Shown here piece by piece: positions 1-41,570 of a stretch of 41,570 nucleotides of DNA. The DNA lies in NCBI GenBank assembly GCA_031282405.1, contig JAITDU010000028.1, forward strand, positions 1 through 41,570. The letters run 5' to 3'. The stretch is from Coriobacteriales bacterium (lineage in GTDB: Bacteria; Actinomycetota; Coriobacteriia; Coriobacteriales; UBA8131). The notes beneath the pieces were generated by a model that did not search any database, was not told the origin of the DNA, and was given only the letters and a program-made list of their open reading frames with translations. Positions within the stretch are counted from its first letter, which is position 1; the number at the start of each line of letters is the position of its first letter. The translations under genes and the position numbers were made by a program.

Positions 1-28
1 CTTTCCCTACACGACGCTCTTCCGATCT
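1..28 (+). other. Illumina adapter remnant
   Basis: The first 28 bases match the 3' part of the universal Illumina TruSeq read-1 adapter and end in CGACGCTCTTCCGATCT. The biological sequence starts at about base 29, where it is already inside a coding frame. This is untrimmed library sequence at a contig end, not genomic DNA. Confidence 0.97.
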
Positions 29-312
29 CACGTGGTCTGGTTACTGTCAAACGCAGTATCGAATATGCCGTGGCGCACAGTCACCTGGAAGTCACGACGC
101 TCATAGTGCCAGGCCTGAACGATGACCCACGGCAGATAGAGCAGCTGTCGCGGTGGCTGGCTGGTATCAGCGCGGATATCCCGCTGCATCTGAGTCGCTT
201 TCATCCTGCTTATCGGATGCTGGACACGGCTGCCACTCCACGCACTGTGGTGCTGGAATTGGTAGACGTTGCCCGCCAGTACCTCACCTATGTATATGCG
301 GGCAATCTTTAA
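29..312 (+). CDS. amrS: AmmeMemoRadiSam system radical SAM enzyme, C-terminal part (5' truncated)
   Basis: The open frame runs straight out of the adapter (codons in phase from base 31) to TAA at 312 and encodes about 93 residues. It contains EVTTLIVPGLNDD and later HLSRFHPAYRMLD, ending in YVYAGNL. These are hallmarks of the C-terminal half of the pyruvate-formate-lyase-activating-enzyme-like radical SAM protein of the AmmeMemoRadiSam system (partners Memo and AMMECR1). The CxxxCxxC cluster motif would lie upstream and is not in the window. The internal GTG at 70 is not the real start, because upstream codons (RGLVTVKRSIEYAV) continue the family pattern. The family's biochemical role is unsettled; metal or redox modification is discussed. 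Next to the metal-uptake genes that follow, the placement is suggestive only. Confidence 0.85.
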
Positions 313-376
313 CGGCGCCTTGCCGGGGGTGGTTTTTGACCTTGGATCTCACCTATGTGTATGCGGCTAATCTTTA
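283..376 (+). repeat. Echo of the amrS 3' end (two copies, period 65)
   Basis: Bases 283-311 encode the last residues of the radical SAM gene (LTYVYAGNL) and its stop. They recur at 348-376 with 26 of 29 bases identical, there reading LTYVYAANL plus TAG. The offset of 65 is not a multiple of three, so the second copy is not part of the gene. The bases between the copies are not similar. Confidence 0.85.
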
Positions 377-491
377 GTCGTGAGAACCCCGGGTTCCTGT
401 CCTCGAACCCCGAGAAACCCTAAGCCGTAAGCTCCAAGTCGAGAGAATATAAATCCATTCCCGGGCCGTTTTGCCCCGTTAAGCATAAGCG

Positions 492-518
492 GTGTTACGA
501 AATTAATATTTGTGTTAC
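492..518 (+). promoter_or_regulatory. Putative operator: direct repeat GTGTTAC-N13-GTGTTAC (copy 1)
   Basis: Two exact GTGTTAC heptamers at 492-498 and 512-518 have a 20-bp period, about two helical turns, which would put both on one face of the DNA. They lie 43 bp before the GTG start of the binding-protein gene at 562. The same arrangement in the opposite orientation precedes fmdE (4535-4561). The rest of the 378-561 gap shows no further motif I recognise and no riboswitch. The binding factor is unknown. Confidence 0.6.
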
Positions 519-561
519 GATACTTCCTCCGACCCTAGGAAAAGACGAGAAGGAGAACGTA

Positions 562-1722
562 GTGAAAACACAACAGGTTTTACAAAAATGGGCCTTTGCG
601 CTTTTGGTCGCACTCTTATCTTTGTCTTTGTTTGGATTGGGCCTCGTAGGCTGTGCCGGCACAGCCGGCAGCGACAGCGGCAGCAAAAGCACCCGTGCCT
701 CCAGCGTCGACACCACAGCGACACACAGTGTTGTCGATATGCTGGGGCGGACCGTGGAGATCCCGGCTGATCTCAGTCGTGTTATCGGCCTTGGCTCCAG
801 CAGCTTGCGGATGATTGCCTATTTGGAGCAGGTTGATAAGGTTGTAGGTGTGGAGCTGGCCGAACAGGAGGACACGGTGACGTGTGCCTATCGGCATATC
901 TACCATGAACAGTTTGCCCAGCTGCCGGTAATCGGCGAGGGCGGCTCCAGAGGCGTTACTCCCAACGAGGAGGCCATCATTCAGGCGGCCCCCCAACTGA
1001 TTATCGCCAGCATCGACAAGGACAGTGCCGATGCTCTGGCCGAAAAGACCCGAATCCCCGTGCTCTGTGTGACTCTGAGTGATATCGTCTTTGATCAGGT
1101 CTTTTATGACAACATTGAATTGGTGGGCGAGGTCCTCGGCGCTGAGGATCGGGCCGACGCGATTATTACCTATGTGCAAGAGTCTCAGGCCGACTTAGAG
1201 CAACGCAGCAGTCAGGCTGGTAGTCAGCGGCCCAGTGCCTACGCGGCCGGCATCAGTTTCAGAGGTGGTCACGGCTTTGCCGGCACCGAGGCCCAATTCC
1301 CGCCCTTTGAGGCGGTACAGGTTGTGAATATTGCCGATAGTGCCGCTACTACAGGCGCCTTTGACATCGATCTGGAGCAGATCAGTGCCGCTCAGCCCGA
1401 CTACATCTTCGTCGAGAGCAGCAATTTTGCCTTGGTTAAAGAGGATTACGACAACAATCCCGGTTACTTTGCCGGGCTTGACGCTGTACAGAAAAATCAG
1501 GTCTACTCGCTGATCTCCTATCGTTTCTATGCTACCAATGTCGAGTTGGCTTTGGCCAACTGCTACCAGGTGGGTGCCCAGGCTTATCCCGAGGCTTTTG
1601 CCGATATTGACCCCACCGCGCAACTGGACAAGATTACCACCTTCTTCCTCGGTCAGGGCTTGTCTGCCGATCTGGCGGCCGAAGGCTATAGTTTTGAGCA
1701 GGTTGATTTGAGCAAACTCTGA
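562..1722 (+). CDS. ABC transporter substrate-binding lipoprotein (iron/cobalamin/metal-chelate class)
   Basis: A 386-residue secreted lipoprotein starting at GTG 562, with GAGAAGGAG just upstream. The signal peptide has a hydrophobic run at residues 11-29 and the lipobox LVGC (acylated Cys31), followed by a Ser/Gly/Thr linker to about residue 50. The body fits the BtuF/FepB-type periplasmic-binding fold: VVDMLGRTVEIP at the start, RVIGLGSSSLRMIAYLE, then PQLIIAS and AAQPDYIFVES. It should deliver substrate to the FecCD permease and ATPase encoded convergently downstream, and it shares their candidate operator. The ligand cannot be read from sequence; a metal oxyanion, metal chelate or corrinoid are all possible. 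Its last two codons and stop lie inside a repeat (1716-1738) related to the end of the ATPase gene. Confidence 0.88.
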   Translation: MKTQQVLQKWAFALLVALLSLSLFGLGLVGCAGTAGSDSGSKSTRASSVDTTATHSVVDMLGRTVEIPADLSRVIGLGSSSLRMIAYLEQVDKVVGVELAEQEDTVTCAYRHIYHEQFAQLPVIGEGGSRGVTPNEEAIIQAAPQLIIASIDKDSADALAEKTRIPVLCVTLSDIVFDQVFYDNIELVGEVLGAEDRADAIITYVQESQADLEQRSSQAGSQRPSAYAAGISFRGGHGFAGTEAQFPPFEAVQVVNIADSAATTGAFDIDLEQISAAQPDYIFVESSNFALVKEDYDNNPGYFAGLDAVQKNQVYSLISYRFYATNVELALANCYQVGAQAYPEAFADIDPTAQLDKITTFFLGQGLSADLAAEGYSFEQVDLSKL

Positions 1723-1828
1723 GTTATATGGGCACACCTATCGACGCAAACTTCGAGTGGGCCGACCACAGAATTCTGAGTTGACTGGGCATAACTGCCA
1801 TGAAAAGCCTGAGTTATTCGGGCACAAC
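1716..1828. repeat. Three degenerate 23-bp copies between convergent genes
   Basis: Related 23-mers occur at 1716-1738, 1773-1795 and 1806-1828 (periods 57 and 33). The shared core on the plus strand is CTGAGTT, four variable bases, then GGGCAYAMC. The copy at 1806-1828 holds the last codons and stop of the minus-strand ATPase (VVVPE). The copy at 1716-1738 holds the last codons and stop of the plus-strand binding protein. I see no terminator hairpin here. Confidence 0.75.
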
Positions 1829-2722
1829 CACCGGTGTGCCGTCCAAGCGGTGTACATGCAGTGGATGGCCGTAGGTAGCCATAAGGGTTTGGTCGGTTAC
1901 TGCTTCCAAACCGCCGTAGGCTACGGTTCGTCCGTCTCTGAGCAACAAAAAGTTATCACAATAGCGTAAGGCCAGATTGATGTCATGGAGGACCAGGACA
2001 GTAGCCAGAGAACTGCTGCGGGTTATCTCTTGTACTACTCCCAGTACTTCGATCTGGTTTTTAGGATCCAGGGCGCTCGTTGGCTCATCCAAGAGCAGGA
2101 TTTGTGGCTCCTGAGCCAGGGCGCGGGCAATAAAAACCTTTTGGCGTTCGCCGCCCGAGAGTTGATCCACATAACGTTGAGCAAAGCTGTTCAAGCCAAG
2201 GCGCTCGATGACTCGTGCTACCACCGTGCGGTCGTAGTCGCTGATACCCCAGGAAATGTGCGGTCGGCGGCCCAAAAGCACCTCGTTGTAGACGCTGAGG
2301 TGCGGCACGCGTTGCTGTTGGAATACACTCGCAACCTGCCGGGCTATCTCGCGTTGACTCATATCGCGCAGGTTTTTGCCGCAGATATCCACTGTGCCCG
2401 CGCTGGGTCCAAGCAAGCCGCTGAGCAAAGAAAGCAATGTGGACTTACCGGCACCATTATTGCCGAGGATGGCCAAGAGGTTGCCGCTTTGAGCTGTGAA
2501 GTTTATCTCAGAGAAGGTTGTGCGCGGAGCATGGGGGTAGCGGTAGGTCACCTGGTTGACCTTGAGAACGACCTGTTGCTGTGCGCCATGCCTATGGCTG
2601 TGCGGAGCATTTTCATACCGATGACTATGGTAGTGATTGTGCAGCGTTCCGTCGGTATGTTCATGCAGATGCGTATGTGTGCTGCCGGCATCAGCTGCGT
2701 TGCGGTCGTGCTCTTCTCTCAT
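1814..2722 (-). CDS. ABC transporter ATPase with histidine-rich N-terminus
   Basis: A 302-residue FepC/BtuD-type ATPase. Residues 1-46 are an unusual extension with 12 histidines, including HTHLHEH, HNHYHSH and HSHRH. The nucleotide-binding domain follows: Walker A GNNGAGKST at 87-95, a Q-loop at FQQQR, signature LSGGERQ, Walker B ILLLDEPTSALD and switch His in VLHDIN. ATG 2722 overlaps the permease stop by 4 bases, so translation is coupled. His-rich tails of this kind are known from metal chaperones (HypB, CobW/YjiA) and metal transporters, so metal sensing or buffering during uptake is a reasonable inference. The ATPase core is certain; the substrate is not. Confidence 0.92.
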   Translation of the reverse strand: MREEHDRNAADAGSTHTHLHEHTDGTLHNHYHSHRYENAPHSHRHGAQQQVVLKVNQVTYRYPHAPRTTFSEINFTAQSGNLLAILGNNGAGKSTLLSLLSGLLGPSAGTVDICGKNLRDMSQREIARQVASVFQQQRVPHLSVYNEVLLGRRPHISWGISDYDRTVVARVIERLGLNSFAQRYVDQLSGGERQKVFIARALAQEPQILLLDEPTSALDPKNQIEVLGVVQEITRSSSLATVLVLHDINLALRYCDNFLLLRDGRTVAYGGLEAVTDQTLMATYGHPLHVHRLDGTPVVVPE

Positions 2723-3777
2723 CTTTTATACCCCCTGAAGAGCAGATAAAGAAAAAGTGGTGCTCCTAAAAAGGAGGTAATAGCTCCGATAGGCAGGATA
2801 ACCGGCGATATGACCATGCGGGCCAAAAGGTCAGAGGCCAACAGGATAATTGAGCCCGAAACGGCTGAGGCTGGCAGGAGGAAGCGATAGTCGTTACCTA
2901 CCAAACGGCGGGAGATATGCGGGGCGATCAGGCCGATGAAGCTGATCAGGCCCACAAAAGAGACCATGGCCGCTGCCATCAGCGAGGCCATCACGACACC
3001 CAAAATTCGCGTACGTTGCACATTTACGCCCAGACCACCAGCCGCGTCACCGCCGTTAAGTAAAGCATTGTAGTTCCAACGATTAGCAAAAAAGTAGAGC
3101 GCGCAGACAAGTCCAATACCGGCCATCAGGGCAATCTGCGGCTGGGTAGCGCGCCCCAGGTCGCCAAACTGCCAAAAGATGACCTTGGTCAACTCCAGAT
3201 CGTCGGCAAAATATTGGATGATGGTTGAGGCTCCTGCCCAAAGTGACGAGAGAGCTACCCCTACAAGGATGATGCTTTCCGGGCTGGCAATGCCCAGGCG
3301 CGAAAAGAGTAACACGACCAGACACGAGACCAAGGCACCCGCAAAAGCAAAGAGAGCTACGGTGCCCAAGCCCACCGAGGTGGCGCTGCCGTTTTCTGTG
3401 ACTGCCGGAACGATAAGCAGGATGGCAATGGTTGCGCCAAAGACCGCACCCTGAGAGATGCCTACCGTCGAAGCTGAGGCCAGGGGGTTTTCCAGGACAC
3501 TTTGCAATACCGCGCCGGCCAAAGCCAACCCCGCACCGGCGATGATAGCCGTAAGCACCCGGGGCAACCGGATAGTCTGAACAGCCGTGACATTCTGGAG
3601 CTCTCCCTGCCCAAAGAGGGCAACGATACTCTCCAAGGGGTTTATAGCCATAGCTCCGCTGCAAAGCGCCAGCAAAGCTATGAGTAGGCCAATTACAATG
3701 ATGCCGCCAATCACCCACCAATTACGCCGCTCGCGTTGACGGGCCTCCTGAGCGATGGACAGGGTGTTGTCAAGCAC
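2719..3777 (-). CDS. FecCD-family ABC transporter permease
   Basis: A 352-residue integral membrane protein with about ten hydrophobic segments, beginning after a short basic N-terminus (RQRERRNWW). FecCD hallmarks are visible: LPRVLTAIIAGAGLALAGAV near residue 70, the LENPLASASTVG region, and SFVGLISFIGLIAPHISR near residue 290, which carries the cytoplasmic coupling helix contacting the ATPase. It starts 2 bases after the fmdE stop and overlaps the ATPase start by 4 bases, so fmdE, permease and ATPase form one transcript. Members of this family move siderophores, haem, cobalamin, and in MolB-type branches molybdate or tungstate. Confidence 0.93.
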   Translation of the reverse strand: MLDNTLSIAQEARQRERRNWWVIGGIIVIGLLIALLALCSGAMAINPLESIVALFGQGELQNVTAVQTIRLPRVLTAIIAGAGLALAGAVLQSVLENPLASASTVGISQGAVFGATIAILLIVPAVTENGSATSVGLGTVALFAFAGALVSCLVVLLFSRLGIASPESIILVGVALSSLWAGASTIIQYFADDLELTKVIFWQFGDLGRATQPQIALMAGIGLVCALYFFANRWNYNALLNGGDAAGGLGVNVQRTRILGVVMASLMAAAMVSFVGLISFIGLIAPHISRRLVGNDYRFLLPASAVSGSIILLASDLLARMVISPVILPIGAITSFLGAPLFLYLLFRGYKR

Positions 3778-3779
3778 CG

Positions 3780-4436
3780 CTAAAAGCCTTCGCGATCATA
3801 ACCCTCATAGCAGTCCAAGCAAAGCAGACGATCTTGGTCCACCCGCAGGAAAGGCTCGGCTGTCTTCTCACCACAGACCACACAAGGATGCGAGGCAAAG
3901 AGTCGCGCTGTCTGGGGCAGTATATAATCCGGCGTGCTGATATCAAACAGCTGCGTATGCGGCGTGGCGAGAAGGTAGTGTTGGAACTCGGCCCGCTCCA
4001 ATCCTTGGCCTGCTTCGGGTTTTAGGCAGAGACGTACCGCTTGAAGGGGAGATGTGACTTTTTTGTCGATGCTCGTGGCCACTTCGCCGATGACTGCGGC
4101 GGCCTTGCCGATGGCTGCGGCTTGGTTGGGTGCTGCGGCTCCCGAAGTGGGGCCTTGACGCGGACGAGTGAAAAAAGAAAAAGCCATCTTGCCACGCAGA
4201 CGCGGCACGAGATTAGCCTTACCATAGGTACAGCCTAAAACCGTCTGGATGGCATCAACACCACAGGCATCGTTTTCGGTTACGCAGACGATCTCTTCGT
4301 CTGTGGCCGGCAGTCGGCTGGCATCTAACCCCAACTCGGCAATAGCCCCCAGCGATGCCGCAAAGCCAATAGCCAAGCCGGGGCATTGGTGTCCGTGAAA
4401 GGCCACTGCCTTGTGCCAGAGTTCTTCATTGTTCAT
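3780..4436 (-). CDS. FmdE family protein
   Basis: A 218-residue protein. The start is ATG 4436, chosen because AAGGAG (4443-4448 on the opposite strand) sits 6 bases before it and the family motif begins soon after; the frame continues upstream to 4541 without support. FmdE motifs are HGHQCPG (residues 14-20) and TENDACGVDAIQ followed by GCTYGKANL. A C-terminal zinc-finger-like module has CVVCG and, 18 residues later, CLDC. FmdE is named from the molybdenum formylmethanofuran dehydrogenase operon, but bacterial members often sit beside FecCD-type transporters. Being first in this operon, it may handle the imported metal or cofactor; the exact reaction is not known. Confidence 0.88.
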   Translation of the reverse strand: MNNEELWHKAVAFHGHQCPGLAIGFAASLGAIAELGLDASRLPATDEEIVCVTENDACGVDAIQTVLGCTYGKANLVPRLRGKMAFSFFTRPRQGPTSGAAAPNQAAAIGKAAAVIGEVATSIDKKVTSPLQAVRLCLKPEAGQGLERAEFQHYLLATPHTQLFDISTPDYILPQTARLFASHPCVVCGEKTAEPFLRVDQDRLLCLDCYEGYDREGF

Positions 4437-4439
4437 TGT

Positions 4440-4533
4440 GTGCTCCTTGTAGGTAAGGGGTAGTCGATCATGTACGCACTTGAAATCTGCGATTATGCGT
4501 GTGCTCCTTGCAATTAAGGGGCAGTCGCACAAT
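4440..4533 (-). repeat. Duplicated fmdE leader including its ribosome-binding site (period 61)
   Basis: Bases 4440-4471 and 4501-4532 are imperfect direct repeats. Both begin GTGCTCCTTG on the plus strand and share AAGGGG and AGTCG. Read on the minus strand, each copy carries AAGGAG, but only the one next to 4436 is followed by a start codon; the upstream copy reads CACACGCATAATCG after the site. The upstream copy is therefore a decoy or fossil ribosome-binding site in the fmdE leader. Confidence 0.7.
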
Positions 4534-4534
4534 G

Positions 4535-4561
4535 GTAACACAATTGCAAGATTTGTAACAC
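4535..4561 (-). promoter_or_regulatory. Putative operator: direct repeat GTGTTAC-N13-GTGTTAC (copy 2)
   Basis: On the minus strand two exact GTGTTAC heptamers lie at 4561-4555 and 4541-4535 with a 20-bp period, identical in sequence and spacing to the site at 492-518. The site is about 100 bp before the fmdE start and reads in the same direction relative to its gene. Matching sites before both convergent transcription units argue for joint regulation. Confidence 0.6.
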
Positions 4562-4631
4562 TCTACCTATATGGTCGCGCTGCTGCCGGTTTCGGCGATT
4601 GGCTCACTGTGTGGTACCTGGCGTGTTTTGC

Positions 4632-4653
4632 TATAATGTAGTAACGTTACTAC
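4632..4653 (+). promoter_or_regulatory. Toxin-antitoxin promoter with palindromic operator
   Basis: A consensus -10 box TATAAT (4632-4637) is followed at once by a perfect 16-bp palindrome, GTAGTAACGTTACTAC (4638-4653), which would cover the transcription start. No convincing -35 box is visible. The position fits autorepression by the Phd-type antitoxin encoded 50 bp downstream. Operator function is inferred from position and symmetry. Confidence 0.65.
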
Positions 4654-4702
4654 AGAGCTTTATTGCAACCGACGCAAAAAAGCAGACAGGAAGGTGACAA
4701 GA

Positions 4703-4951
4703 ATGGCCGCAATGACCGCGCGCGAGTTCAATCAATATACCGGCAGGGCCAAAACGTTGGCTCATGAGGAGCCCGTTTTTATCACCGAACGGGGCACGGT
4801 CAAGTACGTGCTGCTGAACATTGAGGAGTACGAAGCGCTGACCCAACCTACGCGCACGCTCTTTGAGTCCCTGGCAATGGACGAACGCGATTATTTTGAG
4901 TATGAGTTCCCCCGTCTTGAGGGCGATTTCAGAGAGGTCGACTTCTCATGA
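4703..4951 (+). CDS. Phd/YefM-family antitoxin
   Basis: An 82-residue antitoxin. ATG 4703 is chosen over the in-frame GTG 4694 because AGGAAGG (4688-4694) overlaps that GTG and is ideally spaced for the ATG. The N-terminal half has the Phd/YefM DNA-binding pattern (TAREFNQYTGRAK, then PVFITERGTVKYVLLNIEEYE). The acidic C-terminal tail (MDERDYFEYEFPRLEGDF) would thread into the toxin. It ends in a 4-base ATGA overlap with the toxin gene, as usual for type II pairs, and probably represses the promoter at 4632-4653. Confidence 0.88.
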   Translation: MAAMTAREFNQYTGRAKTLAHEEPVFITERGTVKYVLLNIEEYEALTQPTRTLFESLAMDERDYFEYEFPRLEGDFREVDFS

Positions 4952-5403
4952 CCGGTTATCTGCTCAACACAAATATTGTAAGCGAGCTGCGCAAGCCGCC
5001 GGCGCGTCGTCCCGTTCTCATCAACACCTGGGCACAGGAATTGAGTGAGCAACAGGCTTACCTCAGCGTCATAACGATTGTTGAGATAGAGCGTGGGCTC
5101 TTGTTGCTGGAACGAAAGGATGCCGCACAGGCACAGCCTTTACGCCGATGGTTTGAGAGAGACATCCTGGAGGGCTATGCGGAGCGTATTCTCCCTTTGA
5201 GCCTCAAAGCCGCACGCCGTGCCGCCGCCCTCCAGGTGCTCAACCCTCGGCCGCTGGTCGACACATTCATTGCCGCTACAGCGCTGGAGCATAACCTCAC
5301 GCTTGTAACCCGTAATGTAAAGGACTTTCACGACACCGGCGTGCGCGTTACGAACCCGTGGGAGCCACATATCACGACCGTTACGCTGGACATCCCTCGC
5401 TAG
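4948..5403 (+). CDS. VapC/FitB-type PIN-domain toxin with Asn at the first acidic position
   Basis: A 151-residue PIN-domain protein coupled to the antitoxin. Family landmarks are YLLNTNIVSELRKP at residues 4-17, Glu46 in TIVEIERG, Asp105 in PLVDTFIAATALEH, and TRNVKDF at 121-127. PIN nucleases normally have Asp in the first motif (LLDTN); here codon 7 is AAC (Asn), one transition from GAC. That Asp helps bind the catalytic metal, so the toxin may be weak or inactive, although the rest of the active site is intact. The length is normal. Confidence 0.88.
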   Translation: MTGYLLNTNIVSELRKPPARRPVLINTWAQELSEQQAYLSVITIVEIERGLLLLERKDAAQAQPLRRWFERDILEGYAERILPLSLKAARRAAALQVLNPRPLVDTFIAATALEHNLTLVTRNVKDFHDTGVRVTNPWEPHITTVTLDIPR

Positions 5404-5405
5404 AA

Positions 5406-5564
5406 GTATTTAACCGGGCAGGCCGTCTCCCTCACAACCAGTAAGCGTATGTGCTATGAGGCGTATTTGGTCGGGCAGGCCGTCTCGCACGCAGGCATAA
5501 CAGGGGCGCTTCCTTCCCGCAGGCCGTCTTTCTCGCCCCCCTATAAGGTGCTGATGCCGTATTT
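5406..5564. repeat. Degenerate repeat units downstream of the ECF S-component gene
   Basis: GCAGGCCGTCT occurs three times (starting at 5418, 5475 and 5519). GTATTT precedes two of them (5406 and 5463) and recurs inside the S-component 3' end (5559-5564). On the minus strand the S-component tail, AAATACGGCATCAGCAC, is echoed downstream as AAATACGCCTCATAGCAC. This fills the convergent gap after vapC. A GGGGCG/CGCCCC pair with a 25-nt loop (about 5503-5540) could form a weak terminator. Confidence 0.65.
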
Positions 5565-6278
5565 GTATTTGAGACGTTTGAGTTTGTGGGTCCAGGGCAG
5601 GTAAATGGGCACGAGGAAAATCACCGTGGCAACCGCGTGTGCCAGCGAGGACAGTGCCCCAAGTCCATAGGCCGTAAGCACCGATGCCGTGTTTATCTCG
5701 CCCAGGTACCCCACGACGAAGTAGCTATCCATAATCACGCCGTAGAGCAGAGGCGCTAAAGCGGCGTAGACAAAAACAATCGCCTTGTGCTTGAAGGCTC
5801 CGTGGTCCTCCAGCACGCCGGCACCATAACCCATAAGTCCCCAGGCATACATCTGCCACGGTGTCCAAGGGCCCTGACCAAAAAACAGGTTGGAGACCAG
5901 GGCCGCCAGAGCACCCACCATAAAACCGCTGTGTCGGCCAAAGCTCAAACCGGCCATAATCACGATGGCCGAGACCGGCTTGATATTGGGCAGTGGCGCA
6001 AAGACGATGCGTCCGGCCACCGCCAGCGTGGCAAAGACCACAATAGGCATGATGTCGCGGGGTGTCAGCCGGTCTAACTCAAGGTTGACAAAAAAAGGGA
6101 CAAGGGCAACCAGCACACTGAGTGTACTGATGAGGGCGGTTTGCTGCATACCACTGAGAGCACAGGCTATGAGCACCACGGGGACCGACAGCAGAGCCAC
6201 GGCATCCACGGCGCTTCGATGCCCGCCGCGTTTGCGTCCAGCTGTGTTGCGCTGTTTGTGTTCAATCGCGCCACTCAT
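5541..6278 (-). CDS. ECF transporter S component (probable cobalamin/corrinoid specificity)
   Basis: A 245-residue membrane protein, last gene of the riboswitch-controlled operon. After a basic cytoplasmic N-terminus (to about residue 22) there are about six hydrophobic segments. The stretch AGRIVFAPLPNIKPVSAIVI followed by GRHSGFMVGALAALVSN and FGQGPWTPWQM is typical of ECF substrate-binding subunits of the group found with DUF4430 proteins. The C-terminus is basic (LKRLKYKYG). Its start overlaps the ATPase stop by 4 bases. Cobalamin specificity is inferred from the upstream riboswitch and the transcobalamin-like partners, not from residues. Confidence 0.88.
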   Translation of the reverse strand: MSGAIEHKQRNTAGRKRGGHRSAVDAVALLSVPVVLIACALSGMQQTALISTLSVLVALVPFFVNLELDRLTPRDIMPIVVFATLAVAGRIVFAPLPNIKPVSAIVIMAGLSFGRHSGFMVGALAALVSNLFFGQGPWTPWQMYAWGLMGYGAGVLEDHGAFKHKAIVFVYAALAPLLYGVIMDSYFVVGYLGEINTASVLTAYGLGALSSLAHAVATVIFLVPIYLPWTHKLKRLKYKYGISTL

Positions 6279-7993
6279 GTCGTTATTCCCCGGGTAAGCC
6301 GCTGGGCGGCGGTGGTGTAGAACATGGTGCTGGCAAAGAAGTTTGCTGTGCTGTCCGCGCCTATCAAGGTACCGTCAAACAGCATGACACAGCGCTCGGC
6401 ACAGCGGGAGACAAACTCCAGGTCGTGGCTGACCAAGACGATGGCACAGCCCGACTGGCGCTGTTCATCCAAGATAGCTGCCAGGTCGCGCTGAGCAAAG
6501 GTATCGATGCCCTTTGTGGGCTCGTCTAAGAGCAGTAGATTCGCGCCGGTAAGCACAAGCTTGGCCAGTGCTGCCTTTTGCTGTTCGCCGCCGCTGAGGT
6601 CGAAGGGGTGTGTATCCACATAGCAGCTCAACTCCAGACGCTCTAACAAGGCCAGAGCCTCGGCGCGGGTAAAGCCAAAGCGCGGCGCAAAGCTCATAAC
6701 GTCATCGAGCAGCGTGTCTCGCAGGAATAACGTCGTGGAATCCTGCGGCAATGCCGCCCGTTTAAGCCCAGCAGCGCTGCGGATACGGCCATGCTGTGGT
6801 GTGCTCACACCGGCCAGCAGGTTGAGCAGCGTGCTTTTACCGCTGCCATTTCCGCCGACGATGCCGAGGATCTGCCCCGCTGCGACATCCAGACTCAGCT
6901 CGCGCAGGACGTACGGCTCGTCGCGATCGTAGCGATACCAGATGCGCTGGGCGCTGAGCACAGGCTCTCTTAGGTCGGTTAGCCGGGTAGTTTGAGCAGG
7001 TCCAACTGTCTTTTGAGAGGGCGGTTCATCCAAACCGGACGCGGCACTATGCCGGCGTAGCCACTGGCGCCCCTCCTTAACATCTAACGGCCACACGTCG
7101 TCCTCAGTGTGGTTGCTGTGTTGCGTGTTCTCTAATGCCAGGCGGGTAGCGTAGGGCAGTGCGGTCACAAAGGGGCTGGTAGTCCGGGCCAGATAACTTA
7201 TGAACTCCTGGGGAGAACCACAAAGCGCAAGCCTGCCTTCCTGGAGGAACAGCACGAGGTCGCTCGCCGACAGAACTTCTTCGATCTGATGCTCAATGAT
7301 GATGACGGTTATACCTAACTCCTCATTGACACGCTGCAGCAGTGCCGTAAAATCCTTTGAGGCAATGGGGTCAAGCTGTGCCGTAGGTTCATCCAGCAAC
7401 AGGAGTTTAGGCTGCATGGCAATAACAGCTGCCAGATTGACCACCTGCTTTTGCCCTGCCGAGAGCGCGTCGGTGCTCTTATCGAGCCAGGTATTAATGC
7501 CAAAAAAATTAGCAATTTCTGCGATGCGTCGGTGAATGGCCTCAGGAGCAACACTGAGGTTCTCCAGGCCAAAGGCCAACTCGGCACGGACGTTGTCCAT
7601 GACGATTTGTTGATGTGGGTCCTGCAACACAAAGCCGATGGCACTGGCCGACTGCTGCGGGTCAAGTTCATCAACACTCTCACCTTCCAACGCTACGCTG
7701 CCGCTGAACGCGCCAGAGGGACGCAACTCAGGCTTGAGGCAGCGCAAAAGCGTGCTTTTGCCCGAGCCGGTCATTCCACAGAGCAGCACACGCTGGCCAG
7801 CCGTGACGCCAAACGAGATGTCAGTCAGCGCGAGTGCTGACTCCGCCCGGGGCGTGCCTCCGGATTCCTCCTGGGGCTTTACTTGAGGTGTGCCTCCGGA
7901 CTTAACTCCGGGCTTCTCCCCCTGTTCTGTCGTTGTGACAGCATTTCCGCCCGGGTAAGCAAAACTCAGGCCCGTGACCGTGACAGCGTCCAT
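6275..7993 (-). CDS. ECF transporter energizing module, fused EcfA1-EcfA2 ATPases
   Basis: A 572-residue protein with two complete ABC ATPase domains. Domain 1 has Walker A GMTGSGKST (73-81), signature LSAGQKQ (about 173) and Walker B LLLLDEPTAQLD (about 196). Domain 2 has Walker A GGNGSGKST (about 376), signature LSGGEQQK and Walker B LLLLDEPTKGID. Residues 20-52 interrupt the first strands of domain 1 with a low-complexity insert containing SGGTP twice; the DNA shows an 11-base repeat (GTGCCTCCGGA, period about 34). ATG 7993 has AGGAGGTGAG upstream and lies inside the end of the ecfT gene (28-bp overlap). Confidence 0.95.
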   Translation of the reverse strand: MDAVTVTGLSFAYPGGNAVTTTEQGEKPGVKSGGTPQVKPQEESGGTPRAESALALTDISFGVTAGQRVLLCGMTGSGKSTLLRCLKPELRPSGAFSGSVALEGESVDELDPQQSASAIGFVLQDPHQQIVMDNVRAELAFGLENLSVAPEAIHRRIAEIANFFGINTWLDKSTDALSAGQKQVVNLAAVIAMQPKLLLLDEPTAQLDPIASKDFTALLQRVNEELGITVIIIEHQIEEVLSASDLVLFLQEGRLALCGSPQEFISYLARTTSPFVTALPYATRLALENTQHSNHTEDDVWPLDVKEGRQWLRRHSAASGLDEPPSQKTVGPAQTTRLTDLREPVLSAQRIWYRYDRDEPYVLRELSLDVAAGQILGIVGGNGSGKSTLLNLLAGVSTPQHGRIRSAAGLKRAALPQDSTTLFLRDTLLDDVMSFAPRFGFTRAEALALLERLELSCYVDTHPFDLSGGEQQKAALAKLVLTGANLLLLDEPTKGIDTFAQRDLAAILDEQRQSGCAIVLVSHDLEFVSRCAERCVMLFDGTLIGADSTANFFASTMFYTTAAQRLTRGITT

Positions 7994-8973
7994 GCCAGGC
8001 GCTCACCTCCTGCGAGGACGAAGGGGAAAAGGCAGAACACAGCGTAGGGCACATAGACCCACCAGGCCGAAAGCCCTGTGAGGTAGGGATAAAACGCGAA
8101 CTGGCCGCCATAGACTAACATGAACGCGCCGCTGAGGCAGCCGAGCAGAATGATCGTAGCCAGTGCGACTACATCGGGCCTCGTCAGGCGCATCGGCCGG
8201 TAACTGGAACGTTGCGTACTGCCAAAGCCGCGTGCGCGCATTGAATCGGCGGTGACCAGCGATTTTTCCATGCCCCATTCCATCATCTGTGAGGAGAGCG
8301 CTGAGGCATACCGGAGCTTTTGATACAGCGAAGTGCGAGAGCTTCGTGACTGTGTGGTGCCTGGGGTGCCGGGAGCTCCTGGAGTATCTGGGGTGCTTGT
8401 GCCACGTGGAACATCTGGGGTGTCTGGGGCATCTATAACGTTCGCCTCTGCCTGCTTGCTCAGCGCCGAGGTGCCCAGAGCTGTCTGGGCGTTATTGACC
8501 TGTCGAGCATGGGAGACAAGCTCGGGCACGAATACGGTTATCCGCGCGGTTATCAAAGCGGCGGTCGGCGCGACGCGCGAGAATAGCGCCAAAAACCCCT
8601 GACGCGACATCAGCCGGTTGTACGCCTGAAACCACACCAGTACACTGGCAAGCATCAATCCGGAACAACAACCGTACACAAGCGACTCCAGTGTGATAGG
8701 TAACCCACCCGCTCCGCCCAGGTAGAACAGTACGGTCAGGCCACTTGTGGAAAACAGCGCGTTGGTCGCGGTCACGATGATTACGAGTAGCAAAAGCCAC
8801 CAGGAAGCCCGCACAAAGGCCGCGGCCCCACGTACAGCCAGGGCCACCGCACAACTACCCAGCATGCCGATAATCCTGAATACGGGCTCTAAGCTAAGAA
8901 AGCACAGCGTTATCATCGCCATAAAAAAGACAAAGGCAACGGCGGGGTGATAATCGCGCAGTACCGACAGCAT
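7966..8973 (-). CDS. ecfT: ECF transporter transmembrane component EcfT
   Basis: A 335-residue T component. Hydrophobic segments occupy the first 130 residues (AFVFFMAMITLCFLSLEPVF onward) and the C-terminal third. The coupling-helix motif SMRARGFG, which contacts the ATPases, lies near residues 244-251. Between them, around residues 176-205, is an insert made of PDTPDVP and TPDTPGAPGTPG repeats that conserved EcfT proteins lack, in a cytoplasmic loop. No strong ribosome-binding site precedes ATG 8973. The 8974-9160 gap upstream holds an echo of the preceding gene's 3' end. Confidence 0.9.
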   Translation of the reverse strand: MLSVLRDYHPAVAFVFFMAMITLCFLSLEPVFRIIGMLGSCAVALAVRGAAAFVRASWWLLLLVIIVTATNALFSTSGLTVLFYLGGAGGLPITLESLVYGCCSGLMLASVLVWFQAYNRLMSRQGFLALFSRVAPTAALITARITVFVPELVSHARQVNNAQTALGTSALSKQAEANVIDAPDTPDVPRGTSTPDTPGAPGTPGTTQSRSSRTSLYQKLRYASALSSQMMEWGMEKSLVTADSMRARGFGSTQRSSYRPMRLTRPDVVALATIILLGCLSGAFMLVYGGQFAFYPYLTGLSAWWVYVPYAVFCLFPFVLAGGERLAWTLSRSRA

Positions 8974-9096
8974 CAGGCGCTCTTTTGCATCAGATACCTT
9001 TGCGTATCATCGCGTGTTCTCCTGCAAGGGCATACGACATCCTCTCTCATCATCAGACATTCTCTCGGTGTGACCATTCTCCCACATCACATGTCC

Positions 9097-9181
9097 TTTT
9101 TAGGGAGAAAACACGTAACGACTACGGGGAGAGACGGTGGGGAGAAAATCCACAGCATTTTTAAGGAGAGAGCACGTAACG
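9097..9181 (-). repeat. Echo of the DUF4430 gene 3' end (period 61)
   Basis: On the minus strand 9181-9158 contains the end of the DUF4430 gene (codons for RYVLSP, then TAA). Bases 9120-9097, 61 bp downstream, repeat it imperfectly and would read RYVFSP plus TAA. The 24-mers differ at four positions. The second copy is outside any gene. The arrangement mirrors the amrS echo at 283-376. Confidence 0.85.
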
Positions 9182-9844
9182 CCACTCGACGTAGTCGCCC
9201 TCGTGCAGTATGTACTTATCGCAGGAGTAGCGCGGTTTTGTGGAGTTGACGTAGTAAGCCCAGCCGCTTTGCGGTCCGGCTGCTCGCTCGCCTAAAGAGT
9301 TGATGGAATACACATAGCTGCCCATCGATCCGCCGTTTGCGCCCACGACCGCGCCCGAGGCCCGCAGAGCGTCCAACACTGAGGAACCCTCGTTTAGTCT
9401 GAGTGTGGCGTGAATCATAGCACCGTTGTTGGATACCTGTGCGGCCAGCGTGCTGCCGGCCTCCACTGCTGCTGTGCAGTCCACGATAAGCGTGACTGTG
9501 ATGGCCTGGGTGGCGGAGCCATCCGAGCCACCCGAGCCTTCGGAGCCGCCGTTCGTAGCGCCCGCGCCACCTTCGCCACCGGGGCCGGTGCCTTGGGCAG
9601 TGCCATTCGCGCCTGAACCGTCGCCCGAGCCACCCGCCGTCCCCTCATCAGAGGCCGACTGTTCTGCCTGCCCCGTGCCTGCAGCGGAAGTGGAACTCGC
9701 CGTCCCAGCGCTGAGAGGGGCAACATCCGGTGCCCCTGTGGAAGTGGGTAGTGCGCTGGCCAGGCCCCAGGCTCCCAGGCCAATGATTACGGCGCACACC
9801 GCGGCAACAACAGCGGCTATCCGCGGCGATACCCGCTTCAACAT
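9161..9844 (-). CDS. Surface-anchored DUF4430 (transcobalamin C-terminal-like) protein
   Basis: A 227-residue protein. ATG 9844 is chosen because AAGGTG lies just upstream and the membrane segment begins at once; the frame continues upstream to 9907. A signal anchor (residues 8-29, VAAVCAVIIGLGAWGLASA) is followed by a Gly/Ser/Ala/Glu linker (about 45-110). The C-terminal DUF4430 domain has NEGSSVLDALRASG, YVYSINSL, SGWAYYVNS and GDYVEWRYV. DUF4430 resembles the cobalamin-binding C-terminal domain of transcobalamin and intrinsic factor. Between a toroid-domain surface protein and an ECF transporter under a B12 riboswitch, it probably hands captured cobalamin to the S component. Confidence 0.88.
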   Translation of the reverse strand: MLKRVSPRIAAVVAAVCAVIIGLGAWGLASALPTSTGAPDVAPLSAGTASSTSAAGTGQAEQSASDEGTAGGSGDGSGANGTAQGTGPGGEGGAGATNGGSEGSGGSDGSATQAITVTLIVDCTAAVEAGSTLAAQVSNNGAMIHATLRLNEGSSVLDALRASGAVVGANGGSMGSYVYSINSLGERAAGPQSGWAYYVNSTKPRYSCDKYILHEGDYVEWRYVLSP

Positions 9845-9961
9845 CGTGCACCTTTCGGTTTCTTTGACATGCTGCTTCTCGCTTGTTTTTTCTTCCTGTA
9901 CGGGCACCTTTTGTGCCCTCCGGGCAGGAGATACACTAGTATACTATCTTTTGTGTTTCTC

Positions 9962-9993
9962 GGCTCTCTGTGTCTGAGCGGGCACAGAGAGCC
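9962..9993 (-). terminator. Intergenic hairpin, 11-bp stem
   Basis: GGCTCTCTGTG (9962-9972) pairs perfectly with CACAGAGAGCC (9983-9993) around a 10-base loop, between the large surface-protein gene and the DUF4430 gene. No U-run follows on either strand, so it may be an attenuator, processing site or mRNA stabiliser that sets a different dosage for the first gene. Confidence 0.5.
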
Positions 9994-10037
9994 AGAGCTT
10001 TCACACATCAGTCCAACCAGTCGGCTCTCGGTACGCG

Positions 10038-12818
10038 TCAGGGCACAGGTCGCACACCCGGCCGCAGCCTGAAGAACCACAGAGCACAGGCTCCCAGGCC
10101 AATCACGCCCACCGCTATGCCTACGATCGAGGCTACCAGCAAAGGTGCGTTGTCTACCTGCTCTTCTGCCAGCGGCTCAGCTTCTGCAGCGATGGCCTTG
10201 TCTGTTGGCAGTGCGGCAGTGGCATTTGCAGCAAGCGGCTGGATTGGCTCTTCGGCCGTGGTGGTGTCAACCACAACAAAGCTTGCTGGGTTGGCGCCCG
10301 TCGTCAACGTTTGAATTACCTCCTGCTCCTGTTCCTGCTCAAAGTATTCCTCTTCCTTTTGTTGCTCCTTTTTGGGCGTAAAGCTGCGCTTTTGAACATC
10401 GGAAAAGTTGAATAGGCCAACTGCTTCCTCTCCAGCTTGTGTACGCACCAGCGAGGCCAGAGCCATGAGGCCCTGTTGGGTGGAGTAGGCGTTAATCGCG
10501 CCGGGAGTCCAAGGGCTGATAAAGCCACCGCTTTCCGGGTCGTACCAATCGAGCAGAGCATCGTAGAGGGTAAAGCCGTTTTTGACAAAGCGGTCGTCAT
10601 AAATACTTCTACCCAGGGCATTGAGCGCGATGATTACCTGAGCGGCACTCTCGGGGCTCGGCGTGCCCCAGGAGATAAAGGCGGCTGTATGGGCATCCTG
10701 CAGCGCGCTGAGCTCACTGAGCGCTGCGTTCACTGCCACATCCACAGTCGGGTAGCCAACATTGAAGTAGGGAGCCAGCGCCTGCAACACCATGGCAGTG
10801 GTGTCGGGGTCGGCAGCGGTGCCGCCCACATAAGCCCAACCGCCGTTTCCAACCGTGTTGTCAAGCAGCCAAGCCACCAGGCCCTCGCGCAAAGTTGTGG
10901 GATTATCCAAGTCAAGATTCAGGCTGTCGAGATCCCAGAACAGCCCCGCCTGGCTCAATACCTGCGGGTCAAATCCGCCGCCGTCCAGGGCGAGCAGGGC
11001 AGAGGCCGCGCTGTTTGCGCCCGGGGAGCAAACCCACTCAAGGTCTTGCAGTGGCGCCACCAGATCCATGCCGGCAAAGTCCGTGGGATCCACCCCAAGT
11101 GCCAGAAGAGCCAGGATTACACGTTCATTTTCTGTGGGCTTGTTCGGATCCAGCTTACCGGCGTTTTCGTTGTAGGCTGTCCGAATGCTTTGTTCCAACT
11201 TGTTCAAGTAGGCATCTACCTGCGCGTCGGTCAGACTATCCAGGCGTGCCAGCGTAAAGACCTGCCATTCGTCTCCAAAGCTGAAAGGGTCGGCCTGGGC
11301 GTTAATCGTATCAGCTGTATTTGCGGCAACGTCCTCAATGCTTCCAGGCTCAGGCAGTGTCTGGTAAACTCTGACGAGGAAAGAGGTCGTAAAGTCTTGA
11401 TACGCCAACTCGACTTCCATACTACCTGCGGTATTGAGTATATCGCCGTCTGCGGGGCTTGCAGTGAGATCGTCCAGCGCAAGCCTGATAAAACTGCCAT
11501 TAGCATAGACAACAGAAACGGACAGGCCGTTGAGTTTAAGTGTATCACCCACAGCGTAGCGCGTCTGTGTGGGTTTGGATGCAATGGTCAGACCCGTAGA
11601 GTCAGCTGGCTGAGCCGGTGGCGGCTCTTCCGCATCATAGACCTCTACGAAGAGCCACGGAGAGATAACGGGCAACCACTCCGAATTGCCATCGCCGGTG
11701 GCTGAGAGGATATAGGTGCCGGGTGTATCAAAGCTCACGGAAAACTCGCCCCACTCATTGCTGACTGCAACAGGGTCGCTAAAGTAACCCACGCCTGAGT
11801 CGGGGTCAAGCTCAACGGTGACAATGTCTGTGGAATCTATGATATCGTCCCAAGCGCCCCACTCGCCCCAGACATACGCAAAAATCCCGTAGAGACTTAA
11901 GCTCAGCTTTTCGCCGGCCGCTACCTGGACACGGTCAACCCGGGAGTCATCCTGCTCAAACCAGGCCCGCACGTCCATTCCCCAGTCCTCTTGAAGCGAG
12001 ACAAGCTCCACCAGGCTCCAGTCACTGAGTGGATAATCCCCGGCAGCCACGCCGGCCAGTGCATCGTTGACGATATAGATCATGTTTGATCCGGCGTCCA
12101 TAAAATTCATAATCCATCCGTCGTCGCTAACCTCAAGGGCAGCGTGGATGTCCTCAGGGTCATCGCCAAAAATCGGGATATGTGCGGCCACGATGGCATC
12201 AAGGGCCGTAACCGTGGTGCCCGCGTAGCTGTCGGTATAACCATATTGCTCGGAGAGGTCCGAGGCCACTTCAAACTTCTGGCGGGCAATCCAGAATCCG
12301 GATGAGTCGGCCTGGTAGCTGATAAAGATGTTTGCGCTTGTTGGATTGGGCGCTGCTGTAGCCACAAGTTCGGCAGCGGCATCAGCAGTGGCCTCAAGGT
12401 TCGCCGAGTCAGCCCACTCGGTTTGGCTTGCGTCGTCTGGCCCCAACGCGAGGCCAGCGTCAAGCTGCGGCTGCTCGCCCGCCTCAGGCGTGTTAGTCTC
12501 ACCAGTGTTGACTTCAGCGTTTGTCTCAGACGTGCTTGTCTCTCCAGGGTCGACCTCAGACGCGCTTGTCTCCCCAGTGGGCGCTTCTGAGTTGGACTCG
12601 GACGCGTTCGGCGCGTTCGTTTCGCTGGTGTTGATGCCGCTTGCAGCTGCGCTCGGCGCTGGTGTTTCGGGGTCGCTCGCAAAGATGGCCGGTGCAGGCA
12701 CCAGGGCAAACATCAGCAAAAATGCCACCATAAGGCGACCGAAAGCCGAGAGGGCGCGAGGCACACTCAAGGCTTGCGGGCAGGGCAGTGGGTGTGAACG
12801 ATGGTTTTGACTGCTCAT
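10038..12818 (-). CDS. Large surface protein with Ig-like and intrinsic-factor-like toroid domains
   Basis: A 926-residue protein, first gene of the cobalamin operon. ATG 12818 is chosen because the frame upstream (to 13091) is the riboswitch itself and a signal peptide starts here (GRLMVAFLLMFALVPAPAIFA, about 28-48). Then come a Ser/Thr/Glu/Asn repeat stretch of SETN and GETS units (60-110), a region with DUF4430-like spacing (about 165-370), an Ig-like domain (LTIASKPTQTRYAVGDTLKL onward, about 395-475), and a prenyltransferase-type alpha/alpha toroid (500-790) with GNGGWAYVGG and PDTTAMVLQALAPY. A charged KEQQKEEEYFEQEQEQE segment and a C-terminal membrane anchor (about 895-916) follow. 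Toroid plus DUF4430-like parts is the layout of animal intrinsic factor and transcobalamin. Cobalamin capture is a strong inference. Confidence 0.82.
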   Translation of the reverse strand: MSSQNHRSHPLPCPQALSVPRALSAFGRLMVAFLLMFALVPAPAIFASDPETPAPSAAASGINTSETNAPNASESNSEAPTGETSASEVDPGETSTSETNAEVNTGETNTPEAGEQPQLDAGLALGPDDASQTEWADSANLEATADAAAELVATAAPNPTSANIFISYQADSSGFWIARQKFEVASDLSEQYGYTDSYAGTTVTALDAIVAAHIPIFGDDPEDIHAALEVSDDGWIMNFMDAGSNMIYIVNDALAGVAAGDYPLSDWSLVELVSLQEDWGMDVRAWFEQDDSRVDRVQVAAGEKLSLSLYGIFAYVWGEWGAWDDIIDSTDIVTVELDPDSGVGYFSDPVAVSNEWGEFSVSFDTPGTYILSATGDGNSEWLPVISPWLFVEVYDAEEPPPAQPADSTGLTIASKPTQTRYAVGDTLKLNGLSVSVVYANGSFIRLALDDLTASPADGDILNTAGSMEVELAYQDFTTSFLVRVYQTLPEPGSIEDVAANTADTINAQADPFSFGDEWQVFTLARLDSLTDAQVDAYLNKLEQSIRTAYNENAGKLDPNKPTENERVILALLALGVDPTDFAGMDLVAPLQDLEWVCSPGANSAASALLALDGGGFDPQVLSQAGLFWDLDSLNLDLDNPTTLREGLVAWLLDNTVGNGGWAYVGGTAADPDTTAMVLQALAPYFNVGYPTVDVAVNAALSELSALQDAHTAAFISWGTPSPESAAQVIIALNALGRSIYDDRFVKNGFTLYDALLDWYDPESGGFISPWTPGAINAYSTQQGLMALASLVRTQAGEEAVGLFNFSDVQKRSFTPKKEQQKEEEYFEQEQEQEVIQTLTTGANPASFVVVDTTTAEEPIQPLAANATAALPTDKAIAAEAEPLAEEQVDNAPLLVASIVGIAVGVIGLGACALWFFRLRPGVRPVP

Positions 12819-12828
12819 CTTTGCTGCA

Positions 12829-12845
12829 CCCCCTTCGCGGCAGGG
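12829..12845 (-). promoter_or_regulatory. Possible ribosome-binding-site sequestering hairpin
   Basis: On the minus strand CCCCT pairs with AGGGG across a 7-base loop. The 3' arm is the purine-rich AAGGGGG that serves as ribosome-binding site for the ATG at 12818. It lies between the riboswitch (ends about 12954) and the start codon, so it could be the expression platform if the switch controls translation. Confidence 0.4.
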
Positions 12846-12953
12846 GCGGACAAAGGACGTGGTCGAGAGTGCCGGACGTGCCAGCCAACAGAATAACGCA
12901 TAGCCAAACTCCAATCTCGCCGTGCTCGCAGCGACATAAAGGGATAGAGAGGC

Positions 12954-13103
12954 TGTTCTGCCGGTATCCTGACTTACGCCCCGTTGTGCGCAGGCGATTA
13001 CAGTGGCGGCACCGCGCGGGATTTGCACCCGCTTCCCCGAAAACACCGTACCCTCAAACGACGAAACACCCGTGTCGTTTAAGGCAGGCATTTACACAGA
13101 ACA
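12954..13103 (-). promoter_or_regulatory. Cobalamin riboswitch
   Basis: Minus-strand RNA contains the conserved elements in order: GGGGAAGCGGGTGCAAATCC, then GCGCGGTGCCGCCACTGTAA (with the B12-box GCCACTG), then AAGTCAGGATACCGGC. A P1 helix closes it: TGTTCTG (13103-13097) pairs with CAGAACA (12960-12954). It precedes the surface-protein gene and sits behind a strong promoter. By family knowledge, adenosyl- or other cobalamin binding lowers expression of the downstream uptake operon. Confidence 0.95.
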
Positions 13104-13115
13104 CCTATGCGCTGC

Positions 13116-13144
13116 ATTATAGTATTTGGTTAAGCTGATTGCAA
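13116..13144 (-). promoter_or_regulatory. Sigma-A-type promoter of the cobalamin operon
   Basis: On the minus strand TTGCAA (13144-13139) and TATAAT (13121-13116) are separated by exactly 17 bp. Transcription would begin near 13110-13105, at the 5' edge of the riboswitch. This is one of the best-formed promoters in the window. Confidence 0.8.
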
Positions 13145-13195
13145 CCATAAAATCCGAATTTGCGTGGGCACCGTGATCTGGCTTACAGCTCTGAG

Positions 13196-13459
13196 CTACC
13201 GATAAATATTGCTCCTATGGCCGATCTCAAGAACCAGGATAACAAGTTCGGCATCTCTGATCTGGCAGATTAACCGATAGCCACCCACCCGGTAGCGCCA
13301 CAGTCCTTTGTACTTCTTTCCTTGCAGGGCAACGCCATCAGTGCGAGGATGCTCGCGGCGCGCCATTCTTTTGGCCCACACATCGATTCGTCGTTGGGTT
13401 GTTACCTCAAGTTTCGCTAATCTCTTAAGCGCCCGTTCGGACCAGATTACACTCCACAT
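13196..13459 (-). CDS. RelE/ParE-superfamily toxin
   Basis: An 87-residue protein. ATG 13459 overlaps the antitoxin stop (TGATG), so the pair is coupled; the frame further upstream lies within the antitoxin gene. Features are MWSVIWSERALKRLAKL, a basic middle (AKRMARREHPR), and the RelE core LWRYRVGGYRLICQI with VLEIGHRSNIYR at the end. RelE toxins cleave mRNA in the ribosomal A site. Standard length and no damaged motif. Confidence 0.93.
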   Translation of the reverse strand: MWSVIWSERALKRLAKLEVTTQRRIDVWAKRMARREHPRTDGVALQGKKYKGLWRYRVGGYRLICQIRDAELVILVLEIGHRSNIYR

Positions 13460-13701
13460 CAGCGCAGGCCAATATGCAACATCGCATCCTCGTGTGAGTA
13501 CGTTTTCTGTTTGCCGGCGGCAATGTCGTCGAGGACTTTTTCTGCGATGTCGGCATCTTCCCACCGTGCTACTCTGTCCATCAAAGTCGTCCGGATCAAT
13601 TCAGAAATAGATTGGCCTTGAAAGTCTGCGAAATCAGAGAGCGCTGCGTAATCTGATGAGGAAAAACGCACCTCGACCCGACGATCCTTTACCGTATCCA
13701 T
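13459..13701 (-). CDS. RelB/DinJ-like ribbon-helix-helix antitoxin
   Basis: An 80-residue protein. ATG 13701 is chosen because GAGGTGAGA lies before it and the ribbon-helix-helix strand starts directly (RRVEVRFSSSDYAALSDFA); the frame continues upstream over the operator. The SISELIRTTLMDR segment forms the second helix of the DNA-binding fold. The C-terminal half (DIAEKVLDDIAAGKQKTYSHEDA) is the usual toxin-binding and degradable part. It should autorepress through the palindromes at 13738-13761. Confidence 0.88.
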   Translation of the reverse strand: MDTVKDRRVEVRFSSSDYAALSDFADFQGQSISELIRTTLMDRVARWEDADIAEKVLDDIAAGKQKTYSHEDAMLHIGLR

Positions 13702-13737
13702 TCTCACCTCTTTATCAGTGTATGGTGTACAAGTTAC

Positions 13738-13761
13738 GTACAATTGTACGGTAATTGTACC
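13738..13761 (-). promoter_or_regulatory. Tandem palindromic operators of the RelB-type antitoxin
   Basis: Two adjacent 12-bp palindromes lie 37 bp before the antitoxin start: GTACAATTGTAC (13738-13749, perfect) and GGTAATTGTACC (13750-13761, near-perfect). Shared AATTGTAC cores 12 bp apart fit cooperative binding of ribbon-helix-helix dimers. A third half-site-like GTGTAC lies at about 13725. Confidence 0.65.
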
Positions 13762-13831
13762 GCATATAGTCCGCCTCGTCAATGTGTGCACATGGGGCGC
13801 CCCGGTTCCTTTACCCCATTATGTCAATGTA

Positions 13832-13862
13832 GCGCCCGTGCCTGCATTGCAGGCACGGGCGC
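13832..13862 (-). terminator. Perfect 14-bp hairpin
   Basis: GCGCCCGTGCCTGC and its exact complement flank a 3-base loop. It lies 21 bp after the stop of the FMN protein gene. No U-run follows on the minus strand, so it may be a factor-assisted terminator or an mRNA 3' stabiliser. The flanks are symmetrical enough to act on either strand. Confidence 0.6.
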
Positions 13863-13883
13863 AGGTAACAAACAGCTTTGGCC

Positions 13884-15473
13884 CTAACCGCGGATTATCC
13901 CCAGCGCTTCGTCGCGGAAGGCATCCATGACATAGCTGATGCCACTGACCTGGGCGGCCTCAGGAGTTAAGGCCACGAGGTTATCGCGCGTTATCGCGGG
14001 CAAGCTCATGCAGCGTGACCCAGCCATAATCTGCTGTAAGCCTACCTTCAAACGGTCGACATAGGTGTAGATTCCCACGGCACCCAGCGGTATGCGCTCG
14101 ATATCCTTGCCGTACTTGGCCTTTAAGGTCTCATAGCACACGAATATTTCCTCTTTGTTAGTGCCAAACTCGCTCACTGTTTTGGGCAGCTTATCCTCAG
14201 CCAGCCACTGCTCTATATTCTTGCCCACAAAACCGGGTATCATTAGAGCGCGGCCCATGCAGACAGCCTTGAAGTAGGGCGCTCCCATGGCCAGCGCCTT
14301 ATAGATGCCGGCCTCCTCGCTAAAGCCGCCGGCAATAGCCAGATCGGGCACATAGGCACCCTGCTCATCAAGCATACTGGCCAGTTCGTAAGCCATGGAT
14401 TGCAGGTAGAAGGTGGGAATGCCCCATTCCTCCATCATGCGCCAGGGACTCATACCGGTACCGCCGGGAGCGCCGTCAATGGTGAGAAGGTCAATGTGGG
14501 CGTTGCTGGCCCACTTCAGCGCCATGGCCAATTCGCGCATTGGGTAGGCACCGGTTTTGAGGGTCACCCGTTTGGCACCCAAGGCCCTCAGTTGCTCAAC
14601 GCTGTTATAAAAATCCTCCTCATCAATGAAACCCAGGCGGCTGTGGCGCTCAAACTGGGTGATGCTGCCGGCGTGGAAGGCCTCTTGGATGGCCGCGTTG
14701 GATGGGTCGGGTGTTACGATGTAACCGCGGTTTTGCAGTTCCAGCGCCCGTTCAAGCGAATCTACCTTGATTTCACCGCCGATACACTTGGCACCCTGGC
14801 CCCACTTAAGCTCCACAGTCTCGACACCCAACTCCTCGATAACGTAGCGAGCTACGCCCAGTCGCGTGTCCTCTACGTTCATCTGCACCAGAATGTCCCC
14901 GTCATTTTCCTGGAATTCCTTATAGAGCCGTACACGCCGCTCCATATCGGGAGCCTTTGTGACCTTGCCTGCGGCGTCGCGCTCAAGCGCAGGGTCGATT
15001 CCGCAGACGTTCTCGCCACAGACCAGCGAGATACCGGCGATAGCTGTGCCGATGGCAAACTGCTCCCAGTTTGCTCGCGCCACCTCAGTCGAACCTAAAG
15101 CACCGGTAAACACAGGCATGCTCATGCTCACTTTGTTCTGCCATCCAAATTCCGTTGTCGTATCCACCGTAGGAAACGTCGCTGTGTCCGGACTGGCCTC
15201 GACACCCTCGGGCAAACCGCCCAGACCCAAAGCATACCCATTTATATTCAAATGAGAATAATCAATCGGATAGTCCTTGTCAGCCCCGGATGTTACGTGT
15301 CCAAAGGGGCCGGGATAGATGACCTCGCGCCCCCTGAACGCCGATTTGAACACCTCACAGTTGCCTTTGCAGTCGTCCATGCAGCGTGTGCACAGTCCGC
15401 TTGTAGGCACAACGCTGCGTGAGCGGTTCGAAGTCCGGGTAGCATCGTTAGCATTGGGTCGTTGCAGATTCAT
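13884..15473 (-). CDS. FMN-binding glutamate synthase family protein (GltB domain-2 type)
   Basis: A 529-residue protein. ATG 15473 is chosen for its clear AAGGAGG 6 bases upstream; an in-frame codon at 15503 has no such site. The N-terminus has a cysteine cluster, CTRCMDDCKGNCE (about 28-40), probably for an iron-sulfur or zinc site. The body follows the FMN barrel of glutamate synthase: VSMSMPVFTGALGS, SLVCGENVCG, VELKWGQGAKCIGGE, LLTIDGAPGGTGMSP and PDLAIAGGFSEE near the phosphate-binding turn. No amidotransferase domain or NADPH subunit is nearby. Stand-alone proteins of this family are common in anaerobes and their substrate is usually unproven. Confidence 0.88.
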   Translation of the reverse strand: MNLQRPNANDATRTSNRSRSVVPTSGLCTRCMDDCKGNCEVFKSAFRGREVIYPGPFGHVTSGADKDYPIDYSHLNINGYALGLGGLPEGVEASPDTATFPTVDTTTEFGWQNKVSMSMPVFTGALGSTEVARANWEQFAIGTAIAGISLVCGENVCGIDPALERDAAGKVTKAPDMERRVRLYKEFQENDGDILVQMNVEDTRLGVARYVIEELGVETVELKWGQGAKCIGGEIKVDSLERALELQNRGYIVTPDPSNAAIQEAFHAGSITQFERHSRLGFIDEEDFYNSVEQLRALGAKRVTLKTGAYPMRELAMALKWASNAHIDLLTIDGAPGGTGMSPWRMMEEWGIPTFYLQSMAYELASMLDEQGAYVPDLAIAGGFSEEAGIYKALAMGAPYFKAVCMGRALMIPGFVGKNIEQWLAEDKLPKTVSEFGTNKEEIFVCYETLKAKYGKDIERIPLGAVGIYTYVDRLKVGLQQIMAGSRCMSLPAITRDNLVALTPEAAQVSGISYVMDAFRDEALGIIRG

Positions 15474-15675
15474 AAGATTCCTCCTTGTACTGAGTTTAGG
15501 CACGATATGTTCCCTTTACATCGCAGTGCCATGTTAGCGGTTTATCGGGGGGAGAAAAGCCACTATCGGGCACCGACACCCAAAACGCCTTTAAGTGGCG
15601 TATGGACAAACTGTGGAATATGTTGTATTACTGGAATTTAGGATGAGAACTTGAGCTGAAACGGAGGAAGCTATC

Positions 15676-16527
15676 GTGAGCACAAAAGACCTGAGCACAA
15701 AAGCCCTGAACACGGAAGCCTGGAGCGCAAAAGACCTGCCTGCTAAAGACTTGAACACAAAAGCCCCAAACGCAAATCCCCTTGGAGCAATTCAGGCCCA
15801 GGTGCAACGATACCTTGATTTTGCCTACGCTGGCGGCGACGAGCTGCCGGATTGCTTTTTGGATGACTGTCAGATGCACTTCTCCGATGGCTCAGAATAT
15901 CTGCGCCTACCCGTGGCAATACTGGCGGGCTCTGAGTCTGAGTCGCCACAAGCAAAGGGAGCAGCGCGCGATGAGCAGTTTGTCTTCATAGATAGGGCTG
16001 CCTCGGACCTGGCCTGTGCAAAAGTACGCTATGCCGAAGCACCGCACTACTTTACGGATCATATGACACTATTATATTCACATAATAGTTGGCGTATCGT
16101 CTCCAAGCTATGGGCAGATGCGTCGGATTACCGCCAAAGTATCTCGTTTGATGTTGCCGACCAACACACGCAGTTGCGTGGGCTCCAAGATACCATTCGT
16201 GGCTTCCTTGACGGCCTGTACACCGGCGATGTCGAGCAGTGCGCCGCCGCCTTCTCTACAAACGCAGAAGTTTTTACTCTGACAAGCGATGGGCGTATCT
16301 ACGCTCAGCCGGCGGCCCGATTTTTCCAAGAGGTACTTAACGAGCAAAAATCTCCCAAGCAAAGGGGGGAGAAGCGTCGCGAGTTTATCGAGCAGATAGA
16401 TATGAGCAGTCTTTATACCGCTGCCGTCAAGCTAAACTGGGCAAATCCGCCACAGTATCTGTGCGGCTATCTGCTCATGATCGCTCTTGGCAACGACTGG
16501 CAGATTGTCTCTTTGACCATTCAGTAA
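15676..16527 (+). CDS. Double NTF2-like (SnoaL/lumazine-binding type) protein with repeated N-terminus
   Basis: A 283-residue protein starting at GTG 15676 with GGAGGA 7 bases upstream. Residues 1-32 are imperfect repeats of about seven residues (TKDLSTKALN, AKDLPAKDLN), encoded by repeated DNA. Two NTF2-like halves follow: about 36-155 (QVQRYLDFAYAGGDELPDCFLDD to SHNSWRIVSKLWAD) and 165-283 (TIRGFLDGLYTGDVEQCAAAFSTN to GNDWQIVSLTIQ). Each starts with a helix, then an acidic segment, and ends in the W-x-I-V-S strand typical of the fold. Members often act as small-molecule-binding or enzyme-like domains; no catalytic residues are clear here. No signal peptide. Confidence 0.75.
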   Translation: MSTKDLSTKALNTEAWSAKDLPAKDLNTKAPNANPLGAIQAQVQRYLDFAYAGGDELPDCFLDDCQMHFSDGSEYLRLPVAILAGSESESPQAKGAARDEQFVFIDRAASDLACAKVRYAEAPHYFTDHMTLLYSHNSWRIVSKLWADASDYRQSISFDVADQHTQLRGLQDTIRGFLDGLYTGDVEQCAAAFSTNAEVFTLTSDGRIYAQPAARFFQEVLNEQKSPKQRGEKRREFIEQIDMSSLYTAAVKLNWANPPQYLCGYLLMIALGNDWQIVSLTIQ

Positions 16528-16607
16528 TCTTTCGCGGTGTTTTCAGACTGTCAAACTACCAGACTACCAGATCCTGGCTAAACCGTAAAACTGTTAAACT
16601 CGTAGCG

Positions 16608-16643
16608 GCATACAGCCGTGCATACAGCCGTGCATACAGCCGT
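16608..16643. repeat. Three perfect tandem copies of a 12-mer
   Basis: GCATACAGCCGT occurs three times without interruption (16608-16619, 16620-16631, 16632-16643), followed by a decayed GTGTGCGGCC. It lies between the NTF2-like gene and the 3' end of the histidine kinase, 10 bp beyond the latter's stop. ACTACCAG is also tandemly doubled nearby (about 16555-16570). A slippage tract with likely copy-number variation. Confidence 0.9.
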
Positions 16644-16653
16644 GTGTGCGGCC

Positions 16654-18447
16654 TTATGTACGGATAAGTTCGTCGGGCAAAAACTCGTACAGTGTTCGCG
16701 CAAGGACATTCACGTCGATAGGTTTGGAGATAAAGCCATCAAAACCCATTGAGGCGAACATCTTCTCGTTGCCACTGATAGCATTGGCGGTGAGTGCGAC
16801 TACGGGCGTCATGCTAAGAGGAAGTGGAAGTTCGCGGATGCACTTTGTGGCCTCGACGCCGTCCATCCGGGGCATCATGTGGTCCATAAGCACCAGGTCG
16901 TAGCTCCCCGCCCTGACCTTCTCCACCGCTTCAAAGCCGTCTGAGGCAAAATCGGCCTCTACTTCAAAAGGCTCAAGCATGAATGAGGCTATCTCTAAGT
17001 TGACCTCTACATCATCCACAACAAGGATACGCGCACCAGGTGCCGTGAATGTGAGCGAGGAATCAAATGACTGGGGCAGATCGCTGATGCTTCCTCGTTT
17101 AAGGTCAAGTACGACGCTGAAGATCGAGCCTTTTCCGTAGACACTCTCGACGTTAATGCTACCGCTCATCATGTCTATGAGCTTCTTTGTAATAGCCAGT
17201 CCCAATCCGGTACCGCTGACATGCTTGTTCTTAACCACGTCAAGCTGTTCGAACTCATTGAAAAGTCGTGATTTTTCCTCTGGTTTGATGCCCAGCCCTG
17301 TGTCGCGCACATCAAAGCGGATGGCCCCAGAGACGGTATTTGAGACGATGAAATCCACCTGGCCCTTGGGTGTGTACTTATAAGCGTTGTTCAAGATGTT
17401 CGTAAGCACCTGACGGATGCGCTTGTCGTCCGCAAAGACAACCTGTGGCAAATCGGCGGCAAAATCGCAATTGAAGGCCAGTCCTTTTTGTTCCATCATC
17501 AGACTGAATATCGATTTGAGCTCTTCAAGTAAGACAGGCAACTCAAAGTACTCATTGATGAGTTCCAGTTTGCCAGCCTCAATCTTGGAGAAATCAAGGA
17601 TGTCGTTTATCAAATTGAGCATAGCAGTAGAAGATGTCTGCATCTTTGTAAGCAGTTCGCTTTGCTTTTTCGTAAGTTTGGTATCTTGAAGCATTCCGGC
17701 CAGGCCGATGATGGCATTCATAGGCGTTCGTATCTCATGGCTTATCGTTGCCAAAAAATCGGATTTTGCTGCGTTGGCACGCTCTGCTTCTCGGCGCATC
17801 TCTATAAGATCGGTGGTATCGTAGAAGGTGAGCAGCATACCTTGATACGCGCCGGTGTCGTTTTTCAGGATAGTGAGTTCGGCCATATAGTCACGCGCCA
17901 CGCCACTGCTGCCAAAGTCCACACGCATCTGTCGTTCAAGATGGTCGGCGGCTGCCTCGGCGTATACAGATTGCACAGATTGTACGGATGATTTCAAGCT
18001 CTCTACTTCCTCAAAGAAATCTTTGGGGAGCAGCTCTCCCAGTATCTGCTTAAAGCTCTTGCCCTGGAGCTGCGCAAAAGCGGCGATTCCATTGGTCTGT
18101 AAAAATGAGTCGGTGCAAAACAGGATGTTGTCGGCAGTATCAAAGAACAAGATGTAGTCTTTGCTGTTGCTGAGCAAAAGATTCATGTTATTTTCAAGAC
18201 GCGAACGCTCAGCCAATACGATATCGCTGAACTGCCGCTTAGCCTCAAAGTTTGCCTTGTTACGTTGGTTGGCAGCCTGCTCGTTCGCTAAGGCGCGTGT
18301 GAGCTTCTTGACTTCCAATGCCAGACGCTTATTCTCGGCGAGAAGCTCCGTAACGTTTTGTGTTTGCGCGGTGCCCTTCTCCCCAGCTTTATCTGCCTCC
18401 TGTGCACGCGCTGCATTCATAGGGGATGTTGTGTCTGTTGCCGACAT
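16654..18447 (-). CDS. Hybrid sensor histidine kinase/response regulator
   Basis: A 597-residue soluble hybrid kinase. Order: Ala/Glu-rich coiled coil (about 30-90), PAS-like sensor (about 92-215, DYILFFDTADNILFCTDSFL to LLTFYDTTDLIE), HisKA with phosphoacceptor His237 in ISHEIRTPMN, and HATPase (N-box NILNNAYKYTPKG, then DTGLGI and GTGLGLAI). A C-terminal receiver (473-597) has acidic pair DD, phosphoacceptor Asp522 in LVLMD and Lys575 in SKP. There are no transmembrane segments, so the signal is cytoplasmic. It starts 6 bp after the FIST gene and is surely cotranscribed; FIST proteins are known sensory partners of kinases. No output DNA-binding regulator is in the window. Confidence 0.95.
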   Translation of the reverse strand: MSATDTTSPMNAARAQEADKAGEKGTAQTQNVTELLAENKRLALEVKKLTRALANEQAANQRNKANFEAKRQFSDIVLAERSRLENNMNLLLSNSKDYILFFDTADNILFCTDSFLQTNGIAAFAQLQGKSFKQILGELLPKDFFEEVESLKSSVQSVQSVYAEAAADHLERQMRVDFGSSGVARDYMAELTILKNDTGAYQGMLLTFYDTTDLIEMRREAERANAAKSDFLATISHEIRTPMNAIIGLAGMLQDTKLTKKQSELLTKMQTSSTAMLNLINDILDFSKIEAGKLELINEYFELPVLLEELKSIFSLMMEQKGLAFNCDFAADLPQVVFADDKRIRQVLTNILNNAYKYTPKGQVDFIVSNTVSGAIRFDVRDTGLGIKPEEKSRLFNEFEQLDVVKNKHVSGTGLGLAITKKLIDMMSGSINVESVYGKGSIFSVVLDLKRGSISDLPQSFDSSLTFTAPGARILVVDDVEVNLEIASFMLEPFEVEADFASDGFEAVEKVRAGSYDLVLMDHMMPRMDGVEATKCIRELPLPLSMTPVVALTANAISGNEKMFASMGFDGFISKPIDVNVLARTLYEFLPDELIRT

Positions 18448-18453
18448 GACACC

Positions 18454-19623
18454 TTAGAGCACGCAGGCTATGAACGTACTGTTGTGGAAGCGGTTTGCGA
18501 GGGCTTCGGGGTCGTCTTGGCTGTGGGTGGGGCATATCTCGCCGCCGGAATAGGTGAAGGTGTAGGGCACGTTGGAATCGCCCCAGGCATCGCGCAACTT
18601 CTCGGTTTCTGCCTTCGGTTCATAGCCTAAGGTAAAGTAACGCCCAATGCACGAAAAAGCCAGAATGAAGCTGGTATCGTGCTCCAGCGTGATTTCGCCA
18701 AGCTTCTCCGAAGTGGTTTTTAGGATATCCTCTGCGTCAAAATAGCCTATCGAGAGCTTGGCACCAACGGGTATGTCGCCGCCACAGACAGCGTAGCCCT
18801 CGGGTGTGATGGCAAACATTACACGAATGACCGGATCAGTGCCATCATTGTAATCTACGAGATAGGGGAAGGAGTTAATGCCCTCATAGTCGCCCTGCTC
18901 GTTGGGGGTGATGCCCTGATTCTTGAGGAATTCCGTTACGGGAGCTCCGTTGATCATCTGCAGTTGATTGCCCTTGCTGGCTGTGACCACGCCACGCTCC
19001 TTGAATACTTTTTCGTGACTGATTGTAGCCAGATAAAAGCGCGGCTGCACGTTGCCGTACACAAGCACGCAGGCCATCTGATTGCGCGAGCCTGCGCCTG
19101 AGAATATGACCTGCGAATCGTGGTAATCCATGGTGGCGTCCACAGCCAGCGAGCCAAAAATGGGCACTCCACCCGAAGCAGCATTGATACTTTTGACGAG
19201 AAAGTCGCCACCTACATTGAGCAACAGTGGCGCGTAAGAGATAATCAGAGACGGCTTTTGTGAGCGCCCAGCGGTGGCGGCCGCATAGCTTTGCGCGATG
19301 GGCGTTGGGTCCTCCTCTGTGATGGGATCGGTATGTGCGGCGACGAATTCCACATCGTCGCTCGTGAGTACAAGCAGACAAAGCTGCTGCTGTCCGGGCG
19401 AGCCGGGAGCCGCACAGGCGATGCTCGTCTGTCCGACAATCTCAAAGGGCAAAGACTGTGCGAGCGCGGCGACCACCCCCGACTCCAAAAAATCAGCCAG
19501 ACAACTTATGAGTCCGATCGAGTTTTTGTGCAAAGATTTCTTACTAAGCTGTTCGGAAATTTCCGCGACAGCTGCCTCTACGTCGTCAATTTCCTCAGTA
19601 AAAGCCACGAACGATGTAATCAA
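18454..19623 (-). CDS. FIST N/FIST C sensory domain protein
   Basis: A 389-residue protein. The start is TTG 19623 with AAGGGGA upstream. It has the FIST_N pattern (LISCLADFLESGVVAALAQ, IVGQTSIACAAPG, VDATMDYHDSQVIFSG) and the FIST_C pattern (GYAVCGGDIPVGAKLSIGYFD, FILAFSCIGRYFTLGYEP). It ends with the characteristic FTYSGGEICPT and a late-conserved TFIACVL. FIST domains are thought to sense small ligands, perhaps amino acids. The kinase 6 bp downstream is the probable recipient of its signal. Confidence 0.92.
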   Translation of the reverse strand: MITSFVAFTEEIDDVEAAVAEISEQLSKKSLHKNSIGLISCLADFLESGVVAALAQSLPFEIVGQTSIACAAPGSPGQQQLCLLVLTSDDVEFVAAHTDPITEEDPTPIAQSYAAATAGRSQKPSLIISYAPLLLNVGGDFLVKSINAASGGVPIFGSLAVDATMDYHDSQVIFSGAGSRNQMACVLVYGNVQPRFYLATISHEKVFKERGVVTASKGNQLQMINGAPVTEFLKNQGITPNEQGDYEGINSFPYLVDYNDGTDPVIRVMFAITPEGYAVCGGDIPVGAKLSIGYFDAEDILKTTSEKLGEITLEHDTSFILAFSCIGRYFTLGYEPKAETEKLRDAWGDSNVPYTFTYSGGEICPTHSQDDPEALANRFHNSTFIACVL

Positions 19624-19755
19624 GACAGTCCCCTTCCATTTTTTGACCTTGTGTCGGTCTTACGCCTTAAAAGGCTATTTTACCATAGTGCTCTGTGCAT
19701 AGTGCTCTGTGCGGTATTAAGAATATATCTGTAAATCGTCAGCGCGTCAATTCAA

Positions 19756-20778
19756 TTACGATAGCCGTTGTAGTGTACGCGTTCGGCTTCGTAGCGGAGC
19801 TTTACTGTGGTCTGCTTGGCTGGATAGCCAATGGCTCTCATCGCAAACGGCTTGACCGTGGCCGTTCTTCAAACCTAGAGTAGTGCATGTAGACACCGCC
19901 TTGAGCACCGCATCGGCTGATTCTGTATTGGCGTTTATGGTCGAGATACTACCCCAGGCACGCGAAAAGCGGACGATCGCCTTATCAGCTAGGCTGTCGC
20001 GCACGACGATCAGAGCATGAGGCCACGATAGCGACGGCCCCCTATCAAGCAAACGAACAGCCGCGGTAAAGCCCCTGCCCAGTTCCAGTTCCAACCGTCC
20101 CAATTCGTCGACCATAAGCAGCCCCCGGCTGGGTAGAAACTCTTGGTTGGGGAGCCGGTCATGTTTTTGAGAATATTCCTGATCTTGAAGCCACTTTTCT
20201 GTGGGGAGAAGTTTTTCTGCGGGGAGAAGCTCCCGCCCCTGTGGCTTTTTCTTGCTGGTCAATTCCTTAAAGTGGCGATTGACTGCAGCAATCGTATCGT
20301 CGCGGATTGCCCAGCCCAGTCGGGCTTGGTCGGCCTGCCTGGTCGAAGGTTTGGTCTGGCCAGTTTGAGCAGTCTGTCCGGTCGAAAGTTTTGACTGGTC
20401 AGTCTGCCCTGCTTGCCCCGCCTGTTTGGTCGAAGTCCTGGCCTGCCTGAGCTGCCTGATCTGTCCGGTCTTCCTGAGCTGTCCGACCTGCCCTGCTTGC
20501 CCAGCCTGCTTGATTGAAGCCGCATCTTTGTCATCAGGTAATGCGGTGCGCTGCTGGGCAAAGGGCAGACGTTCGCCCCCTGGCAACAGCATGACCTCAA
20601 TACCCAACTTTTCGTATCGTGCGGCACGTGAGCCGCAGTCGTTATCGGGGATCTCGCGCCAGATTCCGGGTGAGATAACTCCTGCGCAGCGCACCCCACA
20701 GGCCTGCAACTCATCAGCGAGATGCAACAACCAGCGGGTCTTGCCGGTTTGAATACCACCAGTCAGGCAAAATAGCAT
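19756..20778 (-). CDS. THEP1-like nucleoside-triphosphatase with Gln/Gly repeat insert
   Basis: A 340-residue P-loop NTPase. ATG 20778 is preferred to TTG 20793 because MLFCLTGGIQTGKT begins the family fold. Walker A is GGIQTGKT (residues 7-14) and Walker B is LLMVDELGRLELELG near residue 220; LIVVRDSLADKAIVRF follows as in THEP1/DUF2478 proteins. Roughly residues 88-155 are a low-complexity insert rich in AGQ, TGQ and RQ units that family members lack; the DNA shows serial CTGCCTG- and CTGTCC-type repeats. Family NTPases release phosphate from NTPs and their physiological role is unclear. The frame is intact despite the insert. Confidence 0.75.
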   Translation of the reverse strand: MLFCLTGGIQTGKTRWLLHLADELQACGVRCAGVISPGIWREIPDNDCGSRAARYEKLGIEVMLLPGGERLPFAQQRTALPDDKDAASIKQAGQAGQVGQLRKTGQIRQLRQARTSTKQAGQAGQTDQSKLSTGQTAQTGQTKPSTRQADQARLGWAIRDDTIAAVNRHFKELTSKKKPQGRELLPAEKLLPTEKWLQDQEYSQKHDRLPNQEFLPSRGLLMVDELGRLELELGRGFTAAVRLLDRGPSLSWPHALIVVRDSLADKAIVRFSRAWGSISTINANTESADAVLKAVSTCTTLGLKNGHGQAVCDESHWLSSQADHSKAPLRSRTRTLQRLS

Positions 20779-21226
20779 ACCGGGTGCTCTCAATCGCCGC
20801 TAGTCGAGCTTTGTGTAGTACGTCTGCTTGATCGAGGCTCATCTGCGCAGGACAGCATAGAGAGACTCACCGGCCAACCGAGAAAGTGGCATCGTCCAAG
20901 TCCGCGCGAAAACTCCTGCGTTCCATGCATCCTCCCAAAGAATTTGTGGTTGCTTGCGGTACAAGGATAGCAGACAAGGCCGGTGGTGGGAAAGGCGCAC
21001 ATCGTAGGGAAGGCGTTTTTCACCTTGCAACGAAAGGTATCCGAAGTGCCACTCGCTGCTTCGGGCAAAAATGTGCCTTGAAAATTTCTCGCAAAAGAGT
21101 ATCGTAGCGAATAACAGAAACAGGGGGAACTTGCTTGTGTTTCTCGCGTGAGTGCTGCATTGTGCTGAGTTGTAGAACTACAAGCGCTACGCAAGTGTGC
21201 GTAGGGCATGAAAGGGGGGGCAAGAA
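20779..21226. other. 448-bp intergenic region without a convincing gene
   Basis: Several overlapping frames of 60-140 codons exist on both strands, but none has a family pattern or a well-placed start. The region must hold divergent promoters for the NTPase gene (-) and aldA (+). The palindromes at 21170-21204 are the only clear signals. I looked for a molybdenum-cofactor or other riboswitch and could not support one. Confidence 0.5.
21170..21204 (+). promoter_or_regulatory. Two inverted repeats before aldA
   Basis: TTGTAGAACTACAA (21170-21183) has 6-bp arms around AA. CTACGCA (21187-21193) pairs with TGCGTAG (21198-21204) across AGTG. Both end within 25 bp of the aldA start, whose ribosome-binding site is the G-run just before it. 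They may be an operator and a leader hairpin; the shared CTAC element could mean one repressor binds both. Confidence 0.45.
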
Positions 21227-22654
21227 ATGAAAGAATATCGACAATACCTCAACGGCGAGTTGGTGCCGGCGACCACGAATGAGTGGATTGAGGTAGAAAA
21301 TCCCTACACGAACCAAATTATAGGTCGCGCGCCTAAGGGCAATGTGAACGATGCCGACAGGGCGTTGGTTGCCGCCAAGGCTGCACAGAAGGACTGGGCA
21401 AGGCTCACACCGGTCGCGCGCGCCGAGTATCTTAAACAGTTCGCCCAAATCATACGTGACAACCGTGTCGAGTTGGCCGAACTTCTCATGGCCGAACAGG
21501 CAAAAATCATTGGACTGGCCCAGGTAGAAGTCGATGTGACTGCCGTATACTTCGACTACTACGCCGGCTGGGCCCGAAAATATGAGGGTGAGATAATCAA
21601 CTCTGACGACTCGCGCGAGAATATCTTCCTTTTCCAAAAACCCATTGGTGTGGCCGTTGGTATATGCCCGTGGAACTTTCCGTTTTTCGTTATGGCCCGC
21701 AAAGTGGCGCCCGCGCTTTTGACAGGCTGCACCTCTGTCATCAAGCCGTCGTCTACCACTCCGCTGGTCACGTTGCGCTTTGCGGAACTTATCAGCAAAC
21801 TCGATCTCCCAAAAGGCGTCTTGAATTTCGTGACCGGTAGTGGCGCTACTGTAGGAGACGCGCTGGTCAGACACCCGTATTCCGACATAGTCTCGCTTAC
21901 GGGCTCTGTCGAGGCCGGCGTTGAAGTCATCAAAGGTTCTGCCGACAAGATAATGAAGACGTCTTTGGAACTGGGCGGCAAGGCCCCGGCCATCGTCTTT
22001 GCCGACGCCGACATCGACTTGGCGGTCGCGGGCATCAAAGGTTCACGCCTTATCTTTTCTGGCCAGGTGTGTAACTGCGCAGAACGCGCGTATGTGCACG
22101 AGGATGTCTATGACGAGTTTATGAGTAAGCTTACGGAGGCTTTTGAGGCTGCGGATTTTGGCGATCCTGCAACAGCGGGCGACTACAGCGCTCAGGTCGG
22201 CAAAAACCAACTCTTGAAAATAGCCGGCATGGTCGAGCGGGCCAAGGCTCAAGGTGCCACGGTTGTTACCGGCGGGACATTGGCTGACAAGGGCACCGGT
22301 TATTTCTACTTGCCCACTATTCTTGAAAATGTGAGCCATGACTCTGAGATCGTCCAAAAGGAGATATTTGGCCCGGTACTTCCGGTCATGAAGTGGAGCG
22401 ATTATGATGATGTAATAGCTCAAGCGAACGATGTGGAATATGGATTGACTTCTTCGATATTCACAACCAAGGTAAACACCGTTATGCAGGCTATCAAAGA
22501 TCTCAATTTTGGCGAGACGTACGTCAACCGTGAGCATTTTGAGGGCATCCAGGGATTCCACGCCGGCTGGCGCAAAAGCGGCATAGGCGGTGCGGATGGA
22601 AAGCACGGCTTGTATGAATACCTGCAAAGCCAGGTTGCGTATATCCGCTATTAA
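21227..22654 (+). CDS. aldA: Lactaldehyde dehydrogenase (AldA type)
   Basis: A 475-residue NAD(P)-dependent aldehyde dehydrogenase. Catalytic Cys282 lies in GQVCNCAERAYV and the general base Glu248 in LELGGKAP. Substrate-channel and NAD-site motifs are PWNFPFF and LTGSVEAG. The C-terminus (GFHAGWRKSGIGGADGKHGL) matches E. coli AldA closely, which oxidises L-lactaldehyde to L-lactate and also glycolaldehyde. It starts at ATG 21227 with a G-rich ribosome-binding site. The lut genes follow 35 bp later, so the lactate made can go directly to pyruvate. The source of lactaldehyde (fucose, rhamnose, methylglyoxal) is not shown here. Confidence 0.92.
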   Translation: MKEYRQYLNGELVPATTNEWIEVENPYTNQIIGRAPKGNVNDADRALVAAKAAQKDWARLTPVARAEYLKQFAQIIRDNRVELAELLMAEQAKIIGLAQVEVDVTAVYFDYYAGWARKYEGEIINSDDSRENIFLFQKPIGVAVGICPWNFPFFVMARKVAPALLTGCTSVIKPSSTTPLVTLRFAELISKLDLPKGVLNFVTGSGATVGDALVRHPYSDIVSLTGSVEAGVEVIKGSADKIMKTSLELGGKAPAIVFADADIDLAVAGIKGSRLIFSGQVCNCAERAYVHEDVYDEFMSKLTEAFEAADFGDPATAGDYSAQVGKNQLLKIAGMVERAKAQGATVVTGGTLADKGTGYFYLPTILENVSHDSEIVQKEIFGPVLPVMKWSDYDDVIAQANDVEYGLTSSIFTTKVNTVMQAIKDLNFGETYVNREHFEGIQGFHAGWRKSGIGGADGKHGLYEYLQSQVAYIRY

Positions 22655-22689
22655 CCGTTAATTGACCGTTGGAACCTGGCTGGGGAACA

Positions 22690-23538
22690 GTGACAGCGAA
22701 CATACAAAAGAAGGTGGCACTTTTCGCCACATGCATCAACGACGTGATGTTTCCCGACACCTGCATGGCTACGGTCCGGTTACTGGAGCGTTTGGGCTGT
22801 AGGGTCTGTTTTCCGCCGCAGCAGACCTGCTGTGGTCAGATGTTTACGAATACGGGCTACTTCAATGAAGCCATAGCGTCGGTACGTGCCTGCGCCAGCG
22901 CCTTTGAGCCCTATGAATACGTAGTAGGACCATCGGGCTCCTGTGTAGGTTCTCTTCGCGAGCAGCACCCTCTGCTGGCTGAGTTGTCGGGCGATACTGC
23001 CCTGCAACAGACGGTCAAGGCAGTGGTCGACAAGACCTATGAACTCACAGAGTTCCTTGTCGATGTACTGGGCATTGAGGATGTGGGGGCGTACTTTCCT
23101 CATACGGTAGTGTTTCATCAATCATGTCACTCGCTGCGTGTTGCGAGGTTGGGAGACCGGCCTCGTCGTTTGATGGAGAAGGTGCGTGGGCTTACCCTAC
23201 TGCCCTTGGAAGCCGACGATCAGTGTTGTGGATTCGGCGGAACCTTCTCTGTAAAAAACCCCGACCTGTCCGCCGCCATGGTTTCCGAAAAAGCGCGTTG
23301 TGTTGCCAAAAGTGGTGCCGAGTATCTGGTTACGGTCGATAACGCCTGCTTAATGAACATCGGTGGCGCGCTGCACCGCGACGGGATAGCTGTGCGCACG
23401 ATTCATTTGGCAGAGATACTGTGCAGCCAAGAATGCGAAAGAGATGAGCCGCATGTATGCCACCCACAACCCAACAGAGCGCTACTGACCCATAATAAAG
23501 GCGAGAAGGACGGGCGAGTTGGGGGAGGCGCACCATGA
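22690..23538 (+). CDS. lutA: L-lactate utilization protein LutA (CCG-domain iron-sulfur subunit)
   Basis: About 282 residues from GTG 22690, chosen because the family begins near KKVALFATCINDVMFP; an in-frame TTG at 22669 is possible. Two CCG-type cysteine modules are seen: CCGQMFTNTGY (Cys47-Cys48) and CCGFGGTFSVKNPDLSAAM (Cys179-Cys180), with HQSCHSLR between them. These bind the iron-sulfur cluster of the LutABC lactate oxidase. About 25 residues extend past the usual C-terminus (HPQPNRALLTHNKGEKDG). Its stop overlaps the lutB start by 4 bases. Confidence 0.92.
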   Translation: MTANIQKKVALFATCINDVMFPDTCMATVRLLERLGCRVCFPPQQTCCGQMFTNTGYFNEAIASVRACASAFEPYEYVVGPSGSCVGSLREQHPLLAELSGDTALQQTVKAVVDKTYELTEFLVDVLGIEDVGAYFPHTVVFHQSCHSLRVARLGDRPRRLMEKVRGLTLLPLEADDQCCGFGGTFSVKNPDLSAAMVSEKARCVAKSGAEYLVTVDNACLMNIGGALHRDGIAVRTIHLAEILCSQECERDEPHVCHPQPNRALLTHNKGEKDGRVGGGAP

Positions 23539-25130
23539 CCGACGCTCGTCGCTCGACACAGACGTCTGTACGCAGTCCCCAGCACTCAGAGCGCTCGGGG
23601 CAGATGCGTGACACTCACCGATCTGCTTCGACGTGTGACGCTCAGCATTCGGCGCAGACGCGTGGCCGGCGCACTCCAGCGCCGCCGCCAGACCCTCTCC
23701 TTGAATCTTTGCCCTTCCCCCTTGCGGCCCGACAGCTTCTTCAAAACCAGCAGCTGCGCGCTAATCTGCGTCATGCCACGCATACTATCCGATCCAAGCG
23801 GAAGAGTGTTGTTGCTGAGCTTCCCCATTGGGAGGAGTTGCGTAGCGCCGGCGCTGCTATGAAGGACCGTGCGCTGTGCTCTCTCGACAGCTATCTGGAG
23901 CAGTTGGAAGCCAATCTGATACAAAACGGGGCTCAGGTGCATTGGGCATCGGACGCTGCAGAAGCCCAGCGTATTGTAACCTGCCTCATCAAGGCGCACG
24001 GAGTCGATGAGGTCGTCAAGATAAAGTCCATGGTCACCCAGGAGATAGAGCTCAACGAGGCTCTGGAAGCCGAGGGTATAGCGGCGTGGGAGACCGATCT
24101 GGCTGAGCTCATCGTTCAATTGGGCCACGACAGGCCCAGCAACATCCTGGTGCCCGCCATCCACCGCAATCGTGATGAGGTGCGCGAGATATTTCTGCGC
24201 GAGATGAAGCTTTATGGCCAGGCCGCACCCGATGATCTGGATAACGACCCGGAGGATCTGGCCGCCTGTGCCCGAAATCATCTGCGCGAGAAGTTCCTGC
24301 GGGCCAAAGTTGCGTTGTCGGGCGCGAATTTTGCCGTTGCCGATACAGGAACGCTGGTCATTGTGGAAAGCGAGGGCAACGGACGCATGTGTTTGACCCT
24401 GCCCGATGTGCTCATATCCATAACCGGTATCGAGAAGGTCATACCCACAGTCGAGGACTTGGAGATAGTATTGCAGCTTTTGCCGCGCTCCTCTACGGGC
24501 GAGCGTATGAATCCCTACACCAGTATGTGGACAGGTGTGACCCCAGGCGACGGTCCGCAGGAAGTGCACGTTGTTCTTGTGGACAATGGGCGTACCCGTG
24601 TCCTGGCCGATCCGATTGGCCGCGCGGCCCTGCGCTGCATTCGCTGTGCGGCCTGCATGCATATCTGCCCCGTGTACGAACGCGTGGGAGGACACGCCTA
24701 CGGGTCGGTGTATCCCGGGCCCATCGGCAGCGTATTGACCCCCCAACTTCGCGGCCTTAAAAGCGTCCTGGACAAATCGCTTCCCTATGCCTCATCGCTG
24801 TGTGGAGCATGCGCGGAAGTGTGTCCGGTTAAGATACCCCTTCCGGATCTTTTGTTGCACCTGCGCCGTCGTGTTGTAGATGAGGTCAAACGCAGGCATG
24901 TCGGTCTTGAACAGACAGCCATGCGTTGCGTGGGTTGGGTCATGGGATCGGGCAGGCGCTTTGGCCTTGTTGGCAGGCTTGCCGGTTGGACACGTATATT
25001 TATACGGCGTGATTTTATCACCCACTTACCTTGGCTGGGCAAACGTTGGACTGCGCGACGCGACATGCGTATGCCGGCTCGCGTTTCGTTTCGCAGGGCG
25101 TGGCGCCGGCGCGCGAGAGACAAAAAGTGA
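23535..25130 (+). CDS. lutB: L-lactate utilization protein LutB (4Fe-4S subunit) with N-terminal extension
   Basis: A 531-residue protein. The first 50 residues or so are a low-complexity tract rich in Ser, Thr, Gln, His and Arg with recurring STQTS, SAQTR and QHSE units; the family normally starts near residue 60 (FPLAARQLLQNQQLRANLR). The LUD domain follows (KSMVTQEIELNEALE, GANFAVADTGTLVIVESEGN). Then a ferredoxin-like pair: CIRCAACMHICP (Cys368-Cys378) and CGACAEVCPVKIP (from Cys423). A basic tail ends the protein. It carries electrons from lactate within LutABC. Start ATG 23535 is fixed by the overlap with lutA. Confidence 0.92.
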   Translation: MTDARRSTQTSVRSPQHSERSGQMRDTHRSASTCDAQHSAQTRGRRTPAPPPDPLLESLPFPLAARQLLQNQQLRANLRHATHTIRSKRKSVVAELPHWEELRSAGAAMKDRALCSLDSYLEQLEANLIQNGAQVHWASDAAEAQRIVTCLIKAHGVDEVVKIKSMVTQEIELNEALEAEGIAAWETDLAELIVQLGHDRPSNILVPAIHRNRDEVREIFLREMKLYGQAAPDDLDNDPEDLAACARNHLREKFLRAKVALSGANFAVADTGTLVIVESEGNGRMCLTLPDVLISITGIEKVIPTVEDLEIVLQLLPRSSTGERMNPYTSMWTGVTPGDGPQEVHVVLVDNGRTRVLADPIGRAALRCIRCAACMHICPVYERVGGHAYGSVYPGPIGSVLTPQLRGLKSVLDKSLPYASSLCGACAEVCPVKIPLPDLLLHLRRRVVDEVKRRHVGLEQTAMRCVGWVMGSGRRFGLVGRLAGWTRIFIRRDFITHLPWLGKRWTARRDMRMPARVSFRRAWRRRARDKK

Positions 25131-25208
25131 ACAGACAGGAAAATGCGAACGAAAACGTGCCATTTGCGTAAAGTTTTGATGAGACGCTGAATAGGAAGGG
25201 GAGGGGGT

Positions 25209-25859
25209 ATGAGCAGGGAGCTGGTATTCAAGCGTATCCGACAGGCACTGCAAAACGGGGGAGAAGACACCTCGGCTACGGGTGCTCCTTCTACCTGGGA
25301 GTACGGCAGGCCCACTGCGGTCGCAGACCCGATAGGTCTGTTCATCGAACGGATCAAGGACTATCGAGCGGTCGTGTTGCGAACACCGGGCGTTGAAGAG
25401 GTTCCGCTGTTGATTGCCTCTTGTCTTGCGAAAGCCCAGGCGACGAGTGTTGTTGTACCGGTTGGGTTTGATGAGGCTTGGATACGCACGGCGGCTTTGG
25501 CCGGGATTGAGCTGTATCGTGACGAACCGCCCTTGAGCAAACAGGAGTTAGACGGCATATCCGCTGTGGTAACGACTGCCACCTCAGCCATGGCCGAGAC
25601 CGGCACCATTGCGTTGGACCATCGATCTGGTCAGGGCAGGCGCATTCTTACGCTTCTGCCGGACACCCACGTGTGTGTTATTCGTATCGACCAGATAGTC
25701 AGCGATGTTCCGGAATCCATGGCGCTGCTCAAGACATCCATCCAAGCCGGCCTGCCCATCACCTTGATAAGCGGTCCGTCGGCTACCAGCGACATCGAAC
25801 TCACGCGCGTCGAAGGCGTACACGGCCCGCGCAACCTGTACGTAATCGTTGTGGGATAG
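25209..25859 (+). CDS. lutC: L-lactate utilization protein LutC (LUD domain)
   Basis: A 216-residue LUD-domain protein starting at ATG 25209 with GGGGAGGGGGT before it. Seen motifs are VLRTPGVEEVPLLIASCL, VVPVGFDEAWI, GISAVVTTATSAMAETGTIAL, LTLLPDTHVCVIRIDQIV and the ending HGPRNLYVIVVG, all typical of LutC/YkgG. It follows lutB by 78 bp and completes the L-lactate-to-pyruvate oxidase. A lactate permease and a LutR-type regulator are not in the window. Confidence 0.93.
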   Translation: MSRELVFKRIRQALQNGGEDTSATGAPSTWEYGRPTAVADPIGLFIERIKDYRAVVLRTPGVEEVPLLIASCLAKAQATSVVVPVGFDEAWIRTAALAGIELYRDEPPLSKQELDGISAVVTTATSAMAETGTIALDHRSGQGRRILTLLPDTHVCVIRIDQIVSDVPESMALLKTSIQAGLPITLISGPSATSDIELTRVEGVHGPRNLYVIVVG

Positions 25860-25951
25860 CCTCGATTCCAACCGGACCTTGCCAGGGCGCGTACAGGCCA
25901 CTTATCAGGCCAACTAAAGTTGATTTTCCACTGCCTGGAACCGAGCGTTAA

Positions 25952-25975
25952 GCAAATGTGCGGTGGCACATTTGC
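25952..25975. terminator. Hairpin between convergent lutC and AAA+ ATPase genes
   Basis: GCAAATGTGC and GCACATTTGC form a perfect 10-bp stem with a GGTG loop, 93 bp after the lutC stop and 27 bp after the stop of the opposing gene. No T-run follows on either strand. The position suits a shared bidirectional terminator. Confidence 0.6.
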
Positions 25976-26001
25976 AGCGAGATGCGCAAAGCGAGCACGG
26001 C

Positions 26002-27105
26002 CTATCCTTCTTTGGCTATCAGGTATTCCCTCATATAGGGCGGTGCGAAGGCAAGTGTGCCATGCGCAACAGCTTTGATCATACCAGCCATCAGCAGCCT
26101 CTCCCGATACTTCGAGGCATAGCCGGGAGAAACACCCAGGCGCTCTTTTATGGAAGAAAAACTACTCTGCGCTCCGTCTTTTGTCATGGCGAAAAGGAAC
26201 TCCCGGTCTTTAGCAGAGAGGTCCCGATAGAGCAGGTCGTGGACGTTTTTGAACAACTCGATCTTCGCTAGTTCCAGCGATTGCTGCACAAGCCTGCTGC
26301 TGACCGTCTGTTTTTCACTAGTAAAAAGATAGAAACCAAGAAGCTGTATGAGATAAGGATACCCCTTGGTTGCCGCCGCCGCTTTTCGCAACGAGTCGCC
26401 CGAAAAGCTTCGATCGACCTGAGCAAAAGCCTGTTCGTAGGCAATCTCAACAGCCTTTACATTAATGTTTTCCAACTCGACCCTGTGGGCGCGGCGCAAG
26501 AATGTCAAAACCTGATCGTTCAACACGTCGTTGACCGAACTCGGCAGCCCCGCCATAAGCAGCGCAACATCGTACTCCTCACGCACAAGATGTTGATAAG
26601 AGACGGCAAACTCGCGCATCTCCGGCGTGCCATTGTGTACTTCATCGACGAGAAACACTACTTTAATATCCTTGGCCCTCAGTTCGTCAAGCAGATCTGA
26701 GAGCATGAACCTGAAGCTGTGGACCGCCGTGTCGTCCCTTTTTGTCAAACCAAGAGAAAAGCCCAAAGCGCCAACGGAAAACCCCTGCATCTTGTCAAAT
26801 CTTTTGCCCAGCCAGTTCTTTCCTTTATTGTTGCGGATAAAACCGTCAAGGATTTCGAGCAGCATTCCGTCTTGTGCCGTCACATCAATCACCGCAAACC
26901 TGTCTGTGTCAAGGCTTGCGTGTACGTCGGAGAGAATAGCTGTTTTGCCCGTACCCCTGATACCGGTGATAATCGTTGTTCTGTTCGGATCGTTTTTGGT
27001 GGCCAGACTTTGCAGGAAATCATTAATCAGCAGTTCTCGACCAATGAACTGCTCGGGGCGCTTGCCAAACTGAGGATTGAAAGGATTGTCTTCGTAATTT
27101 TTCAC
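26002..27105 (-). CDS. AAA+ ATPase (ORC/archaeal-ATPase-like, P-loop)
   Basis: A 367-residue protein starting at GTG 27105, with a weak ribosome-binding site. It opens with NPFNPQFGKRPEQFIGRE, the 'GRE' entry typical of ORC/STAND-like ATPases. Walker A is GIRGTGKTA (48-56) and Walker B is VVFLVDEVHN (about 148-157). An arginine-containing segment TFLRRAHRVELEN and the lid GYPYLIQLLGFYL follow. A winged-helix-like C-terminus (SSFSSIKERLGVSPGYASKYRERLLMAG) may bind DNA. Such proteins sit in accessory DNA and have been tied to mobile elements or defence, but none has a settled role. This one begins the accessory half of the window. Confidence 0.8.
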   Translation of the reverse strand: MKNYEDNPFNPQFGKRPEQFIGRELLINDFLQSLATKNDPNRTTIITGIRGTGKTAILSDVHASLDTDRFAVIDVTAQDGMLLEILDGFIRNNKGKNWLGKRFDKMQGFSVGALGFSLGLTKRDDTAVHSFRFMLSDLLDELRAKDIKVVFLVDEVHNGTPEMREFAVSYQHLVREEYDVALLMAGLPSSVNDVLNDQVLTFLRRAHRVELENINVKAVEIAYEQAFAQVDRSFSGDSLRKAAAATKGYPYLIQLLGFYLFTSEKQTVSSRLVQQSLELAKIELFKNVHDLLYRDLSAKDREFLFAMTKDGAQSSFSSIKERLGVSPGYASKYRERLLMAGMIKAVAHGTLAFAPPYMREYLIAKEG

Positions 27106-27126
27106 GGCGTTTGTAGATTCCTGCCT

Positions 27127-27178
27127 ATTTTCATATTTGAATTCGAGTTTCGTATTTTAATATCCGTTTCGTATTTTA
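27127..27178 (-). repeat. Iteron-like direct repeats upstream of the AAA+ gene
   Basis: GTTTCGTATTTTA occurs exactly at 27147-27159 and 27166-27178 (period 19). A decayed third copy, TTTTCATATTTGA, is at 27127-27139 (period 20). They lie 22-73 bp before the ATPase start. They may bind a regulator, possibly the ATPase's own winged helix, or be a slippage product. Confidence 0.7.
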
Positions 27179-27284
27179 CTACGTGCTTCAAACTTTTTAT
27201 GCCCTGACCGTGCTCCATCGGCAAATGGCGCACAGGACGATGATGGCTAAACTGAGTAGTAAGCACCAGTGGTACCAATGTTAG

Positions 27285-27343
27285 GGGCAGAGGAGATGGT
27301 ACGATTTTGGGGACATATAGGGCAGAGGAGACGGTATGATTTT
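27285..27343. repeat. Direct repeat (GGGCAGAGGAG...GATTTT, period 35)
   Basis: Bases 27285-27308 and 27320-27343 match except at two positions. Each copy reads GGGCAGAGGAG, then A, T or C, GGTA, C or T, GATTTT. No gene overlaps the repeat, and the surrounding 27106-27405 shows no coding potential. Similar short G-rich phrases occur around decayed mobile elements, so this may mark a former insertion edge. Confidence 0.7.
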
Positions 27344-27405
27344 GCCAACTTTTTTGGATACTTTTCGTCGTTAAACCTCTCCAGCTTCTGCTTCTGAAAG
27401 GGCCT

Positions 27406-27624
27406 TCATGCGATTTCGCTGTTTATCGCGTAATACGGATGAGTGCAGCATGCTTTGCGGATAAGAGCATGAGCCTTCCCGGCTTCACCCAAGGGCACAT
27501 CTGGGCTCTCTTCGTACTTGTACGGCCCAGAAACAAGATATAAAAACTTCTCAGGGTACCTGCTCGCACAAACGGTCTTGCCGGTTCCTGCATGCGTTGC
27601 CACTATCATTTGCGTAAACACCAT
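27406..27624 (-). pseudogene. P-loop ATPase/kinase N-terminal fragment
   Basis: A 72-residue frame from ATG 27624 (or 27609) beginning MVFTQMIVATHAGTGKTVCASRYPEKFLYLVSG. It has a good Walker A (ATHAGTGKT) and the YP..F.....PYKY pattern of small phage- or element-borne nucleotide kinases, but it stops where a full domain of more than 150 residues would continue. No downstream frame continues the fold. Most likely a truncated remnant. The longer frame upstream to 27798 is AT-rich and low-complexity. Confidence 0.6.
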
Positions 27625-27766
27625 TCTGTGGTGCAATGCAGACATCGCTGACCGTGTATTCCGTCGGCAAATATAAAGTATTATATAATTGAAAAGAATA
27701 TGAAGATATGCAAAACAGTTCATATGGAAAAAATAGTGTATAAGTTTTCGGAGAGTAAAGAAAACT

Positions 27767-28138
27767 ATGAATAGCCAAAATAATAAAAATATCAACAAGT
27801 TGGGAATTGTCTTAACTGATAATGCAAACTTGGAGTGGTTGCGAGAGATAGATCCTCACTATCATTATCCCGATATTAAATTCGATGTTAATATAAAGAT
27901 GAATAAAGTTTCAATTGGAATGATAACTCATAAATGTACCTGTGTTGAAATGGGTGACAATACAGATCTTTTAGGCGGATTTATTGAATTAGAAACTGGT
28001 AAAATCAGGTATGAATCTAACTTGAACATTCCTCTCAATAAAAAATTAGGGTCTCATGGAGATACTTTGCGTGAAATAGTAGACAAGGAATGGATAGAAA
28101 AGATCAATACTACTTTGTTTTCATGGATAACATTATGA
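27767..28138 (+). CDS. Hypothetical protein, AT-rich island (first of a coupled pair)
   Basis: A 123-residue protein from ATG 27767 with GGAGAG 9-10 bases upstream. No family recognised. It is acidic, has no signal peptide or membrane segment, and contains paired Cys-Thr-Cys (HKCTCVEMGDN) and ends WIEKINTTLFSWITL. Base composition is far more AT-rich than the core genes. A 4-base ATGA overlap couples it to the next gene. Small coupled acidic proteins of this size in accessory DNA are often immunity proteins, but nothing here proves that. Confidence 0.6.
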   Translation: MNSQNNKNINKLGIVLTDNANLEWLREIDPHYHYPDIKFDVNIKMNKVSIGMITHKCTCVEMGDNTDLLGGFIELETGKIRYESNLNIPLNKKLGSHGDTLREIVDKEWIEKINTTLFSWITL

Positions 28139-28518
28139 AATATGATTACGCTGATTATCGCGTCAATCCTTCAGCATTTGCAGACTCAGAAGAATATGAA
28201 CAATGGTGTTCTTTTAATCTGTCATCGCAAATGATTGAAATATATGGGGAGGCCGCAAGATTAGCTAGATATAAAGATGAGAAATATTCTCAAGAAGATA
28301 TTGATTGTCAATGGAACTCTTTTGCCAAAAAATGTGGAATGTCGTTTGCGGATCCTTCTCTTTTGCCCGGAGAAAAAGAAGAACTATTCGATTCATATTT
28401 GGAATTCAAAGACTATATCTATGCGGATGATCCAGTATGCAAAAATAGAAAATCAGTTATGAAGTGGTTCGAACAATGGATGGGAGATTGGCATCTTTCA
28501 GAAGCCGGCTTAACCTGA
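28135..28518 (+). CDS. Hypothetical protein, AT-rich island (second of a coupled pair)
   Basis: A 127-residue protein. ATG 28135 is chosen for its overlap with the preceding stop; an in-frame codon at 28090 lies inside the first gene. No family recognised. It is strongly acidic and aromatic (MKYDYADYRVNPSAFADSEE, EELFDSYLEFKDYIY) and Trp-rich near the end (KWFEQWMGDWHLSEA). No membrane segment. Its base composition matches its partner, so the two probably arrived together. The remnant sequence at 28590-28730 begins soon after it. Confidence 0.6.
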   Translation: MKYDYADYRVNPSAFADSEEYEQWCSFNLSSQMIEIYGEAARLARYKDEKYSQEDIDCQWNSFAKKCGMSFADPSLLPGEKEELFDSYLEFKDYIYADDPVCKNRKSVMKWFEQWMGDWHLSEAGLT

Positions 28519-28589
28519 TTAATAATCGTAATCTTCAAGGTCCCGATTTGCCTCGAGCCTTGGCATCCCCAATGCAATACTTGATGAGG

Positions 28590-28730
28590 GCTTTGGCGGA
28601 CAAAAGGGGACGGTTCATCTGTCTTGTTCCTCGATGCGCTCTCCTTTGATGTGCCGAGCCTCCGCCAGGCGCTCACCAAATGCTGCCTCTGACAACACGA
28701 CCTCCAAAAAACACAACGCCTACTTATCAA
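28590..28730. mobile_element. Decayed mobile-element remnant
   Basis: GGGGACGGTTCATCTGTC (28606-28623) resembles the recurring G-rich ends that accompany decayed REP/RAYT-type or other transposase elements in many genomes. The following 100 bp (GAGCCTCCGCCAGGCGCTCA...) return to core-like GC content but code for nothing intact. It separates two AT-rich segments. Family assignment is tentative. Confidence 0.4.
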
Positions 28731-28940
28731 CTATCTGGCAGTTAATGTGCTGAACAGTACCATAGATGTTCCAGCAATATCTATTTTATTTTCTAAAATT
28801 AATTTATCAAGAAACTCTCCAGCAAATTCCCATCCAAGTCCATTAAAATTATTTTTTACAACGGGAATTATTTTAGATTCTGATTTTGATTGTAGATTAT
28901 CAAATTGATTATAAATTTCTTGTTTTTTTAACATATACAT
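28731..28940 (-). CDS. Small hypothetical protein, possibly 3' truncated
   Basis: About 69 residues from ATG 28940 (a TTG at 28943 is also in frame), with AAGGAG upstream at about 28957. Very AT-rich and Lys/Asn-rich (KKQEIYNQFDNLQSKSESK, NFNGLGWEFAGEFLDKLI). No family recognised. Its last residues (TLTAR) cross the change from AT-rich to GC-rich sequence at about 28745, so the original C-terminus may have been replaced by a junction. It lies 46 bp downstream of the next gene upstream on the same strand and may be cotranscribed with it. Confidence 0.45.
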   Translation of the reverse strand: MYMLKKQEIYNQFDNLQSKSESKIIPVVKNNFNGLGWEFAGEFLDKLILENKIDIAGTSMVLFSTLTAR

Positions 28941-28985
28941 CAAACATTAATTCTCCTTATATCGTATTTTGCTTTTAGAATAATA

Positions 28986-29963
28986 TTAAGATGCAGTTTG
29001 AAGTTTTATTATTTCCTCTAATTCTTCTTGAGATGCATATTTTTTATTTGCTAAAGCTTGATCTATACTTTCAAATCCCATATTAACAAGATATTCATTT
29101 AAACTCTCAGTATCAACATTTGCAGCAAAATTATTTAAGGCAAATCCATAAAAAGGTTCAGTAGCACCTTCTCCATATACAATTTGAATTATAGCTGGAG
29201 AAAGAATACAATAATCACCAATTAAAGCTTTTGTTGCTTTGGTTTCATCTATTCTTTCTACTTTAATTCTAGATCCAAAATTTATATTATCCCAAAATGG
29301 ATCAAAGATATCTATTTTATTAAATTGTAAGAGATTATCAGAAAATTTTTCACGCAATAAAGAAGTATCATATCCTAAACCTTGTTTTATTGATTGTTGA
29401 GCTAAACTTAAATTAGAAACATCTACTTGAGCAAAAGATAATGGTCCAAATTTATTCTCATTAAAACCAATACCATTTGGACTTTCGTTTTTTGATCTCA
29501 AAATATATAAATCATATTCTCCACAATTGTATTTTTCTTCTATTGTTTCTAATAAAGTGTAAAATCTATCTTTATTTTCTTCACTATCTAATGAAAATTT
29601 ATAAGGAGCAGATCCAAATGCTAATGGCATTAATTTAAAACTAACAATATCACCTGAAACAGGCATATAAGAACTTATATAAAATACAGAAGAATAATCT
29701 TTAACCAAAATAGCATAACACATGTCACTTTCTAAACTAATAATATCAGTATGCCAACCTAAAGATCCATAAAGAAAATCATATAAATTAGGATCTTCTT
29801 GAAGATCTACCTGATTTATTGCTGGTAAATTAAAAGGTTTGTATTCATATAAACCTTCATTGTTTACTTCTTGATTTACAGGTTTTATTATAAAAATTAT
29901 TGCTATTATTGCAATAATTATAACTCCAACTATACCTATTGATATTTTAATTGTTTTATTCAT
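28986..29963 (-). CDS. Membrane-anchored extracellular hypothetical protein, very AT-rich
   Basis: A 325-residue protein from ATG 29963 with AGGAGAAAAATG context. One N-terminal transmembrane helix (residues 6-27, ISIGIVGVIIIAIIAIIFII) is followed by a soluble acidic region (EYKPFNLPAINQVDLQEDPNLYDFLYG onward) with no recognised fold. There is no lipobox or LPXTG. Third codon positions are overwhelmingly A or T, unlike neighbours on either side, so it was almost surely acquired from a low-GC donor. The junction to core-like DNA is sharp at about 29995. Confidence 0.75.
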   Translation of the reverse strand: MNKTIKISIGIVGVIIIAIIAIIFIIKPVNQEVNNEGLYEYKPFNLPAINQVDLQEDPNLYDFLYGSLGWHTDIISLESDMCYAILVKDYSSVFYISSYMPVSGDIVSFKLMPLAFGSAPYKFSLDSEENKDRFYTLLETIEEKYNCGEYDLYILRSKNESPNGIGFNENKFGPLSFAQVDVSNLSLAQQSIKQGLGYDTSLLREKFSDNLLQFNKIDIFDPFWDNINFGSRIKVERIDETKATKALIGDYCILSPAIIQIVYGEGATEPFYGFALNNFAANVDTESLNEYLVNMGFESIDQALANKKYASQEELEEIIKLQTAS

Positions 29964-29996
29964 TTTTCTCCTACTTATTTTTAAATTAAATAATAA

Positions 29997-30146
29997 ATCG
30001 TGAATCCACTTGCGACGTACGACGATATGGCAGTCGCCCTCGATAAAAGCAGAGCAACAGTGCGCAGGGCCATACGCGAGCTAAAGGATGCTAACAAGAT
30101 TATCCGGATTGGTTCTGACAAGAACGGACATTGGGTCATTGCCTGA
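29997..30146 (+). pseudogene. Winged-helix tail of an AAA_4/RecG-like ATP-binding protein
   Basis: A 49-codon open frame ends at TGA 30146. It reads NPLATYDDMAVALDKSRATVRRAIRELKDANKIIRIGSDKNGHWVIA when translated from 30003 (motif parts: TVRRAIRELK and IGSDKNGHW). This is the C-terminal winged helix that ends many DUF4062/AAA_4 (Schlafen-like) ATP-binding regulators. The catalytic part is missing: upstream of 29997 the DNA is the unrelated AT-rich island. The island therefore probably replaced or interrupted the gene. Confidence 0.7.
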
Positions 30147-30254
30147 CAGGGTGCGGGGTTGCTGCTGGGAGTTTTCATTGTATGGTCAAATGAGTCACCG
30201 AAAGTCTGTACCCAATTGTAGTGAGGCCAAGTTTAAACGCCCCACAGCCAGCAC

Positions 30255-30521
30255 TCACCGCTCACTGTAAGGTATATCAAAAGCATCGAATACCTTGCGC
30301 TGTATCTTTGTCGGTGTTGAAATTATCGCACGGTACTTGCCGCTGAAATCCATCCTCTGATACGTCCCGAGCCTCCTGAACATCTCAGAGACAGAAAGCG
30401 ATTTGGGAAGTGTGCTTGCGGCCATGACCTCCCTTACCTGCTCGAGTAAGATGAGTGCGATGAACTGGACGAAGAGGCGGCCGGTGACCGTAGCGTCACT
30501 ATGCATCCTAAGCCGAGTCAC
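30255..30521 (-). pseudogene. IS1634-type transposase, C-terminal fragment
   Basis: An 88-residue frame containing RMHSDATVTGRLFVQFIALILLEQV, the conserved segment near the C-terminus of IS1634/IS4-group DDE transposases, then a family-like tail (STPTKIQRKVFDAFDIP). The N-terminal two thirds with the DDE residues are absent and the upstream frame breaks within 60 bp. No inverted repeats could be matched. A dead insertion sequence. Confidence 0.7.
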
Positions 30522-30591
30522 GCAAACCCTTATCTCTCTTGTCAGGCTTCGAATCCGACAGCTGTTTTCTCCATTCTAATTCCTCATAACG

Positions 30592-32166
30592 CTAATGAAG
30601 CAGAGGCTCTATTTTTGGAGTTTTCTGTAAACTAATATCCAAAAGCGCGCCCGAAATATCGCTTGGCCAGTAGCCCCAATCGTCATCGTCAACTTCTATC
30701 GTCACCTCTTGTCCATCGTAGGAATCCATAGAGGGCGTATAGGGCAAATTGATTACACGCACCTCTTTTTGCGTTATTCTCGGCGGCGTGGAGCTATCTC
30801 TGGCGGAAACACTCATAGGTTGTTCTAGTATCAGCAGGCAGAGAGGGGAATCCCAGCCACCCCACATATCTGCTGGGATACCGACTTCCAAACCACGCTC
30901 AACATAGCTAGTAATGTGGATTGTGCCACGTATACGGCTCCTTTTGCTAAACTCAAAGAGTGTAATCATATCGCCCGTGTTAAAAATCTCCATATCAACC
31001 AGCACGATAGAATCGTCACTACTAAAGGGGTTGAAGTCAGGAATCTCAACAACGAATGTGCCGCTGATAGGCACCGTAACTTTTTCACTTATTCTCCCAC
31101 TATATTGACCGTCAAGAAAAGGAATCGTTATCGCGTCATCAATCCCTGAAGCAGTATTTAACTTTGTAAGTGTTGCGTCTGCATCACTTTTTACTCCTAC
31201 AGATAAATCGGGGCCAGCAAAACCATAGAGGCGAGTTCCCAGTGTTACCGTGAGGGCAGCATCGAGTGAAGCGCTGAATGAATCTGCCTCAACCTTTGGC
31301 TCGAAGTCCGACCAATACGAACTATCCTCATTGACAGAGTTCAGTCCTTCTGCACTAGTGTATTCAAAACCAAATGCTTTATCTATGGCACCACCAGTAT
31401 TAAAAGTAACCGATGACACATTAACTTCGGCGCTCAAAACGGCATCAAGGGAGTTGGTGAACACCACGGGAACTGGCCCTACAAAGAATTCGAATGATGG
31501 CAAGTTTGGTAGATAGTCCCCAAATGATTTTTCAAAACTTACCGTTGCAAAGTCAAAATCACAACCTGCATAAAAATGGTTAACCATCCGCATAGTGATG
31601 TCACCAGAGTTAATAGTCAAGTCTACCTCAATGATATTGCCCACGCTGATATCGTAAAAGGATCCTTTTTCAGAAAACAGATTATCTGGGTTATCGTCGG
31701 CTGCATAGGCTTTTTGGATGCCAAAGAGTGGCGACGTCTCGTTGGCACTGCTATTAGCAATCTCATAGGTGCCATCTGTATTCATAGTAATGGTGTAGTG
31801 TACATCGCATTTTTCTATTGCGTCGGTGAGCGCTGCGGGAACGGTTGTAACCTTGTAGCCACCATCTACTGGCTCAGTAGAGATGACCTTACGGAGCAGG
31901 CCGTCTGGCGTGTTTTCTGTTATATCAGCACTGAGTATAGTTGTCTCGCTGATACCGTCCAAAGAGGAAACGGTCACGGATTCCTTGTCGCTTGCCGTTA
32001 TTTTGAAGGGCGAGGTTTCCTCATTGTAGACAACGACGTTGGGGTTGATGATGGCTTCATTATTGTTTAATAGCGGAGGAACAAAGAACAGCACTGCAAA
32101 GAACAGCGCAACAACAACAAGTCCGATACTTCCTCCTATGAGTACAGGACGAATGCGTTCGCTCAT
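30592..32166 (-). CDS. Large membrane-anchored surface protein of unknown function
   Basis: About 524 residues. ATG 32166 is chosen because AGGTGAT precedes it by 4 bases; GTG 32175 is only 3 bases from AAGGAG. An N-terminal transmembrane anchor (SIGLVVVALFFAVLFFVPPLL) leads into a long extracellular region rich in Asp, Ser, Thr and beta-type alternation (NPNVVVYNEETSPFKITASD, VTVPISGTFVVEIPDFNPF). No LPXTG or known domain seen. It is the last gene of a five-gene minus-strand cluster with a peptidoglycan amidase and three zinc-ribbon membrane proteins, so a cell-envelope role is likely. Confidence 0.7.
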   Translation of the reverse strand: MSERIRPVLIGGSIGLVVVALFFAVLFFVPPLLNNNEAIINPNVVVYNEETSPFKITASDKESVTVSSLDGISETTILSADITENTPDGLLRKVISTEPVDGGYKVTTVPAALTDAIEKCDVHYTITMNTDGTYEIANSSANETSPLFGIQKAYAADDNPDNLFSEKGSFYDISVGNIIEVDLTINSGDITMRMVNHFYAGCDFDFATVSFEKSFGDYLPNLPSFEFFVGPVPVVFTNSLDAVLSAEVNVSSVTFNTGGAIDKAFGFEYTSAEGLNSVNEDSSYWSDFEPKVEADSFSASLDAALTVTLGTRLYGFAGPDLSVGVKSDADATLTKLNTASGIDDAITIPFLDGQYSGRISEKVTVPISGTFVVEIPDFNPFSSDDSIVLVDMEIFNTGDMITLFEFSKRSRIRGTIHITSYVERGLEVGIPADMWGGWDSPLCLLILEQPMSVSARDSSTPPRITQKEVRVINLPYTPSMDSYDGQEVTIEVDDDDWGYWPSDISGALLDISLQKTPKIEPLLH

Positions 32167-32209
32167 TGTTATCACCTACTCCTTCTCGTTGCTGCTCAGG
32201 CAAACGCCC

Positions 32210-33028
32210 TTATGCACCTCTGTGGTTTCTCGTTGCTTGATAGTTTGCCAAATAGCCCGCGAATTCCGGCGAAGTATCGGAGTTGCCGCTGCGCCAGCTT
32301 TTATGGTCGGTTATCTGGGATGGAAAACCGTAATAGGCATCAATGTAGGCAATGAGTGCATCAAGGGCATCTAGCTGAGCTTCAGGGTAATATCCTGAAC
32401 CGCCTACGTGCACCATCTCAATGCCAATAGAGTACGAATTCATACCGTAGTCAGGTGCCCAACTCCCGATAGGCACGGTTCCCAGTTTATCGTCGCGCGA
32501 CTCGTCTTCAACACCGAAGCTCGCGTTATGCCCTGCGTCGCCAAAGCCCGCGTGATGCGCTATCGCGTCCATGGGCACACACTGCATGATTGCGCCATCC
32601 TTCCCTATGACGAAATGAGCAGCGACCAGATTGCCGTTACTATCCCACCAGTCAATAACCGATTGCGGGCTTGAATCTCCCTCGGTATCATGGAGTACGA
32701 TGTATTTTTGGAACTGAGCCGGTTTCTCACCATGTACGAAACTCGGGCGATAGTCCTCCGAAAGATTCAGGGCTGTGCGGGTACTTTTGATAGCTGCTGC
32801 TGCACTGGCTGCTTTTTCTGCGGCCTGTCTACTCTCTTCCTCAGCCTTTTGCAAAGCGTCCGTCTCATCCGGCATAGTGTCGCCCATTTGTTCTGTGCCC
32901 TCAAATGAAGTAGCTCCATTGGGCGTAGGCTGTGCATTCAGAGCGCAGCCTGCCAATGCAAGCACAAGCGACAGTGCACCGATAAGCGCAACGGTTTTTA
33001 CGAACAGCTTTATGAAGGGGACGCTCAT
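32210..33028 (-). CDS. N-acetylmuramoyl-L-alanine amidase lipoprotein (Amidase_2)
   Basis: A 272-residue lipoprotein. ATG 33028 overlaps the upstream stop (TGATG); TTG 33031 is the alternative. Lipobox LAGC places the acylated cysteine at residue 28. An Ala/Glu helical stretch (55-82) leads to the amidase domain: zinc ligand His113 in VLHDTEG, IAHHAGFG, catalytic-type Glu in SIGIEMVHVG, and a second ligand region ITDHKSWRSGNSDTSPEF. The usual DPG near the last ligand is replaced by DTSP. It should cleave the muramyl-L-Ala bond outside the membrane, possibly in wall turnover. Confidence 0.85.
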   Translation of the reverse strand: MSVPFIKLFVKTVALIGALSLVLALAGCALNAQPTPNGATSFEGTEQMGDTMPDETDALQKAEEESRQAAEKAASAAAAIKSTRTALNLSEDYRPSFVHGEKPAQFQKYIVLHDTEGDSSPQSVIDWWDSNGNLVAAHFVIGKDGAIMQCVPMDAIAHHAGFGDAGHNASFGVEDESRDDKLGTVPIGSWAPDYGMNSYSIGIEMVHVGGSGYYPEAQLDALDALIAYIDAYYGFPSQITDHKSWRSGNSDTSPEFAGYLANYQATRNHRGA

Positions 33029-33894
33029 CAATTGGGATGTGCCCTGTTCACATCATAGCCATGACTGCTCAAGACGCCACTGATCAATGAGGCATTCGCA
33101 TCTTCTGTTGCGGTAGGCTTATATTGATTCAAGAAATCATCGGCAGGGATGGTTCCTTTATACCAGCTTTGCGCGTTGAAATATTTTTGGAGCCACTGGT
33201 TTTGAAACAGTCGTCCGTGACGTGCCCATATCTCATTTTGGGCTATAGACAGCTCGTCATCGCTTAGGCCTGCTAGGTCGCTTTCGGCCAATTTTCTGCT
33301 TGCGCTGTCTTTGATGATATAAACCCCTCCGGTATTACTGGCTTTTTCTTTTTCAGGGTCGCCCGTGCTAGGGGAAGCAGAGGACGTAGACGATGCGGAA
33401 GATGTGGAAGCAGAGCCTGCGCTTGTTTTTTCGTTGGCGCTGCTTGGAATAGAAGTATACTCGTTTTCTTCGCTTGAGGCACCGAATGACAGCACTCCAG
33501 TTGCAAAGAGGACAGCGCCGACAGCGAGTGCCAATACGATAGCGACAAGGGCGGCGATAAGCCCCACTGCCCAGTTAGGAAGCGGAGTTTTCTTGCTTTG
33601 CGGAGTTTGCGGCGCTTGGTTTGCAAAGGCGGGGATAACCTGTGTCGCGGTTGGTTGTACCGGCGTGACGGGTGCTGGGGCTGTTTGCTGCGCCTCTGGT
33701 CTTAGCGTGGGTTTAGGTTCCTCCACTAATTCTGTTGGTGCTGCAACCGTGGCCGCTAAATCCAGTTTTTGTGTTTGCCCTACTGTTGCTCCGGGCGCCG
33801 TTTTCTTGTTTGCTTCATTTTCGGTGCGTGTGCCGCATTCGTCACAGAATGCTGCGTCATCGTTTATCTGTGCACCGCAGTTTGTACAAAACAT
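33028..33894 (-). CDS. Zinc-ribbon membrane protein with YARHG domain
   Basis: A 288-residue protein. The N-terminal zinc ribbon is CTNCG and, 12 residues on, CDECG. A Pro/Gln/Thr-rich linker (to about 105), one transmembrane helix (about 112-134, WAVGLIAALVAIVLALAVGAVLF), a Ser/Thr-rich extracellular spacer and a C-terminal YARHG domain follow. The domain motif here is WARHGRLFQNQWLQKYF. YARHG is an extracellular module found in surface proteins of many Gram-positives. AAGGGATAGC precedes ATG 33894. Cotranscribed with the amidase through a one-base overlap, which supports a joint envelope function. Confidence 0.85.
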   Translation of the reverse strand: MFCTNCGAQINDDAAFCDECGTRTENEANKKTAPGATVGQTQKLDLAATVAAPTELVEEPKPTLRPEAQQTAPAPVTPVQPTATQVIPAFANQAPQTPQSKKTPLPNWAVGLIAALVAIVLALAVGAVLFATGVLSFGASSEENEYTSIPSSANEKTSAGSASTSSASSTSSASPSTGDPEKEKASNTGGVYIIKDSASRKLAESDLAGLSDDELSIAQNEIWARHGRLFQNQWLQKYFNAQSWYKGTIPADDFLNQYKPTATEDANASLISGVLSSHGYDVNRAHPN

Positions 33895-33996
33895 GCTATC
33901 CCTTTCTATGGGGCAATCCGCTTATCCAAAATTCAACACCTGCTGTAATGTTTCTTTTTTCGGTAGTTATGTCTTGTTTAAACAAAAATTCAAATT

Positions 33997-34479
33997 TCAG
34001 AAGATAAGATCAACAATGCCGTCGAGTGCTGAAGAAGACGGCGCGATTACCTCAAACAGATGATTCATAATAGCAAAGGCCGAAAGAACGAGTGCGACAA
34101 GCGTGCGATTCGAGAGTAAAACTCGAGTGTGTCTTGCCTTTTGCCATATAGATAAAGAAAAAATGAACCCCAGCAAAGCTGCAGGAAGAGAGAGCCAACC
34201 AGTGAAAGGTATGGGCAAAATGACCAAACCTACAGCAGCAATACCCAAGATGAATGCGGGGAGTTCTGCGCGATCCTTATTTGTGTTAACTGGATTGTTC
34301 GCAACAGCGGCTGCGTTTGTGGTTGTTGTTACCGCTGCAGTTACCGTTGCATTCGTATTGATACTTTCTCGTGCTTTGATGGGCAAGTTCGTCTCTGTTT
34401 GCTCGGCCAATGAGGCACCGCATTTTCTACAAAACCTTGCCGCGTCAGCGTTTTCTCCGCCACATACTGCACAGTACAT
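33997..34479 (-). CDS. Zinc-ribbon membrane protein (multi-pass)
   Basis: A 160-residue protein. The zinc ribbon CAVCG and CRKCG is at the N-terminus, followed by a Thr/Ala/Asn-rich linker (NTNATVTAAVTTTTNAAAV) and about three hydrophobic segments (AFILGIAAVGLVILPIPF, LPAALLGFIFSLSI, LVALVLSAFAIMNHLF). Similar to DUF4190-type small membrane proteins. GGAG lies 9 bases before ATG 34479. Second of three consecutive zinc-ribbon genes. Confidence 0.8.
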   Translation of the reverse strand: MYCAVCGGENADAARFCRKCGASLAEQTETNLPIKARESINTNATVTAAVTTTTNAAAVANNPVNTNKDRAELPAFILGIAAVGLVILPIPFTGWLSLPAALLGFIFSLSIWQKARHTRVLLSNRTLVALVLSAFAIMNHLFEVIAPSSSALDGIVDLIF

Positions 34480-34681
34480 ACTTTACCACTCCAATCTAAT
34501 TTGTACTCTATCTTCTTGCAAAGAAGCGCTCTTGATTGATACGCATTAACCTAACAACTAATCTATCTGTCCTGTATAAACTCAAAGGCGGAAATAAGGC
34601 CAACGATTGGTACCTGCAAGTACCATCTTAAAATCTTGCAATTACTCAGAACCTTATTTCTCGCCAACACTTCTTGTCGTT

Positions 34682-35074
34682 CTAGTGAAGGCTGGCAGTT
34701 ATTGCAGAACAGGCTGTGATGGTCAGAATGAGTATTATGAGATCAATGAACGATATTATTACACCGGCAATTGCCAAGCCCTTTGGCACTTTAAACATAC
34801 CCACCGATGATAAGATCGCGCCCAAAACCCAAATGATCCATCCAGCTACTGGCACCCACGACAAAAAAAGACCCAGCAGAGCTAGAATAAAACCAGCAGT
34901 TCCGATTCCATTACTCTTTGCTTGAGCTGGAATTTGTATATCTATTTTGGTTGTTGCGCCGTTAAAACTTGAGGCAGTTTCAATTCTCTGCTTTTCGTTG
35001 CTTAGTGCAGCGCCACACCCAACGCAAAATCGGGCGCTCTCTCTATTTTCCGTGCCGCAGTTTTCACAAGTCAT
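34682..35074 (-). CDS. Zinc-ribbon membrane protein (multi-pass), first gene of envelope cluster
   Basis: A 130-residue protein starting at ATG 35074 with AAGGAGATATC before it. The zinc ribbon CENCG and CVGCG is followed by a short polar linker and three hydrophobic segments (GTAGFILALLGLFLSWVPV, GWIIWVLGAILSSVGMF, LAIAGVIISFIDLIILILTI). It resembles DUF4190-type proteins and the neighbouring gene, suggesting duplication. The 202-bp gap to the next gene (34480-34681) has no clear terminator, so one transcript of five genes is plausible. Confidence 0.8.
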   Translation of the reverse strand: MTCENCGTENRESARFCVGCGAALSNEKQRIETASSFNGATTKIDIQIPAQAKSNGIGTAGFILALLGLFLSWVPVAGWIIWVLGAILSSVGMFKVPKGLAIAGVIISFIDLIILILTITACSAITASLH

Positions 35075-35365
35075 GATATCTCCTTATCCTGTAAGTGACC
35101 ATACATCCGTTTTTACGAGCCAGCTCCTGCATTTCATGTTTTGGGTTGTAATAGTGGATTTTAGAGAGGTCGCGCATCTTAAACTATTTCCATCGAAGCT
35201 GTCATAAACTTCCTGTGTGTGAACAGCTTGCTATCCAATTTGATAACACATACTCTCACTCTCCCTCCCTTTTTGAGCAAACGCAATTTTGCCCGCACGA
35301 GCGGACTGCTAATAGACAGAGGCGGGATGACTAAGGTTTGATTACGACCTTGGTGCCATTCAAGA

Positions 35366-35489
35366 AGAAGGGCATGCAACCCACGGTCGCCAAACCAGAA
35401 TGGAAGTGTAAAAAACGTCCAAAGCGGGCCGATGCCCTTCTGCACGAACGTTTTTATGTAGCTTCCACTTGCGAAGCATTCTGGTTTGG
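35366..35489. ncRNA. Candidate structured non-coding element with nested stems and a possible pseudoknot
   Basis: A 100-nt arm set folds on itself: CCAAACCAGAAT (35390-35401) with ATTCTGGTTTGG (35478-35489), TGGAAG (35401-35406) with CTTCCA (35462-35467), and AAAAACGT (35411-35418) with ACGTTTTT (35448-35455). In addition AGAAGGGCAT (35366-35375), outside the hairpin, is complementary to ATGCCCTTCT (35432-35441) in its apical loop, a pseudoknot-like arrangement. No supported gene overlaps. A small transposable element (MITE) is the main alternative. This is the main content of the 35075-35793 gene-free stretch, together with the terminator at 35679. Confidence 0.45.
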
Positions 35490-35678
35490 CTGGGAGTAAG
35501 TATAGCAGACAATAAGGCGAACAGAGCTTAGGGAAAAATATCTTGAACAGATTTCAATCATTATATACGGACGATTGCTGAGTAGTCGTATTCGGAGCGC
35601 TCTCCAAGCTTTCAAAAAAACAGATCAGAGCAGGTTACATAACAACCACATAGTAAGAAGCTCTTTGAAATGAGGTAT

Positions 35679-35707
35679 CGAGCCGTTTGACGGAGTGGCT
35701 CGTTTTT
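35679..35707 (+). terminator. Rho-independent terminator
   Basis: CGAGCC (35679-35684) pairs with GGCTCG (35697-35702) around a 12-base loop and is followed by TTTTT. It terminates plus-strand transcription before the parA remnant. No intact plus-strand gene lies upstream, so it may belong to the structured element or to a lost gene. Confidence 0.65.
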
Positions 35708-35793
35708 ATGCCCGAAATCGGACTTGGTTTTCCAATGCATAGCCGCCACAAAGAGCGACAAATCCAATGAGGAAGAAGTGTTGTCATGAACAG

Positions 35794-36003
35794 ATGAAAT
35801 GTCATTGCTATCAGTAACCAGAAAGAGGGTGTAGGTAAAAGTACGACTGCGGTGAATTTGGGCACAGGTCTGGCCCGATTGGGCCATCGGATGCTTATTG
35901 TGAACGGAACTTCCAAAGTGATGTCACTTGCTGTCTGGGCTGGCCGGATACAAGCTCGCTTGGCGTGGCGCTGGCGATCATGTTGGAGCGCGTTAGTCAG
36001 TGA
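35794..36003 (+). pseudogene. ParA-family ATPase remnant, frameshifted and truncated
   Basis: From 35798 the frame reads NVIAISNQKEGVGKSTTAVN, a ParA deviant Walker A (KEGVGKST), then LGTGLARLGHRMLIVNG. Just after that a one-base loss near 35914-35920 shifts the frame. The +1 reading continues as VTCCLGWPDTSSLGVALAIM and stops at TGA 36003. Restored, it would read like the VDADPQGDVT segment of ParA. The probable ATG 35794 is also out of frame with 35798. Only about 70 of 250 residues remain. The stop overlaps the next gene's GTG by 2 bases. Confidence 0.8.
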
Positions 36004-36440
36004 AAAACAGTAACTTTGAGGAGAGTACGTATTTCTGCTACTATGATCGAATGTCGAAACCAGCAGGGAAGATAACTATACCGAGCGACGTGAACGTATG
36101 GCCGCACGAATTAAAAACAGCACAATCACTGACAGCTATCGGCCATAATGTCGAGTTCATCCGCAAGAGCGAACTAGACCGCCAGCGTAGCGCCGATGCC
36201 TATGTTGACGGGATACGCTACGAGTTCAAGGCTCCAAAAAGTGACAAGATAGATGCCGTGGAGCGCAATCTGAAAAAGGCAAGCAAGCAAAGCTGTAATG
36301 TTGTCTTTGATTCGCGACGGATGAAGAAGATACCGGACGTTGCCATACTGCGGGAGCTTGCCAGCAAATCTCACGCTAACAAGTCCATTAAACAGTTACT
36401 ATTCGTCAACCGCCGCGGAATCGTCGTTGTGATCAAGTAA
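36000..36440 (+). CDS. CdiA C-terminal tRNA-nuclease-like protein
   Basis: A 146-residue frame from GTG 36000 or ATG 36051 (MSKPAGKITIPSDVNVWPHE). The region from about residue 30 has the pattern of the CdiA_C nuclease domain: WPHELKTAQSLTAIGHNVEFI, then ADAYVDGIRYEFKAPKS with the D...E.K active-site arrangement of BECR-type tRNA nucleases or PD-(D/E)XK-like folds, and KSIKQLLFVNRRGIVVVIK at the end. Such domains are toxic tips of contact-dependent proteins, but stand-alone copies are carried by mobile elements. No recognisable immunity gene follows. GTG overlaps the parA remnant. The family call is from pattern memory. Confidence 0.65.
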   Translation: MKNSNFEESTYFCYYDRMSKPAGKITIPSDVNVWPHELKTAQSLTAIGHNVEFIRKSELDRQRSADAYVDGIRYEFKAPKSDKIDAVERNLKKASKQSCNVVFDSRRMKKIPDVAILRELASKSHANKSIKQLLFVNRRGIVVVIK

Positions 36441-36465
36441 CATAATATGCTAAAGTATGCCTATC

Positions 36466-36508
36466 GAAGCGCCCGAACGGTGCAGTATGCACCTACCTCC
36501 GGCGCTTC
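36466..36508 (+). terminator. Terminator after the CdiA_C-like gene
   Basis: GAAGCGCC (36466-36473) pairs with GGCGCTTC (36501-36508), enclosing a second perfect stem, GGTGCA (36479-36484) with TGCACC (36488-36493). TTACTTTTCC follows. It begins 26 bp after the stop at 36440 and ends this transcript. Confidence 0.8.
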
Positions 36509-36829
36509 CTTACTTTTCCTTTCAACCACTAAATCAGAATGAAAAAGTTTTGTCGAGGTTGGCCTTTGCGACTACTTTGCGACCATCTGCCTCCGCAAAA
36601 CAGAAACTGGTAGACAGCATCCGTGCCATCTACCAGCGAATGTATGGTCGCGGGGAAGTATCAGTATCTAGGCTATTAATTGACAACAAATAACCAATCG
36701 TGCAGGTAGAGCATGGTATTTACAATTTGAGGTTTAGGAAGATAAGGCGATTTTTCCGCCAAAGATACTCAGAATGAGTCAAAACGGGCACTCTTCGATT
36801 TATGGCAGTGAGATTTTAACGGTTGCTTC

Positions 36830-37659
36830 TTACCAAGCTTCCACGATGCGGTTGATGAGAGCATTGCCCCAAATTATTGCTTCATCAACCGTTTGGAGAA
36901 CTGATGCAGATGGTTGTTGTTCAAAATAGTAGTTGTCCCAACCTTCATTTTTACTTATGGCCGGTGGCCAAGCCTGCATTCTCCTGTAGGCAAAAAGCCT
37001 CTCGCAGGTCTCCCTCACAAGCCCAAGCTCAACATTCTCTACATGCATGATGATTTGCAGGTCTATGAGATCGTGCACCCTTTTGCTTTCGGGCTCAGTA
37101 AGGCCATGAATCTTCTGTGCAATTTGGTGATGGATTCGCATCAACGCAATAGGAGCAGGCTCTGGCAACCCAATCCTTGTGAACATATCCACAATCTCTG
37201 GTGAAATGAAGAGATCGGCTTCTTCTGCATCTCCAATCTCATTGTGGCCAACTTCAAGGCGCACGGTGCTCCAGGGTTTTCCGTTATAGTTGAGCTTGAT
37301 TTCGAATGGCTGCATGACATAGGGAGCTGGCACTCCATCAGGAGAAGCAGGAGACTTTGTAACGAGTCTTCCCGTGAATCCATTCCAGCCAACGATCAGA
37401 GCATCTTCAAGTTTTTGGAGAAATTCCTCAAGATCCTGATTTCTGACCGTGTCAAGGTCTCTTGTGAAGCGGGTAGCTTGGTTACCGTAGCGCATTTTAA
37501 GTGAACTACCACCCTTAACCACGCCCTTGGGAAGCATTTGAGCGACAATGCATCGGCAAGTATTGTTCGTGTTCGTAGGGCTGCGTCACCTCTCCCAAAT
37601 GCTCTTTCGATTGCCTTATCTAGGTTCACTCTGCTGTTATGCTGTTTTTGATCCGTCAC
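36830..37659 (-). pseudogene. abiEii: AbiEii-type nucleotidyltransferase toxin gene with one-base frameshift
   Basis: Translation starts at ATG 37659 (MTDQKQHNSRVNLDKAIERAFGRGDAAL) and reads family-like to LADALSLK. A second frame, open to 36830, then takes over: just upstream of its ATG 37537 it reads IVAQ and continues MLPKGVVKGGSSLKMRYGNQ with the nucleotidyltransferase motif GGSS and RFTRDLD. Adding one A near 37546-37553 joins both into a normal protein of about 276 residues. The rest is intact (IALMRIHHQIAQKIHGL, HDLIDLQII). AbiEii is the toxin of the type IV AbiE phage-defence pair. Either the toxin is dead or this is a sequencing error. Confidence 0.82.
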
Positions 37660-38183
37660 TTCAACTCCTTGCTGATTGCCTCAAGCTCACGTCTTGTCAC
37701 AAGACCTTCACTCGCGCCATCGCGGAGAGCCTCTGCCAGTCGTTCAGGCATGACCTTGTCAATGCAGTAACGGATAGCTTCCGCAACGGTCATGCAGCGG
37801 ATACCATCATAGGTGATTGTCTTGTCGCCAATTTGACGGTGTACCTCCTTGATATGAATAGGAAGCTTCTTTCTTACCCGCTTGGTCGTACCAACATAGA
37901 TCGTATCGGGGTTCACAGATGCGAGGTTGTGCATCGCCAATACAGATTCACCCAGCACATATGCCTCGGGGCCGACAAGCGTCACTGCATCTGCGTAAAC
38001 ATCGAGAGGAGAAGGAACATGATGTTTGATACGGTAGACGCCGTGCCCGATACGCTCAAGTTTTCCACGCAAGTGCAGTTTCCCAAGTTCGTCTTTGGAA
38101 ATTCCCATCTCGTGTGCTTGTGCTGTGGTGATCAATCCGAAGTTCTCGGATGCCACCTCGTATATGTCATCGTAATAAGCCAT
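37656..38183 (-). CDS. abiEi: AbiEi-type antitoxin/transcriptional repressor
   Basis: About 175 residues from ATG 38183 (MAYYDDIYEVASENFGLITT); an in-frame ATG at 38219 is also possible. Neither has a strong ribosome-binding site. The N-terminal winged helix (LITTAQAHEMGISKDELGKLHLRGKLERIGHGVYRI) is typical of AbiEi_4 proteins and binds inverted repeats to autorepress. The C-terminal antitoxin domain has EAYVLGESVLAMHNLA and a nuclease-like TYDGIRCMTVAEAIRYCID. Its stop overlaps the toxin start by 4 bases. The antitoxin frame is intact although the toxin frame is not. Confidence 0.88.
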   Translation of the reverse strand: MAYYDDIYEVASENFGLITTAQAHEMGISKDELGKLHLRGKLERIGHGVYRIKHHVPSPLDVYADAVTLVGPEAYVLGESVLAMHNLASVNPDTIYVGTTKRVRKKLPIHIKEVHRQIGDKTITYDGIRCMTVAEAIRYCIDKVMPERLAEALRDGASEGLVTRRELEAISKELK

Positions 38184-38219
38184 GGCAAAAGGATACCACT
38201 TTCGGTATCCTTTTGCCAT
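38182..38219. promoter_or_regulatory. 16-bp perfect inverted repeat overlapping the abiEi start
   Basis: ATGGCAAAAGGATACC (38182-38197) and its exact complement (38204-38219) flank a 6-base spacer. Each arm ends in ATG on the minus strand, so both candidate start codons of abiEi (38183 and 38219) lie at its edges. As DNA it fits the inverted-repeat operators bound by AbiEi; as RNA it would be a stable hairpin over the translation start. Confidence 0.8.
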
Positions 38220-38329
38220 TTGAAAGCGAAGAGGCTGAATAGCAGCGAAAACATTGCTTTCCTTTGAAGTGATACACTTATTACGACCACGCTGTTTCAT
38301 TTTGTTAAGAAGATTGTGAGGGAATTCTC

Positions 38330-38695
38330 ATGAGTCAAGATGGAGAGGAAGTATCGAAAACTGAGATGCCAAGCTCGATCGAACGGTTTCTTGAATATGT
38401 GGCAATGCAGTCAGCTGTGTATGGTAATTGCCTCAACTATCGTGAGGAAAATAGAATAAAAGCAGACATGATGAACTGTCCCTCGCGGTGGAAAGGGCTT
38501 ACGGCAGACCAGATCCGAAATGGTTGTCTTGTATTGGGGATGACAAAAGAAGATGCGGATCAAATTGCCCATTTTCGTCAACGGGTTATTGATGGTCATA
38601 AGTTTAGGCCGAAATACGACAAGAAGTTCATTTTTGAGGGAGAGTGCATAAGTGAATATGCTCCCGGACCAATCGAAACCAGTAGAGATTGGTAG
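38330..38695 (+). CDS. Hypothetical protein divergent to abiE
   Basis: A 121-residue protein from ATG 38330 with GAGGGAA 5 bases upstream. No family recognised. Helical and polar, with SIERFLEYVAMQSAVYGNCLNY at residues 16-37 and a C-terminal YDKKFIFEGECISEYAPGP. No signal peptide or membrane helix. Divergent from abiEi with a 146-bp gap that includes the 38182-38219 operator. Composition is near that of the abiE genes. Confidence 0.6.
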   Translation: MSQDGEEVSKTEMPSSIERFLEYVAMQSAVYGNCLNYREENRIKADMMNCPSRWKGLTADQIRNGCLVLGMTKEDADQIAHFRQRVIDGHKFRPKYDKKFIFEGECISEYAPGPIETSRDW

Positions 38696-38788
38696 TCATT
38701 GGCAGGGGTCTTGGTCGCGCCGTGGGAACAAGGCTTTCTTCTAACAGCACTTTCGGCATGGTTTCCACGCAAAATTTGCAGACACGAT

Positions 38789-38818
38789 AAGAACCCCGCG
38801 TAGGGTCGCGGGGTTCTT
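38789..38818 (-). terminator. Hairpin after tRNA-Met
   Basis: AAGAACCCCGCG and CGCGGGGTTCTT form a perfect 12-bp stem with a 6-base loop, 10 bp beyond the encoded CCA of the tRNA. The adjacent stretch TCCTATAA lies between them. The stem ends in AAGAA/TTCTT, a compact terminator form; it may also stop plus-strand readthrough. Confidence 0.65.
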
Positions 38819-38828
38819 ATAGGATTTT

Positions 38829-38905
<77 letters not shown>

Positions 38906-39042
38906 TTATAGGGTAAAGCGATACTCTAACGTTTTCTTGCGGATTATGCAACATGTTACAGATAAACGGGTGTTCATGGTGCTCCTCAAGTTTCCGTGAG
39001 TCGCCCTCAGTATTGATTAGCTAGCTAACTAGTATTTTTCGA

Positions 39043-40056
39043 CTAACCGGAACTCCCTGTCAGCGTCGCACTGCTATTGTCCGCACCGCTACTGACACTG
39101 TTGTCGGTACTGCCTCCACTAGGCTTGACGGTGCTTTCCAACATCTCGCCAAATACGCCGGCGGCGCTGGCCAGGCTTTGCATCTCTAGCGGCATGAATA
39201 TCTTAGTGGCGTTACCATCAGCTATGGATTTGAGTGCCTCCAGGTAGCGGACGGTGATCAGATCGCGTGTGGGGCCGCCTTCGTGGATGGCGCTGAAGAC
39301 ATTGCGGATAGCCTGCGCCTCGCCCTCGGCAATCAGGATGGTCTGGGCTCGCTCGGCACTGGCAATCTCGCGGATGGCTGTGGCCTGACCCTCAGCTTCC
39401 AGAATAGCGCTTTGCTTAGTGCCCTGCGCGCGCTCGATGGCCGCGGTTTTGTCACCTTCTGCCTCCAAAATCATAGCTCGACGGTCGCGCTCGGCCTTCA
39501 TCTGACGGTGCATGGCCTGAGTCACGTCTGCCGGCGGCTCGATACGCTGTAATTCCACACGAACAACGCGTACGCCCCACTTGTCGGTTGCCTCATCCAG
39601 AATGTCGCGTAGCGTGATGTTGATTTTCTCCCGGCTGGTAAGCGACTCGTCCAATTGCATCTCACCCACGACGTTACGCAGGTTGGTCTGGGCCAGCTTC
39701 GTGGCCGCCAGATAAAAATTCGTCACGTTATAGATCAGCTTGAATGGGTCGGTGGCTTCGTAGTACACTACGGCATCCACCGTTACCGCCACATTATCCT
39801 TTGTGATGACTTCTTGCGGCGGCACGTCCACGACGTTCTCGCGCATGTCCACCTTGGTCACGCGATCAATGAAAGGCACGAGCAGGTGCAAGCCCGGCTC
39901 CCAGACGCGCAGGAACTTGCCCAGGCGCTCCACGACACCCTTCTCGTAGGGGCGGATTATCTTAATCGACTTAAAGGCATAGATAAGCACTACGACGATG
40001 ACGATAACGCCAACGATTGTGCCTATCTCTACTGCTCCCAAGATATTATTGTTCAT
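39043..40056 (-). CDS. SPFH/Band 7 (stomatin-like, slipin) membrane protein
   Basis: A 337-residue protein from ATG 40056 with AGGAGCGC before it. An N-terminal membrane helix (about 10-29, [18 protein letters not shown]) is followed by the SPFH domain: [68 protein letters not shown] long Ala/Glu coiled coil ([34 protein letters not shown]) precedes a Ser/Gly tail. Slipins form oligomeric membrane scaffolds. The NfeD-like partner gene lies 67 bp upstream, the classic pairing. Confidence 0.95.
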
Positions 40057-40123
40057 GCGCTCCTGCTTTCTCTTCGTTTTACCCTGTCTGTCGCGCCGGC
40101 TGCAATCGAGATGCCTGGTGCGT

Positions 40124-40564
40124 TTACTCCACTTTCTCGACTATCAAATGCGCTCCGTCCACGCGCAGCACTCTGATGGGTGTGTCCACGGCCAAAACGC
40201 TGCCGCTTTCAGTCGTGACGTTCCAAATCTCGCGTCCCACCTGGGCGCGGTTTTCTCCCGATGGAGCATTGCCGGCAATTATTGTGCCCGTCATGCCAAT
40301 GAGTCGGTCGACACCGCTTTTTTCCTGTGCGGCCCTGGCAGTAAGCCGTCGAGCCGCCGGTCGCAACGCAACCAGCGCAATGATCGACACCGCAATGAAC
40401 AGCAGCCATTGCAGCCATATATCGACTCCAAAGATGTTGGCGAGAAGTGCTACCGTCGCTCCAACACCAAAGGGGAGAAGAAACAACGTCGTTGTCAGCA
40501 TCTCGCCCACATACAGCAGTGCGGCCAGCACCAGCCAAATCCAAAACCAGTCAACGAATGGCAT
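40124..40564 (-). CDS. NfeD-like membrane protein
   Basis: A 146-residue protein. ATG 40564 is chosen for GAGGAGACACG directly upstream; an earlier in-frame codon at 40582 lacks one. Hydrophobic segments cover residues 4-70 ([55 protein letters not shown]). The C-terminal OB-fold of NfeD follows ([45 protein letters not shown]). This is the short class that lacks the ClpP-like protease. Cotranscribed with the SPFH gene. Confidence 0.92.
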
Positions 40565-40828
40565 CGTGTCTCCTCGTATCATAATCTTCGTCGCCTTCCG
40601 GCGGTTTTCAATCCTGCATCACGGCATCTGTCGGGCATCTGCCACCTGTCAGTGAATCCGTCACCGCTATTATCGCATGAAACAGTAAGTAATCTTCTTA
40701 TTATTTGTCTTTTATTTTGAAAATTACCGTATTGCCTTACAATAGAGGTACTTGAATTCCATTCGCAGTTTCTGTGTTTGTTTACGTGTGATGGAGCGAC
40801 GATAATCACGATACAGAAAGGACGGCAT

Positions 40829-41263
40829 ATGCTGTTCGCGGTGCAATCAGCGATTGCCCTGGTGCTTTCGGCGGTTTTCATTGCTTTGGCGGTTGTGCAT
40901 ATCGCCTGGGGTCTGGGCTATAAATGGGGCGGCATCAATCTTTTGCCGCAGGATCTGCACGGTATGCCACTGTTCAATCCTGGAGCCGCAGCCTGCTTTG
41001 CTACCGGGCTTATCTGTATGTTCCCCGTAGCTATCTTTTTGGCGCGTGTTGGCATTCTGGTGCCCGACATTCCCGCTTGGGTTCCCTCTGTGGGCGTGTG
41101 GGGTGTTGCGGCGGTTTTGCTTCTGCGCGCGATTGGAGACTTTCGTTACGCGGGCCTGACCAAACGGATTCGCATGACGGAGTTTGCCCGCCGCGATACC
41201 CGGTTCTACACGCCATTCTGCATCATTGTGGCGCTACTCTGCGTTATCATCCAACTCCTGTAG
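40829..41263 (+). CDS. DUF3995 membrane protein
   Basis: A 144-residue protein. ATG 40829 is chosen for AAAGGACGGC upstream; 40778 is in frame but unsupported. Four hydrophobic segments are present, with the DUF3995 pattern VVHIAWGLGYKWGG, PGAAACFATGLICMFPVAIF, VAAVLLLRAIGDFRYAG and FARRDTRFYTPFCIIVALL. Function unknown. Divergent from nfeD across a 264-bp gap in which TTGAAA and TACAAT (15-bp spacing, about 40717-40743) are the only promoter-like pair seen. Confidence 0.85.
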   Translation: MLFAVQSAIALVLSAVFIALAVVHIAWGLGYKWGGINLLPQDLHGMPLFNPGAAACFATGLICMFPVAIFLARVGILVPDIPAWVPSVGVWGVAAVLLLRAIGDFRYAGLTKRIRMTEFARRDTRFYTPFCIIVALLCVIIQLL

Positions 41264-41419
41264 GGTGCACCGACCCAGCAGGATATTGCTAACATAGTCT
41301 TATATCAATAGTGTATTTTGTCATGGAAGGCGAAGCATTTTCGGCCTACGTCCTTGAGTAAATTGCCACGCCGTTACGTCCTTTAGATGAGGAATGAGAC
41401 AAAATTTGAAAGCGTCATC

Positions 41420-41450
41420 AAGGGGTTAGGCTTCCGTTAGGCCTCCCCTT
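41420..41450 (-). terminator. Terminator-like hairpin after the ricin-type gene
   Basis: On the minus strand AAGGGG-A-GGC pairs with GCC-TAA-CCCCTT around a short loop, starting 9 bp after the stop at 41459. No U-run follows. The rest of 41264-41419 has no recognisable feature. Confidence 0.5.
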
Positions 41451-41458
41451 CCTTACCC

Positions 41459-41570
41459 CTACTCTACCTCCACAAGTCTAAACTGCTGATTAGTTCCTCC
41501 ATGATACGGATAGGTAGTTATAGAAGCGCCCTGTGTATCAGAAGCACCCCAGACATCAAAGGAGTAGTTT
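41459..41570 (-). CDS. Ricin-type beta-trefoil (RICIN) protein, C-terminal end (5' truncated by window)
   Basis: The minus-strand frame entering at the window edge reads NYSFDVWGASDTQGASITTY, then PYHGGTNQQFRLVEVE and TAG at 41461-41459. The V-x-GASDTQGA run and the closing GGTNQQF match the last repeat of a ricin B-type lectin domain (the Q-x-W/F motif). Such domains end secreted glycan-binding proteins or hydrolases. About 36 residues are visible; the rest lies beyond the window. Confidence 0.78.
   Translation of the reverse strand, partial: NYSFDVWGASDTQGASITTYPYHGGTNQQFRLVEVE

Follow-up and report, generated by a model that had tools for sequence, protein, structure and literature searches.

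NikR is a tetramer in which each of two ribbon-helix-helix (RHH) dimers fills the major groove of one half-site of its operator (PMC4486848). For the delta-proteobacteria, a NikR signal of the form GTGTTAC-N13/14-GTAACAC has been proposed, and reversed half-sites are already noted there (PMC545781). The Helicobacter pylori consensus is composed of the pentamers TRTTA and TAWTA (TRTTA-N15-TAWTA), the centres of which lie 20 nt apart, and comes near to a TRWYA dyad (PMC5385501). FmdE proteins owe their name to a molybdenum enzyme operon, and most of their genes are adjoined by metal-ion transporters; the structure of a Desulfitobacterium homologue contains mixed zinc/nickel in a His/His/Cys/Cys site, and FmdE proteins with zinc fingers have been floated as possible regulators (PMC2954224).

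Here we describe a pair of operator-like sites placed before the two units of a split transporter in a contig of 41,570 nt from a Coriobacteriales draft genome, the whole of which is referred to as the window. Judged by sequence comparison, both sites are very probably NikR operators, at which nickel-loaded NikR would repress a predicted nickel importer consisting of a Peripla_BP_2 binding protein, FmdE, a FecCD permease, and an ABC ATPase. Two copies of the pattern GTGTTAC-N13-GTGTTAC, and no more, are present in the window, at 492-518 (+) and 4561-4535 (-), and 100 dinucleotide-preserving shuffles contained none; this bears out the preliminary description of two exact pairs of equal period, each in front of a unit of the same transporter. 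In both sites the heptamers form direct rather than inverted repeats, with a 20-bp period in a 27-bp frame, and TRWYA fits both halves of each. The first site (492..518, plus strand; GTGTTAC-GAAATTAATATTT-GTGTTAC) lies 44 bp upstream of the GTG start (562) of the Peripla_BP_2 lipoprotein gene and has orthologous counterparts upstream of the same gene in relatives, and the second (4535..4561, minus strand; GTGTTAC-AAATCTTGCAATT-GTGTTAC) lies 99 bp upstream of the ATG (4436) of the fmdE-fecCD-ABC ATPase unit. A sigma-70 promoter scan gave nothing above chance at either site.

When the draft genome (2.0 Mb) was scanned with up to one mismatch allowed, as the preliminary description had proposed, only these two sites were returned. 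It is important to note that a reversed control pattern also gave two matches in the same genome at the one-mismatch level, so the bare number of sites carries little weight, and the case for them is built on exactness, position, and conservation. Six further matches with two mismatches were dismissed as chance occurrences, their number being at control level. At the very end of the contig (window 1-28), CTTTCCCTACACGACGCTCTTCCGATCT resembles what is presumably leftover Illumina adapter.

The gene behind the first site (562..1722, plus strand) encodes a Fec/Btu-type solute-binding lipoprotein (Pfam PF01497, E 7e-20), a predicted binder of nickel or a nickel chelate. The unit behind the second site is encoded on the minus strand and comprises an FmdE-domain protein with a C-terminal zinc ribbon (3780..4436; PF02663, PF01258, and alignment), a FecCD-family permease (2719..3777; PF01032, E 6e-83), and, as its third gene, an ABC transporter ATPase with a His-rich N-terminus evident from the translation (1814..2722; PF00005). 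All parts of a Fec/Btu-type ABC importer plus FmdE are therefore present: binding protein, FecCD permease, ATPase, and, in the window FmdE, the metal site His14/His16/Cys18/Cys58, retained in an alignment (site as defined in PMC2954224). When the proteins of the Fec-type system were compared with NCBIfam, models of the iron/B12 type were matched, none of them above cut-off.

Several further features surround this locus. The leader before fmdE (window 4431-4530) contains, at a distance of about 60 bp from each other, two similar copies of a stretch that ends in AAGGAGCACAC, such that the ribosome-binding region appears to be duplicated. A Phd/YefM antitoxin and PIN toxin pair (window 4694-5403) adjoins the fmdE operator, and a single operon at window 5541-8973 encodes an ECF-type S component, a double ATPase, and a probable T component.

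When 148 relatives were searched for the frame irrespective of heptamer direction, with at most one mismatch allowed, 40 genomes gave matches, 48 sites in all, and the control matched in one genome; in sampled members of the phylum outside Coriobacteriales, two matches were obtained in 184 genomes, both weak. The consensus from 31 related sites is GTGTTACGAAtttnaaaTTCGTGTTAC. The preliminary description held that the spacers share little, a statement that needs correction: in the relatives taken together the consensus spacer reads GAAtttnaaaTTC, which is palindromic, and the window copies retain this palindrome only in part. With this palindromic spacer, the whole site in Coriobacteriales relatives becomes a dyad, GTnnnACGAA-N7-TTCGTnnnAC, with GTT or AAC as centre triplets on either side. 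The 27-bp frame (GTnnnACGA-N9-TCGTnnnAC) is constant whether the heptamers are convergent, divergent, or direct, and spacers of 8, 10, or 11 gave no frame matches in the loci examined.

Heptamer direction varies even at orthologous promoters. The window, Eggerthella, and Paraeggerthella have direct heptamers, Gordonibacter (GTATTACGAATACTAGAATCGTAATAC) and genomes G016 and G026 have convergent ones, and G011 is mixed, with a divergent site at fmdE and a convergent one at the binding-protein gene. Among the 48 frame sites, 23 are convergent, 20 direct, 3 divergent, and 2 unclear; with related genomes and different gene classes pooled, the 23/20/3 counts are compatible with independent orientation of the half-sites (chi2 0.24). 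These data bear on the proposal of an undescribed regulator, distinct from NikR, that would bind true direct repeats side by side. While the exact direct repeats of the window and of Eggerthella-type relatives are what such a protein would call for, convergent and divergent heptamers at orthologous promoters, an unchanged 27-bp frame, a palindromic spacer, and a frame that matches NikR operators make it highly improbable. Of the preliminary description, then, the idea of a single regulator very probably holds, but not its undescribed status, given the NikR-type frame and the co-occurrence of NikR (see below), and the direct repeat on which side-by-side binding had been founded is not an essential geometry.

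Conservation was also approached from the genes. Fourteen Coriobacteriia fmdE orthologues were identified from protein sequence alone. The extended frame, with up to 3 mismatches allowed, lies within 300 bp upstream of 12 of them, compared with 2 of 840 shuffled controls; the remaining two show no frame match over that distance. Sites upstream of orthologous fmdE and binding-protein genes, the absence of which had been named as grounds for doubt, were thus found. Eggerthella sinensis, two genomes of Paraeggerthella hongkongensis, and the Coriobacteriales MAG Im510_bin61 have the same split system, with each of its two units again preceded by a site. None of 63 FmdE loci from other phyla (chiefly Clostridia) has the frame at up to 3 mismatches, indicating that the link between site and fmdE does not extend to those relatives of FmdE. 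Some promoters, in G135, G006, and Paraeggerthella, have at least two sites, and binding through multiple sites per promoter might be cooperative. Upstream of a NikA-like gene (L105 6316-6382), four heptamers with a regular 20-bp period form three overlapping operator-like pairs.

Transport genes of the NikA-like, NikM(N), or Fec-type/FmdE kind, assigned by homology only, follow about 40 of the 48 frame sites. NikA-like SBP_bac_5 genes lie behind 21 sites, CbiM-PDGLE (NikMN-type) genes behind 10, and a Fec-type binding protein or FmdE behind 9; for three SBP_bac_5 proteins checked against NCBIfam, the best model was nickel_nikA, below cut-off. Other genes were also encountered. A methyltransferase gene is first in an apparent peptide/nickel-type ABC transporter operon with a direct-type site upstream (L106 2063-6364), possibly a metallophore system, and perfect frame sites GTATTACGA...TCGTAATAC (L232 5308-5334, L233 5546-5572) precede a conserved 139-aa protein that had no Pfam match.

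Because its regulon also contains NikA- and NikM-like genes, we predict that the Peripla_BP_2/FmdE/FecCD/ABC system takes up nickel or a nickel chelate. NikR might instead control units the cargo of which is another metal or chelate (cobalt, corrinoid, molybdate/tungstate), as the Fec/Btu kind of the transporter and the molybdenum-enzyme origin of the FmdE name could suggest; we regard this as unlikely, given that the other genes preceded by this operator resemble NikA and NikM genes and that the site with mixed zinc/nickel in one FmdE structure is conserved in the window FmdE. The expectation that a scan would lead to metal, molybdenum/tungsten, or corrinoid genes together with a regulator was accordingly realized in part, in that NikA- and NikM-like transport genes and co-occurring NikR were recovered, with nickel likelier than molybdenum, tungsten, or corrinoid. 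The tungstate regulator TunR was considered as a source of the motif and set aside after a literature search without a match. Regulation of the operons by FmdE itself, via its zinc finger, would agree with the role suggested for zinc-finger FmdE proteins (PMC2954224), but is barely credible when many genomes in which no close fmdE orthologue was found have the same sites before NikA-like and NikM genes; a search of the literature on FmdE regulators produced nothing useful.

The window's genome encodes a single NikR (G000:C2:25714-25941, E 1e-29), which scores above the NCBIfam NikR equivalog cut-off and can be aligned over its whole length to the solved NikRs 2bj1 and 2ca9. As in other members of the family, an RHH domain is combined with a NikR_C domain in which the His/Cys nickel ligands are conserved (HVH and Cys, in the C-terminal metal-binding domain), and the beta-strand reads R-F-S-V. 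The nikR gene, near which no frame site was found, lies immediately upstream of hypF, a call made by recognizing HypF-type carbamoyltransferase features by eye in the sequence rather than by a family search, and the genome also encodes a [NiFe]-hydrogenase. In genus g35, the genomes of which are without the operator frame, nikR is likewise directly upstream of a hypF-like gene (L258 3875-6888).

Across the relatives, NikR (PF08753) was detected in 39 of 40 site-bearing genomes versus 63 of 108 site-less ones, counts that ignore shared ancestry; the one site-bearing genome in which it was not detected, G029, is 61% complete. Family f5 has no frame sites, and NikR was not found in most of its listed members, whereas in genus g35 (family f10) NikR is present and frame sites are absent. 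Given the many NikR-bearing genomes without sites, such as those of g35, NikR alone does not predict the site.

In the mechanism that we propose, the nickel-loaded NikR tetramer would insert its two RHH dimers into the major groove at both heptamers, which, at a distance of 20 bp (two turns), would bring both dimers to the same face of the DNA. When nickel is plentiful, NikR would shut off both transporter units, and FmdE would serve as an accessory metal-binding protein of the importer. The core GTnnnAC is its own reverse complement, making GTGTTAC a pseudo-palindrome (GT-nnn-AC), and an RHH dimer, being locally two-fold symmetric, could read the heptamer (GTGTTAC or GTAACAC) either way. We infer from this self-complementarity and symmetry that either half-site direction is acceptable, which would explain convergent, direct, and divergent pairs in one fixed frame and would turn the direct repeat and the classic inverted repeat into two forms of one operator. 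On balance, we lean towards half-sites that are orientation-neutral and have been flipped freely by evolution at orthologous promoters, with the FmdE/Fec-type system as a distinct class of nickel importer. These results offer a probable regulator and metal for a transporter whose FmdE name hints at molybdenum, predict a nickel regulon across Coriobacteriales (Eggerthella, Gordonibacter, and relatives), and provide in the flipped operators a natural set for asking whether NikR reads half-site direction.

Compared with published NikR operators, the window sites have half-site centres spaced within the reported 20-21 bp and half-sites that match both GTGTTAC (PMC545781) and TRWYA (PMC5385501). 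As for inverted repetition, the window heptamers are not inverted, but the GTnnnACGA/TCGTnnnAC dyad is, and some orthologous promoters are convergent. The delta-proteobacterial operators share the heptamer, the N13 spacing, and a position before nickel transport operons, and differ in that the available part of that report contains convergent or divergent pairs only, with direct pairing and a Coriobacteriales regulon absent from it (PMC545781). H. pylori NikR operators have the same 20 bp between half-site centres, and the TGTTA of the window is compatible with TRTTA, whereas the H. pylori consensus is A/T-rich and weak and its regulon pleiotropic (PMC5385501). The Escherichia coli nikA site (GTATGACGAATACTTAAAATCGTCATAC), read as GT-ATG-ACGA-N10-TCGT-CAT-AC, fits the GTnnnACGA...TCGTnnnAC frame, and the E. 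coli operator (GTATGA-N16-TCATAC) similarly has dimers two turns apart and stands before a nickel binding-protein gene; it differs in its length of 28 rather than 27 bp, in centre triplets ATG/CAT that are not of the RWY type, and in its inverted orientation. The window sites are best explained by a regulator and a motif that are already known in kind, and what would be new is the direction-neutral half-site and the assignment of the transporter.

Follow-up and report, generated by a model that had tools for sequence, protein, structure and literature searches.

A minus-strand operon in a Coriobacteriales contig, judged from its sequence, very probably encodes a system that captures corrinoids (vitamin B12-type compounds) at the cell surface and imports them through an ECF transporter. 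It occupies positions 5541-13144 of the window, by which we mean the whole stretch of 41,570 nucleotides that was analysed. Behind a promoter and a cobalamin riboswitch lie, in order, the genes for a 926-residue surface protein, a smaller DUF4430 protein, EcfT, a fused EcfA1A2 and an S component. All of the parts named in the original prediction, which was made from the DNA letters, are thus present on the minus strand. The EcfT and EcfA genes overlap by 28 nucleotides and the EcfA and S genes by 4, and the proposal that these parts form one operon is supported by computation. The same arrangement recurs in dozens of genomes and therefore is not a matter of chance. The host, a gut-type bacterium whose genome spans 2.0 Mb and is 88% complete, belongs to the Coriobacteriia (Actinomycetota) and not to the Firmicutes, as its relatives, named according to their genome records, show.

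A cobalamin riboswitch precedes the surface-protein genes

The following elements lie ahead of the first gene:

13116..13144, minus strand: predicted sigma-70-like promoter (-35 TTGCAA, 17 nt, -10 TATAAT; consensus match 10/12)
12942..13081, minus strand: cobalamin riboswitch aptamer RF00174 (53.6 bits, E 1e-10)
12827..12849, minus strand: predicted hairpin burying the ribosome-binding site AAGGGGG of the first gene (minimum-free-energy fold), a possible translational expression platform

The aptamer scores above the RF00174 gathering threshold of 31.5 bits, and begins 35 nucleotides after the predicted promoter; no second cobalamin riboswitch was found in the 88%-complete genome. In the predicted fold, CCCCU base-pairs with the ribosome-binding site of the 926-residue protein gene to form the hairpin. 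A folding comparison found the whole region to be no more stable than shuffled sequences. No strong terminator is predicted between the aptamer and the ATG, which together with the hairpin on the ribosome-binding site suggests that the riboswitch may control the first gene at the level of translation.

The association of riboswitch and operon extends well beyond this contig. Among 19 loci (window included) that have an RF00174 match near the S gene, 17 carry it upstream on the same strand, with 13 of these 17 exceeding the gathering score. In one Firmicutes set, all seven Bacilli/Desulfosporosinus loci have RF00174 directly before the first surface-protein gene, within about 450 nucleotides, and in two of the seven it occurs in tandem. 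Most of a second mixed set also has the motif upstream (L088, L110, L119, L126 and L145), and a related AdoCbl aptamer takes its place in L103. Seven isolate Coriobacteriia loci, several of which end before the operon start, have no riboswitch over threshold.

Two predicted surface proteins carry domains like those of animal B12 carriers

The promoter-proximal half of the operon encodes two proteins with export and anchoring features:

10038..12818, minus strand: 926-residue surface protein, an ORF starting at ATG 12818, with the ribosome-binding site AAGGGGGTG before the start
11994..12212, minus strand: DUF4430-like domain (transcobalamin-type beta-grasp) of the 926-residue protein, residues ~203-275 (hhalign)
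11367..11576, minus strand: Big_3 Ig-like domain, residues 415-484 (PF07523, E 9.1e-6)
10374..11306, minus strand: alpha/alpha toroid domain, residues ~505-815 (profile search, AF2 model and fold search)
10086..10142, minus strand: C-terminal transmembrane anchor (hydropathy peak at residues 893-911, then RLRPGVR)
9962..9993, minus strand: perfect 11-bp inverted repeat between the surface-protein genes, with no T-run after the repeat on the minus strand
9161..9844, minus strand: second surface protein, DUF4430 (PF14478, E 9.8e-15; domain at 9176-9388)

From its N terminus, the larger protein consists of a signal peptide, an acidic linker rich in Glu, Thr and Ala, the DUF4430-like domain, an Ig-like domain, Big_3, the toroid and the C-terminal transmembrane anchor. 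The smaller protein, for which GTG 9907 is an alternative start, has an N-terminal transmembrane or signal segment, a Gly-rich linker and a C-terminal DUF4430 domain. No LPXTG motif was found in the 926-residue protein, and hydropathy peaks occur at residues 29 and 893 of this protein and at residue 9 of the smaller one; both are therefore predicted to be held by membrane anchors.

Big_3 is the only Pfam match of the larger protein. Its toroid and DUF4430-like domain, like EcfT, are missed by Pfam and NCBIfam alone, and family profiles were therefore needed. The DUF4430-like part falls below Pfam detection in the window sequence, and two of its six relatives match PF14478 (best 1e-5). Profile-profile alignment with hhalign aligns this segment to the profile of the small DUF4430 proteins with 97.0% probability (E 1e-10). 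The presence of toroid and DUF4430-like parts in the 926-residue protein, as originally claimed, is confirmed. The further proposal that intrinsic-factor-like domains reside on two surface proteins also stands, but the clean division between chains that it implied does not, because the 926-residue protein itself holds both a toroid and a DUF4430-like domain.

Searching PDB sequences with the DUF4430 profile returned only a weak match to transcobalamin-1 (4KKI, E 0.19), and for this reason a structural model was used. The protein chosen, L155 from Paenibacillus woosongensis, has a toroid and a DUF4430 domain fused directly to each other. The 15 top-ranked PDB structures for its AF2 model (371 aa, pLDDT 83.5, pTM 0.68) are all of transcobalamin, haptocorrin or intrinsic factor, with E values from 3.4e-9 to 1.2e-6 and alignments spanning both domains. 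The beta domain of the model superimposes on that of transcobalamin 5NO0 with a TM score of 0.77, whereas the overall TM score is about 0.4, a low value that reflects the orientation of the domains relative to each other, which differs from that in the crystal structures (rmsd ~17 Å). As modelled, then, each domain appears to resemble its counterpart in the animal carriers, and the domains follow in the same order; the closed arrangement is not part of the match.

Intrinsic factor, transcobalamin and haptocorrin thus share with the bacterial proteins a toroid and a beta-grasp domain, which the fused relative matches over both. The animal carriers are soluble and are taken up by receptors, whereas in the window two proteins predicted to be membrane-tethered share the domains between them, with extra DUF4430-like and Ig-like domains before the toroid. 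The single chain of toroid followed by beta domain that characterizes the intrinsic factor/transcobalamin family (PF01122) does not occur in the window, where the constant DUF4430 domain is on the second protein. By its domain content, the system would work like the PF01122 carriers without being a member of their family.

The operon recurs across phyla

Among 60 related genomes, an S component is present in 40, a DUF4430 domain in 45, an RF00174 match in 40 and a relative of the 926-residue protein in 17. The order DUF4430, EcfT, EcfAA, S recurs around the S component in these genomes, and members of the Bacilli, the Clostridia and the Coriobacteriia share the gene order. In a genome-contig scan at least 583 relatives were confirmed, of which 80 were retained. 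The taxa listed for these 80 comprise Coriobacteriia (Olsenella, Slackia, Gordonibacter, Adlercreutzia and Collinsella), Clostridia (including Desulfosporosinus) and Bacilli (Paenibacillus and Oceanobacillus), and the closest record among the matches listed is a Coriobacteriia MAG contig (L087). A one-chain EcfT-EcfA-S reading frame in Gordonibacter (L098) was rejected as an artefact of a run of N.

The large size and Ig-like insertion of the 926-residue protein had been regarded as distinctive. Its large relatives, however, reach 1400-2290 aa and contain up to four DUF4430 domains, and Big_3 occurs also in L047 and L152, making both features ordinary.

These comparisons bear on the alternative that survives best, in which the importer takes corrinoid and the large protein serves chiefly for adhesion or as a spacer in the wall, with only the small DUF4430 protein binding the ligand and feeding the S component. 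The small protein is indeed the constant partner, adjoining EcfT in 56 of 66 loci among the relatives listed and in 27 of 34 loci of the first set; inspection revealed some of the misses to be counting artefacts (e.g. L143, L150, L158, L073 and L080). The large DUF4430/toroid protein was detected less often, in at least 31 of 53 (relatives listed) and at least 9 of 23 (first set) loci with 5 kb upstream, counts that are lower bounds because long genes often run off the stretch. Moreover, proteins that span the cell wall typically have Ig-like domains and extended acidic linkers. However, toroid-DUF4430 fusions resemble transcobalamin over both domains, L086 is a natural fusion whose single chain of 862 aa, encoded ahead of EcfT, holds a toroid together with DUF4430-like segments and DUF4430, and the large protein comes first behind the riboswitch. 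We consider it unlikely that the large protein is chiefly a spacer, and by analogy with the animal carriers we lean modestly towards a two-domain clamp of toroid and beta-grasp on the corrinoid in this genome. Collinsella/Enorma-type loci keep S-EcfA-EcfT but truly lack DUF4430 proteins, indicating that transport does not require the surface proteins in every case.

The transporter is CbrT-like and the host appears not to make corrins

The remaining three genes supply every component of an ECF transporter, as had been predicted:

7966..8973, minus strand: EcfT transmembrane coupling component (family profile; CbiQ in relatives)
6275..7993, minus strand: fused EcfA1-EcfA2 ATPase, two ABC_tran domains (TIGR04521/TIGR04520 best)
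5541..6278, minus strand: CbrT-like S component (phmmer match to 6FNP_A, E 2e-9)

Walker A and B motifs are present in both halves of EcfA1A2. The window EcfT has no Pfam match; a profile of ten operon EcfTs finds the solved EcfT of 5D3M/6FNP (E 8.5e-13), and five of these ten relatives match CbiQ. When the S component was compared by phmmer with all PDB sequences, only chance matches were obtained beyond CbrT (6FNP), and its family profile finds 6FNP_A with E 1.6e-17, the next match being 4HZU_S at 2.7e-4. Unlike CbrT, the protein and its family also carry about 50 extra N-terminal residues that include two more hydrophobic segments.

Markers in the host genome concern the use and the synthesis of corrinoids. 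Corrin synthesis needs several tetrapyrrole methylases, and a single TP_methylase protein is present in this genome. In the same 88%-complete assembly no cobB exceeded the cut-off, and neither a CobA-type adenosyltransferase nor the class II ribonucleotide reductase NrdJ was found. One corrinoid protein of the MtbC/MtgC type is present, and this set of markers fits a cell that uses corrinoids without making them. By the markers tested in a genome of this completeness, the host appears to lack corrin-ring synthesis.

A transporter for some other cargo (cobalt, heme, flavin or another vitamin), with the riboswitch reporting only the state of the cofactor, is quite improbable, even though the Pfam label of the S component is of the riboflavin type and cobalt ECF operons too are often controlled by B12 riboswitches. 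A heme ECF transporter is also established in S. lugdunensis (PMC7299338). However, among solved structures the S component is most closely and specifically related to CbrT rather than to RibU or any cobalt transporter, and DUF4430 and toroid are the domains of animal cobalamin carriers. Riboflavin was rejected as cargo on the first of these grounds, despite the label. Cobalt was rejected because the S component is related to CbrT and because a cell that appears to lack corrin synthesis would gain little towards B12 from imported cobalt. The riboswitch and the CbrT-like S component together support the earlier view that corrinoid is the likely cargo.

The toroid alone is not diagnostic

The AF2 model of the 926-residue protein has pLDDT values mostly above 90 over the toroid and below 50 over the N-terminal half. 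A 22-member toroid profile finds cyclase and prenyltransferase toroids (to 3e-23), and toroid relatives match PF00432 (Prenyltrans). In the fold search with the toroid model, prenyltransferases and cyclases rank first, and matches below 1e-3 include transcobalamin 4ZRP and intrinsic factor 3KQ4. Because prenyltransferases and cyclases match at least as well as transcobalamin, this domain is not diagnostic by itself. The window toroid has no PF01122 match.

That the toroid serves outside the cell as a terpene cyclase or prenyl-binding enzyme, and lies by chance beside a B12 importer, is nevertheless extremely improbable: although squalene-hopene cyclase and prenyltransferases are matched by both its profile and its model, the protein is predicted to be secreted, toroids of this kind are recurrently fused to DUF4430 and located in B12 operons, and two members match PF01122 Cobalamin_bind (best 9.9e-5).

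A proposed route for corrinoid capture and import

Taken as a whole, riboswitch-controlled capture, clamping, hand-over and ECF import is likely the best explanation of the operon. When corrinoid is scarce, the riboswitch would leave the mRNA translatable, and the 926-residue and small DUF4430 proteins would be exported and remain anchored in the membrane. A corrinoid may be held between their toroid and beta-grasp (DUF4430) domains, much as transcobalamin and intrinsic factor hold theirs between an alpha and a beta domain. The ligand would then pass from the surface proteins to the CbrT-like S component, and EcfT and EcfA1A2 would drive import by ATP hydrolysis.

A more tentative extension, which we regard as possible but somewhat doubtful, is that the clamp is shared across two chains, with a wall-spanning toroid cup and a short membrane-tethered protein as beta-grasp lid, which open and close so as to carry corrinoid across the wall to the S component. 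Long proteins of related genomes with multiple DUF4430 domains might then be multi-site relays, and the animal carriers a one-chain, soluble offshoot.

Relation to known systems

The idea of capture and import is not new. Burroughs, Balaji, Iyer and Aravind (2007; PMC1796856) described a transcobalamin-like SLBB clade in low-GC Gram-positives, with SLBB-toroid fusions, surface anchoring, a paralogous second SLBB, CbiO/CbiQ genes and no B12 synthesis, and in that account already proposed B12 scavenging and transfer to animals. The same traits are found in the window: transcobalamin-clade DUF4430/SLBB domains, a toroid, signal and tether, a second SLBB protein with a CbiO-like ATPase and a CbiQ-like permease, and, judged by marker genes in the 88%-complete genome, no B12 synthesis. 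Compared with the portions of the 2007 account drawn on here, the Coriobacteriia host, the CbrT-like S component and the riboswitch are additional. The window system is a further case of the widespread Gram-positive kind predicted in that work. Our literature search found no experimental study of these surface proteins, and further papers may exist.

The present analysis places the S component with CbrT, follows the association with the riboswitch across phyla, and brings evidence from fusions and modelling. The catching of extracellular B12 by Gram-positive gut bacteria is poorly known, and the intrinsic-factor-like prediction of 2007 apparently still awaits experiment. For this purpose the operon offers regulated genes, a candidate pair of binders and an importer with a characterised relative among B12 ECF transporters, and it bears on the origin of animal intrinsic factor and transcobalamin.

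That characterised transporter is ECF-CbrT of Lactobacillus delbrueckii (6FNP; Santos et al. 2018), which imports cobalamin and cobinamide (PMC5997447). The window has the corresponding CbrT-specific S component, related over 175 positions (E 1.6e-17), a related EcfT, and the module of EcfT, EcfA and EcfA'. Unlike ECF-CbrT, it has EcfA1 and EcfA2 fused, the module in the same operon, the extended S-component N terminus, and surface proteins alongside. Surface capture of B12 ahead of a transporter is likewise described for BtuG/BtuB in Bacteroides (PMC6143338). That system differs in its folds, its place in the outer membrane and its TonB dependence.

EcfA1–EcfA2–S fusions

At nine loci related to the operon, a single open polypeptide of 812-1043 amino acids, free of N runs, contains EcfA1, EcfA2 and the S component, and in some of these fusions the linker carries extra hydrophobic segments. 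If the ATPase–S fusion is covalent, S would be bound to its own module, in contrast to shared ECF modules.

EcfA1–EcfA2–S single open reading frames (L-numbers denote DNA stretches from other genomes)
L049:4548-7424
L050:4567-7368
L066:6157-9288
L067:4695-7781
L068:7280-10084
L129:7706-10657
L150:2584-5244
L164:7985-10735
L166:5602-8040

Surface-protein genes

Collinsella/Enorma-type loci (L131, L132, L138, L141, L157, L160) retain S, EcfA and EcfT and lack both the DUF4430 and toroid genes, thereby providing a natural comparison for the contribution of the surface proteins. Elsewhere, a second DUF4430 protein of 230 amino acids (L170:7867-8559; related genome G000, contig C22, 16331-16546) immediately precedes and overlaps dnaX, with recR close by; no ECF operon was seen near it within the L170 stretch.

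Sequence details and surroundings

Low-complexity inserts rich in Pro, Thr and Gly, one each in EcfT and EcfA1 of the window, are absent from most relatives. A perfect 11-bp inverted repeat lies between the two surface-protein genes and, on the operon strand, is not followed by a T-run. Two Desulfosporosinus loci carry tandem cobalamin riboswitches ahead of the operon (L123:1124-1836 and L136:982-1547).

Neighboring the operon are genes for a FecCD/BtuCD-type ABC transporter, whose permease is best matched by a BtuC model and which could be a second importer, for corrinoid, iron or molybdate/tungstate. Toxin-antitoxin pairs flank the operon on either side.

Features in the window
562-4436, binding protein, permease, ATPase and FmdE-family protein
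4694-5403 and 13196-13791, toxin-antitoxin pairs (Phd/PIN and ParE/DUF6290 types)
8333-8430 and 7850-7930, inserts in EcfT and EcfA1
9962-9993, inverted repeat
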